From contig NZ_JAKRSA010000003.1 of NCBI RefSeq assembly GCF_022402485.1, positions 1 to 43,217 of the forward strand: DNA of 43,217 nt, given 5' to 3'. Shown one piece after another: positions 1 to 43,217 of the stretch; position 1 is the first letter of the stretch; every line of letters starts with the position of its first letter. The notes below the pieces were generated by a model that was not told the DNA's origin, did no database searches, and worked only from the letters and a program-made list of their open reading frames with translations. Origin of the DNA: Phenylobacterium sp. (lineage in GTDB: Bacteria > Pseudomonadota > Alphaproteobacteria > Caulobacterales > Caulobacteraceae). Made by a program: the position numbers and the translations under genes.

Positions 1-1
1 C

Positions 2-470
2 GCTGCCGCCGGCGAGACCCCCGTTGGGAACAATGGCAACGGCAACGGCAATGGCCCCCCGGCCAGTGTCCCCGCTGCTCAGAACCGCATCAACGGGAGT
101 GACAATGGCAATGGTCCGCCCGTCAATGTGACCGTCGCTGCCGCCGGCGAGACCCCCGTTGGGAACAATGGCAACGGCAACGGCAATGGCAATGGTCCGC
201 CCGTCAATGTGACCGTCGCTGCCGCCGGCGAGAGCCGTGATGGGAATAATGGCAACGGTAACGGCAATGGCCCCCCGGCGTCTGTGCCCGCCGCGCAGAA
301 CAGCAACAACGGCAATGGCAATGGTCCGCCCGTAAACGTGACCGTCGCTGCCGCCGGCGAGAGCCGTGATGGGAATAATGGCAACGGTAACGGTAATGGC
401 CCGCCGGCTTCTGTGCCTGCCGCGCAGAACGGCAACAATGGCAATGGCAATGGCAATGGTGGGGGACCGC
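2..470 (+). repeat. In-frame tandem repeat encoding N-G-N-G / G-P-P units
   Basis: Copies of the GCTGCCGCCGGCGAG block recur at about 2, 137, 218 and 347, with spacings of 45, 27 and 43 codons. Between them lie GGCAAYGG microsatellite-like runs of varying length. All spacings are multiples of three, so copy-number changes keep the reading frame. The last two long units are nearly identical at DNA level, which suggests recent duplication or slippage. Confidence 0.8.
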
Positions 471-631
471 CTGCGACCTCTCCCGTGCTGAGCACGAGCA
501 TCGGCGTCAACAGCAATGTGATTGCTACACTGGCCATCCCTACGGGCGACCCGGGAAATAGAAACGGGACGCGTGAAGGTAACGACAGTCGAAACAGCAA
601 CGGCAACACCGGTCGGGGCAACCAGCGCTAA
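2..631 (+). CDS. Gly/Asn-repeat low-complexity protein, 3' part only
   Basis: The reading frame is open from the left edge to TAA at 629-631 (209 residues visible), so the start lies outside the window. The visible part is almost wholly repeats that alternate a V-N-V-T-V-A-A-A-G-E block, N-G-N-G runs ending in G-P-P, and an A-S-V-P-A-A-Q-N block, followed by a non-repeat tail rich in N, S, G and R with no membrane segment. Composition predicts an extended, disordered, probably exported or surface region. Only 5 nt separate it from the CHASE2-EAL gene, so the two are probably co-transcribed. FecR-domain proteins often sit beside CHASE2 proteins, so the missing N-terminus could be FecR-like; that is inference, and nothing visible here shows it. 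The opposite-strand frame over the same repeat is Pro/Leu-rich and is treated as a shadow. Confidence 0.7.
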   Translation, partial: AAAGETPVGNNGNGNGNGPPASVPAAQNRINGSDNGNGPPVNVTVAAAGETPVGNNGNGNGNGNGPPVNVTVAAAGESRDGNNGNGNGNGPPASVPAAQNSNNGNGNGPPVNVTVAAAGESRDGNNGNGNGNGPPASVPAAQNGNNGNGNGNGGGPPATSPVLSTSIGVNSNVIATLAIPTGDPGNRNGTREGNDSRNSNGNTGRGNQR

Positions 632-636
632 ACCCC

Positions 637-3030
637 ATGCTGACGTCATCCATCACCCCTGCACGGATCGCGCTGGCCAAGTGCATGGCCGCTGTGGTCG
701 TCATCACCGCCCTGGTGGGGACGATCATGGCTGCTGGCGCCCTTCGGCCGGTGGAGGACGCCCTCACCGGTCAACGGTTTGGCCTGATCCAGCGTCAGGC
801 CACCCAGCAACTGGTGGTCGTCGCCATCGACGGGGCCAGTCTCGAAGCCGCCGAGGTCTGGCCGTGGGAGCGTGATCGCTACGCGACGGTTGTCCGCAAC
901 CTGGAGGCCGCCGGGGCCAAGCTGATCGGCTTCGATGTGGACTTCAGCGCCCGCTCAACCCCTGAGATGGACCAGGCCCTAGCCAACGCCATTGCCGACG
1001 CCCCAGGGCGCGTGGCGTTAGCGACCTTCGTCCAGCCGGCAAGCCGCGGTGTTGCCAGCGATGTGATGATCGAAAATGCGCCCCTGGCCATGCTGTCGCG
1101 GGACTCGTTGCTGGCCAGTGTCAATGTCGCCGCCGACCCAGATGGGCAGATCCGCCGCTATCTGCGGGGCTTTTCCACCGACGAAGACTACCGGCCGACC
1201 ATGGCCGCCCTGCTGGCCGGACAACCCCATGGGGAGACCGCACCCTTCCTGGTGGACTTTGGCATCCAGCCATCCAGCATCCCGACCCTCAGCTTTCACG
1301 ATGTTTATGAGAACCGGTTCGACCCCGCCCTTGTCCGGGGCCGGGTGATCCTGATCGGTGCCACTGCCCTGGAGCTGGGGGACAATCTGGCCACCCCCCG
1401 GCACGGTATCCTGCCGGGCATCATGGTCCATGCCCTGGCCTATGAGAGCCTCGTCCAGGGCCGGGCGCTCTATGGCCTGTCACCGCCCCTGATCCTGGTG
1501 CTGGTATTTGCGGTCGCCTTTGTCCTGCGTCCCCTGCGCCGCCCCCGGACCCTCGGTCATCTGGCCGGGCGTCATGTGCTGACCCTGGTCGTGATCCTGG
1601 GCCTTCCGGTGGCCGTTCAGGCCCTGATGCCCGTATCCCTGCCCACGGCCCCCCTGCTGCTGACCCAGCTGCTGTGTCTGGCCGTGGCCGTGCGTTTGGA
1701 GCTCAAGCGCCGGGGTGAGGACATCATCCGCGCCCGGGAAGCCGGCCTGCTGCACCTGGCCATGCACGAGCCGGAGACCGAGCTGCCCAATCGCCGGGCC
1801 CTGCTCAGCGAGATCGCACGGATGCGCTCTGGCGAAACCGCGGCTGTGGCCGTGCTGGCCATTGGCGTCGACCGATACGCCCAGATGCGGGCGGCCATCG
1901 GCTATGGCATGGCCAATGACGTGGTCCGCGCGGTGGCCGAGCGGGTGCTGCGCACCTGTCATTCCAGCCGCCTGGGCTATCTCTCCACCGGCGTCCTGGG
2001 CCTGGTGGTCCGTCGAGACGATGCCCTGAGCCTTGAGACCGAACTGGCGCAGCTGGAAAGCCTGGAGGCCGCCTATCAGGTCAAGGGTTCCCTGGTGGAC
2101 GCGTTTGTCCGCCTGGGCGTCGCCCACGATGAGGACCCCGCCGAGACCGATGAGCGTCTGCTGGAACAGGCCACCATCGCCCTGGACGAAGCCCGCCGAC
2201 GCGACCAGCGCCGACTGGTGTTCCAGGCCAAAACCTTCCAGGACCCGAGCCTGAACCTGTCCCTGATGAGCGATCTTCGCCAGGGGCTTAAGGAGGGGCA
2301 GCTCTCCTTGCACTATCAGCCCAAGCGGTCGGCCAACGGTGCCATCCTTGGCGTCGAGGCCTTGATGCGGTGGCGTCACCCCGTCCGGGGCGCGATCCGC
2401 CCCGACCTGTTCATTGGCGCGGCCGAAGAGACCGGTGCCATCCGCGAACTGACCGAGTGGACCGTGACCCAAGCCCTGGCCGACAGTGCGGCGCTGCGGG
2501 CCGTCGGGCGGCGCCTGATGGTGTCGATCAATGTCTCTGGCCGGCTGCTGGGCGACCTTGCCTTCCAGGACTTTGTTCTTGAGGCTGTGAAAGGCCGGGC
2601 CCACGAGCTTTGCCTGGAGGTCACCGAAACCGCCGTCATCGAGAGCCCTCAGGCAGCCGCTGAGGCCGTGGCGCGGTTCCATCAAGCCGGCCTGGCCATC
2701 TCCATCGACGACTATGGTGCCGGGCTATCCTCGCTCTCCTACCTGCAGACCCTGGATGCTGACGAGCTGAAGCTCGACCGCAGTATCGCCACGGCCGTCG
2801 ACACCGATCGGGATCGACTGATCCTGCGCTCGACCATCGAACTGGCGCACAGCCTGAACATGAAGGTCGTGGCCGAAGGGATCGAGACCGAGGCCGTAGA
2901 GGCCATTCTGCTCAACATGGGCTGCGACCTGATCCAGGGCTATCTGATTTCCCCAGCCCTGCCCCGGGCCGACCTTGTGGCTTTCCTCGACAAGGCCGAC
3001 CCGATAGCCCCGCTGGCGGCGGCGTCCTAG
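637..3030 (+). CDS. CHASE2 - degenerate GGDEF - EAL protein, predicted c-di-GMP phosphodiesterase
   Basis: A 797-residue membrane signalling protein. An N-terminal transmembrane helix (about 11-33) leads into an extracytoplasmic CHASE2 sensor region (about 35-275), followed by three helices (about 283-298, 312-330, 335-353). Next come a GGDEF-like domain (about 375-528) and an EAL domain (about 540-790). The GGDEF loop reads S-T-G-V-L at 450-454, so cyclase activity should be lost. The EAL domain keeps the expected metal and catalytic positions: E574 in E-A-L-M-R, N632, E661, D691-D692, K712, E747 in A-E-G-I-E and Q767. It should therefore hydrolyse c-di-GMP, with the degenerate GGDEF possibly acting as a GTP-sensing or structural element. 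ATG at 637 follows the previous stop by 5 nt; no strong ribosome binding site is visible, so coupling is likely. Domain call is firm; the signal sensed is unknown. Confidence 0.9.
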   Translation: MLTSSITPARIALAKCMAAVVVITALVGTIMAAGALRPVEDALTGQRFGLIQRQATQQLVVVAIDGASLEAAEVWPWERDRYATVVRNLEAAGAKLIGFDVDFSARSTPEMDQALANAIADAPGRVALATFVQPASRGVASDVMIENAPLAMLSRDSLLASVNVAADPDGQIRRYLRGFSTDEDYRPTMAALLAGQPHGETAPFLVDFGIQPSSIPTLSFHDVYENRFDPALVRGRVILIGATALELGDNLATPRHGILPGIMVHALAYESLVQGRALYGLSPPLILVLVFAVAFVLRPLRRPRTLGHLAGRHVLTLVVILGLPVAVQALMPVSLPTAPLLLTQLLCLAVAVRLELKRRGEDIIRAREAGLLHLAMHEPETELPNRRALLSEIARMRSGETAAVAVLAIGVDRYAQMRAAIGYGMANDVVRAVAERVLRTCHSSRLGYLSTGVLGLVVRRDDALSLETELAQLESLEAAYQVKGSLVDAFVRLGVAHDEDPAETDERLLEQATIALDEARRRDQRRLVFQAKTFQDPSLNLSLMSDLRQGLKEGQLSLHYQPKRSANGAILGVEALMRWRHPVRGAIRPDLFIGAAEETGAIRELTEWTVTQALADSAALRAVGRRLMVSINVSGRLLGDLAFQDFVLEAVKGRAHELCLEVTETAVIESPQAAAEAVARFHQAGLAISIDDYGAGLSSLSYLQTLDADELKLDRSIATAVDTDRDRLILRSTIELAHSLNMKVVAEGIETEAVEAILLNMGCDLIQGYLISPALPRADLVAFLDKADPIAPLAAAS

Positions 3031-3321
3031 GACGTCGCCTGATTTTCCCTGCTGGACCCGGCCAGCCCCCCTGCGACGATTTGCGACCTGTTCTCAGTAT
3101 AGTTAACGTGACTATGGATTCGCTGCGATCCCCAGCCAGGGGACTGGATCGGCAGCCGAGGACCATCGCCCGTATCAGCGACCCTCTCGCACAGCGCTGA
3201 AAATCGCAGCGCATGCCCCGCGCCTTCGGCACCATCCCAGATCGTAGTCGGCTGAAGTTCATCCTCTGAGGAGTCGATCAACCCCATTAGTTCTGCTTTT
3301 GTTCTCTCGATGGAGGCGGCC

Positions 3322-3606
3322 ATGGGCGAACGACGATCACTGCGGATTGAAGGTCCCGGGGAGACACGATTTGTTTCAGGTGCGAAACCCAATGGCCCGC
3401 TGATCTGGGCCTATTGTGAAGCGGGTGATTGCCAAGGCGTGGCCCAATTGGACCTTAGATTCTGGGGCTCTAGGCCCGGTTCACCGCCGTCGCTTGACCA
3501 ATTGGAAACGCGTCTGCGATGCATTTGCGGGGCAAGACAGGCCCGTTTGTCACGATTGGCACCCAGCGCGACATCCCGCCACGTAACAATCTACCCATTT
3601 TCGTAG
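3322..3606 (+). CDS. Small four-cysteine (zinc-ribbon-like) hypothetical protein
   Basis: About 94 residues with two cysteine pairs: C-E-A-G-D-C in the middle and C-I-C after a predicted helix (L-E-T-R-L-R). This spacing suggests a small zinc-ribbon fold, and the W-A-Y-C context resembles short zinc-ribbon-like proteins common in Alphaproteobacteria. An earlier in-frame ATG exists at 3310. I chose 3322 because GGAGG at 3312-3316 lies 5 nt upstream of it and would fall inside the coding sequence if the earlier start were used. Third codon positions are less GC-rich than in flanking genes, so the region may be recently acquired or weakly expressed. A minus-strand frame of about 99 codons starts at 3323, overlapping this ATG; it has even weaker coding character. 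Function unknown. Confidence 0.5.
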   Translation: MGERRSLRIEGPGETRFVSGAKPNGPLIWAYCEAGDCQGVAQLDLRFWGSRPGSPPSLDQLETRLRCICGARQARLSRLAPSATSRHVTIYPFS

Positions 3607-3738
3607 AACGTCATTCTTGCAACTCACGCGTTACCGACGCTAGGCGGGTGTCAGGAAGTTTCCACAACTTCTCCCGCTTGAAATATTCGACCCGGCAGCC
3701 CTGCTGTCAGGTCAGCCTGCGTGAACGAGGAGACGGAT

Positions 3739-4173
3739 TTGACAGAGTCCACGACGAAGAGCCCGGACCCCATGGACATCGCCCTGGGGGCGGCTGTGCG
3801 CATTCGCCGCCGGACCATCGGCATGTCGCAGGAAGCCCTGGCCGAACAATGCGGCGTGAGCTTCCAGCAGATCCAGAAATATGAGAACGGTGCCAACCGG
3901 ATTTCGTTCTCTCGCCTGGTGCAGATCGCCCGCGCCCTGCGCTGCCGGGTCACCGACCTGCTTGATGTCCTCGACACCCCCGACGAAGAACCCAGCGTTG
4001 ATCTCGACCTTCTGTCCCGGATGCGGACGCCAGGCGCGCTGGAGCTCCTGACGGTCTATGAGCAGCTTCCCCAGGAGGCCCGGACGGCCCTGGTCAGCTT
4101 CCTGCGCATCCTGTCGCCGACCGGTGGGTCACCCAATCAAGGTACGAGCGTTCGCAAGCGCGAAGTGGCCTGA
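3739..4173 (+). CDS. XRE-family helix-turn-helix transcriptional regulator
   Basis: A single HTH_XRE (Cro/C1-type) domain occupies the N-terminal half: R-I-R-R-R, then M-S-Q-E-A-L-A-E-Q-C-G-V-S as helix 2 and turn, and Q-Q-I-Q-K-Y-E-N-G as the recognition helix. The C-terminal 60 residues are acidic then helical (E-L-L-T-V-Y-E-Q-L-P) and may mediate dimerisation. Start choice is uncertain. TTG at 3739 is preceded by GAGGAG (3727-3732) at 6-nt spacing, the best ribosome site in the area. GTG at 3721 and ATG at 3772 are in-frame alternatives; the latter still includes the whole HTH. Single-domain XRE proteins of this kind are abundant in Caulobacter. No neighbouring operon suggests a target. 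Confidence 0.8.
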   Translation: MTESTTKSPDPMDIALGAAVRIRRRTIGMSQEALAEQCGVSFQQIQKYENGANRISFSRLVQIARALRCRVTDLLDVLDTPDEEPSVDLDLLSRMRTPGALELLTVYEQLPQEARTALVSFLRILSPTGGSPNQGTSVRKREVA

Positions 4174-4210
4174 ACGCACTGGGTCTGAGGCACATATTCT
4201 GAGGCCCATG

Positions 4211-4250
4211 AAAAGGGCGCGGCAGGAAACCGCCGCGCCCTCTTCGTTTC
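4211..4250. terminator. Bidirectional intrinsic terminator between XRE gene and csp gene
   Basis: A 9-bp GC stem (GGGCGCGGC at 4215-4223 with GCCGCGCCC at 4232-4240) encloses an 8-nt loop. On the minus strand it is followed by TTTT (complement of 4211-4214), fitting termination of the cold-shock gene. On the plus strand it is followed by TCTTCGTTTC, fitting termination after the XRE gene. Confidence 0.75.
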
Positions 4251-4268
4251 GGTGGAAACCCTGCCCGT

Positions 4269-4472
4269 TCAGAGGGTCTTGAGGTCGACCGCCGCGGTCT
4301 TGCCGCGCTCTTCTCGAAGCTGATAGCTCACCTTATCGCCTTCATTGAGGGCGCGCATGCCGGCCTGCTCCACGGCGGAAATGTGCACAAACACATCCTT
4401 GCCGCCGTCGTCTGGTTGGATGAAGCCGTAACCCTTGGTGGTGTTGAACCACTTGACCGTACCTGAGGCCAT
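4269..4472 (-). CDS. Cold-shock domain protein (CspA family)
   Basis: A 67-residue single cold-shock domain, the usual length for a stand-alone Csp. It carries both RNA-binding motifs: RNP1 as K-G-Y-G-F-I (13-18) and RNP2 as V-F-V-H-I (27-31), preceded by the typical G-T-V-K-W-F-N start. It should bind single-stranded RNA or DNA and loosen mRNA structure. The gene stands alone, with a strong terminator just downstream and a leader of more than 100 nt before the next gene upstream. Csp mRNAs commonly have long structured leaders, but I cannot show here whether this copy is cold-inducible. Several paralogues are normal in one genome, so I assign no letter. Confidence 0.95.
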
Positions 4473-4638
4473 GTTCTGTCGTCTCCCGACAAGCTGACGA
4501 AACGTGACGCCCGGGGCGCCGAGCGTCCGTCAACAATCGCAGTCCTCGGGAAACGTAGCGTAGCTCGGCCCAAATCTCGGATTGTCGCGTCTACAAATTT
4601 CGATGACCACCCGCCGCCGGTCAATCCGAAAAGCCCGG

Positions 4639-5256
4639 TCAGTCGGCGCCGAGTATGTGATCCACAACGGCCTTGGCGTCCTCGCCGCCCCAGTCAGCCC
4701 CGCCCGCAAGCCGAGCCCGCTCGATGCCGTCAGCCCCGTAAATGACCGTCGTCGGCATGCCAGGGGCGGGAGGGACGAGGTCAAAGGCCAGCTTCATGTT
4801 GGGGTCGGTATAGAAGGCCAGCGGCGCATGCTGGCCGATGAAGGTCCTGGCCTTGTCGATGTCCTCGGCCCGGTCGATGCTGACCGCCAGCACCCGCACG
4901 GGCTGGCCTTCATAGTGCGCCGCCAGGGCCGCCAGGGTGGGCATTTCAGCCACGCAGGGCGGGCACCAGGTGGCCCACAGGTTCAAGACCACCACCTCGC
5001 CGCGGAAGTCTCCCAGCCGCAAGGGCTTGCCCTCTGGATCATAGATGGTGGTCACCGGGGCAGGTCGCGGGTCACTGGGGGTTTGCAGCGCAGCCATCTC
5101 GCCCTTGGCGAAGGCGCGCATGCCACGACTTGCATCGGGATTGGTGGAAGCCTGACCGATGATGTAGACCACCGCCGCGACGCCGAAGGCGGCGACGCCC
5201 CAGAGGAGCTTGCCCACCAGGCCGGTTCCGGTTTTTGCCGCTGACTGATCGCCCAT
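4639..5256 (-). CDS. tlpA: TlpA/ResA-like membrane-anchored thioredoxin
   Basis: A 205-residue protein with one N-terminal membrane anchor (about 14-36: L-L-W-G-V-A-A-F-G...) and a thioredoxin fold facing the periplasm. The redox site W-C-P-P-C lies in [12 protein letters not shown], typical of the TlpA/ResA/DsbE group that reduces disulfides, for instance in cytochrome maturation. A cis-Pro (G-M-P-T-T) is present. The frame stays open upstream for 64 more codons, but that part lies inside argH on the other strand. I chose ATG at 5256 because the anchor begins right after it. This start abuts the argH start (CATATG at 5254-5259). The TlpA/argH divergent layout is familiar in alphaproteobacteria; the substrate is not shown. 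Confidence 0.88.
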
Positions 5257-6702
5257 ATGACCGACAAAGCCTCCAAAGCACCGCCACAGACTGCCCATAT
5301 GGAGAAGCCTGCGCCCTCCGGCCAGGGTCAGGCCATGTGGGGCGGGCGATTTTCCGCCAAGCCTGCCGATCTGATGCAGGCGATCAACGTCTCCATCGGG
5401 TTTGACAAGCGCCTGGCGCCCCAGGATCTGGCCGGGTCGCGGGCCCATGCGGCCATGCTGAAGGCGCAGGGAGTCATCTCTGCCCCCGACGAAGCCGCCA
5501 TCCAGGAGGGGCTAAGCCGCATTGAGGCGGAGATCGCCGAGGGCACCTTCCCGTTCCGCGACGAGTACGAAGACATCCACATGAATGTGGAGGCCCGACT
5601 GCGCGAGCTGATCGGCCCGGCCGCCGGGCGTCTGCACACGGCGCGGTCGCGCAATGATCAGGTCGCCGTGGATTTCCGGATGTGGGTGCGCGAGGCCTGC
5701 CATCGCACCGTCGGCCAGCTTCAGGCTCTGCAGCGCGCCCTGGTGGCCCAGGCCGAAGCCCATGCCGACACCCTGATGCCGGGCTTCACCCACCTGCAGC
5801 CGGCCCAGCCGGTGACCTTCGGCCACCATATGATGGCCTATGTGGAGATGTTTGGCCGCGACGCCTCGCGGTTCGCCGACGCGGCCGCACGGATGAACGA
5901 GTGCCCCTTGGGGGCGGCCGCCCTGGCCGGTTCGCCCTTCCCCATCGACCGGCACGCCACGGCTGAGGCCCTGGGCTTTGCCCGCCCCACGGCCAATTCC
6001 CTCGACAGCGTCTCCTCCCGGGACTTCGCCCTGGAGGCCCTGGCGGCCGGTGCCATCTGCGCCACCCATCTGTCGCGGCTGGCCGAAGAGATCGTGATCT
6101 GGATGACGCCGCAGTTTGGCTTCATCGCCCTGTCGGACGCCTTCACCACCGGCTCCTCGATCATGCCGCAGAAGAAGAACCCGGATGCGGCCGAGCTAGT
6201 GCGGGCCAAGGCCGGACGGATGCTGGCAGCCTTTACCCAGCTCGCCGTGGTCATGAAGGGCCTGCCGCTGGCCTATTCCAAGGACATGCAGGAAGACAAG
6301 GTGCCGACCTTCGAGGCCTTCGATGTCCTCGACCTCTCCCTGGGTGCCATGACCGGCATGGTTTCTGACCTGACCCCCAACACCGCACGCATGGCGGCCG
6401 CCGCCGGCGAAGGCTTCTCGACGGCCACTGACCTTGCCGACTGGTTGGTGCGCACCCTCGACATGCCCTTCCGCGACGCTCACCACATCACCGGGGCGGC
6501 GGTGAAGCGGGCCGAGCAGTTGGGCTGCGATCTGGCGGATCTGCCCCTTGAGGACATGAAGGCCCTGGACCCGCGCATCGGCTCTGGCGTTTATGACGTG
6601 CTCACCCCGGCCGCATCCGTGGCCAGCCGCAAAAGCTATGGCGGTGCTGCCCCCGACCAGGCTCGCGCCCAGGTCGCCCGCTGGAAGGACCTGCTGAAAT
6701 GA
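5257..6702 (+). CDS. argH: Argininosuccinate lyase
   Basis: A 481-residue enzyme of the fumarase/aspartase superfamily that splits argininosuccinate into arginine and fumarate, the last step of arginine biosynthesis. The flexible signature loop [12 protein letters not shown] is at 299-310 and contains the catalytic serine. The F-T-H-L-Q-P-A-Q-P segment (about 177-185) supplies the catalytic histidine region, and S-R-N-D-Q-V (131-136) binds substrate. ATG at 5257 and ATG at 5299 are both possible; the conserved family N-terminus (G-Q-A-M-W-G-G-R-F) begins just after the second. Neither has a ribosome binding site, so a leaderless transcript is plausible. The stop overlaps the next gene by 4 nt (ATGA), and lysA follows, giving an arginine/lysine biosynthetic operon. 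Confidence 0.97.
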
Positions 6703-6989
6703 CCCTTCGCCCCCCGCTCCTCCTGGCCTTGGCCAGTGCCCTCGTTCTCAGCGCCTGCGGCAAGGCCGGGGCCCTGGATCGTCCGCCGCCCCTTTGGGGC
6801 GATCCGGCCACTGGCGAGGTGGTGGCTCCACGTCCCTCGGCCAGCAAGCCTGTGGACACGATCGATCCCCGCACCCGGGCGACCAATCCTGCGCCGTCGC
6901 GCACCCTGCCCATCGACGGCACCTCCTCCAATCCCAGTGCGTCGGGCCCGCAAGGCGCCCTGCCCGACCCCTACGCCAATCCCCGATGA
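6699..6989 (+). CDS. lptM: Small lipoprotein, LptM/YifL-like
   Basis: A 96-residue lipoprotein precursor. The hydrophobic signal (7-19) ends in lipobox L-S-A-C with Cys20 as the acylation site, followed by [11 protein letters not shown]. This fits the C-G-x-x-G-x-L-x-x-P-P signature of the LptM (YifL) family, which helps oxidative maturation of the LPS translocon LptD in enterobacteria. The rest is Pro/Ser/Thr-rich and probably disordered. The start overlaps the argH stop by 4 nt and its own stop overlaps the lysA start by 4 nt, so translation is coupled on both sides. In many proteobacteria such a lipoprotein lies immediately before lysA or dapF. The family call rests on a short motif. Confidence 0.85.
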
Positions 6990-8254
6990 ACCATTTCGAG
7001 CTTCGGGACGGTGAGCTCTCCTGCGAGGACGTCCCCCTGGCGGCCATCGCCGAGGCCGTCGGCACGCCGGTCTATATCTATTCTACCGCCACCTTTGAGC
7101 GGCACTATACGGTCCTGCGGGACGCTCTGGAGGCCGAAGGGGTCCGCGATCCGCTGATTGCCTTTGCAGTGAAGGCCAACTCCAATCTGGCCGTGCTCAG
7201 AACCCTGGCGCAGCTGGGTGCCGGTGCCGACACGGTGTCCGAAGGCGAGATCCGCCGGGCCCTGGCCGCCGGCGTTCCCCCGGAGCGCATTGTCTTCTCC
7301 GGGGTCGGCAAGACCCGGACCGAGATCGCCTTCGCCCTGTCGGTCGGGGTCTGCGAGATCAATGTCGAGTCCGAGCCCGAGATGATCGCCATCGCCCAGG
7401 TGGCCGAAAGCCTTGGGCGGCGCGCCACCATTGCTTTCCGGGTCAATCCGGACGTGGCGGCCGGGGGCCACGCCAAGATCGCCACAGGTAAGTCGGAGAA
7501 CAAGTTTGGCGTCTCCTTCGCCGAGGCCGAGCGGCTTTATGCCAACGCCACCAACAACGCCTGGCTGAAGCCGGTGGGCGTGGCCTGCCATATCGGCAGC
7601 CAGATCACCGACCTCGCCCCTATGGCCGAAGCCTTCAGCAAGATGGCCGGGCTTGTGCGGCGGTTGAAGGGCGAGGGGCTGGAAGTGGAGCGGCTCGACC
7701 TGGGGGGCGGCCTGGGCGTGCCCTATTTCAACCAGCCCGAACCGCCGTCGCCATCCGAATATGCCAAGGTCGTGGCTGAGGCGACCCGAGGCCTGGATGT
7801 CACCCTGGCCTTCGAACCTGGCCGCGTGATCGCCGCCAATGCCGGGGTTCTGCTGGCCAAGGTGCTGCACATTCATGAGCGACCAGAGGGTCGACGTTTC
7901 CTCGTGCTGGACGCGGCCATGAACGACCTTCTGCGCCCGGCCATGTACGACGCTTATCACGACATCCGCGCGGTCAGTCCCCGGCAAGGACCTGTGCGTC
8001 CCTATGACGTGGTCGGTCCAGTCTGTGAGACCGGCGACACCTTCACCCGCGATCGTGACCTGCCAGCCTTCGAAGCGGGGGATCTGGTGGCCTTCATGAG
8101 CGCCGGCGCCTATGGGGCCTCCATGGCCAGTGAGTACAACAGTCGCCCCCTGGTGCCTGAGGTGCTGGTCAAGGGCAGCGAATTTGCCGTGGTCCGCCCG
8201 CGTCCGACCTATGAGGAAATGCTGGCCCGGGAAACCACCGCCCCCTGGCTCTGA
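6986..8254 (+). CDS. lysA: Diaminopimelate decarboxylase
   Basis: A 422-residue fold-type III PLP enzyme that converts meso-diaminopimelate to lysine, the final step of lysine biosynthesis. The PLP lysine is K63 in A-V-K-A-N-S-N. Other family marks are H-I-G-S-Q-I, the glycine-rich phosphate loop L-G-G-G-L-G-V, E-P-G-R, and the C-terminal C-E-T-G-D-x-F active-site cysteine segment contributed across the dimer. The frame is open upstream, but ATG at 6986 is chosen because it begins the conserved N-terminus and overlaps the lipoprotein stop as ATGA. It is the last gene of the argH-lptM-lysA operon; a Fur-box-like site follows 45 nt after its stop. Confidence 0.97.
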   Translation: MNHFELRDGELSCEDVPLAAIAEAVGTPVYIYSTATFERHYTVLRDALEAEGVRDPLIAFAVKANSNLAVLRTLAQLGAGADTVSEGEIRRALAAGVPPERIVFSGVGKTRTEIAFALSVGVCEINVESEPEMIAIAQVAESLGRRATIAFRVNPDVAAGGHAKIATGKSENKFGVSFAEAERLYANATNNAWLKPVGVACHIGSQITDLAPMAEAFSKMAGLVRRLKGEGLEVERLDLGGGLGVPYFNQPEPPSPSEYAKVVAEATRGLDVTLAFEPGRVIAANAGVLLAKVLHIHERPEGRRFLVLDAAMNDLLRPAMYDAYHDIRAVSPRQGPVRPYDVVGPVCETGDTFTRDRDLPAFEAGDLVAFMSAGAYGASMASEYNSRPLVPEVLVKGSEFAVVRPRPTYEEMLARETTAPWL

Positions 8255-8299
8255 GGTCCAGACTGTCCCGCAAGGCCTTCCAAACCATCCCTGCAAAAG

Positions 8300-8318
8300 A
8301 ATAATGCGAATCATTATC
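8300..8318 (+). promoter_or_regulatory. Fur-box-like operator
   Basis: This 19-bp stretch matches 16 of 19 positions of the classic Fur consensus (GATAATGATAATCATTATC), differing at positions 1, 8 and 9. It lies 62 nt before the TonB-dependent receptor start. A TTGACC at 8327-8332 with TTAGAC at 8350-8355 (17-bp spacing) is a possible but weak promoter directly downstream. Iron repression of the receptor and the coupled PepSY gene is the natural reading. Confidence 0.8.
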
Positions 8319-8380
8319 ATTTGCTATTGACCCCGCATCCTGGCCTTGTTTAGACGCTCCCTCACAATCTGAGGGATGAC

Positions 8381-10435
8381 ATGTTGAAACAGGCTCACCT
8401 GTGCGCGGCCGCGCTCGCTCCACTCATTCTGGCCTGCCCTGCGGCCGCCCAGACGGTCCAGACCGGACCGGAAGATGGCCATGAGGTCGGTGAAATCGTG
8501 GTGGTGGGGGCCCTGACAGACGTGGTCGTGTCCCGTCCTGAGCTGCAAAGCACCCAGGCCAACGATCTGCAGGATATCTTCCGCCGCACCCCGTCGGTCG
8601 CCGTGGGGGGTTCTATCGGCCTGGCCCAGAAGATCTATGTGCGGGGTCTTGAGGACTCGCTTCTCAACATCACGGTGGACGGCGCGCCCCAGGGCGGCAC
8701 GCTCTTTCACCACATTGGCCGGGTCTCCATCGAACCTGAACTGCTGGAGACCGTCGAGCTTCAGACCGGCGCTGGCGAGGCCACCTCTGGTTTTGGGGCC
8801 ATCGGCGGGGCCATCCGCTTCCGCACCCGCGATCCGGTAAGCCTGCTGGACCATGACCAGCGGTTCGGCGCCATCGCCAAGGCCGGCTGGTTCTCCAATG
8901 ACGGTCAGAAGTTCAGCCTGACGGGCTATGGCCGATTGACCGGCGATGTCGGGGTGATGGCGTCCTTCGTCCAGGTCGACCGCGAGGCCATGCAGGACGG
9001 CGACGGGGTTGAGATGCGGGGAACCGCAGCCGAACAGCAATTGGGCTTCATCAAGATCGGCGGCGAGCTCGGAGGCGGTCATCGCTTCGCAGTCAGCTAC
9101 GAGCAGCGCGAGGAGACCGGGGCCTTCGGCCAGCGGCCAAACTGGCCGGTCCGGGCCAATGACCGGCTGTTTCCAGCCGAGGCCGAGCGTCGGACAGCCG
9201 TAGCCAACTATGGTTTTGCCTCGGGCCAGGGCTGGGACCTGGAGGCCACCGGCTACCTGACCCGCACCGACTTCAAACAAGATCGCTTCGATCGCTGGGG
9301 GCTCTACGGGGCCGAGATCGAGTCCCGGGGTTTGGACCTGCGCGGCAGATTCGCGCTGGGCGATCACCGCCTGACCGCCGGCGTCGAGCACCGCCGTGAT
9401 ACGGTCATAAGCCAGTATCTCGGGAACATCGCCCAATGGGGCCCATGGACCTGGAACCCGGCCGTCAGCCGGTTTGAGGAAAGGGGCCAGCTGACGGGAT
9501 TCTACGCCCAGAACCTGTGGCGCCCCTCAGGGGCCCTGACCGTCAGCTTCGGCGCGCGTTATGACGACTATGAGCTGGAGCAGCAGACCTATGGCGGGCG
9601 CACAGCCAGTAACGGTTTCAGTTTCAATGCCGGTCTGAACTACGAGGTCCTCGACGGACTGACCCTGAATATCGGCTATGCCGAGGCCTTCCGGGGCAAG
9701 GAGATCGGCGACGCCTTCACCCTGGAAAGCCGTCCCGGCCGGATTTCCCTGGCACCGGGACTGCAGCCGGAAACCGTCGGCAATTTCGAGGTTGGTCTGG
9801 CCTGGACCCATGAGGGTTGGACGGCCTCGGCGGTCTATTTCGACATGACCATAGACGATGTGATCCTCGACCAGCTCGGCGCGGGGCCCGCCCCCCAGGC
9901 TTCGACCTATTACGAGAACGTCGGGCGCTACGAGTCGGACGGCGTGGAACTTCGAGTGGGCTATGCCAACGGCCCCTGGACCCTGGACGCCTATTACAAC
10001 AGCTACGACGCCCTGCTGAACGGACGCCAGATCGAAGGCTATGAGGAAATCGCCCTGGGCAACTCCATGGGCGACAGCATCAACCTGACCGCCAGCTTCG
10101 ACCCCTCCGATCGGCTGGGTTTCCAGGCCAGCCTGACCCGCTACAGCGATCTCAATGACATCGAGGTCCTCTATCGGGAGGTCCAGCTGGGCTATATCGC
10201 CAAGACCCAGCGGGTGGATAAGCCGGGCTATGCTGTCGTTGATCTGTTCGCCCGCTGGGTTCCCTTCGAGGACCGGAACATCGAACTCCTGGGGGCGATC
10301 TATAACCTCTTTGACGAGACCTATCGCGCCCACGCCAGCGTCGCCGATTACAGCGCCATCCCGGGATATGAGATCGTCCGGGGTTTGAATGAAGCCGGTC
10401 GCAATGTGAGGCTTACCGCCTCCTATCGCTTCTGA
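8381..10435 (+). CDS. TonB-dependent outer-membrane receptor, probably iron or heme/siderophore
   Basis: A 684-residue outer-membrane protein. A signal peptide ends near A-A-A-Q (about residue 24). A plug domain follows with V-R-G-L, the D-G-A-P-Q motif and G-A-I-G-G-A-I-R-F, then a 22-strand-type barrel ending in the aromatic C-terminal S-Y-R-F needed for Bam-dependent insertion. E-I-V-V-V near residue 40 is the TonB-box-like element. ATG at 8381 has GAGGG (8371-8375) at 5-nt spacing. The upstream Fur-like box and the downstream PepSY gene (1-nt TGATG overlap) point to uptake of ferric siderophore or heme. The ligand cannot be read from sequence; the final N-E-A-G-R-N segment recalls receptors of the heme/hemoglobin branch, which is weak support. 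Confidence 0.93.
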   Translation: MLKQAHLCAAALAPLILACPAAAQTVQTGPEDGHEVGEIVVVGALTDVVVSRPELQSTQANDLQDIFRRTPSVAVGGSIGLAQKIYVRGLEDSLLNITVDGAPQGGTLFHHIGRVSIEPELLETVELQTGAGEATSGFGAIGGAIRFRTRDPVSLLDHDQRFGAIAKAGWFSNDGQKFSLTGYGRLTGDVGVMASFVQVDREAMQDGDGVEMRGTAAEQQLGFIKIGGELGGGHRFAVSYEQREETGAFGQRPNWPVRANDRLFPAEAERRTAVANYGFASGQGWDLEATGYLTRTDFKQDRFDRWGLYGAEIESRGLDLRGRFALGDHRLTAGVEHRRDTVISQYLGNIAQWGPWTWNPAVSRFEERGQLTGFYAQNLWRPSGALTVSFGARYDDYELEQQTYGGRTASNGFSFNAGLNYEVLDGLTLNIGYAEAFRGKEIGDAFTLESRPGRISLAPGLQPETVGNFEVGLAWTHEGWTASAVYFDMTIDDVILDQLGAGPAPQASTYYENVGRYESDGVELRVGYANGPWTLDAYYNSYDALLNGRQIEGYEEIALGNSMGDSINLTASFDPSDRLGFQASLTRYSDLNDIEVLYREVQLGYIAKTQRVDKPGYAVVDLFARWVPFEDRNIELLGAIYNLFDETYRAHASVADYSAIPGYEIVRGLNEAGRNVRLTASYRF

Positions 10436-11544
10436 TGAAGGCGAGCCGGCGGGCGCTTCGGCTGTGGCATCGGTGGTTTGGTCTGGCGGCCGGGCTCTGG
10501 ATTCTGCTGCTGGCGGTCACCGGCTCGGCCATCACCTATTATGACGAGCTCGACACCGTACTGAATGGTGAACTTCGACGCGTGGCGGCGGTGGGAACAC
10601 CGGTAGAGGCTCCGGTCACCACAGCTCTGGCCGGAGCCGGGGCGATGCTTCCAGGCTTTCAAGCCCGTCATATTGACCTGCCCGACCATCCCCAGGAGAC
10701 CCTCTGGCTGATCGGCTCGGCCGTGGTCGATGGGCAGCCGACCGGGGTCCAGGTCTTTGCCCATCCGCAGACCGGAGCGGTGGTGGGCTGGCGCAGGAGC
10801 GGTGTCTGGTCCCTGGATCGCCGCTACCTGCCCGACCTGCTCTATGGCCTGCATGTAGACCTGCTGGTCGCCCCTTGGGTGACGACGGTGTTCGGTTTCA
10901 TCAGCCTGCTCTGGCTGATCGACCACGGACTGGCCCTGGCCCTGGCGGTGCCCAAGCTCGCTCTTTGGCGCGACGCCCTCGGCGTGAAAGGCCGGCCGGG
11001 CAGCCTGCGCCGGCTGTTCGACTGGCACCGGGCACCTGGGCTTTGGGCCTGGCCGGTGACCTTTGTGCTGGCGCTCACCGGCGTAACCCTGGCCTGGCCC
11101 GACCTCAGCCGTGACGCCGTGCGGTCCTTGGCACCCGTTTCTGAACGCCTGGAGTTCAGCCTGCCAGACCGCACCGTCGAGGCCACCTTGTCCATCGATC
11201 AGGCCATGGCCAGGGTGGCGCCGGCCGATCAGATCGACAGCCTGCGGCCCCTACCCGACAAGGGGGTCTACGCTATCCGGACCTTCGATCCCCGCGACCT
11301 GGACGATCAGGGCCGTCAGTGGACCTATATGGACATGGAAACCGGAGCGGTCATCGGGCGACGGCATGATCTTGGCGAGGGACCGGGAGACGCCTTTTTT
11401 GCCTGGCAGTACCCGCTGCACTCGGGCCAGGCCTTTGGCGAGTTTGGCAGGGCCCTGGTCTTCCTGGGCGGTCTGGTCACCGCCGCCCTATCGGTTACAG
11501 GACTGATGCTCTGGCTCAGGCGCGGGAGGCCCTTGGCCCGCTGA
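10435..11544 (+). CDS. PepSY-domain inner-membrane protein, ferrisiderophore-reductase-like
   Basis: A 369-residue PepSY_TM protein with four membrane segments: about 14-36 (F-G-L-A-A-G-L-W-I-L-L-L-A-V-T-G-S), about 145-170, about 205-222, and about 340-362 before a short basic tail. Periplasmic loops lie between helices 1-2 and 3-4. The W-H-R-W and H-V-D-L segments are typical histidine-bearing membrane edges of this family, in which some members (FpvG-like) help reduce ferric iron released from siderophores. Its ATG overlaps the receptor stop by one nucleotide, so the two are translated as a unit. It ends 9 nt before the convergent phosphoribosyltransferase gene. Reductase function is inferred from family and context. 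Confidence 0.88.
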   Translation: MKASRRALRLWHRWFGLAAGLWILLLAVTGSAITYYDELDTVLNGELRRVAAVGTPVEAPVTTALAGAGAMLPGFQARHIDLPDHPQETLWLIGSAVVDGQPTGVQVFAHPQTGAVVGWRRSGVWSLDRRYLPDLLYGLHVDLLVAPWVTTVFGFISLLWLIDHGLALALAVPKLALWRDALGVKGRPGSLRRLFDWHRAPGLWAWPVTFVLALTGVTLAWPDLSRDAVRSLAPVSERLEFSLPDRTVEATLSIDQAMARVAPADQIDSLRPLPDKGVYAIRTFDPRDLDDQGRQWTYMDMETGAVIGRRHDLGEGPGDAFFAWQYPLHSGQAFGEFGRALVFLGGLVTAALSVTGLMLWLRRGRPLAR

Positions 11545-11553
11545 CGTCCAGAG

Positions 11554-12081
11554 TCAGTCCATGGCCCCGACATAGGGCAGGCCCCGGTACTGACCGGCTG
11601 AATCCATACCATAGCCGACCAGAAAACGCGGCGGGGCGGTCCAGGCGACGAAGTCCGGCTCGATGGCCCTGGGTGTCGGCCAGGGCTTGGTAGCGAAGAC
11701 GCAGGTCAACACCTCTGAGGCACCAGAATCCCGGACCAGACGGGCGGCTTCACTCAGGGACAGACCGGTGTCGATCACATCATCGATGATTAAAGCCCGG
11801 CGACCCTCCAGCGGACGCTGAAGATCGGCGCGGACCTCACACCGGCCAAGGCTGGCCCTGGCGTCCCCGTAGGAGGCCAGCCACAGGGCGTCGAAACGGA
11901 CATGACGGCCCGCCCGAGCCAGGGCGCGGGTCAGGTCGGCGCAGAACCACAGCCCGCCGGTCAGCAGACAGATGGCGACGGTGTCGTCGTCGATGCGGGG
12001 GGCAATATCCTGGGCCAGGGCCTCGACCCGCCGGGCAACCTCGGCTTCATCCAGTAGAACTGCGATGACCGGGTCACTCAT
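11554..12081 (-). CDS. hpt: Purine (hypoxanthine-type) phosphoribosyltransferase
   Basis: A 175-residue type I phosphoribosyltransferase. The PRPP loop is in L-I-I-D-D-V-I-D-T-G-L-S-L (about 98-110), the P-P-i loop is near L-L-T-G-G-L-W, and the C-terminal hood region carries W-T-A-P-P-R-F-L-V-G-Y-G-M-D, typical of hypoxanthine phosphoribosyltransferases, including the purine-stacking aromatic. It should salvage hypoxanthine or guanine to IMP or GMP. ATG at 12081 lies inside the 3' end of the upstream zinc-ribbon gene (8-nt overlap ATGAGTGA), arguing for coupled translation. The frame is open further upstream but only inside that other gene. Purine specificity is inferred; a xanthine-preferring enzyme is possible. 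Confidence 0.88.
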   Translation of the reverse strand: MSDPVIAVLLDEAEVARRVEALAQDIAPRIDDDTVAICLLTGGLWFCADLTRALARAGRHVRFDALWLASYGDARASLGRCEVRADLQRPLEGRRALIIDDVIDTGLSLSEAARLVRDSGASEVLTCVFATKPWPTPRAIEPDFVAWTAPPRFLVGYGMDSAGQYRGLPYVGAMD

Positions 12082-12952
12082 CCAGCGGCGCCTCTGTGGG
12101 GGGTTCCGCCAGCGGCACAGCCTCCCGTACCGGTGGCCGGGCAACTTCGGGGGGACTGGCGTCTGCGGCCCCGCGCAGGTCAAGGGTCTCAGCCGGTGCC
12201 TTCGGGGCCTCTGCGGCGGCCTTAAGCTCCGCAAAGGTGATTTCCAGGTCCGCAGCCGACCCCGGAGGATCGATCAGGGCGATGGCGAAGTGGCGCGTTT
12301 CGCCGGGCGGGATCACCGGATCGGCGGCACGGGCGATCTTGGTGGCCACGGCGGCACCGCTCTTGTCCAGCAGGCGAATCTGCAGCGGCGGGGCAGTGAT
12401 CGTGCGATCCTCGACATTGCGAATCATGCCCGAAATGGACAGGGCCGCGTGACCATCCTGAAGGGCGGGCTCGAACGCTACGCCTTCTATGGCCAGGCCA
12501 ACACTGTTCACAGGCAGGCCAACGCTGGCAAAGGCGCCCGCCGCGCTGGGCCACAGGCGCACCACATCGACCCGGAACACGACGGCGATCACCAGCATCA
12601 GGGCCAGGGCCGCCGACATGCCGGCCCAGACGACGCCCGTGGCGGCTGCCTCGCGCAGGCGGCGCGAATCATCAGCCTTGGCCCTGAAGGCGCGAGGCAG
12701 GGCTTCGCCGGCCCGGCCAGTGGGCTCGGCCTCCTGGGCGGGGGCAACATCGAGTGTGGGTTGATCGACCGACACAAGGGGGGTATCGGCGAGCGGAGGG
12801 CTCGCCACCGGGGGTTCCGGTTCGGCCGGCTCCTCGCGGCGGGCCGTCCACCGGTTTCCACAGCTCGCGCACTTCACGACGCGCCCTTGTTCAGGGATCT
12901 TTGCGTCGTCCACGAAATAGCTGGTGGAGCAGTCTGGACAGGTCAGTATCAT
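12074..12952 (-). CDS. Zinc-ribbon membrane protein (MJ0042 finger plus DUF3426-like)
   Basis: A 292-residue protein that starts with a zinc-finger motif, C5-P-D-C8 and C28-A-S-C31, matching the MJ0042 family finger. A Pro/Glu-rich linker follows, then one transmembrane helix (about 104-126) and a C-terminal domain of about 150 residues. That domain carries S-I-S-G-M-I-R-N-V and R-H-F-A-I-A-L segments typical of DUF3426, an Ig-like periplasmic fold. The N-terminus is therefore cytoplasmic and the C-terminal domain periplasmic. In alphaproteobacteria this gene is often next to ftsE; here it is divergent from ftsE, with 56 nt between starts. The role is unknown; a link to division or envelope work is inferred only from the neighbourhood. 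Confidence 0.85.
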   Translation of the reverse strand: MILTCPDCSTSYFVDDAKIPEQGRVVKCASCGNRWTARREEPAEPEPPVASPPLADTPLVSVDQPTLDVAPAQEAEPTGRAGEALPRAFRAKADDSRRLREAAATGVVWAGMSAALALMLVIAVVFRVDVVRLWPSAAGAFASVGLPVNSVGLAIEGVAFEPALQDGHAALSISGMIRNVEDRTITAPPLQIRLLDKSGAAVATKIARAADPVIPPGETRHFAIALIDPPGSAADLEITFAELKAAAEAPKAPAETLDLRGAADASPPEVARPPVREAVPLAEPPTEAPLDE

Positions 12953-13008
12953 GGCCGCTGTATCGGACCCTCCAGCCCACCGTATCGAGGTCGCCGATTC
13001 CGGTCTCC

Positions 13009-13740
13009 ATGTCCAGAAACCTGAACGCCGCAGAGCCGACCGAAGCCTGGGACGCCGTCGTGCGTTTCGACGACGTGTCCATGCGCTACGGGCGCGAACC
13101 TGAGACGCTTAAAGACCTTACCTTCTCCTTGCCTCAAGGGTCTTTCCATTTCGTCACCGGCCCATCGGGTGCGGGCAAGACCTCGCTGCTGAAGCTGATC
13201 TATCTGGCCGCCCAGCCCTCAAAGGGTCTGCTGCACCTTTTTGGCCAGGACGTGGCGAAGGCCCCGGCCGATGTGCGCCCCTTTTTGCGCCGGCGGATCG
13301 GCGTGGTGTTTCAGGAGTTTCGCCTGCTCGATCATTTGAGCGCCTTCGACAACGCAGCGGTGCCGCTGCGAATCGCCGGGCAGAAACCCGACACTTACCG
13401 CCAGGATGTGGCCGAGCTTCTCACCTGGGTTGGCCTGAAGGACAGGATGCACGTCCTGCCCCCGACCCTGGCCGGCGGCGAGAAGCAGCGGCTGGCCATC
13501 GCCCGCGCCGTCGTCGGTCGCCCCGACATCCTGCTCGCCGATGAACCCACGGGGAATGTGGATCACGAGATGGGCTTGCGTATCCTGCGCCTGTTCCTGG
13601 AACTCAACCGGCTGGGCACCACAGTTCTGATCGCAACCCACGACCAGGACCTGGTGGCCCGTTCGGGTATGCCTGTTCTGCATCTGGAGGACGGGCGACT
13701 GACCCATATGGGACCGTTTTCACCCGGAGGAAGGTCATGA
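13009..13740 (+). CDS. ftsE: Cell-division ATP-binding protein FtsE
   Basis: A 243-residue ABC ATPase that pairs with FtsX to control peptidoglycan hydrolysis at the division site. Walker A is G-P-S-G-A-G-K-T (51-58), the Q-loop is V-V-F-Q-E-F-R, the signature is L-A-G-G-E-K-Q-R (154-161), Walker B is I-L-L-A-D-E-P (174-180) and the switch histidine is in I-A-T-H-D (H211). The signature reads L-A-G-G-E-K instead of the usual L-S-G-G-E-Q: a Ser-to-Ala and a Gln-to-Lys change. The frame extends upstream, but ATG at 13009 begins the conserved domain and keeps clear of the divergent zinc-ribbon gene. It overlaps ftsX by 4 nt (ATGA). Confidence 0.95.
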   Translation: MSRNLNAAEPTEAWDAVVRFDDVSMRYGREPETLKDLTFSLPQGSFHFVTGPSGAGKTSLLKLIYLAAQPSKGLLHLFGQDVAKAPADVRPFLRRRIGVVFQEFRLLDHLSAFDNAAVPLRIAGQKPDTYRQDVAELLTWVGLKDRMHVLPPTLAGGEKQRLAIARAVVGRPDILLADEPTGNVDHEMGLRILRLFLELNRLGTTVLIATHDQDLVARSGMPVLHLEDGRLTHMGPFSPGGRS

Positions 13741-14645
13741 GTCGCCGTCGGGGAAGCGGGCCCCTCGACGTAGATCGCTGGCGCCCCGCGCCCTTTCTGC
13801 CAGTGCGCGACACCCGAGACAGCGCCTTGGTGTTTGTGGTGGCCGTGCTCTGCTTTCTGGCCTGCCTGACCGCGCTTGGGGTGATCGCCTCTGACCGGGC
13901 GGCCCGGGGATGGTCCCAGCAATTGAGCGGCGAAATGACTGTGATCGTTCGTCCCAAGGCCAATGAAACCCCTGACTCCGCCGCCGCCCGTACCGCCGAG
14001 ACCTTGGCCGGGGTAGCGGGCGTCGCAGAAGCCAGAGCCCTGGAGCGGGAAAAGGCCGAGGCCCTGATCACCCCCTGGCTGGGGGACGCCGTCGATCTCG
14101 CCGACCTGCCCGTGCCGCGCCTGGTGGCGGTGGTCCTTGACCGGGACGCGCCGGCAACGGCCGAGAGTCTCAGGCGGGCCTTGCAGGCCAGGGGCCTGGA
14201 CGCCGTGGTGGACGACCACACCACCTGGCTGGCCGACATTCAGCGGGGCGCGGCCATCGCCCGTTGGGTGGGACTGGGTGTCTTTCTGTTGATCGCCTCG
14301 GCAGCAGCGGCCGTGGTCGCCTTTGCGACCCGCGCAGGCCTCGCCGCCCGGCGCGAGGTGGTGGAACTGTTACACCTGACAGGCGCCGAAGATGTCTTCA
14401 TCGCCCGCCTGTTCCAGGTCCGGTTCGCTCAGATGGCTGCCGGTGCCGGGCTGGTGGGTGCCGGCACAGCCGCCGCCCTTGGTGCAGCTATGCGGTTGGG
14501 CGGCGGTGGCCAAGGCCTGACCCCGGTTCTGCCGGTCGCTTGGAGTGATCTGCTGGCTGTTCTACCCTGTCCCCTGGCGGCGGCTCTGGTGGCGGCAGTG
14601 GCGGCGCGGATGACCGCCGCCAGCCTGATTCGCGAGCTGTCCTGA
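13737..14645 (+). CDS. ftsX: Cell-division permease-like protein FtsX
   Basis: A 302-residue integral membrane protein with the FtsX layout: a cytoplasmic N-terminus, helix 1 (about 30-51), a periplasmic domain of about 125 residues (M-T-V-I-V-R-P...) that contacts a hydrolase activator, then three more helices (about 180-200, 225-250, 270-292). The N-terminal cytoplasmic extension is proline/arginine-rich. With FtsE it forms the FtsEX complex. The start overlaps ftsE as ATGA. The downstream ydcF-like gene begins 11 nt after its stop, so this is one operon of envelope functions. FtsX is poorly conserved in sequence, and the call rests on topology and the ftsE partner. Confidence 0.93.
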   Translation: MSRRRGSGPLDVDRWRPAPFLPVRDTRDSALVFVVAVLCFLACLTALGVIASDRAARGWSQQLSGEMTVIVRPKANETPDSAAARTAETLAGVAGVAEARALEREKAEALITPWLGDAVDLADLPVPRLVAVVLDRDAPATAESLRRALQARGLDAVVDDHTTWLADIQRGAAIARWVGLGVFLLIASAAAAVVAFATRAGLAARREVVELLHLTGAEDVFIARLFQVRFAQMAAGAGLVGAGTAAALGAAMRLGGGGQGLTPVLPVAWSDLLAVLPCPLAAALVAAVAARMTAASLIRELS

Positions 14646-14656
14646 ACGGGGGCCCC

Positions 14657-15283
14657 ATGAAAACGCTCGCCCTGATCCTAGTCGCCGCCCTCATCTGGGC
14701 CGCTGGCCTGCTGGCCTTCGCCACCCGGGTGGAGCACTCGACTCCAGCTACGAATCCCCAGGTGGCCGATGGAATCGTCGCCCTGACGGGGGCCGGCTCC
14801 AGCGAGCGGATCGCGGCTGGCATCAAGCTGCTGGAAGCTGGCAAGGCCGACCGGATGCTGGTCTCCGGGGTCAATCGAGAGGTTAGCCGGGCCGATATCC
14901 GGCAGTTGAGCCGAGCGGCCCAGCGGCTCTATGACTGCTGCGTCGATCTGGGCTTCGAAGCGGCCGATACCTTTGGCAACGCTCAGGAGACGGCGGGCTG
15001 GGTGAGGGCCCGACGCTATGACAGCCTGATTGTGGTCACCGCCGACTACCATATGCCTCGCGCGATGCTGGAGCTCGGCTCAGCCCTGCCTGGCATCACC
15101 CTGCAGGCTCATCCCGTGGCCACGCCGGGTCTCGACGCTCGCCGCTGGTGGCGGACCCCCAGCGGCACCCGGCTTATGGTGACCGAGTATTCCAAGTATC
15201 TGGCCATTCTCGGCCGGGAACTGATCCTTGGCCTGGGGCCCAAGGACGAGGCACCGTCCGAGCCTGCGCCGCAGGGCCGTTGA
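14657..15283 (+). CDS. YdcF/DUF218-family envelope protein
   Basis: A 208-residue protein with one N-terminal membrane helix (about 4-23) and a DUF218 (YdcF/SanA-like) domain in the periplasm. Recognisable segments are G-I-V-A-L-T-G, L-L-E-A-G-K-A-D-R-M-L-V-S-G, N-A-Q-E-T-A-G-W and V-V-T-A-D-Y-H-M-P-R-A, the usual conserved blocks of this fold. Family members are linked to envelope barrier function, but the reaction is unsettled. The position between ftsX and plsC (11 nt after ftsX, 73 nt before plsC) is conserved in several alphaproteobacteria and supports an envelope role. ATG at 14657 follows a G-rich stretch. Confidence 0.88.
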   Translation: MKTLALILVAALIWAAGLLAFATRVEHSTPATNPQVADGIVALTGAGSSERIAAGIKLLEAGKADRMLVSGVNREVSRADIRQLSRAAQRLYDCCVDLGFEAADTFGNAQETAGWVRARRYDSLIVVTADYHMPRAMLELGSALPGITLQAHPVATPGLDARRWWRTPSGTRLMVTEYSKYLAILGRELILGLGPKDEAPSEPAPQGR

Positions 15284-15356
15284 GCTTTCAATCGCAAGCG
15301 ACGAACCTGGGACCAAAGAAAATGCAAGCCAGGACCCTACAAGAAAGAGGTTCGCC

Positions 15357-16061
15357 GTGACGGCCGTGCGCTCCCTGCTCTTTGTGGCGATCTTCTATCT
15401 GTGGTCGGCCAGCGTGGCGATCCTGATCACCCCCCTGCTCTTGGGACCCAGAGTCTGGATTCTGCGGGCGCTGGATTTCTGGAGCCGCGGCGTCATCGCC
15501 CTGCTCGGTATCTGCGACATCCGGATCGAAGTCCGTGGGCTGGAGCATGTGCCCAAGGGCAAGGCCCTGGTGGCCCCAAAGCATCAGTGCATGTTCGATG
15601 TGTTCGCCCAGTTCGCGTGGCTGCCAGACTCCTGCTTCGTCCTGAAAAAGGAGCTGATGTGGATCCCGTTCTTCGGCTGGTACGCTCAGAAGGCGCGCAT
15701 GATCGTCGTCGACCGCGAGGCCCAGGCTGCAGCCTTGAAGAAGCTGGTGCGCGATACCGAAGACCGCCTGAAGGAAGACCGGCAGCTGGTGATCTTTCCC
15801 GAAGGCACCCGGGGGGTGCCGGGTGTCCGCGGAAGCTACAAGCCCGGCATCGCGGCCCTATATCGGGAGCTGAACCTGCCGGTGCACCCCGTGGCCACCA
15901 ATTCCGGGGTTCACTGGCCCAAGCATGGCTTCCTGCGGAAACCGGGCGTCATCGTCTTTGAATATCTGGAGCCCATTCCGCCCGGTCTCAAGCGCGCCGA
16001 GTTCATGCGCACCCTGGAAGAGCGTATCGAGACAGCCTCCATGAAGCTGCTCGAGCTTTAG
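15357..16061 (+). CDS. plsC: 1-acyl-sn-glycerol-3-phosphate acyltransferase
   Basis: A 234-residue membrane acyltransferase that makes phosphatidic acid from lysophosphatidic acid. It shows acyltransferase motif I H76-x4-D81 (H-Q-C-M-F-D), F-P-E-G-T-R at 147-152 (motif III), and G-S-Y-K-P-G-I just after, with hydrophobic segments near residues 7-30 and 42-55. GTG at 15357 is chosen because AGAGG at 15346-15350 lies 6 nt upstream. The frame is open to 15228, but that part overlaps the ydcF-like gene and lacks conservation. It closes the ftsE-ftsX-ydcF-plsC run and ends 4 nt into the convergent ChaC gene. Confidence 0.93.
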   Translation: MTAVRSLLFVAIFYLWSASVAILITPLLLGPRVWILRALDFWSRGVIALLGICDIRIEVRGLEHVPKGKALVAPKHQCMFDVFAQFAWLPDSCFVLKKELMWIPFFGWYAQKARMIVVDREAQAAALKKLVRDTEDRLKEDRQLVIFPEGTRGVPGVRGSYKPGIAALYRELNLPVHPVATNSGVHWPKHGFLRKPGVIVFEYLEPIPPGLKRAEFMRTLEERIETASMKLLEL

Positions 16062-16606
16062 GTCGGCGAGCCCAGGGCCTGACGCTCCACCCGAACCAAC
16101 AGGTCCTCCATGGCGCGATCACGCACGCCAGCCTCACGCAGATGGCCCACAAGATCGCGGAGATAGTCCTCATTAGGACCTGACAGACCCACCGCACCGG
16201 TGATCAGCTCGGCCTGTCGTTCCAGGGACAGGGCACCCGCCCACTGTGGATGGCTGACATCGGAGAGAAAAACCAAGCTCTCCACCCGCCGGCCGTCGGT
16301 CAGGCGCACGGTCCGCCTGGCCTCCACATAGGTCTCGGTGGGCTGCTCGCGCTCCATGAGATAGGCATAGACCTCCGGCCAGTCGGCCTCGGCCACGAGG
16401 TAGGCTGTCCCGCGCACGGCGCCGCCGGGCGCGAGGCCCAGCACCAGGCCCGGCCGCTCATAGGTGCCCCGGTGATGGACCGAATAGATGCAGAAGGCCC
16501 GGCGGCGCCCGTGTAGAATGGCGCTCGAACGCTCGACATAGCTGAAACCCGGCCGCCACATGAGCGACCCATAGCCAAACACCCAAGCCCCGTTGCCGCC
16601 CGCCAT
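16058..16606 (-). CDS. chaC: ChaC-like gamma-glutamylcyclotransferase
   Basis: With ATG at 16606 the protein has 182-183 residues and begins close to the substrate-binding motif V-F-G-Y-G-S-L-M-W (9-17), as in short ChaC2-type enzymes. The family's Y-L-x-x-R-E segment is present as Y-L-M-E-R-E-Q followed by T-E-T-Y, carrying the likely catalytic glutamate. Family members release 5-oxoproline from glutathione, so this is probably a glutathione-specific cyclotransferase. An earlier ATG at 16645 would add 13 residues and overlap the divergent DUF2125 start. The gene is convergent with plsC (4-nt overlap) and divergent from the DUF2125 gene. Confidence 0.88.
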   Translation of the reverse strand: MAGGNGAWVFGYGSLMWRPGFSYVERSSAILHGRRRAFCIYSVHHRGTYERPGLVLGLAPGGAVRGTAYLVAEADWPEVYAYLMEREQPTETYVEARRTVRLTDGRRVESLVFLSDVSHPQWAGALSLERQAELITGAVGLSGPNEDYLRDLVGHLREAGVRDRAMEDLLVRVERQALGSPT

Positions 16607-16643
16607 GCCCGATCCGTCAGAAGAAAAGTCTGCAAAGCCGTCC

Positions 16644-17678
16644 ATGTCTGTGCCCGATACGACGCCCGCTCGCAAACCCCGCCGGCTAGGCCTGATCCTG
16701 CCCTTCGCCTTCCTGTTCCTGGCGATGATCGTCTGGAGCGGCTTCTGGTTCTGGACCCGCATCCAGACCGGCGAGCGGATGGACGCCGCCGCCGAGACCC
16801 TTCGCAGCGCCGGCTATGAGGTCAGCTGGGAAACCCGCAGCATCGGTGGCTATCCCTTCCGCCTGAACGTCACCCTCACCGATGCGGTGATCCGGGAGCC
16901 GTCAGGCTGGGCGCTCGCCACCCCACGCCTGAAGTCGGAAGCCTACATGCATGGGCTCGGCCGCTGGATTTTCGCCACGCCCGACGGCCTGACGTTCACA
17001 AGGCCACAGTCTGGATCAGTGCAGGTGACCGGCCGGCTGATCCGCGCCAGCCTGGGGGATGTGAACCGCAAGCCCCCACGTTTCGACTTCGAGGGTGCCG
17101 ATCTGACCTTCACCCCTACGCCGGGGGCTCAGCCGTTTGCCCTGTCTAAAGCCGAGAAGGTGGCCTTCCACCTGCGACCGGGACCTGAGGATCAGGGGGC
17201 CATGTTCCTGGAGGTGTCGAAGGGCGAGGCGCAGATGTCGGGCCTGTTCGCCCGCATCGCCCAGGACGGCAACATTGATATCAAGTGGGACACCCTGCTC
17301 ACCGAAATGAGCGCCTTTGAGGGAGACGACTGGCCCTCGGCGGTACGCAATTGGAGCCGGGCCGGCGGCATGGCCCAGGTCCGCGAGGCTGGGCTCACAG
17401 CGGGCGAAGCCGTGATCGGCGTCAATCGCGGCCAGCTGTTCGTCGGGCCTGACGGACGGCTGAGGGGAACCCTTGATGTGACCTTGCGCCAGGCGCCCGA
17501 AGCCCTGGAGGCCCTGGGTGCCGGCGGAGTATTGCCCCCGGAAACCGCTGACACCGCCGCCGCCGTCACCGCAGCCCGACAGGGTGCCGACAATGTGGCC
17601 CAGGCCGCCATCACCTTCCAGGCTGGCCAGACGACCCTGGGGCCGGTGGCGATCGGTCCGGCCCCCCGCGTCTACTGA
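16644..17678 (+). CDS. DUF2125 membrane-anchored protein
   Basis: About 344 residues. A basic N-terminus (K-P-R-R) is followed by a membrane anchor (about 16-36: L-I-L-P-F-A-F-L-F-L-A-M...) and a large periplasmic domain containing G-G-Y-P-F-R-L, a hallmark of DUF2125. The repeated amphipathic beta pattern of the rest resembles lipid-transfer or AsmA-like beta folds, but no function is established. ATG at 16605 is an in-frame alternative adding 13 residues; both ATGs sit in CATG sequences that also read as starts on the other strand. The gene stands just before the aromatic amino-acid cluster, with no obvious link. Confidence 0.82.
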   Translation: MSVPDTTPARKPRRLGLILPFAFLFLAMIVWSGFWFWTRIQTGERMDAAAETLRSAGYEVSWETRSIGGYPFRLNVTLTDAVIREPSGWALATPRLKSEAYMHGLGRWIFATPDGLTFTRPQSGSVQVTGRLIRASLGDVNRKPPRFDFEGADLTFTPTPGAQPFALSKAEKVAFHLRPGPEDQGAMFLEVSKGEAQMSGLFARIAQDGNIDIKWDTLLTEMSAFEGDDWPSAVRNWSRAGGMAQVREAGLTAGEAVIGVNRGQLFVGPDGRLRGTLDVTLRQAPEALEALGAGGVLPPETADTAAAVTAARQGADNVAQAAITFQAGQTTLGPVAIGPAPRVY

Positions 17679-17704
17679 GGCTGATGGTATCGTCTGCAAC
17701 TTTC

Positions 17705-17740
17705 TTGCGCGGGGCGGCCCTATTGCGCCTCCCCGCGCAA
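17705..17740 (+). promoter_or_regulatory. Perfect 10-bp inverted repeat before the aromatic gene cluster
   Basis: TTGCGCGGGG at 17705-17714 pairs perfectly with CCCCGCGCAA at 17731-17740 across a 16-nt spacer. There is no T-run after it, so it is a poor terminator for the DUF2125 gene. It lies 35 nt before the chorismate mutase-like start. It could be a leader hairpin, an mRNA-stabilising stem or an operator. I cannot tell which. Confidence 0.5.
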
Positions 17741-17775
17741 TGACTTAGGTCGCGGCATTGGTTCCGGGAATAGAA

Positions 17776-18612
17776 ATGGCCGACCCCCAGCAAGCTGCGC
17801 CCCCGCCCTCGCCGATCACAGCGGCCCCGGTGCCCTTGCCGCTGGAGGCTGTCCGCGCGCGGATCGACGAGATCGATGCGGGCCTGCTGGCCCTGCTGGA
17901 TGAGCGCACAGCCCTGGGCAAGCAGGTGGCCGCCGCCAAGGCCGCCGCCGGCCAGGCCGACCGCTTTGGCCTGCGCCCGGGCCGGGAGACAGAGATCCTG
18001 CGCCGGCTGCTGGCCATGCCGCGCACGGGGGCCAGCGACGCCCTGGTGATCCGAATCTGGCGCGAGCTGATGGGCCAGAGCCTGGCTTTGCAGGGCCCCT
18101 TCAATCTCACGGTCTGGGGGGGTCCGACGCCTGCCAGGGCGCTGGAGCTTGCCCGCCTGCGGTTCGGTGCCGCGCCGGCCTTGAGGATGGCCGCCAAGCC
18201 GGAAGATACCCTCGCCGCCGCCAAGCTGAAGGGCGGGGTGGGCGTGGCCATGCTGACAGGCGAAAGCGCCTGGTGGGGCCGCCTGCTGGCCGAGCCGAAG
18301 CTGAAAGTCTTTGCCGTCCTGCCCTGCCTCAACGCCTGGGGACCGCCCTCGGCACTGGCCTTCGCCGAGGTGGATGTGGAGCCCACCGGCGCCGATGTCA
18401 CCCTTTGGGTCACGGACGCCCCCGGCCCTGTCGCCCGCACGACAGAGGTCCTCAGCCGCGATGGGGTCGCCGCCGAACTGCTCAGCGAGGCTGGCGGACT
18501 GCGGCTCTTCACCCTCGCGGGCTACTATCAGGCCGATGATGAGCGCCTGGCCCGGGCACCCGGGCGCCTCAGCGGCGTCATCGGGGCTGCACCGGAACCG
18601 TTCGACGTGTAA
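17776..18612 (+). CDS. AroQ-type chorismate mutase with C-terminal extension
   Basis: About 278 residues. The first 95 after a short lead form an AroQ chorismate mutase helix bundle: V-R-A-R-I-D-E-I-D, L-L-A-L-L-D-E-R, K-Q-V-A-A-A-K, R-E-x-E-I-L-R-R-L and I-W-R-E-L-M carry the usual Arg, Lys and Glu/Gln ligands. The C-terminal 180 residues resemble the periplasmic-binding-like fold of prephenate dehydratases in pattern (V-W-G-G-P-T, A-M-L-T-G-E, L-F-T-L-A-G-Y-Y) but lack a convincing T-R-F catalytic motif, so dehydratase activity is doubtful. ATG at 17776 is chosen over TTG at 17758. The hisC and tyrA neighbours place it in tyrosine/phenylalanine synthesis, supplying prephenate. Confidence 0.8.
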   Translation: MADPQQAAPPPSPITAAPVPLPLEAVRARIDEIDAGLLALLDERTALGKQVAAAKAAAGQADRFGLRPGRETEILRRLLAMPRTGASDALVIRIWRELMGQSLALQGPFNLTVWGGPTPARALELARLRFGAAPALRMAAKPEDTLAAAKLKGGVGVAMLTGESAWWGRLLAEPKLKVFAVLPCLNAWGPPSALAFAEVDVEPTGADVTLWVTDAPGPVARTTEVLSRDGVAAELLSEAGGLRLFTLAGYYQADDERLARAPGRLSGVIGAAPEPFDV

Positions 18613-18649
18613 GAGCCAGGGCCTGATACGTCCAAACCCAGGCCCGCCC

Positions 18650-19771
18650 ATGTCCCAGTCCCCCGATCGCGCCGCCGCCGACCGTCCGGTTCCCAAGCCG
18701 GGCATCCTCGACATATCGGCTTACGTTCCCGGCAAGGCCAAGGTCGACGGGATCGCCCATCCGCTGAAACTATCGGCCAATGAGAACATCCTGGGCTGCA
18801 GCCCGCAGGCCAAGGCCGCCTATGTGGCGGCGATCGATCAGCTGCACATCTATCCCGACAGCCGCGCCACCCCCCTGCGCCAGGCTATCGCCGCAGAGTT
18901 CCGCCTGGAGCCCGAGCAACTGATCTTCGGCTGCGGCTCCGACGAGATCTTCCACATGCTCTGCCAGGTCTATCTTGAGCCCGGCGACAACATCGTTCAG
19001 GGCCAGTACGCCTTCGGGGCCTACGCCATCGGAGCACGGGCCTGTCAGGCGGAGGTGCTCAGCGCGCCCGAGCCTGACTACCGGGTCGAGGTCGATGGCC
19101 TGCTGGAGCTGGTCAATGACCGCACGCGGCTGGTGTTCATCGCCAACCCCGGCAACCCCACCGGCACCTATATCGGCGGCGAGGAAATCCGTCGCCTGCA
19201 TGCGGCCCTGCCCAAGAGCGTTGTCCTGGTGCTCGACGGTGCCTATGCCGAGTTCGTCGATGATCCGGCGTTTGAGGACGGGACTGACCTCGCCCGGACC
19301 AGCGACAATGTCATTGTCACCCGCACCTTCTCCAAGCTGCACGGCCTGGCGACCCTGCGGGTGGGCTGGGCCTATGGACCGGCCGAGATGATCAGCGCGC
19401 TCGACCGCATCCGCCAGCCGTTCAACACCTCCATTCCTGGGCAGCTCGCTGCGGTGGAGGCCCTGGCCGACAAGGACTTCCAGAAGGCCTCCCTGGACCT
19501 GCTGGCACAATGGCGGCCCTGGCTTGCCCAGCAGCTGGGGGGGCTTGGCCTCTCGCCGGTGCCCAGCGCCACCAACTTTGTCCTGGTGGGCTTCCCGACC
19601 AGCGGACCCAAGACCGCCCAGGCCGCTGAGGCCTATCTGGCCAGTCGCGGCCTGATCGTCCGCGGTGTCGGCGGCTATGGCCTGCCCCACCACCTGCGTA
19701 TGACCATCGGGCTCGAGGCGCACAATCGCGCCGTGGTCGAGGCGCTCGCCGACTTCATGCAGGCGCACTGA
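18650..19771 (+). CDS. hisC: Histidinol-phosphate/aromatic aminotransferase
   Basis: A 373-residue fold-type I PLP aminotransferase of the HisC group. Landmarks are L-S-A-N-E-N, the phosphate-binding G-C-G-S-D-E, the N-P-G-N-P-T-G motif that holds the substrate-side Asn, the D-x-A-Y-A-E-F segment and the PLP lysine in T-F-S-K-L-H-G-L. R-M-T-I-G near the C-terminus supplies the carboxylate-binding Arg. HisC enzymes often also transaminate prephenate or hydroxyphenylpyruvate. Being fused to tyrA by a 1-nt overlap and following a chorismate mutase gene, this copy may serve tyrosine/phenylalanine synthesis as well as, or instead of, histidine. The frame is open upstream; ATG at 18650 begins the conserved region. 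Confidence 0.92.
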   Translation: MSQSPDRAAADRPVPKPGILDISAYVPGKAKVDGIAHPLKLSANENILGCSPQAKAAYVAAIDQLHIYPDSRATPLRQAIAAEFRLEPEQLIFGCGSDEIFHMLCQVYLEPGDNIVQGQYAFGAYAIGARACQAEVLSAPEPDYRVEVDGLLELVNDRTRLVFIANPGNPTGTYIGGEEIRRLHAALPKSVVLVLDGAYAEFVDDPAFEDGTDLARTSDNVIVTRTFSKLHGLATLRVGWAYGPAEMISALDRIRQPFNTSIPGQLAAVEALADKDFQKASLDLLAQWRPWLAQQLGGLGLSPVPSATNFVLVGFPTSGPKTAQAAEAYLASRGLIVRGVGGYGLPHHLRMTIGLEAHNRAVVEALADFMQAH

Positions 19772-20700
19772 TGGCCGAACCCGTTTTCGCCCGCCTGGCC
19801 ATCATCGGCTGCGGCCTGATTGGTTCCTCCCTGGCCAGGGGTGCCAGGGCCTCAGGTGCCGTCGGACAGATCGTCATCCATGACGCCAGCGCCTTTGCCC
19901 GCGCCCGGATCAGTGAGCTGGGCCTGGCCGATGAGGTGGCCCTCAGCGCCGAAGACGCCGTAAAGGGCGCCGACCTGATCATCTTCGCCACGCCGGTGCG
20001 CGCCATCGGCGAGGCAGCGGCGGCCTGCGCCCACGCCATCTCGCCCGGTGCCATCGTCAGCGATGTGGGCTCGGTCAAGGCCGCCGTCAGCGAAGCCCTG
20101 GCCGCAGCCCTGCCTGACACCGTCCATATCGTGCCGGGCCACCCCATCGCCGGCACCGAGCAATCGGGCCCAGACGCCGGCTTTGCCGAGCTGTTCCATC
20201 AGCGCTGGGTGATCCTGACCCCCCAGGCCCGGGAGGACGAAGCCTATCTGGCCGCCGTCCAGCGCCTGTCAGACTTCTGGACGGCGCTCGGTGCCCAGGT
20301 CGAACAGATGGACGACAAGCACCACGACCTGGTTCTGGCCGTCACCAGCCACCTGCCCCACCTGATCGCCTACAACATCGTCGGCACGGCCGCCGACATG
20401 GAGGAGGTCACCCGGGCCGAGGTGATGAAGTACTCCGCCGGGGGTTTTCGCGACTTCACCCGTATTGCCGCGTCGGACCCCACCATGTGGCGGGACATCT
20501 TCCTGACTAATAAGGACGCCGTGCTGGAAGTCCTGGGCCGCTTCACCGAGGACTTGCAGGCCCTGTCCCGGGCTATCCGCTGGGGCGAGGGCGACAAGCT
20601 GTTCGAGCTGTTCAGTCGTACCCGGGAAATTCGCCGGGGCGTCATCGAGGCCGGCCAGGAAAGTGCTGAGCCCGACTTCGGACGGAAGCGGGGCGGCTGA
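19771..20700 (+). CDS. tyrA: Prephenate/arogenate dehydrogenase
   Basis: A 309-residue TyrA enzyme. It begins with the dinucleotide-binding I-I-G-C-G-L-I-G-S-S-L and continues with D-V-G-S-V-K, the catalytic-histidine segment P-G-H-P-I-A-G-T-E, and the H-L-P-H-L-I-A-Y segment of the dimerising helical domain. It oxidatively decarboxylates prephenate or arogenate towards tyrosine. The start overlaps the hisC stop by one nucleotide (TGATG) and its own stop overlaps the SMR gene in the same manner. There is no ACT domain at the C-terminus, so feedback control through such a domain is not expected. Prephenate versus arogenate preference is not visible. Confidence 0.94.
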   Translation: MAEPVFARLAIIGCGLIGSSLARGARASGAVGQIVIHDASAFARARISELGLADEVALSAEDAVKGADLIIFATPVRAIGEAAAACAHAISPGAIVSDVGSVKAAVSEALAAALPDTVHIVPGHPIAGTEQSGPDAGFAELFHQRWVILTPQAREDEAYLAAVQRLSDFWTALGAQVEQMDDKHHDLVLAVTSHLPHLIAYNIVGTAADMEEVTRAEVMKYSAGGFRDFTRIAASDPTMWRDIFLTNKDAVLEVLGRFTEDLQALSRAIRWGEGDKLFELFSRTREIRRGVIEAGQESAEPDFGRKRGG

Positions 20701-21029
20701 TGAACGGGATGGCCTGGCTCGCCATCGCCATCGTCGCTGAGGTGATCGCCACCACAGCGCTGAAGGCCTCGGACGGCTTTCGCAATGTGGCGCCCTCGGT
20801 GATCACCACCATCGGCTACGGCATCGCCTTCTGGTGCATGTCCCAGGCCATGCGCACCGTGCCGGTGGGGATTGTTTATGCCCTTTGGTCGGGGGTCGGC
20901 ATCGTGCTGATTACCTCCATCGCCTGGATCCTCTACCGCCAGCAGATCGACACCGCCGGCCTCATCGGCATCGGCCTGATCCTGGCCGGCGTGGTGGTGA
21001 TTCAGGTGTTCTCAAAGACTACGGCCTAG
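20700..21029 (+). CDS. Small multidrug resistance (EmrE-like) transporter
   Basis: A 109-residue, four-helix proton-coupled antiporter. It keeps the key residues at the very positions known from EmrE: E14 in A-E-V-I-A-T-T in helix 1, Y60 and W63 in Y-A-L-W-S-G-V-G. It should export quaternary ammonium or other lipophilic cations as an antiparallel dimer, although some SMR proteins carry guanidinium or polyamines. Its ATG overlaps the tyrA stop by one nucleotide, so it is translationally coupled to aromatic amino-acid synthesis, an unusual pairing for a drug pump. It ends 31 nt before the convergent DinG-like gene. Confidence 0.95.
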   Translation: MNGMAWLAIAIVAEVIATTALKASDGFRNVAPSVITTIGYGIAFWCMSQAMRTVPVGIVYALWSGVGIVLITSIAWILYRQQIDTAGLIGIGLILAGVVVIQVFSKTTA

Positions 21030-21060
21030 GGCGGCTCAGCCCGGGATACCGTCAGAGGTT

Positions 21061-23859
21061 TCAGCTGTCGGTTTTCAAGAACTCAGCCGTCGCCTCGATG
21101 GCTTCCACCAGGCCCATGCGCTGGATTTCCACCCCCGGCGGCAGGCTGGAGAACAGGCGGGTGGGAGCGGCCGCATCGAGCATGACGAAGACGCCCTTGT
21201 CGTCGGCCCGGCGGATCAGGCGGCCAAACGCCTGGGCGATGCGGCCCCGGGCGATGGAGTCGTCATAGCCCTTGCCGCCGAAGCGGACCCGGCGGGCCTT
21301 GTGCAGGATGTCGGGGCGCGGCCACGGCACCCGGTCGAAGACCAGCAGGCGCAGGGACCGACCCGGCACGTCCACCCCATCCCGGACAGCGTCGGTGCCC
21401 AGCAGGCAGGCGTCCTCCTCAGCCCGGAAGATGTCCACCAGGGCGCCGACCTCCAGCGCGTCCACATGCTGGGCGTAAAGGGCCAGGCCCTTGTCAGCCA
21501 GGGGACCTGCGATGCGCTCATGCACCGCGCGCAGGCGACGGATGGCAGTGAACAGGCCAAGGCCGCCGCCGCCCGCCGCCAGGAACAGCTCGCGCATGGC
21601 CGCGGCCACCTGGCGGGGATCATCCTTGCCCACGTCGGTGACCACGAAGGCCCGCGCATTGGCGGCGTAGTCAAAGGGTGAGGCCAGCTTCAGGGTCTTG
21701 GGCCGGTCGGGCAGCCGCGCTGCACCGGTGCGCATCTCAGCGAGCGCGAAGGGATCATCGAGACCGGGATCGGCCAGGGTGGCGCTGGTGACCAGCACCC
21801 CGTGGGCCGGGGCGATGACGGCATTGGTCAGGGGCTCGGTGGGATCAACCCAGTGCCTTCGGCAGGCGGCATCCACCACCCGTCCATAGAGGAAGGTGGC
21901 GTCAAACCAGTCGACGAAGTCCGGATCGTCGTCGGCGTCCTCGTCGATGGCCCGCAGCATCGAGCGCCAGGCCGGCAGGGTCATCCGCGCCCGACGGTCT
22001 AGCCCTCGCAGCGCCCCTTCGATCCGCGCCCGCTCACTGGGCCCCAGCGTCGCGGCCTCGGCGTCCAGCAGATCCTCCAGGTGGCGGGCCAGGGCCAGCA
22101 GGGGCGCTTCGATGCGGGCCAGAGCCGCCGCCGCCTCCCGGGCGGTGTCGCGCACCAGGTCCAGAGCCGGACGGGCGGCGCACTCCATGCCCACCTCGGA
22201 AGGCGCGGCCCGGGCGCGCAGCTGTTCCAGCACCGCCACCAGGAAGGCCTCGATGGCGCCGATGGGGTTCACCTCGCCGGTGGCCGGCGCAATGCGGCCT
22301 GACCAGCCCTCACCCGGCAGGGCAGCCGCAGCGTTCAGGGCGGCGAGCAAGGCGCGCTTGGCCTCCTCAGCATCCCCCAGCACGTCCATCAGCCGGGTCT
22401 CCAGCCCCCGTCCCCGCCGGCCCCGGCCCTCCGGCCCCCGCAGCCAGCGGCGCAGTTCGGCGGCCTCGGCGCCGGAGATGGCGGCGGAAAAGGCGCTGTC
22501 GGCAGCCTCGAAAAGGTGGTGGCCCTCATCGAACACCAGACGCTTCAGGTGCGCCGTCTCGCTGTCAGCCTTGGAGCCGCGGGCGGCGCGGGCCCCGTCG
22601 AACGCCGCCTGGGTCAGAACCAACGCATGGTTGGCGATCACCAGGTCGGCGCGGCGTGAGCCGCGGATGGCCTTTTCCACAAAGCAGGTCCGGTAGTGCT
22701 GGCAACCGGCGTGGACGCACTCGCCCCGGCGGTCCACCAGATTGGCGGCCGAGGCCTGTATCGGCGTGGGCAGGCCAAACAGGGTCGGCAGCCAGGCGGG
22801 GAAGTCGCCCCCGGTCATGTCCCCGTCCCGGGTCGCCCGGGCCCAGCGGGCAGCCAGGGTCAGGCCCACCAGGTCGCCATTGCCCAGCTGGGCGGCGTTG
22901 ACCGCGTCCTGCAGGTTCAGAAGGCAGAGATAGTTCTCCCGACCTTTTCGGACCACCGCCTTGCGGGCGCGGGTCTTTTCGTCGGGATAGATGGCGTGGC
23001 TCTCGCGCTCAATCTGCCGCTGCAGGGCGCGGGTATAGGTCGAAACCCAGACGGCTGGCCCATTGGCCTCGGCCCACAGGGAGGCGGGCGCAAGGTAGCC
23101 CATGGTCTTGCCGATGCCCGTGCCGGCCTCGGCCAGCATCATGCGCGGCTCGCCTTCCTTCTCCCGGGGCTGGAAGGCATAGGCGGCTTCGGACGCGAAC
23201 TCCGCCTGGGCGGGACGGGCTTCGTCCAGACCTGCCCGGTGCAGCAGCTCGGCCAGCCGCTGGGCGGCCTCAGGTCCTGCAATGGGGCGGGAGCCGGCCT
23301 CGCCCGGCGGGGCCTGATCCTCCCACTCAGGAATTCGGCTCCAGACATCGAGGCCCGAACCGCGGAACGCATTGCCCACCGGCGCCGAGCGCAGGGCACC
23401 GATCACGGCGGCCCCCCAGGCCCAACCGCCCCGGGCCAGGGTCTCCGCCTGGGCCAGGGCCTCCTCCCGATTGGGCTGAGGGGTGCGGGCCAATTCCTCC
23501 AGCAGCAGCAGGCAGGCCTGGCGCAGGGCGCTGGCCTGGGCCGGTGCCCCCTTGGGTTCAGCCAGGCCCAGCGTCTGAGCCAGCCCTGCGGCCGAGGGGG
23601 CGCAGAAGGTCGCCGGCCGGACGAAGGCGAACAGCTCCAGGGCGTCAAAGATCCGCGGGCTGCGGGGCGGCGGCTGCAGGGCCAGCCGCCGAGCGGTCAT
23701 GGCCGCGTGAGCCACCAAAACCGGCCCGCGCTCGAACAGATCCCGGGCGTCAGGGGCCCGCAAAGCCTCAGCCCGATCCGCATCGGCCGCCCCGGCGCGG
23801 GGGCCCGGCAGGACCACCAGGGCGGGTGCCAGATCAAGGGCGGGGGCGAGCGCGTTCAC
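21061..23859 (-). CDS. dinG: DinG/XPD-like Fe-S superfamily 2 DNA helicase
   Basis: A 932-residue helicase. Walker A is E-A-G-T-G-I-G-K-T (244-252) and the Walker B box is D-E-G-H (444-447), the DEAH variant of the XPD/DinG family. Four cysteines between motifs I and II (C312, C381, C386, C392) fit an Fe-S cluster domain. Late motifs include V-T-S-A-T-L, D-A-V-R-D-G-V-D-V-P-G and Q-A-F-G-R-L-I-R. The first 240 residues are an extra alphaproteobacterial N-terminal region with L-E-L-F-A-F-V-R-P. It should unwind 5'-3' at D-loops, R-loops or G-quadruplexes. The start is GTG at 23859 with TAGGAG about 7 nt upstream. It is divergent from the Lhr-like gene by 62 nt, forming a DNA-repair neighbourhood. 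Confidence 0.9.
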   Translation of the reverse strand: MNALAPALDLAPALVVLPGPRAGAADADRAEALRAPDARDLFERGPVLVAHAAMTARRLALQPPPRSPRIFDALELFAFVRPATFCAPSAAGLAQTLGLAEPKGAPAQASALRQACLLLLEELARTPQPNREEALAQAETLARGGWAWGAAVIGALRSAPVGNAFRGSGLDVWSRIPEWEDQAPPGEAGSRPIAGPEAAQRLAELLHRAGLDEARPAQAEFASEAAYAFQPREKEGEPRMMLAEAGTGIGKTMGYLAPASLWAEANGPAVWVSTYTRALQRQIERESHAIYPDEKTRARKAVVRKGRENYLCLLNLQDAVNAAQLGNGDLVGLTLAARWARATRDGDMTGGDFPAWLPTLFGLPTPIQASAANLVDRRGECVHAGCQHYRTCFVEKAIRGSRRADLVIANHALVLTQAAFDGARAARGSKADSETAHLKRLVFDEGHHLFEAADSAFSAAISGAEAAELRRWLRGPEGRGRRGRGLETRLMDVLGDAEEAKRALLAALNAAAALPGEGWSGRIAPATGEVNPIGAIEAFLVAVLEQLRARAAPSEVGMECAARPALDLVRDTAREAAAALARIEAPLLALARHLEDLLDAEAATLGPSERARIEGALRGLDRRARMTLPAWRSMLRAIDEDADDDPDFVDWFDATFLYGRVVDAACRRHWVDPTEPLTNAVIAPAHGVLVTSATLADPGLDDPFALAEMRTGAARLPDRPKTLKLASPFDYAANARAFVVTDVGKDDPRQVAAAMRELFLAAGGGGLGLFTAIRRLRAVHERIAGPLADKGLALYAQHVDALEVGALVDIFRAEEDACLLGTDAVRDGVDVPGRSLRLLVFDRVPWPRPDILHKARRVRFGGKGYDDSIARGRIAQAFGRLIRRADDKGVFVMLDAAAPTRLFSSLPPGVEIQRMGLVEAIEATAEFLKTDS

Positions 23860-23921
23860 GGCTGCGACTCCTACCGGGATTTGGCGTGAAACGGAACGGG
23901 AACATGCTATGAGGCGGGTCT

Positions 23922-26393
23922 ATGGCCGAAGACGCCGCCCTCTCCGCTGACCTGTTGCCGGCCGCCTTCGCCGACTGGTTCGCCGCGCGCGGCTGGGCAC
24001 CACGATCTCACCAGCTTGAGATGGTCGCCCGCGCCCAGGCCGGCCGTGACGCCCTGCTGATTGCGCCCACCGGCGGAGGCAAGACCCTGGCTGGTTTTCT
24101 GCCCAGCCTGATCGAGCTGGCTGAGCGGCCGCCGGCCAACACGCCCCGGGGGGTCCATACCCTCTACATCTCGCCGCTGAAGGCCCTGGCGGTGGATGTG
24201 GAGCGCAATCTGGCCACGCCGATCCGTGAGATGGGCCTCTCCATAGTCGCAGAGTCCCGCACCGGCGATACCGGCGCGGCCCGGCGCCAGCGCCAGCGGG
24301 TCAAACCGCCGGACATCCTGTTGACCACGCCCGAACAGCTGGCCCTGTTCTGTGCCTGGGAAGGGGCCAGGGCCTATTTCGAGGACCTGTCCTGCATCAT
24401 CCTCGATGAGATCCACACCCTGCATTCCACCAAGCGCGGCGACCTGCTGGCCCTGGATATCGCGCGACTGCAGACCTTCAGCCCTCACCTGCGCCGCGTG
24501 GGCCTGTCGGCGACGGTGGATGATCCCGACGTGATCCGTCGGTGGATGGGTTTTCATGCCGGCGAGGACGTCCCGCCGCCAGTCGATCTGGTGCTGGGCC
24601 CGGCCGGAGCGCCGCCCATCGTCGATGTGCTGCTGTCGGAAGGCCGGGTACCCTGGGCCGGCCACACCGCCCAGCACGCCATGGCCGAGGTCTATGAGGT
24701 CATCAAGACAGCCCGAACGGCGCTGGTGTTCGTCAATACCCGCTTTCAGGCCGAGTTCGCCTTCCAGGAGCTGTGGCGGCTGAACGAGGATGCCCTGCCC
24801 ATCGCCCTGCACCACGGCTCGCTCGCCGCCGAGCAGCGCCGCAAGGTGGAGGCCGCCATGGCCCGAGGCGAGCTGCGGGCCGTGGTCTGCACCTCGACCC
24901 TGGATCTCGGCATCGACTGGGGAGACGTGGACCTGGTCATCCAGCTGGCCTCGCCCAAGGGCGCATCACGGATGGTGCAACGGATCGGCCGGGCCAATCA
25001 TCGGATGGACGAGGCCAGCCGCGCCCTGTTCGTGCCCGCCAACCGCTTTGAGATGCTGGAGTGCCAAGCCGCCCGGGAGGCCATTGCCGAGAACCGCTTC
25101 GACGGGGATCCGCCCCGGGTTGGCGCCCTGGACATCCTGGCCCAGCACGTCATGGGCTGCGCCTGTTCGGAGCCCTTCGACGCCCTGGCCCTCTATGACG
25201 AGATCCGCAGCTGCGGCCCCTATCGAGCTTTGGCCTGGGAGGACTTCGAGCAGGTGGTCGACTTCGTCTCCACCGGCGGCTACGCGCTTCGCTCCTATGA
25301 CCGGTACCGGCGGATCGTGAAGGGGCAAGACGGCCTGTGGCGGGCGCGCAATGCCGACACTATCCTGCGCCATCGCCTGAACGTCGGGGCCATCCTCTCA
25401 CCGGCCATGCTCAGCGTCCGCATCGCTGGCCGTGGCGGCCGCGCCGGCCGCAAGATCGGCGAGGTGGAGGAAGGCTATCTGGAGGCCCTGGAGCCCGGGG
25501 ACACCTTCGTTTTTGCCGGTCAGGTCTGGCGGCTGGTGGGGGTCACCGCCCTGGATGTTCTGGTGACGCCAGCCCCGGCCAGTGACCCCAAGCTGCCGTC
25601 CTGGGGCGGCTCGAAATTCGCCCTGTCCACCTTCCTCGCCAAGCGGGTGCGCGAGCTGATGTTCGACCAGAGCCATTGGTCGGTGCTGCCCGCCGATGTG
25701 CGCGAGTGGCTGGAACTGCAGCGGGACCGCTCCCTGATCCCCGCCGAAGACGAGATGCTGGTGGAGACTTTTCCCAGGGTAAAGCGCCACTTCATGGTCT
25801 GCTACCCCTTTGAAGGCCGCCTGGCACATACCACCCTGGCCATGCTGATGACGCGGCGGCTGGAGCGGATGGGGGCGGCGCCCTTAGGCTTTGTCTGCAA
25901 CGACTATGCGCTGGCCGTCTGGTCCCTCAACCCCATGGACGGGGTCGATCTCGACGCCCTTTTTGACCAGGACATGCTCGGGGATGATCTGGAGGACTGG
26001 TTGGCCGAGAGCTACATGATGAAGCGCGCGTTCAAGGGCTGCGCCATCCTGGCCGGCCTGATCGAGCGGCGGTTCCCAGGGGCAGAGAAGTCAGGGCGGC
26101 AGGTCACCTTCTCGGCAGACCTTGTCTATGATGTGCTGCGCCGCCATCAGCCCGATCACCTGCTGTTGCGCTGCGCCCGGGAGGATGCGGCCACCGGGCT
26201 TATCGATGTGGCGCGGGTGGGCCATATGCTGGCCCGCATCCAAGGCAAGATTCGCCATGCGGCGCTCAATCATCTGTCCCCCTTTTCGGTCCCCATGCTG
26301 CTGGAGATCGGACGGGAACGGGTGGCTGGAGCCTCTGGCGAGATGATCCTGGCCGAGGCCGCCCAAGACCTGATTGCTGAAGCCAGCTCATGA
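23922..26393 (+). CDS. Lhr-like ligase-associated DNA damage response DEXH helicase
   Basis: An 823-residue superfamily 2 helicase of the Lhr group. Motif I is A-P-T-G-G-G-K-T, motif II is D-E-I-H-T-L-H, S-A-T follows as motif III, and the second RecA domain has S-T-L-D-L-G-I-D-W-G and Q-R-I-G-R-A-N-H-R. The remaining C-terminal part is a winged-helix plus Lhr C-terminal domain. The length and the coupled pdeM gene (4-nt ATGA overlap) match the ligase-associated system (TIGR04121 type), in which this helicase, a beta-CASP exonuclease, an ATP-dependent ligase and PdeM usually cluster. Here only the helicase and PdeM are present. Confidence 0.92.
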   Translation: MAEDAALSADLLPAAFADWFAARGWAPRSHQLEMVARAQAGRDALLIAPTGGGKTLAGFLPSLIELAERPPANTPRGVHTLYISPLKALAVDVERNLATPIREMGLSIVAESRTGDTGAARRQRQRVKPPDILLTTPEQLALFCAWEGARAYFEDLSCIILDEIHTLHSTKRGDLLALDIARLQTFSPHLRRVGLSATVDDPDVIRRWMGFHAGEDVPPPVDLVLGPAGAPPIVDVLLSEGRVPWAGHTAQHAMAEVYEVIKTARTALVFVNTRFQAEFAFQELWRLNEDALPIALHHGSLAAEQRRKVEAAMARGELRAVVCTSTLDLGIDWGDVDLVIQLASPKGASRMVQRIGRANHRMDEASRALFVPANRFEMLECQAAREAIAENRFDGDPPRVGALDILAQHVMGCACSEPFDALALYDEIRSCGPYRALAWEDFEQVVDFVSTGGYALRSYDRYRRIVKGQDGLWRARNADTILRHRLNVGAILSPAMLSVRIAGRGGRAGRKIGEVEEGYLEALEPGDTFVFAGQVWRLVGVTALDVLVTPAPASDPKLPSWGGSKFALSTFLAKRVRELMFDQSHWSVLPADVREWLELQRDRSLIPAEDEMLVETFPRVKRHFMVCYPFEGRLAHTTLAMLMTRRLERMGAAPLGFVCNDYALAVWSLNPMDGVDLDALFDQDMLGDDLEDWLAESYMMKRAFKGCAILAGLIERRFPGAEKSGRQVTFSADLVYDVLRRHQPDHLLLRCAREDAATGLIDVARVGHMLARIQGKIRHAALNHLSPFSVPMLLEIGRERVAGASGEMILAEAAQDLIAEASS

Positions 26394-27127
26394 CCGCCCT
26401 GCCCCGCATACCTGCCCCCGCCCCCTATGCCTTCGCCCAAAGCCCCTGCGGCGGACTGGAGATGGAGATCGTTGGGGCGGCGCTGCGCATGCGCGTCTCG
26501 GGTGCCCTGTTCGACCTCGCCCATCAGGCCCTGATCGTCGCCGATCTGCATTTCGAGAAGGGCTCGGCCTATGGCATGCGGGGCCAGTTCCTGCCGCCCT
26601 ATGACACCCGCGACACCCTCGACCGCCTGGAGGCCGAGGTGGCGGCCCTGTCGCCGCGCGTGCTGATTTTCCTGGGGGACAGCTTCCACGACGGTCGGGC
26701 TGAAGACCGGCTGGCGCCCGACGATGCGCAGCGGCTGGCGGCACTGGCCGCGGGCCGAACCCTGATCTGGCTGGTGGGCAACCATGACGCCGAAGGCCCC
26801 CGACGTCTGCCGGGCGAGGTGATCGACACCATGACCCTTGGCCCCCTGGTTCTGCGGCACGAGCCGGAACCTGGTGAACAGCCAGGGGAACTGTCGGGGC
26901 ACCTGCACCCCTGCGCCCGGGTGAGCTCGGGGCGCGGAACTGTGCGGCGCCGCTGCTTCGCCACCGACGGAAGCCGGATGATCCTGCCGGCGTTCGGGGC
27001 CTATGCCGGGGGATTGAACCTGAAGGACGCGGCCTTTTCCGGCCTTTTCGCCCGCCCGCCGATGGCGGGCGCCCTGGGCCGCGACCGAGTGCACGCCATC
27101 GGCTGGCGCTCGCTGACCCGCGACTGA
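26390..27127 (+). CDS. pdeM: Ligase-associated DNA damage response endonuclease PdeM
   Basis: A 245-residue calcineurin-like metallophosphoesterase. The metal-binding motifs run in order: A-D-L-H-F-E-K (D-x-H), G-D-S-F-H-D, G-N-H-D, and S-G-H-L-H-P (G-H-x-H). This is the set seen in the PdeM family of the ligase-associated repair system (TIGR04123 type). ATG at 26390 overlaps the helicase stop as ATGA, and the two are obligately adjacent in many proteobacteria. It probably cleaves DNA ends or flaps during repair. It ends 8 nt before a convergent minus-strand gene. Confidence 0.93.
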   Translation: MTALPRIPAPAPYAFAQSPCGGLEMEIVGAALRMRVSGALFDLAHQALIVADLHFEKGSAYGMRGQFLPPYDTRDTLDRLEAEVAALSPRVLIFLGDSFHDGRAEDRLAPDDAQRLAALAAGRTLIWLVGNHDAEGPRRLPGEVIDTMTLGPLVLRHEPEPGEQPGELSGHLHPCARVSSGRGTVRRRCFATDGSRMILPAFGAYAGGLNLKDAAFSGLFARPPMAGALGRDRVHAIGWRSLTRD

Positions 27128-27135
27128 GATGGCCT

Positions 27136-27918
27136 TTAGCGCCTTCGGAAGACCACGGAGGCCAGCCAGCCAGAGGTCAGGGCGATGATCACCGAGACAA
27201 TGCCGTAAAGCCAGGGCCGCTCGTGGGCGAACAGATAGAGCCAGCGCTCCAGCCCGGCCTTCTCCACCGTGATCGTCCTCGACCGTCGGGAGACGGGCTC
27301 CCCTTCCTGGAACAGGATGATCTCGGTCTGATACTCGCCAATGGGCGCAGAGGTGGGCAGGTCAATCTCGGCCCGGAACAGGCCCTTGTCGACAAACCGG
27401 ACCCCGTCCTGGTCGGTGGCGTAGAGATCGGCCTTTTCCTTCAGACGGATCACCGCCCGACGCCATTCCAGATAGTCGCCCCCAAGGCGGCTGACCACCA
27501 CATCCCGGACCCCATAGCGCGTCTCGATCCGCTCCTCCTCAGGGGCGTTCATGGGCAGGTGATCAATGCCCGCCCCCAGCCGCCGCAGGGTGGAGAAGCT
27601 GGCGATTTCGGTCAGGGGGCGCGAGGAAGCGGCCATGTAGAAGCCGGGGGCCCCCTCAAACACCACCGGTCGGGAGTTCACCCAAAGGCCGGCGACGCGC
27701 ACCTTGCGCGCAATCCGGATGGGCTGGTCGGGTCCCCGCACGATGACCACCACGTCGGACGGTCGGGTCTCTGGGTCAAAGACCGCACCATAGAGGACGA
27801 TCTGCGCGCCCGAAAAGGCTGAGGTGACCCGGACATTGGCTTCGGTGAGAGCGGCCGAAACCGTCGGGCCAGGTTCAGGGGCGACGATCGCCGGCGGCGG
27901 CAGGGCGGGGGTGATCAT
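27136..27918 (-). CDS. Alph_Pro_TM (TIGR02186-like) membrane protein
   Basis: A 260-residue protein with one C-terminal membrane helix (about 232-253: I-V-S-V-I-I-A-L-T-S-G-W-L) and a short basic tail F-R-R-R. Its body carries Q-I-V-L-Y-G-A, V-V-I-V-R-G-P and F-Y-M-A-A-S-S-R-P-L, typical of this alphaproteobacterial family found beside TauE/SafE permeases. Most members start with a signal peptide; here the N-terminus (M-I-T-P-A-L-P-P-P) shows none, although the body should lie outside the membrane. Its start overlaps the permease stop by one nucleotide (TAATG). The open frame continues upstream, but only as a shadow of the permease gene. Function unknown; partner role with the permease inferred. 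Confidence 0.85.
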   Translation of the reverse strand: MITPALPPPAIVAPEPGPTVSAALTEANVRVTSAFSGAQIVLYGAVFDPETRPSDVVVIVRGPDQPIRIARKVRVAGLWVNSRPVVFEGAPGFYMAASSRPLTEIASFSTLRRLGAGIDHLPMNAPEEERIETRYGVRDVVVSRLGGDYLEWRRAVIRLKEKADLYATDQDGVRFVDKGLFRAEIDLPTSAPIGEYQTEIILFQEGEPVSRRSRTITVEKAGLERWLYLFAHERPWLYGIVSVIIALTSGWLASVVFRRR

Positions 27919-28838
27919 TACTTGCCAGCCCCCACCAGGATGAACGGATCCTCGGGGTTGATAAACAGCACCAGCCCCATCTGCAGGCCCATGATCAGCA
28001 CGATGAGGCCCAGCACCGCGCGGAGTTCCTCCGCCCGGAAGCGGGACGAAGCCCGGGCGCCGAACTGCGCCCCGAGAACCCCGCCGAGCAGCAGCAGAGT
28101 GGCCAGGACGATGTCCACCGACTGATTGCGCCCGGCCTGCAGAATGCTGGCCAGGGAGGTGGTGATGATGATCTGGAACAGGCTGGTGCCCACCACCACA
28201 CCGGCAGGCATGCGCAGCAGATAGACCATGGCCGGCACCAGGATGAAGCCGCCGCCGACCCCCATGATGGCGGACAAAATGCCGACAAAAATGCCCAGAA
28301 CCACCGGTGGAATGACGCTGATATAGAGCCTGGAGCGGGGAAATCGGACCTTGAAGGGCAGGCCATAGAGCCAGACGGGACGCCGGTCCCGCGGCTTGGC
28401 CGGCGCCAGGCCGCGCCGCTGGCGCAGCACCGAGCCCACCGACTCCACCAGCATCAGCCCCCCGATCAGCCCCAGAAAGATCAGGTAGGACAGGGAGACC
28501 ACCAAGTCGGCCTGGCCCATAAGGCGCAGCCAGCGGAACACCTCCACCCCCACGAGGGCACCCAAGGCACCCCCCGCGGCCAGCACCCCGCCCATGCGGA
28601 AGTCCACCTGGCGTCTGCGGCTGTAGGAGATCACGCTGGAGGCCGAGGACGCGGCCACGTGATTGGCCTCGCTGGCCACGGCGACCACGGGGGGAATGCC
28701 CATCCACAGCAGGATCGGCGTCATCAGGAAGCCGCCACCGATCCCGAACAGGCCAGAGATGAACCCCACCACCGCCCCAAGCAGGACAAGGACCCCGGCG
28801 TTCACCGAGACCTCCGCTATGGGCAGGTAGATGTCCAC
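27918..28838 (-). CDS. TauE/SafE-family sulfite/sulfonate exporter (TSUP)
   Basis: A 306-residue permease with about eight to nine membrane segments in two repeats. Each repeat contains a glycine-rich motif: G-L-F-G-I-G-G-G-F-L in the first and G-V-G-G-G-F-I in the second, the hallmark of TSUP transporters. A loop of about 35 basic residues (R-Q-R-R-G-L-A-P-A-K-P-R-D-R-R) joins the halves. Family members export sulfite, sulfoacetate or related anions. The GTG at 28838 is the chosen start; no strong ribosome site is visible. The next gene overlaps by 1 nt, forming a two-gene unit that lies 65 nt downstream of podJ on the same strand. Confidence 0.9.
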   Translation of the reverse strand: MDIYLPIAEVSVNAGVLVLLGAVVGFISGLFGIGGGFLMTPILLWMGIPPVVAVASEANHVAASSASSVISYSRRRQVDFRMGGVLAAGGALGALVGVEVFRWLRLMGQADLVVSLSYLIFLGLIGGLMLVESVGSVLRQRRGLAPAKPRDRRPVWLYGLPFKVRFPRSRLYISVIPPVVLGIFVGILSAIMGVGGGFILVPAMVYLLRMPAGVVVGTSLFQIIITTSLASILQAGRNQSVDIVLATLLLLGGVLGAQFGARASSRFRAEELRAVLGLIVLIMGLQMGLVLFINPEDPFILVGAGK

Positions 28839-28903
28839 GCCTTTAGCGCCTCACAGATCTTGGGACGCCGGAGCGTCCGAGCGTTAGGGCCGCCGCCGGT
28901 CGA

Positions 28904-31900
28904 TCAACGGGTGAAGACGGAGAGCTTCGAAACCGTCGTCTGGTCGAGGGCACCTGTGGCGGCCAGGCCTTGATCACGCTGATAGGCGGCGACCGCAAGG
29001 CGAAGGGCTGGCGAGGCCGCGCCATCGGTCGGCCCCTGATAGTAGCCCAGCCGCGAAAGTGCACGCTGCGCCGTCCGCAGAGCTTCGGGGGACACCCCGC
29101 TTGCCGCCGTGGCGACCGGGGCAGCCGCCTCGGTCGGCCGGAAGGCGCTGGCGGCACGTTCAGCCACCGCCTGTGCGGCTGGCGTCAGACTGCCCTTGAT
29201 CCGCTCGGCGCTGGCCGCAGCATCCTTGTCACCGGCACGGCCAGCGATCATGAACCACTTATAGGCCTCAGCGGCGTTCTGGCTGACCCCAAAGCCTTCT
29301 TCGTAGAGCCGCCCGAGATTGTACTGGCTATCTACAAGGCCCAGATCGGCAGCCCGACGGAACCATTGGGCGGCGGTGGTGGAGTTCTTTGCGCCGCCGA
29401 CACCCTCGAAATAGTAGAGGGCGAGGTTGTGCATGGCCTTGCGGTCGCCCCCTTGGGCGGCGCGCTCGGTCCAGCGGCGGGCCTCGGTCGGATCCTTCGG
29501 GACACCCGCGCCACCGGTCTCAAAGAGCTTGGCCAGGTAGAACTGGGCCGGCGCATAGCCAAGATTGGCCACCCGCTTAACCTCGTCGACTCCGCCGGCG
29601 ACGCCTTCTTCCACCTGCCGGACGGCCTCGGCATAGAGGGCTGGAAAATCATCGCGCATCTGGCCCGACAGGGCCGCGTCTTCATCATCCAAGGCGGTCT
29701 GCGGAGCCAGGGCGATGGAGGCGCGAGGGGTTGCGCCTTCAGCTTCCAGGGCGGCCATATCCCCGGGGGCTGTCCGTCCAGCAGATACAGCCTGGGCCAC
29801 GCGGGCGGGCAGATCCCCTGATGGATCCCCGCCCATCAGCACCATGCCGCCGGCCGCCATGCCGAGGAACGCAGCGCCCCCGGAAATCAGCAGGGCCGTC
29901 TGCAGCGTCGAACTGGCCCGTTTCTTGGGCTTAACCGAGAAGCTGCTGAACAGCGAACCGCCGGCCGCCTTTGGCTCGGGAACGACCTTGTCCTTTGCCT
30001 TGCCCTTGCCCTTACGGCCCTTGGCGTCAGGAGCGGGTGCGGCGCGGGCCGCAGCGCGGGCCTGGGCGATGACTTCACGGGTGGAGAGGGCCTGGGGCTG
30101 GGTGGCGCGGCTCGGCGCAACCTGCGGCTCCAGGAACTCCGCCTCGTCCTCAAAGCCGAACTCGTCCTCCGGTTCGGCCCGCATCTGCGGAGCAGGCGAA
30201 GCGCTCTCAGCCCGTGCGCGCGGTGAGGGTGCAGGCTCAGGATTTGCGAAGGGATCGAAGTCGTCCACAACCGGCGGCTCGGCGCGGCGGGACATCGGCG
30301 GCGGCGCAAAGCCGTCCGCAGCCTCGAAATCTTCCGCCGCCAGGGGCGGGCGTTCGGCCTCGGCGGAGAAGGCCTGCGAGGCTGGGAAGGCTTCGTCGGC
30401 GACCGCAAAGGCCTGCCGCGTCATGGGCTCGCCCCGAGGCTCGGTGACGCCGAAGCCAGCAAAGTCTTCTAGCCCAAAGGGGGAAGCCTCCAGGGCAGCA
30501 GTCGTTGACCGCGGTTGCAGTGCGGGCGTCGGGGCTTCAGGCTCGGCGACCGATGCGGCCTCCAGATTCCGAGGGGCTTCGGCCAGCCGGTTGTCGATGC
30601 GCTCGCGGGCCTGCTCCAGCAGACGCGCCGTACGCTCTTCGCTCTGACGGATACGCTCGGAAAGTTCTTCGGCGGCCCGATCCTGACGGCTGCTGATCCG
30701 CTCAGTGACCCGGGCCACCTGGTCGCCGACATCATCGATGGCCTGGGCCGAGCGCCGCTCAGCGGTAGCGATCCGCTCCCCGAGGCGCTCAGTAATCTTG
30801 GCAATCTCGCCTCCCAGACGCTCCAGCGCCTCGGCGTGCATCGAGTCTGACCGACCCAGACGGGCCTCCATGGCCGTGGCGATCCGGGCGACCTCACCGC
30901 CGACGGTCGAAATGGCCTGAGCACTGTGGTGCTCGGCCGTCTGGACCCGACGGTGCAGGTTCTCGGCCATGCTGAGCACCTCGCGCCCCATGGCTTCGAT
31001 GGCTTGGGCGGAGCGCTGCTCGGCATCTCGCACATGGTTGGTCATTTCACCCAACCGGCGCTCCATCCGGTCGAACCGACCATCGGCCGCCGCGTGCAGC
31101 TTCTGGGTCATCTCGACCCTGGAAGCCTCGAGCCGCTCGGTGAGCCGGGCGGCCATTTCCTCCAGCCGCCGGTCAAAGGCCGGGACATCGCCGGACTCCA
31201 CCGACTGAATGCGCCCGTCCAGATGGGCAAACGACTCTCTCAGACTGTCGAGGGCCTCGGTTGTGCGGATCTCGGCTTCACTGAGCCGCTGCGATACACG
31301 ACCGACAACCTCTTCGATCAGGCCAGGAGACTCACTGCCCCCCTGCGCCGCCACCCGGTCGACCCGAGCCTCGATGGCACCCAAGGCCTCCCGCGTGCGG
31401 GTTTCACCGTCGTAGAGATGATTGGCGACCTTGGCGACGGCACCTTCCAGGGCGCGCAAGGCTTCCGCCGAGCGCGGGCCTGCGGCCTCAGCCTCCACAC
31501 GACGCAGCCGATCGGCGATCCGCGCCTGTTCGCTGGCCACACCCTCAACCGCGCCTTCGAACCTCGACGCCACGGCAATATGCTCACGCTCAGCCGCCTC
31601 GATCCGGGCCAGGGCTGAGCGAACAGAGTGTTCGACGCCCGACACGGCCAAACCGGTCCGGCTCTCGGAAACTTCAAGGCGCTCGCTCAGGCGATCGAGG
31701 GCCAGGGCAATGCGGCCCATTTCATCGGCGGGATGCTGGGCAGCCTCAACCCGGGGCGGAGCATCCTCTGCCCGACGGGCGCTCTCGAAATACTGGGGCG
31801 CGGGATGGCGTACGATATCGGCCTCGGAGACGGCATCCTCCGGACCTTCATCCTCTAGAATCATTCGATTGAGCCATTCGCCCAAGGTCATTCCCGAGCG

Positions 31901-31975
31901 TCGGGCGAGGTCTTTGGCGACCTCCCGAGCTTTCGGGTCAATGCCCTTGACGCTCCATGGCGTCGCCGCCGTCAT
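28904..31975 (-). CDS. podJ: Polar organelle development protein PodJ
   Basis: About 1023 residues. The N-terminus (W-S-V-K-G-I-D-P-K-A-R-E and M-T-L-G-E-W-L-N) matches Caulobacter PodJ closely. A long cytoplasmic coiled-coil region with R-x-x-Q-A-I-D/E repeats (about 80-490) leads to a Pro/Glu/Ala-rich disordered stretch (about 490-670). One membrane helix follows (about 691-716), then periplasmic Sel1-like repeats (about 792-930) and a C-terminal peptidoglycan-binding domain (about 962-1023). PodJ marks the new pole and recruits PleC and pilus/holdfast factors. ATG at 31975 follows GGAG at about 10 nt. The upstream region holds CtrA, DnaA and CcrM (GANTC) sites, consistent with cell-cycle control known for C. 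crescentus podJ. Confidence 0.93.
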   Translation of the reverse strand: MTAATPWSVKGIDPKAREVAKDLARRSGMTLGEWLNRMILEDEGPEDAVSEADIVRHPAPQYFESARRAEDAPPRVEAAQHPADEMGRIALALDRLSERLEVSESRTGLAVSGVEHSVRSALARIEAAEREHIAVASRFEGAVEGVASEQARIADRLRRVEAEAAGPRSAEALRALEGAVAKVANHLYDGETRTREALGAIEARVDRVAAQGGSESPGLIEEVVGRVSQRLSEAEIRTTEALDSLRESFAHLDGRIQSVESGDVPAFDRRLEEMAARLTERLEASRVEMTQKLHAAADGRFDRMERRLGEMTNHVRDAEQRSAQAIEAMGREVLSMAENLHRRVQTAEHHSAQAISTVGGEVARIATAMEARLGRSDSMHAEALERLGGEIAKITERLGERIATAERRSAQAIDDVGDQVARVTERISSRQDRAAEELSERIRQSEERTARLLEQARERIDNRLAEAPRNLEAASVAEPEAPTPALQPRSTTAALEASPFGLEDFAGFGVTEPRGEPMTRQAFAVADEAFPASQAFSAEAERPPLAAEDFEAADGFAPPPMSRRAEPPVVDDFDPFANPEPAPSPRARAESASPAPQMRAEPEDEFGFEDEAEFLEPQVAPSRATQPQALSTREVIAQARAAARAAPAPDAKGRKGKGKAKDKVVPEPKAAGGSLFSSFSVKPKKRASSTLQTALLISGGAAFLGMAAGGMVLMGGDPSGDLPARVAQAVSAGRTAPGDMAALEAEGATPRASIALAPQTALDDEDAALSGQMRDDFPALYAEAVRQVEEGVAGGVDEVKRVANLGYAPAQFYLAKLFETGGAGVPKDPTEARRWTERAAQGGDRKAMHNLALYYFEGVGGAKNSTTAAQWFRRAADLGLVDSQYNLGRLYEEGFGVSQNAAEAYKWFMIAGRAGDKDAAASAERIKGSLTPAAQAVAERAASAFRPTEAAAPVATAASGVSPEALRTAQRALSRLGYYQGPTDGAASPALRLAVAAYQRDQGLAATGALDQTTVSKLSVFTR

Positions 31976-31977
31976 TC

Positions 31978-31982
31978 GAATC
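31978..31982. promoter_or_regulatory. GANTC (CcrM methylation) site at podJ start
   Basis: GAATC lies 2 nt upstream of the podJ ATG. GANTC sites are methylated by CcrM and read by GcrA in Caulobacterales. A single five-base site is weak evidence alone, but the position and the neighbouring CtrA and DnaA sites make it notable. Confidence 0.45.
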
Positions 31983-32026
31983 GTTCTCCTACCCAATATG
32001 GACGCTAACCACCGAGCCTTGGGGTG

Positions 32027-32041
32027 TAAACGCAAGGTTAA
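32027..32041 (-). promoter_or_regulatory. Near-consensus CtrA box before podJ
   Basis: Read on the minus strand, this is TTAA, seven bases, then TTTA, one mismatch from the CtrA full box. The first half is TTAACC, the preferred extended half-site. It is 52-66 nt upstream of the podJ start. Confidence 0.5.
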
Positions 32042-32070
32042 CGCTAGATGTAGCGTTTGGAGTGATCAGC

Positions 32071-32079
32071 TGTGGATGA
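32071..32079 (-). promoter_or_regulatory. DnaA-box-like site before podJ
   Basis: TGTGGATGA on the plus strand matches 8 of 9 bases of the DnaA box complement (TGTGGATAA). It lies about 96 nt upstream of podJ. DnaA activation of podJ is established in C. crescentus, which raises the value of this short match. Confidence 0.5.
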
Positions 32080-32124
32080 CGGCCCCGACCAGGGCCGCCT
32101 GTCCGGCAACAGGGGCCGAGGGGG

Positions 32125-32139
32125 TTAACGAAAGGTTAA
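32125..32139. promoter_or_regulatory. Perfect CtrA binding box (TTAA-N7-TTAA)
   Basis: TTAA at 32125-32128 and TTAA at 32136-32139 are separated by exactly seven bases, the full CtrA consensus. It lies 150 nt upstream of podJ (minus) and 47 nt upstream of the small membrane protein gene at 32186 (plus), so it could control either or both. Confidence 0.75.
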
Positions 32140-32185
32140 TCCGTAGGGTTTGCCCTTCAGGCAGGGCTGGGCTAACGCGAGGCTT

Positions 32186-32398
32186 ATGGACCTGTCCGTC
32201 ACCCTGGCGCTGGGCGCCGCTCTCCTGGCCGTGACCGTGTTTTCCGGATGGATGGGCGCGCGGCCCCCTGACCTCCGCCGTGGGCCAAGAATGTTGCCCT
32301 ATCGCTTCATTATGCTCATGGCGGCAGCCTGCCTCATCGTGGTCCTGGTCCACCTGGTCAATATGATGGGCGTGGTCACCGGGCCCCGGCGTTTTTAG
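32186..32398 (+). CDS. Small two-helix membrane protein next to podJ
   Basis: A 70-residue protein with two hydrophobic segments (about 4-20 and 37-60) separated by a short polar loop with R-P-P-D-L-R-R-G-P-R. Both ends are short, so it is likely an inner-membrane hairpin. ATG at 32186 is chosen because the hydrophobic segment begins right after it; GAGG lies close upstream (3-nt spacing, shorter than usual). The frame is open back to 32150. A perfect CtrA box stands 47 nt upstream, so transcription may be cell-cycle controlled. I do not recognise the family. It ends 11 nt before the convergent MprF-like gene. Confidence 0.65.
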   Translation: MDLSVTLALGAALLAVTVFSGWMGARPPDLRRGPRMLPYRFIMLMAAACLIVVLVHLVNMMGVVTGPRRF

Positions 32399-32409
32399 CG
32401 ACCATCTGC

Positions 32410-34083
32410 CTAGCCTTCACCGCTGCCCTCTGAACGTGGATCAGACTTCCGTGGGCGCTTGGCCAAGGCCGCCATGCCCCCCGATGACAGCAGGCCCACA
32501 TCGGCGAGCAACAGGGGTATGGCCCACTTATGTGGTGCGGCCAGATAGCGGGGCTGCCAGAGGGGATCGTATTTGTCCTTGTACCGCCGGACGCCCTGAA
32601 AATTGTAAATCTCCTCCCCCCGCTCGTAGAGCAGCCGGCCCACCCTGGACATGATGGGCGCAAAGGGGCGGCCCTCGAGACCCGCCAGGGGCGCCATGCC
32701 AAACTCGAAGGCCTGATAGCCTTGCGCCTTGCCCCAGGCGATCAACTCCACAAAGAGGAAGTCCATGATGTTCTTAGGCGCCGCATTGGCATAACGCATC
32801 AGATCCATGGAAAAGGCCGTTCGCCCGCTGGTCGTCCATAGGGTGGCAAAGGCCACGAGCTTGCCATCCTGGCGCACCAGAGCGATGGGAAACTCCGAGA
32901 CATAGGCCGGCGCAAAGGCCCCCATGGTGAAGCGCTTTTCGCCGCCGGCATGGTTGTCCAGCCACTCGTCCGAGATCAGCTGGAGTTCGTCCAGCACCTC
33001 GGCCACCTGACCGGGGGGCACAACCTCGAAGGTCGCGCCCTCCTCCCCGGCCTTGCGCCAGGCCCTGCGCAGGTTGCCGCGCTTGCGCCCCTCCACCGAG
33101 AAGGTCTCCAGGGGGACCACTGCCGCCTCGCCGATCTTCTGCAGGGAGAAGCCCAACTCGACCACTTCGGGCAGGTCATCCGCCCCCAGGGCGTAGAGCC
33201 CCGGACGGGCGGCATGGGCGTCGGCCAACTCCCGGAAGCGCCAGAGCAGTTCCAGGCGTTCGTCGCGGCGCCCGACCGGCGCCCCCAGGGCGATCCAGGA
33301 GCGCCCACGGACCCCGAACATCAGAAAGGAGTCCCCGCTCTGGGAGAACAGGAACCGCTTGTCCCCGAGGAGCGCGAGGTTGGAGGCCGGTTCCGCCGCC
33401 TGGGCCGAGGCCAGAATGGCGCGGACCTGCTGAAAGTCATGGTCATCAGGGGTGACCACACGGGGCTTTGCGGCAGACGCAAACAGTCGCCAGATCCCAA
33501 AGGCCATGAGCCCCAGCGCTGCCCCGACCCAGGCACGGATGGCGCGGGCTGCGTCATCCTCCACCATGACGTTGATCCAGCTCTGGTGCCCATAATTGGC
33601 GTTCTCGAAGGACCAGAGGCCGAGCAGCCCCGCCCCCACCACCAGGGCTGCGGCGGACACCAGCCACCCGGGCGTGATCTCCATCCGCGACAGGCGGGCT
33701 TCCCGGGTGAAGGCGTCACGGAACGGGGCCAGGAACAACAGCAAGGCCCCCAGCCACGCGGTCTCCTCCCAGACAATGCCCTTGAGCAGGGTCAGGGGGA
33801 GCGACACGCCTAAGGCCACCATGGTGGCGATCCAGGCGGCATCCAGACGAGCGCGCAGGCCAAAGGCCAGGAAAATGAGGATCAGGCCCAGCACGCTGGA
33901 CAGAAAGTGGGAGAGCTCAATGAGGATGACCGGGGCCATTTCCGCCAGCAGCAGGAAACGGTTCGGCACGGACGGGGTCGCCGCCGAGACCACCAGCATC
34001 ACACCGGCCGCCAGGGTGAGGATGGCGCCGGTCAGCGGGGCTGCGGCCAGGCCGGCGGGCCGCAGTTCGCGCAAGAGCCTCAT
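32410..34083 (-). CDS. mprF: MprF-like phosphatidylglycerol lysyltransferase (DUF2156)
   Basis: A 557-residue protein. Five or six membrane segments fill residues 10-225 (for example A-I-L-T-L-A-A-G-V-M-L-V-V and L-S-H-F-L-S-S-V-L-G-L-I-L-I-F). They are followed by a cytoplasmic GNAT-like synthase domain (about 230-535) with G-D-K-R-F-L-F-S, R-R-A-W-R-K, E-W-L, and the C-terminal F-G-M-A-P-L and L-Y-N/Y-N-F-Q-G-x-R-x-Y-K-x-K-Y-x-P segment typical of aminoacyl-phosphatidylglycerol synthases. It should add lysine or another amino acid to phosphatidylglycerol and lower surface charge. It is shorter than the 840-residue staphylococcal MprF because much of the flippase half is absent. It is divergent from the ACAD array by 161 nt. 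Confidence 0.87.
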   Translation of the reverse strand: MRLLRELRPAGLAAAPLTGAILTLAAGVMLVVSAATPSVPNRFLLLAEMAPVILIELSHFLSSVLGLILIFLAFGLRARLDAAWIATMVALGVSLPLTLLKGIVWEETAWLGALLLFLAPFRDAFTREARLSRMEITPGWLVSAAALVVGAGLLGLWSFENANYGHQSWINVMVEDDAARAIRAWVGAALGLMAFGIWRLFASAAKPRVVTPDDHDFQQVRAILASAQAAEPASNLALLGDKRFLFSQSGDSFLMFGVRGRSWIALGAPVGRRDERLELLWRFRELADAHAARPGLYALGADDLPEVVELGFSLQKIGEAAVVPLETFSVEGRKRGNLRRAWRKAGEEGATFEVVPPGQVAEVLDELQLISDEWLDNHAGGEKRFTMGAFAPAYVSEFPIALVRQDGKLVAFATLWTTSGRTAFSMDLMRYANAAPKNIMDFLFVELIAWGKAQGYQAFEFGMAPLAGLEGRPFAPIMSRVGRLLYERGEEIYNFQGVRRYKDKYDPLWQPRYLAAPHKWAIPLLLADVGLLSSGGMAALAKRPRKSDPRSEGSGEG

Positions 34084-34244
34084 AAAGTCGAGCGTCCTGA
34101 TGAAGAGTCCGCCCGTATATAGACCGGATTCGTTAAGGACAGCGTCGGTTTGGCTTCAAACACGTGTTCGCAAGGCCGCTTGCTCTGCGTTCGCCCGGCG
34201 CTAATGTGGCGCGCAAAATCCGGTTCCATCATTGGGAGTTCTTC

Positions 34245-35468
34245 ATGGCCGACTTCGGCAGCGCAGACCTCGACACCTTCCGGTCGGAAGTCCGCACCTG
34301 GCTGGCGGCAAACTATCCGGCAGAGCTGCGCGATCCGTCGGTCGAGGTCGATCCTGAGGCCATGTGGGGGGGACGGGTTTTCCAGGACTCCTCCGATCCC
34401 CAGATCGCCTGGATGCGAAAGGTCGGCGAAAAGGGTTGGACCGCCCCGACCTGGCCAGCCCAATACGGCGGCGGTGGCTTGAGCCCGGCGCAGGCGCGCA
34501 TCCTTGATCAGGAGATCAACGCCGGGCGCTATCGGACGCCCCTGGCCTCCTTCGGGGTCTGGATGCTGGGTCCGGTGCTGCTGGAATACGCCAATGAAGA
34601 GCAAAAGCAGGCCCACCTGCCGAAGATCATCAAGGGCGAGATCCGCTGGTGTCAGGGGTATTCGGAGCCCGGCGCGGGCTCCGACCTGGCGGGCCTGCAA
34701 ACCCGTTGCGAAGACAAGGGCGACCACTGGCTGATCAATGGCCAGAAGGTCTGGACCTCCTATGCCGACAAGGCTGACTGGTGCTTCTGCCTGGTGCGGA
34801 CGGACACGAGCAAGAAGCATGAGGGGGTGTCCTTCGTGCTCATCGACATGCGCACCCCCGGCGTCGAGACCCGGCCGATCCAGCTGATCTCCGGTGAAAG
34901 CCCCTTCTGCGAGACCTTTTTCACCGACGTGAAGGTCCCCAAGGGCAATCTGGTGGGCAAGGTCAATGGCGGCTGGGACATCGCCAAGCGCCTGCTGCAG
35001 TACGAGCGCCAGAACATTTCAGGCGGCTTTGGCGGCGGCGGCGGGGCTGGCGGCACAGCCGGCGATCTGGCGCATGTGGCCAAGGGCTATCATGGCCTCG
35101 ACGCCAGCGGTGCCCTGGCTGATACTGATCTGCGCAGCCGCATCACCCAAAACAAGATGAACATGCAGTGCCTCGGCCTGACCATCAGCCGCACGGCAGC
35201 TGAAGCCAAGGCCAGCAACGGCCCCAGCGCCGCCGTCTCCATCATCAAGTACGCAGCGGCGAGCTTCGCCCAGGACCGCTCTGAATTGATGATCGAGGCC
35301 ATGGGCCATCAGGGGCTGGGCTGGGACGGCGAAGACTTTACGGCGGGTGAAAAGCTGGCCACCCGGGGTTGGCTGCGGTCGAAGGGCAATTCCATCGAAG
35401 GCGGCACCAGCGAAGTGAATTTGAACGTCATCTCCAAGCGCGTTCTGGGGCTGCCCGATCCAAAGTAG
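34245..35468 (+). CDS. Acyl-CoA dehydrogenase, catalytic-type paralogue 1
   Basis: A 407-residue ACAD-fold flavoprotein subunit. The FAD/substrate motif S-E-P-G-A-G-S-D is at 140-147, W-T-S at 170-172, and L-L-Q-Y-E-R places E254 at the position of the catalytic base of isovaleryl-CoA dehydrogenase. At the MCAD catalytic position the sequence is E-G-G-T-S, with Gly in place of the catalytic Glu. The R-x-x-F-G-x-x-I-x-x-F-Q motif that binds the FAD of the neighbouring subunit is missing. A Gly-rich insert (G-G-F-G-G-G-G-G-A-G-G) follows E254. ATG at 34245 has GGGAG 6 nt upstream; the longer frame from 34164 is less likely. It is the first of five ACAD genes on this strand. Confidence 0.92.
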   Translation: MADFGSADLDTFRSEVRTWLAANYPAELRDPSVEVDPEAMWGGRVFQDSSDPQIAWMRKVGEKGWTAPTWPAQYGGGGLSPAQARILDQEINAGRYRTPLASFGVWMLGPVLLEYANEEQKQAHLPKIIKGEIRWCQGYSEPGAGSDLAGLQTRCEDKGDHWLINGQKVWTSYADKADWCFCLVRTDTSKKHEGVSFVLIDMRTPGVETRPIQLISGESPFCETFFTDVKVPKGNLVGKVNGGWDIAKRLLQYERQNISGGFGGGGGAGGTAGDLAHVAKGYHGLDASGALADTDLRSRITQNKMNMQCLGLTISRTAAEAKASNGPSAAVSIIKYAAASFAQDRSELMIEAMGHQGLGWDGEDFTAGEKLATRGWLRSKGNSIEGGTSEVNLNVISKRVLGLPDPK

Positions 35469-35482
35469 GCGATTGCGCAGAG

Positions 35483-35508
35483 CCGCCGGTCGCATTTTCG
35501 GCCGGCGG
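35483..35508 (+). promoter_or_regulatory. Intercistronic hairpin between ACAD 1 and ACAD 2
   Basis: A 10-bp stem (CCGCCGGTCG at 35483-35492 with CGGCCGGCGG at 35499-35508, one G-U pair) closes a 6-nt loop. No T-run follows, so it is more likely an mRNA-stabilising or attenuating element than a terminator. Confidence 0.5.
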
Positions 35509-35543
35509 ACACCCCGGACGACATTTTGCAAAGGCGGATTTCC

Positions 35544-36752
35544 ATGGCCGATTTTGGCGGCGATCTCGATACCTTCCGCAGCGAGGCTAAGACCTGGCTG
35601 AACGCAAACTTCCCTGCCGCCCTGAAGGGCGATATTGCCGCTCAGACCGCAGCGGCGGCCGGCGGCAAAGAGGATCCTGCGGCCCGCCAGTGGCGTGAGG
35701 CCATGGGCACCAAGGGCTGGGGTGTGCCGACCTGGCCCAAGGAATACGGCGGTGGTGGTCTGTCCCGGGCCGAGGCCCGGGTTCTGGCTGAGGAAATGGC
35801 GGCCATCGGTGCCCGCAATCCCATCGGCGGCATGGGCGTGATGATGTTTGGTCCCACCCTCCTGGAGTACGGCACCGAGGCGCTGAAGCAGCAGCACATG
35901 CCCGGGATCGTCACCGGCTCGGTGCGGTGGTGCCAGGGCTATTCGGAGCCAGGCTCCGGCTCTGACCTGGCCTCTCTACAGACCCGGGCCGAGGACAAGG
36001 GCGACCATTGGTTGGTCAATGGCCAGAAGATCTGGACGTCGGGTGCCAATCTCGCCGACTGGTGCTTCTGCCTGGTGCGCACCGACACCTCGAAGAAGCA
36101 TGAGGGCATCTCCTTCCTGCTGATCGACATGCGCAGCCCTGGTGTCGATGTCCGGCCGATCCTGCTGATCAATGGCGGTTCGCCCTTCTGCGAGACCTTC
36201 TTCACGGACGTGAAGGTGCCCAAGGACCAGCTGTTTGGCCCGCTGAATGGCGGCTGGACGGTGGCCAAACGGCTGTTGCAGTTTGAACGGGACAACATCT
36301 CGGCGGGTCTCGGGGGCGGCAACATTGGCGCGGCGGCCGCTGTGATGAGCGTCGAGGATGCAGCGAAGAAATATGTCGGCCTTGATGAGACCGGCCGCAT
36401 TGCCGACCACGACCTGCGCCGCCGGATTATCGAACACCGAATGGAGGCCCGCGCCTTCCAGCTCACGGTCCGCCGCGCCGCTGATGAGACCAAGTCCAAT
36501 GCCGGGCCCAGCGCCGCCACCTCGATCATGAAATATGCCGGCGCCAAGGTCGCTCAGGATCGTAACGAGCTGCTGATCGAGGCCTTCGGCCATCAGGGCC
36601 TCGGCTGGGACGGCGAAGCCTATGACGAAAGTGAACTCGCCCTGGTCCGCGCCTGGCTCCGGTCCAAGGGCAATTCCATCGAGGGCGGAACCTCGGAAAT
36701 CAATTTGAACGTGGTCTCCAAGCGGGTGCTCGGCCTGCCGGACCCGAAGTAA
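35544..36752 (+). CDS. Acyl-CoA dehydrogenase, catalytic-type paralogue 2
   Basis: A 402-residue paralogue of the preceding gene. It has S-E-P-G-S-G-S-D (134-141), W-T-S (164-166) and the IVD-type base E248 in L-L-Q-F-E-R. The C-terminus reads S-I-E-G-G-T-S-E-I-N-L-N-V-V-S-K-R-V-L-G-L-P, almost identical to paralogue 1, so these two form one sub-pair. ATG at 35544 lies 75 nt after the previous stop, and its ribosome site is weak (AAGGCGGA). A 10-bp hairpin occupies the gap. Like its neighbour it lacks the R-x-x-F-G motif. Confidence 0.92.
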   Translation: MADFGGDLDTFRSEAKTWLNANFPAALKGDIAAQTAAAAGGKEDPAARQWREAMGTKGWGVPTWPKEYGGGGLSRAEARVLAEEMAAIGARNPIGGMGVMMFGPTLLEYGTEALKQQHMPGIVTGSVRWCQGYSEPGSGSDLASLQTRAEDKGDHWLVNGQKIWTSGANLADWCFCLVRTDTSKKHEGISFLLIDMRSPGVDVRPILLINGGSPFCETFFTDVKVPKDQLFGPLNGGWTVAKRLLQFERDNISAGLGGGNIGAAAAVMSVEDAAKKYVGLDETGRIADHDLRRRIIEHRMEARAFQLTVRRAADETKSNAGPSAATSIMKYAGAKVAQDRNELLIEAFGHQGLGWDGEAYDESELALVRAWLRSKGNSIEGGTSEINLNVVSKRVLGLPDPK

Positions 36753-36784
36753 GCGCGCGACTCCCCGAGCGATCAACTTCGTGC

Positions 36785-36798
36785 TATAGTGCACTATA
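36785..36798. promoter_or_regulatory. Perfect 14-bp palindrome, operator-like, before ACAD 3
   Basis: TATAGTGCACTATA is self-complementary over its whole length and sits in an AT-rich leader 27 nt before the ACAD 3 ribosome binding site region. TATAAC at 36795-36800 overlaps it and could be a -10 element. An AT-rich perfect palindrome in so GC-rich a genome is a good candidate operator for a dimeric repressor of GntR, TetR or MarR type; the regulator is not in this window. Confidence 0.6.
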
Positions 36799-36825
36799 AC
36801 ATAATGAATTTATGGGAGAATAATT

Positions 36826-38034
36826 ATGGCTGACTTTGGTGGCGCTGATCTGGACGGCTTCCGGACCCAGGCGCGCGAGTGGCTGAAAGCCAATTTCCCC
36901 ACCTCGCTGGCTCATGATACTGAAGCCCAGACCCGGGCCATGGGCGGCGGCAGCGAACTGACCGGCGACATGGCGATCTGGCGCGACCGGATGGGTGAAA
37001 AGGGTTGGGGCGTTCCCACCTGGCCTGCCCAGTACGGCGGCGGCGGCCTTTCGCCTCAGGAAGCCCGGGTGCTGGCTCAGGAAATGGCCGCCATCGGCGC
37101 CTGGAACCCCATCGGTGGCATGGGCGTGGGCATGTTCGGCCCGACCCTGCTGGAATACGGGACCGAGGACCAGAAGAAGAAGTACATCCCCGACATCGCC
37201 ACCGCCAAGGTGCGCTGGTGCCAGGGCTTCTCTGAGCCGGGCGCGGGCTCTGACCTGGCGGCCCTGTCGACCCGGGCTGAGGACAAGGGTGATCACTGGC
37301 TGGTCAATGGTCAGAAGATCTGGACCTCCGGCGGCCAATGGGCGGACATGATTTTCTGCCTGGTGCGGACCGACACCACCAAGAAGCACGAAGGCATCTC
37401 CTTCGTGGTCTTCTCCATGCATCAGCCTGGGGTCGAGGTGCGTCCGATCCGCCTGATCGCGGGCTCCTCGCCCTTCTGCGAAACCTTCTTCACCGACGTG
37501 AAAGTGCCGAAGGAAAACCTGATCGGCCCCCTGAACGGCGGCTGGACGGTGGCCAAGCGCCTCCTGCAGCACGAGCGCAGTGGCATGGGCGGCCGGGCTG
37601 GCGAAGGCGGCAAGCGGGACTCCCTGGGGGTCATCGCCAAGAAGTATGTGGGCGAGGATGAGCAGGGTCGCCTGGCCGATCTCGACCTGCGCACCCGCAT
37701 TGTCATGAACGATATGGACCTCAAGGCCCTGCAGCAGACGGTCAAACGCGCCGCCCTGGAGGCCAAGGGCAATTCCGGGCCCTCGGCAACCACCTCGATC
37801 ATGAAGAACGCCAATATGAAGGTGGCGCAGGACCGGGCCGAACTGACCCTCGAGTTCATGGGTCACCAGGGCCTTGGCTGGGAAGGCGATTCCTTCACCG
37901 AGGAAGAGCTGACCGCTGTCCGCAGCTGGCTGTCTGGCAAGGCCGGCTCGATTTACGGCGGGTCCAATGAGGTGCAGAACAACATCATTTCCAAGCGCAT
38001 CCTCGGCTTGCCCGACGCTGCGCCGGCGAAATGA
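36826..38034 (+). CDS. Acyl-CoA dehydrogenase, catalytic-type paralogue 3
   Basis: A 402-residue paralogue with S-E-P-G-A-G-S-D (136-143), W-T-S (166-168) and E250 in L-L-Q-H-E-R. The MCAD position is Gly, in Y-G-G-S-N-E-V-Q-N-N-I-I-S-K-R-I-L-G-L-P. That tail is shared with paralogue 4 and differs from paralogues 1 and 2, so the array consists of two sub-pairs. The start at 36826 has GGGAG 7 nt upstream in an AT-rich context. It follows the 14-bp palindrome, so it may begin a separately regulated transcript. No R-x-x-F-G-x-x-I motif is present. Confidence 0.93.
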   Translation: MADFGGADLDGFRTQAREWLKANFPTSLAHDTEAQTRAMGGGSELTGDMAIWRDRMGEKGWGVPTWPAQYGGGGLSPQEARVLAQEMAAIGAWNPIGGMGVGMFGPTLLEYGTEDQKKKYIPDIATAKVRWCQGFSEPGAGSDLAALSTRAEDKGDHWLVNGQKIWTSGGQWADMIFCLVRTDTTKKHEGISFVVFSMHQPGVEVRPIRLIAGSSPFCETFFTDVKVPKENLIGPLNGGWTVAKRLLQHERSGMGGRAGEGGKRDSLGVIAKKYVGEDEQGRLADLDLRTRIVMNDMDLKALQQTVKRAALEAKGNSGPSATTSIMKNANMKVAQDRAELTLEFMGHQGLGWEGDSFTEEELTAVRSWLSGKAGSIYGGSNEVQNNIISKRILGLPDAAPAK

Positions 38035-38066
38035 ATTTAAAAAACTGATTTTCAAGGAGAATTTTA

Positions 38067-39263
38067 ATGGCAGATTTTGGCGGCTCTGATCTGGACGCCT
38101 TCCGCACGGAAGCCCGCGACTGGATCGAAGCCAACTTCCCCAAGTCCCTGAAGGGCAAGGGAAGCATGATGATGCGCGAAGAGCGCACTGAGCCGACCCC
38201 GGACATGGAATCCTGGCGCAAGGCTATGGGCGAAAAGGGTTGGGGCGTCCCCACCTGGCCGGCCCAGTACGGCGGCGGCGGCCTGACGCCGGCCCACGGC
38301 CGGATCATCCAGCAGGAGCTGGGCCGGGTTGGGGCCTATAACCCCATCGCCGGCATGGGCGTGATGATGTTCGGCCCGACCCTGCTGGAGTACGGCACTG
38401 AAGCGCAGAAGCAACAGCACATCCCGCCGATCGTGAAGGGTGAGCTGCAGTGGTGCCAGGGCTTCTCCGAGCCGGGTGCCGGCTCTGACCTGGCCTCCCT
38501 GCAGACCCGCGCCGAGGACAAGGGCGACCATTACATCGTCAATGGCCAGAAGGTGTGGACCTCGGGCGCTCAGTGGGCCCAGTGGTGCTTCTGCCTGGTG
38601 CGCACCGACACCACCAAGAAGCATGAAGGCATTTCCTTCGTGCTGTTCTCCATGGACACCCCTGGCGTCGAAGTGCGTCCGATCCCGCTGATCGCCGGCA
38701 ACTCGCCGTTCTGCGAAACCTTCCTCACCGACGTTCGCGTCGAAAAGGATCAGGTCGTGGGTCCGGTGAACGGCGGCTGGACGGTGGCCAAGCGTCTCCT
38801 GCAGCACGAGCGTAGCGGCCTGTCGGGCGCTGGCGGCGGTGCGGGCCTGGGTGGCCGGTCCCTGGTCAAGCTCGCCAAGGACTATGTGGGCACCGATGAA
38901 GCCGGTCGTCTGTCGGACACCGATCTGCGTACCCGCGTGATCATGAACGAAATTGACGGTCGTGCTTTCCAGCTGACCGCCATGCGCGCCATGGTCGAAT
39001 CCAAGGCCAATTCCGGGCCTTCGGCAGCCACCTCGATCATGAAGAATGCGGGCACCCGCTGGATGCAGGATCGCGCTGAGCTGACCATCGAACTGATGGG
39101 TCATCAGGGACTGGGCTGGGAAGGCGACGACTTCACCGCCGAAGAGCTGGGCGCCGTGCGCTCCTGGCTGGGCGGTAAGGCGACGACCATCTATGGCGGT
39201 TCGCAGGAGGTGCAGAACAACATCATCTCCAAGCGCATCCTCGGCCTGCCCGACCCGAAATAA
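38067..39263 (+). CDS. Acyl-CoA dehydrogenase, catalytic-type paralogue 4
   Basis: A 398-residue paralogue with S-E-P-G-A-G-S-D (134-141), W-T-S (164-166) and E248 in L-L-Q-H-E-R. Its C-terminus, T-I-Y-G-G-S-Q-E-V-Q-N-N-I-I-S-K-R-I-L-G, pairs it with paralogue 3. The start at 38067 has a strong AAGGAG (38054-38059) at 7-nt spacing, the best in the array, and lies 32 nt after the previous stop. The Gly-rich insert after the catalytic position is S-G-A-G-G-G-A-G-L-G-G. It has no adenine-site R-x-x-F-G motif. Confidence 0.93.
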   Translation: MADFGGSDLDAFRTEARDWIEANFPKSLKGKGSMMMREERTEPTPDMESWRKAMGEKGWGVPTWPAQYGGGGLTPAHGRIIQQELGRVGAYNPIAGMGVMMFGPTLLEYGTEAQKQQHIPPIVKGELQWCQGFSEPGAGSDLASLQTRAEDKGDHYIVNGQKVWTSGAQWAQWCFCLVRTDTTKKHEGISFVLFSMDTPGVEVRPIPLIAGNSPFCETFLTDVRVEKDQVVGPVNGGWTVAKRLLQHERSGLSGAGGGAGLGGRSLVKLAKDYVGTDEAGRLSDTDLRTRVIMNEIDGRAFQLTAMRAMVESKANSGPSAATSIMKNAGTRWMQDRAELTIELMGHQGLGWEGDDFTAEELGAVRSWLGGKATTIYGGSQEVQNNIISKRILGLPDPK

Positions 39264-39297
39264 GAACTCATTAGAATTACATAGGGATTACAATAAG

Positions 39298-40434
39298 ATG
39301 GCCGTTCTCAACGAAGAACAATCTATGCTTCGCGACGCCGCGAAGAGCTGGGTGCAGGAAAAGTCTCCCGTCACCGCCTTCCGCAAGATGCGCGATAGCG
39401 GGGTCGAGCTTGGCTACGACGCCGACGCCTGGAACGAAATGGCCGAAATGGGCTGGGCTGGGGTGATCATCCCCGAGGAATACGGTGGTTCGGACTTCGG
39501 TTATCTCTCCATGGGCCTGATCCTGGAAGAAACCGGCCGCACCCTGACCGCCTCTCCGCTGCTGGCCTCGGCCCTGGCTTCGGCGTCGGCCCTGGTGCTG
39601 GGCGGCTCCGACGCTCAGAAGTCGGAATGGCTGCCCAAGATCGCGGCGGGTGAAGTGGTCGGCGCCCTGGCGGTCGACGAAGGGGCGCATCACGCGCCGG
39701 AAAAGGTCGCTCTGAAGGCTGAGAAGTCCGGTTCGGGCTACAAGCTCACCGGTGCCAAGTCCTTCGTGCTGGAAGGCCTGGCGGCGAACCTGCTGGTTGT
39801 CTCGGCCCGCACCTCGGGCAAGCCGGGCGACACCGACGGGATCACCCTGTTCCTGGTCGCCGGCGACGCCAAGGGCGTGAGCCGTAAGCGTCTGCACCTG
39901 GCCGACAGCCGCGGTGCGGCCAATATCACCTTCGACGGTGTCGAAGTTGGTGCTGACGCCGTCCTGGGCGAAGTCGACAAGGGCTACGCCCTGCTGGAAA
40001 AGACCCTGGACCGCGCCCGCGCTGGCCTCTGCGCCGAAATGCTCGGCTCGGCCGTGCAGGCCTTTGAAGTGACCCTGGACTACCTCAAGGTCCGGGTGCA
40101 GTTCGGCCAGGTCATCGGATCCTTCCAGGCCCTGCAGCATCGCGCGGCCAAGATGTTCACTGATCTGGAACTGGCCCGCTCGGCGGTGGAAGCCGCCCTT
40201 CAGGCCATTGACTCCAACACCCCGGACGTTCCGGAACTGGTCAGCCTCGCCAAGGCCAAGATGGGCGACGTGTTCCATCTGGTGTCCAACGAGATGGTCC
40301 AGATGCATGGCGGCATCGGCATGACCGACGCCCACGACTCGGGCTTCTACATGAAGCGCGCCCGTGCGGCTGAGGCGGCCTTTGGCAACCAGGGCTATCA
40401 CCGCGACCGTTACGCCCGCCTTCAGGGCTACTAA
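39298..40434 (+). CDS. Acyl-CoA dehydrogenase-like complementary subunit
   Basis: A 378-residue ACAD-fold protein, distinct from the four paralogues. It lacks the S-E-P-G-A-G-S-D motif (A-V-D-E-G-A-H-H in its place). It has Ala240 at the IVD catalytic position (L-D-R-A-R-A) and no Glu at the MCAD position. It does carry the adenine-site motif R-V-Q-F-G-Q-V-I-G-S-F-Q (266-277), missing from the other four. In heteromeric ACADs such as ChsE4-ChsE5 one subunit is catalytic and the other helps bind FAD, which fits this pattern. ATG at 39298 lies 34 nt after paralogue 4; a longer frame starts inside that gene. A strong terminator follows, so it ends the transcript. Confidence 0.9.
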   Translation: MAVLNEEQSMLRDAAKSWVQEKSPVTAFRKMRDSGVELGYDADAWNEMAEMGWAGVIIPEEYGGSDFGYLSMGLILEETGRTLTASPLLASALASASALVLGGSDAQKSEWLPKIAAGEVVGALAVDEGAHHAPEKVALKAEKSGSGYKLTGAKSFVLEGLAANLLVVSARTSGKPGDTDGITLFLVAGDAKGVSRKRLHLADSRGAANITFDGVEVGADAVLGEVDKGYALLEKTLDRARAGLCAEMLGSAVQAFEVTLDYLKVRVQFGQVIGSFQALQHRAAKMFTDLELARSAVEAALQAIDSNTPDVPELVSLAKAKMGDVFHLVSNEMVQMHGGIGMTDAHDSGFYMKRARAAEAAFGNQGYHRDRYARLQGY

Positions 40435-40477
40435 GCCGCAGTCCCCGGCCTCGTCCGGGACAGCGTTGCTTGACAAG

Positions 40478-40507
40478 AACCCCCGGCCGCATGGTCGGGG
40501 GTTTTTT
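40478..40507 (+). terminator. Rho-independent terminator of the ACAD operon
   Basis: An 11-bp stem (AACCCCCGGCC at 40478-40488 with GGTCGGGGGTT at 40493-40503, one G-U pair) closes a GCAT loop and runs into T-tract 40502-40507. It is the clearest intrinsic terminator in the window. Confidence 0.92.
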
Positions 40508-40635
40508 GCTGTCTTTCGCCTCAGCCCAGGCCGTACGGCTGGAAAAGACTAGGCTTAACTTGCCTTCTACTGCCGCCCGCCTCGCCAAGAGTAGGGATAT
40601 TCGCTATCGCAGCCTCTAGGGTTTGCGGGGGCGGC

Positions 40636-41442
40636 ATGGACCAGAATTCTCTCATCAGCGTGATCATCCTCGGCATCATCGAGGGGCTGACGGAGTTTCT
40701 GCCGGTGTCCTCAACCGGCCACCTGATCCTGGCGGCCGAACTGCTGAACTTCAAAGGCCCTGCCGAGACCACCTTCAAGGTCGTCATCCAGCTCGGTGCC
40801 ATCATGGCGGTGTTGGTGGTGTATGCGCAGCGGTTCATAGGCGTCGGGCTGGGTGCCCTGCAGGCCAAGCCTGACGACATCGCCTTCATCCGCAACCTGG
40901 CCCTGGCGGTGTTGCCGGCCATGGTGATCGGGGTCTTCGCCTATGACGCCATCAAGCTGATGCTGGAGAACCCGACCATCGTCGCGGTGATGCTGATCGT
41001 CGGGGGCATCGCCATCCTGATCATCGAGAAGATCGCCCCTGCGCCGGTGATCCACGGCATTGAGCAGCTGTCCTGGCGCAACGCCCTGCTGATCGGTCTC
41101 TTTCAATGTATGGCGATGATCCCGGGCGTCTCGCGCTCTGGGGCCACGATTATGGGCTCGCTGATGATGGGGGTCGAGCGCAAGACGGCGGCAGAGTTCA
41201 CCTTTTTCCTGGCAGCGCCGACCATGGTCGCGGCCACGGCCTATGACCTGCTCAAGACCTGGGACCAGTTGAATTTTGACGACTTGACCGGCATCGCCAT
41301 CGGTTTCGTGGTCGCCTTCCTGACGGCCCTGCTGGTGGTCAAGAGCCTCATCAGCGTGGTGGGGCGGTTCGGCTTCGCCCCGTTTGCCTGGTACCGCATC
41401 GCCCTGGGGTCCGTGGCCCTGGCCTATCTCACTTTCGCCTGA
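40636..41442 (+). CDS. uppP: Undecaprenyl-diphosphatase UppP (BacA)
   Basis: A 268-residue membrane protein with about eight hydrophobic segments. It dephosphorylates undecaprenyl pyrophosphate to recycle the lipid carrier for peptidoglycan and other polymers. The active-site segment E-G-L-T-E-F-L-P-V-S-S-T-G-H-L (17-31) holds the two catalytic glutamates and the S/T/H cluster, and the second motif P-G-V-S-R-S-G-A-T is also present. Length is normal for the family. ATG at 40636 follows a G-rich stretch (GGGGGCGGC). It is monocistronic by layout: a terminator lies before it and a convergent gene 31 nt after it. Confidence 0.96.
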   Translation: MDQNSLISVIILGIIEGLTEFLPVSSTGHLILAAELLNFKGPAETTFKVVIQLGAIMAVLVVYAQRFIGVGLGALQAKPDDIAFIRNLALAVLPAMVIGVFAYDAIKLMLENPTIVAVMLIVGGIAILIIEKIAPAPVIHGIEQLSWRNALLIGLFQCMAMIPGVSRSGATIMGSLMMGVERKTAAEFTFFLAAPTMVAATAYDLLKTWDQLNFDDLTGIAIGFVVAFLTALLVVKSLISVVGRFGFAPFAWYRIALGSVALAYLTFA

Positions 41443-41473
41443 GCAGCCCTGACCCTGACCTTAGAGAACCGGC

Positions 41474-42079
41474 CTAGATTGGAAACTCCAGCTGAGCCGT
41501 GAGGCCCCCGCCCGGCGCTGGCAACAGCACCAGTTCGCCCCGCACCTGACTGGTCAGGCTACGGGCCAGCCATAGGCCAAAACGTTCTCGGGCTTCCCCC
41601 CCGTCGGCCACGAGCCCTATGCCGCCGTCGGTGACGGTCAGTCGGCCCAGCCCGTCGCTTGCAACCAATCCGATCTGGATTCGGAGCACGGCGGCACCCT
41701 GCAGGCCATGGGTCAGGGCATTGGACACCAGTTCGTTGAGGATCAGCGCGAGGCTTGAGGCGGCCTGGTCGCGGACGTGTATGGGATCAACACTGACCAG
41801 CACCTCTACCGGCTGACCGGCCTGCCGCCGGCGCCAGACCGGTGCCATCTCCTGAATGTACCCCGCGAAGTCGATACCCTCGGCCGATCGCTGGCGCTCC
41901 AGAGATCCGAGGGCACCGATGGCCTCGGCCATCCAGACCATCTGGCGGCGAACTTCGAGATCGCTGGCCTTCTGGCCGCGCATTCGCGCCAAGGTCGCCA
42001 ACAGCTGAAGGGTGTTGGCGGTGCGATGGCGCACCTCGGAGGCCCGTTCGGTGACCGGCTCATCCTGGTTTTCAGACAT
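41474..42079 (-). CDS. Minimal HisKA_2/HWE-type histidine kinase without sensor domain
   Basis: A 201-residue soluble protein. The phospho-acceptor is H18 in E-V-R-H-R-T-A-N-T-L-Q-L-L, typical of HisKA_2. The HATPase has N-box N-E-L-V-S-N-A-L-T-H-G (115-125), D-G-G-I-G as G1 and a short G2 region (P-G-G-G-L). Nothing precedes the phospho-acceptor helix, so there is no PAS, GAF or membrane sensor. It may be a phosphotransfer or partner kinase that borrows its input from another protein. ATG at 42079 has AAGGGG about 9 nt upstream. No response regulator gene is adjacent. Confidence 0.85.
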   Translation of the reverse strand: MSENQDEPVTERASEVRHRTANTLQLLATLARMRGQKASDLEVRRQMVWMAEAIGALGSLERQRSAEGIDFAGYIQEMAPVWRRRQAGQPVEVLVSVDPIHVRDQAASSLALILNELVSNALTHGLQGAAVLRIQIGLVASDGLGRLTVTDGGIGLVADGGEARERFGLWLARSLTSQVRGELVLLPAPGGGLTAQLEFPI

Positions 42080-42178
42080 GCGTAAGCACCCCTTCGCGCC
42101 GACAGTTGAACATGGCCACGATGAAAGCGTTTGTCACAGGTCGATACGAGTCGTCCTCTCGCGAAAGGGCGCAACGGC

Positions 42179-42202
42179 GGCGTCCGGGGGCCTGCGGACG
42201 CC
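42179..42202 (+). promoter_or_regulatory. Leader hairpin before the TspO-like gene
   Basis: An 8-bp perfect stem (GGCGTCCG at 42179-42186 with CGGACGCC at 42195-42202) closes an 8-nt loop, with no T-run after it. It sits 29 nt before the start at 42232, just upstream of the ribosome binding site, and could affect translation. Confidence 0.4.
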
Positions 42203-42231
42203 GTAAGGTCTGACAGACAGAGGAGTGCCCC

Positions 42232-43020
42232 ATGGGTGACGGCGTGATTGGACGGAAACTGGCAGTCATCCGGGCTGTGATCATCGCCATCCTGGTTCCC
42301 ACGATCCAGGCCTTTACCGGCTGGGGACAAAGCGCCGCCGAGTTCTCTCAGGATGGCAACAGCACCCTGCGGGCGGCGGGCTACGCCTTCTCGATCTGGG
42401 GGGTGATCTATACGGGCCTGATCGTCTACGCGGTGTACCAGGCGCGCTCTGGCCGGGGTGAAGCCCCGCTCATGGTGGCGGTGGGCTGGCCCTCGGTGGT
42501 GGCCATCCTGGGCTGTGGCGTGTGGATCATCGCCTCGGCAGCAGACCTCGATTGGGCCTCGGTGGCGGTAATCCTGATCTCGGCCGCCGCAATGATCTTC
42601 GGCCTGATCCGGGCCAAGTCCGCCGGGCTGGGCCTGAGCGGCTGGCCCCGCCGGCTGGTGATCTGGCCCCTGGGGCTCCTGGCGGGATGGCTGACCGCCG
42701 CTGCGGCCCTGAACATCCTCACCGTGCTGACCGCCCAAGGGATCATCGGGCCGGATTCTGCCCTGCCTGCCGCCCTGGCCGGGGTGGTGGGCGTTGCGGT
42801 GGTGGCAGCGCTGACTGCCGTGAAGGTGCGGGTCGGTGCCTATGGCCTGGCTGTGGCCTGGGGACTGGTGGCGGTGGCAGTCGCCGAAGCCGATCCCAAG
42901 CCCCTGGTGGCGCTGACGGCCCTGGTGGCCGCCGCCCTCGTCTCCGGCGTGACCTTGATCCTGGCCCTACGCGCCTCACCCCGGGACCTTGACGCGCCGG
43001 GCATAGAAAAGGCGGCCTGA
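42232..43020 (+). CDS. TspO/MBR-like multispanning membrane protein
   Basis: A 262-residue integral membrane protein with about seven hydrophobic segments. The segment A-F-S-I-W-G-V-I-Y-T-G-L (about 52-63) recalls TspO/MBR (tryptophan-rich sensory protein) relatives, although the protein is longer than a typical TspO (about 160 residues) and has few other Trp-rich motifs. It could also be an unrelated small permease. ATG at 42232 has GAGGAG 7-8 nt upstream. The stop lies within the stem of a minus-strand terminator belonging to the isocitrate lyase gene, so the two ends share sequence. Function not established. Confidence 0.7.
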   Translation: MGDGVIGRKLAVIRAVIIAILVPTIQAFTGWGQSAAEFSQDGNSTLRAAGYAFSIWGVIYTGLIVYAVYQARSGRGEAPLMVAVGWPSVVAILGCGVWIIASAADLDWASVAVILISAAAMIFGLIRAKSAGLGLSGWPRRLVIWPLGLLAGWLTAAAALNILTVLTAQGIIGPDSALPAALAGVVGVAVVAALTAVKVRVGAYGLAVAWGLVAVAVAEADPKPLVALTALVAAALVSGVTLILALRASPRDLDAPGIEKAA

Positions 43021-43042
43021 AGCGCCATGCTCCAGGCCGCCT
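43007..43042 (-). terminator. Intrinsic terminator of the isocitrate lyase gene
   Basis: A 10-bp perfect stem (AGGCGGCCTG at 43010-43019 with CAGGCCGCCT at 43033-43042) encloses a 13-nt loop. Read on the minus strand it ends in TTTT (complement of 43007-43010). It lies 32 nt after the aceA stop and overlaps the last codons of the plus-strand gene. Confidence 0.8.
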
Positions 43043-43074
43043 GATCTGTCGTCACATGGGACGAACCGACGGGC

Positions 43075-43217
43075 TTAGCCGAACTGGTTCATCGTGTTGT
43101 GGACGCCGCCGGCCTTAAGCGCAGCTTCACCGGCGAAGTACTCCTTGTGATCGTCACCAATGTCGGAGCCCGACATGTTCTGGTGCTTCACACAGGCGAT
43201 GCCCTGGCGGATTTCCT
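43075..43217 (-). CDS. aceA: Isocitrate lyase, C-terminal end (partial)
   Basis: Translation of the minus strand from the right edge to TAA at 43075-43077 gives 46 residues containing V-K-H-Q-N-M-S-G-S-D-I-G-D-D-H-K and E-Y-F-A-G-E-A-A-L-K-A-G-G, ending M-N-Q-F-G. This closely resembles the C-terminus of the longer (about 530-residue) bacterial isocitrate lyase subgroup, the glyoxylate-shunt enzyme that splits isocitrate into succinate and glyoxylate. The catalytic domain is outside the window. Beta-oxidation-type genes nearby would make acetyl-CoA that needs this shunt, but they are not in the same operon. Confidence 0.75.
   Translation of the reverse strand, partial: EIRQGIACVKHQNMSGSDIGDDHKEYFAGEAALKAGGVHNTMNQFG

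Follow-up and report, generated by a model that had tools for sequence, protein, structure and literature searches.

Heteromeric alpha2beta2 acyl-CoA dehydrogenases (ACADs) carry the flavin ring, the catalytic Glu and the substrate on an alpha chain and the ADP-ribose of FAD on a beta chain, according to PMC11153573. This division of roles is already established in PMC11153573 and PMC8399759, the latter also stating that known heteromeric relatives require both chains. The systems closest to the genes described here are ChsE4-ChsE5 (FadE26-FadE27, PDB 4x28) and Tcur3483-Tcur3481 (PDB 6wy8 and 6wy9), alpha2beta2 steroid side-chain ACADs of one alpha and one beta each. Other known systems are the pimeloyl-CoA dehydrogenase PimC/PimD (TIGR03204/TIGR03203), with which ThnJ/ThnK of tetralin degradation is grouped (likened to large and small subunits in PMC6563040); the heteromeric dehydrogenase IpdE1-IpdE2 of steroid ring catabolism; and the fadE31-32-33 genes, given as neighbors in PMC5380842. 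The reviews consulted present heteromeric ACADs as one alpha with one beta, every pair bound to a single step.

The window, meaning the whole stretch of 43,217 nucleotides of Phenylobacterium sp. DNA analyzed here, contains four predicted alpha genes followed by one predicted beta gene. Its novelty lies in the alpha:beta ratio, the role split itself being already known. No one-beta, many-alpha ACAD was found in a literature search of open-licence papers, a restriction that makes this absence weak evidence.

Organization of the array

The five genes share one strand, and each ORF has an ATG start and a stop codon (Table 1). Identity among a1 to a4 is 59-71%, falling to 19-21% between these chains and b5, and pairwise dN/dS is low in all five genes (0.05-0.29). 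The extended -10-like site TGCTATAGT is a possible internal promoter for a3-a4-b5; the palindrome TATAGTGCACTATA, also 5' of a3, was rejected as it did not occur in the orthologous gaps printed. The terminator scan that returned the hairpin 3' of b5 found 8 such sites versus 5.3 expected by chance. Two tRNA predictions in the window were judged spurious because they lie inside long ORFs and are not supported by Rfam at the gathering threshold.

Table 1. Features of the array and its flanks (positions in the window)
Feature	Coordinates	Strand	Description
a1	34245..35468	+	Predicted alpha (catalytic) subunit, 407 aa; S-E-P at 140; catalytic Glu E254; Glu 385 at Tcur3483 G363 position
a2	35544..36752	+	Predicted alpha subunit, 402 aa; S-E-P at 134; catalytic Glu E248; Glu 380 at G363 position
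a3	36826..38034	+	Predicted alpha subunit, 402 aa; S-E-P at 136; catalytic Glu E250; Tyr 377 at G363 position
a4	38067..39263	+	Predicted alpha subunit, 398 aa, adjoins beta; S-E-P at 134; catalytic Glu E248; Tyr 376 at G363 position; single-chain model made
b5	39298..40434	+	Predicted beta (complementary) subunit, 378 aa; lacks both S-E-P and the catalytic Glu; single-chain model made
b5 R266-x-x-F-G-x-x-I-x-x-F-Q277	40093..40128	+	ADP-ribose side of predicted shared FAD site
b5 Q335-M-H-G-G-I-G341	40300..40320	+	Second FAD motif, betas only
TGCTATAGT	36782..36790	+	Extended -10-like site 5' of a3; similar in 14/18 orthologous a2-a3 gaps printed, judged by eye
Intrinsic-terminator-like hairpin and T run	40475..40506	+	14 pairs, 3' of b5; terminator scan

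Reciprocal motif loss in the two chain types

An earlier note on this DNA had read a1 to a4 as catalytic subunits with S-E-P-G-(A/S)-G-S-D and a Glu at the IVD catalytic position, and its numbering of both proved exact to the residue (Table 1), as did its statement that all four lack R-x-x-F-G-x-x-I-x-x-F-Q. This motif occurs in b5 as R-V-Q-F-G-Q-V-I-G-S-F-Q at 266-277, where the note had placed it, and S-E-P is missing from b5 as claimed. Residue-by-residue alignment with human IVD bore out the Ala assigned to the IVD catalytic position of b5, and at the MCAD position the eight commonest variants among 53 betas have Phe or Tyr, in agreement with the reported lack of Glu.

The same division holds in relatives. 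All 247 full-length alphas have the Ser, Pro, Gly, Ser and Asp of S-E-P-x-x-G-S-D, W-T and the catalytic Glu, whose position is occupied in the 81 betas by Ala (68) or Val (13) and never by Glu. The Ser, Pro, Gly and second Ser of S-E-P-x-x-G-S-D are absent from 81/81 betas and the Asp from 80/81, one beta having Asp at that position. Conversely, the full ADP-site motif R-x-x-F-G-x-x-I-x-x-F-Q is found in 80 of the 81 betas and 0/247 alphas, and both Q-x-x-G-G-x-G and the individual residues equivalent to b5 R266, F269, I273 and Q335 are present in 81/81 betas and 0/247 alphas. Matches to the b5 Q277 column (Q in 10/247 alphas) and the G339 column (G in 7/247) arose by chance or descent; 17 alphas have a single one of these six ADP-side residues, and the other 230 lack them all. 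Individual residues are here assigned to one or the other end of FAD as we take their contacts to be. The R, F, G and Q of the ADP-site motif occur in 4/4 ordinary ACADs examined from the same genome, and a single chain uniting the catalytic motifs with a full FAD set, as is typical of homotetrameric IVD or MCAD, was not seen, the ADP-site motif occurring in none of the 247 alphas and the IVD-position Glu in none of the 81 betas. Since this division is kept across 247 alphas and 81 betas, it is not due to chance.

Comparison with solved structures and family models

Searching PDB sequences with an alpha profile gave 4x28_A (237 bits), 6wy9_A and 6wy8_B as the best three matches, the Tcur3483 chains scoring 226 and 224 bits and the next PDB sequence 163. 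We take 4x28_A to be ChsE4 because it has Pro at residues 89 and 91, in line with the description of ChsE4 in PMC11153573. The top four Foldseek matches of the a4 model, of middling quality (pLDDT 79.7, pTM 0.72), are alpha chains of the ChsE4-ChsE5 and Tcur3483-Tcur3481 complexes, and chain A of Fic32-Fic33 (PDB 8hk0), a two-protein complex known here by its PDB title alone, ranks third by Z for this model (Z 27.7, 4.7 A, 364 aligned). The b5 profile and model are closer to ordinary dehydrogenases than to ChsE5/Tcur3481, which reach rank 14 in the profile search. From sequence and predicted folds, the array appears to encode two dissimilar ACAD-fold chain types from neighboring genes, as in ChsE4-ChsE5, and the choice of that complex for comparison in the earlier note was apt, given where profile and Foldseek place the alphas. 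Reciprocal motif loss, the alpha-profile ranking and Foldseek together support a1 to a4 as predicted catalytic subunits and b5 as their complementary subunit.

Substrate assignments from family models were rejected. PimC/PimD models are the best NCBIfam models for a1 to a4 (TIGR03204, 274-293 bits) and b5 (TIGR03203, 245 bits), but pimeloyl-CoA is left unassigned to the array because these scores fall far below the curated cut-offs of 623.85 and 652.7. Likewise, b5 matches the IpdE2 model NF050027 at 149.5 bits against a curated cut-off of 450. Unlike the setting of ChsE4-ChsE5, no steroid genes were found among the 15 window proteins scanned, and Gly 363 of Tcur3483 is replaced by Glu or Tyr in a1 to a4.

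Gene ratio, array order and neighborhoods

In contrast to the one alpha per beta of the ChsE4-ChsE5 and Tcur3483-Tcur3481 pairs, arrays of the present type have four to five alphas per beta. The ratio is 4:1 in this array and 6:1 genome-wide, two further array-type alphas lying 2.8 kb apart beside CoA ligases on another contig; the single-contig genome G069 has the same four cis and two trans alphas with one beta. Within the genus, 19 genomes contain 114 alphas and 20 betas, whereas the numbers are equal in 19/21 other genomes of the class with both. In the family (n=119), 85 genomes have both chain types, 4 alpha only, 0 beta only and 30 neither; the corresponding numbers for the class (n=192) are 22, 0, 1 and 169. 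A b5-type beta without an adjacent alpha occurs at two loci, L022 and L023.

The order a1-a2-a3/a3b-(a5)-a4 is kept in 53/53 loci with at least three full-length alphas, one of which has an unclassified middle alpha. Single b5-type betas adjoin an a1-type alpha in Caulobacter, G195 and G270, and other alpha types in G308, G128 and G193; the Caulobacter one-alpha loci L078 and L079 have the same two upstream neighbors. In a mixture-model tree the off-array alpha C3-151k joins (99*) alphas inside five-alpha arrays, whereas a simpler tree does not join it to the a5 alphas, its branch being long in both. The residue at the Tcur3483 G363 position follows type (a1, E 59/59; a2, E 44/45; a3, Y 26/27; a4, Y or F 65/65; a5, A 17/17), and 20/398 columns are fixed within the a1 to a4 types yet different between them. 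Eight of these 20 columns fall inside five active-site windows (p = 0.003; 0.041 versus conserved columns only), a clustering that is suggestive only, these windows having been picked after the list of columns was seen.

The statement in the earlier note that no thiolase, hydratase or ligase lies nearby stands for the ten flanking ORFs scanned, all beyond window position 19770, but does not extend to the off-array alphas, whose surroundings include two CoA ligases, a nitronate-monooxygenase-like enzyme, a CoA transferase, a thiolase, a hydratase and a TetR regulator. A thiolase-like protein and a short-chain dehydrogenase flank the G308 alpha/beta pair; beside the G195 pair lie a thiolase and a protein resembling HMG-CoA synthase that contains a ChsH2-type domain. 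Large ORFs flanking other alpha/beta loci are unrelated where named by Pfam (M16 peptidase, histidine kinase, gyrase and one TonB receptor). A substrate theme shared by the off-array, G308 and G195 neighborhoods was not found.

Evolutionary rate of the beta subunit

A beta serving many alphas should evolve slowly if constrained as a hub. Measured against a1, beta was slower in arrays (0.63 versus 1.54), and so it was with the neighboring MprF gene as clock (0.48 versus 1.09). However, an unrelated 1:1 dehydrogenase pair (C31 of this genome) showed the same lineage shift between the two genera (1.17 versus 2.27), and the ratio of b5 to the control beta was 0.90 versus 1.44 (p = 0.11). Lineage accounts for most of the signal, which was left out of the support because this independent pair shows the same genus difference.

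A probable shared beta for several alphas

Reciprocal motif loss, the 6:1 gene ratio, the fixed array order and low dN/dS in all five genes are the observations to be explained. With one beta gene against several alpha genes, the catalytic chains are likely interchangeable partners of one common helper subunit, and we consider b5 shared by several alphas the best reading, quite probably the correct one. The earlier note had proposed a shared partner from the array alone; the genome-wide ratio, its recurrence in the genus, the constant gene order and an off-array alpha with in-array kin in one of two trees strengthen that suggestion. Binding of the alphas to b5, its stoichiometry and a difference in their substrates are inferred, each alpha partner probably having a substrate of its own.

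Within a predicted alpha-beta unit, the catalytic Glu would come from the alpha, which would also accommodate the acyl-CoA and the flavin ring. The ADP-ribose end of that FAD would be bound by b5 by way of R266, F269, I273, Q277 and Q335-x-x-G-G-x-G. Because the opposite pocket, formed by the flavin side of beta and the ADP side of alpha, has lost its residues, each tetramer would be expected to contain two FADs. Exchanging the alpha would bring a different active site to a constant FAD-completing chassis, and electrons would presumably pass to the single ETF pair of the genome.

It is unlikely that the alphas are near-equivalent copies raising the quantity of one enzyme rather than widening its substrates. 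Their tandem arrangement and 59-71% identity would fit such a dosage effect, as would the 139/398 columns conserved and identical across the a1 to a4 types (85% threshold), but the types remain distinct across genomes and differ at fixed positions such as that of Tcur3483 G363, and more catalytic chains without more beta would be a poor route to dosage. We give a low probability also to b5 partnering one alpha only, either its neighbor a4 or the most widespread partner a1, the others using different betas or being redundant copies heading for loss. The genome does encode three other heteromeric betas (C6, C9 and C31), which could serve the off-array alphas, and a4 is apparently split between frames in the relative locus L031. 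C6, C9 and C31, however, are each accompanied by a separate alpha that shares 34-40% identity with those of the array; dN/dS is low in all four array alphas, their order is kept in 53 loci, and elsewhere several alpha types are the sole alpha beside a b5-type beta.

Self-sufficient homotetramers of every alpha, with b5 a degenerate bystander, are highly improbable. The alphas do have the complete catalytic motif set and the predicted fold of b5 is near ordinary enzymes, but the ADP-site motif, whose R, F, G and Q are kept by the four ordinary enzymes examined from this genome, is missing from all 247 alphas, b5 has low dN/dS and co-occurs with alpha, and known relatives need both chains according to PMC8399759.

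Returning to the shared beta, we lean slightly toward a broader form of it, in which a whole family of modular dehydrogenases is built on one beta as its chassis. Six alphas (four cis and two trans beside CoA ligases) would dock on it in turn, perhaps also as mixed alpha-alpha'-beta2 tetramers, the acyl-CoA range would have been widened by duplicating the catalytic half alone, and one or more further families of the class would have evolved similar arrays independently.

Implications

The array offers a test system of four alphas and one beta in a single gene row, with one-alpha relatives in Caulobacter that have the same upstream neighbors. If one beta serves many alphas, the annotation of such genes, called "alkylation response protein AidB-like" by one source, would change, because the lack of an adjoining beta would no longer mark an alpha as dead. 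Modularity would then have arisen in an enzyme with an active site divided over two genes, and new substrate ranges could come from duplication of one half.

Array Genes and Their Annotation

The four predicted catalytic subunits (the alphas a1 to a4) and the predicted complementary subunit b5, a beta, lie consecutively in the order a1-a2-a3-a4-b5, separated by intergenic gaps of 75, 73, 32, and 34 bases. The row is followed on its 3' side by a terminator-like hairpin. The window is an entire contig, 43,217 bases long, from a genome of 3.08 Mb in 33 contigs, the nearest named relatives of which are Phenylobacterium (b5 identity 96%). The residue numbers given for the five proteins in the earlier note proved exact. 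Pfam assigned the three acyl-CoA dehydrogenase domains to each protein. Among NCBIfam models, a1–a4 scored best against the large-subunit model PimC and b5 against the small-subunit model PimD, in each case far under the cut-off. The label that one source gives to proteins of close relatives, "alkylation response protein AidB-like acyl-CoA dehydrogenase", obscures their two-subunit nature. The 14-bp sequence TATAGTGCACTATA upstream of a3 is a perfect palindrome; it was absent from the orthologous a2-a3 gaps inspected.

Coordinates of the array, its associated elements, and related genes in this and other genomes
Feature	Coordinates	Strand	Remark
Array a1–a4 and b5	window 34245-40434	+
Palindrome	window 36785-36798
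Terminator-like hairpin	window 40475-40506
Alpha C3-146k	C3:146251-147420		off-array, array type
Alpha C3-151k	C3:150217-151395		off-array, array type
Distant alpha	G000:C6:162922-163413		own genome
Split a4 orthologue	L031:8690-9879		Phenylobacterium aquaticum KACC 18306
Beta, b5 type	L022:10001-11134
Beta, b5 type	L023:10001-11134
Second beta, b5 type, with alpha	G083:C1:1788856-1791234		single-contig genome
Genes between alpha and beta	L106:8187-11596

Reciprocal Motif Loss

The best 80 of 383 relatives supplied 80 loci, in 78 of which tblastn gave 256 alpha-type matches; removal of 15 fragments or split matches left 241 alphas in 71 loci. With four from the window and two from elsewhere in the genome, the alpha set comprised 247 sequences, all distinct, and the beta set 81 (80 plus b5), of which 80 were distinct. 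All six defined residues of S-E-P-x-x-G-S-D were kept in 247/247 alphas, as were W-T and the catalytic Glu. The catalytic Glu column of the betas holds Ala (68) or Val (13), and in 81/81 the first Ser of the S-E-P motif is replaced by Asp, the Pro by a gap, the Gly by His or Arg, and the second Ser by His, the Asp being missing in 80/81. Conversely, R266, F269, I273, Q277, Q335, G338, G339, and G341 (b5 numbering) were kept in 81/81 betas and the full R-x-x-F-G motif in 80/81, whereas R266, F269, I273, and Q335 occurred in 0/247 alphas at the aligned columns. The Q335 column is Glu in 247/247 alphas; 10/247 have Q at the Q277 column and 7/247 have G at that of G339. Because the alphas are gapped in the ADP-site region, single columns are less certain than motif absence, neither beta FAD motif being found anywhere along any of the 247 alphas. 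G270, G338, and G341 are present in nearly all alphas too and are uninformative on the split. Of four ordinary enzymes encoded in this genome, all carry the ADP-site residues (position 273 being I or L) and only two carry Glu at the IVD position. The genome's remaining heteromeric alphas and betas show, in the main, the same motif split.

Alpha to Beta Gene Ratio

The genome has 26 PF00441 matches, and among 21 ORFs read around those outside the window two were array-type alphas, located 2.8 kb apart on contig C3 (65% and 59% identity to a4) with no further PF00441 match within 39 kb. Four array and two C3 alphas of this type thus give six alphas to one b5. A seventh, distant alpha (37% identity to a3) keeps the Glu and S-E-P, and no other PF00441 match lies near it.

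Family counts came from 119 genomes, with matches to a4 or b5 taken at E <= 1e-100. Within the genus, 19 genomes match, with 114 alphas and 20 betas between them, and one further sampled genome has neither. Of the other 66 family genomes with a beta, alphas equal betas in 50 and exceed them in 16 (genera g18 and g20, plus one of g2); of the 21 other class genomes with both, numbers are equal in 19, 5:1 in G121, and 1:2 in G128. These ratios were read from match lists, and the counts may be low since a limited number of candidates per genome was scored. The single-contig genome G069 has four array alphas, two elsewhere, and one beta. Among 20 one-alpha stretches fetched, 18 have one alpha near one beta; the stretches L123 and L124 have a beta without an alpha, one alpha being present in each genome. 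Co-occurrence, tallied by reading match lists, is near perfect (family: both 85, alpha only 4, beta only 0, neither 30; class: both 22, alpha only 0, beta only 1, neither 169).

Betas of the b5 type at L022 and L023 have no alpha match in the fetched stretch, and the genomes carry a second, alpha-associated one (L050 and L025). G083 has a second beta with an adjoining alpha besides its array at 3.72 Mb.

Array Layout and History

Among 62 loci whose sequence extends 6.5 kb or more upstream of the beta, adjacent alphas number none (3 loci), one (3), two (7), three (8), four (27), or five (14). One tallied as five, L031, is a four-alpha array with a split a4, represented by two overlapping matches in different frames; this looks like a frameshift and could be a sequencing error. 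L079, tallied as zero, has an alpha about 1 kb away. The order a1, a2, a3 or a3b, (a5), a4, beta, in which a3b and a5 are further alpha types, fits 53 loci with at least three full-length alphas, one having an unclassified middle alpha. Inserts of several kb separate alphas in four loci (L058, L060, L062, and L042); those of L058 and L060 encode ORFs of 938 and 974 aa with no Pfam match at 1e-8, and that of L058 also carries a TIR-domain gene. In L106, an a1-type alpha is separated from the next b5-type beta by a gene for an HpaB-type hydroxylase and one for a TPR protein.

In trees built by a quick method with SH-aLRT support only, a1, a2, a3, and a4 fall in separate clades. The single Caulobacter alpha is of a1 type in the simpler tree, and the Caulobacter loci L078 and L079 have the same two upstream neighbours, MprF-like and Sel1-repeat genes. 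C3-151k clusters with a5 alphas from arrays of other species in the mixture-model tree (support 99), a placement not resolved in the simpler tree; C3-146k clusters with an array alpha of L034 in both (88-89), and the off-array alpha of G121 with a beta-adjoining alpha of G193 (97), all on long branches. G121 is a member of a different family of the class and carries a four-alpha array of its own. Two alphas of that array group with L068 alphas and fall outside the a3/a4 clades of Phenylobacterium, suggesting that array growth probably occurred more than once.

Subunit Divergence and a Type-Specific Residue

A beta serving several alphas is expected to be constrained and to diverge more slowly. 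Beta/a1 divergence was 0.63 in arrays (22 pairs) versus 1.54 in one-alpha loci (11 pairs); with MprF as clock, the beta gave 0.48 (21 pairs) versus 1.09 (6), and a1 0.88 versus 0.70 (p = 0.065). The control, an unrelated 1:1 dehydrogenase pair (C31) matched in 37/37 genomes, with the incomplete G096 copy unused and G006 dropped for having no a1, shows a parallel shift, from 1.17 (9 pairs) to 2.27 (5 pairs; p = 0.001). Relative to the control beta, b5 gave 0.90 versus 1.44 (p = 0.11). Slow beta divergence was rejected as support for a shared hub because the control shows the same shift. Pairwise dN/dS against orthologues in four loci was 0.05-0.29 for a1–a4 and 0.06-0.21 for b5.

According to a paper title, Gly at position 363 of Tcur3483, an alpha of known heteromeric type, reportedly affects flavin position and side-chain choice. 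At this site, which differs between the structures 6wy8 and 6wy9 ("G363A variant") and whose number rests on a counted 20-residue offset, the aligned residue is type-specific: Glu in a1 (59/59) and a2 (44/45), Tyr in a3 (26/27), Tyr or Phe in a4 (65/65), and Ala in a5 (17/17). C3-151k, assigned beforehand to the a5 group in this count, has Ala as a5 alphas do. The position marks a place to look for possible substrate differences among the alphas and is not proof of them.

The single ETF pair of the genome (two PF01012 matches) is the putative electron acceptor. The most economical account of these sequences is that several alphas would share one beta.
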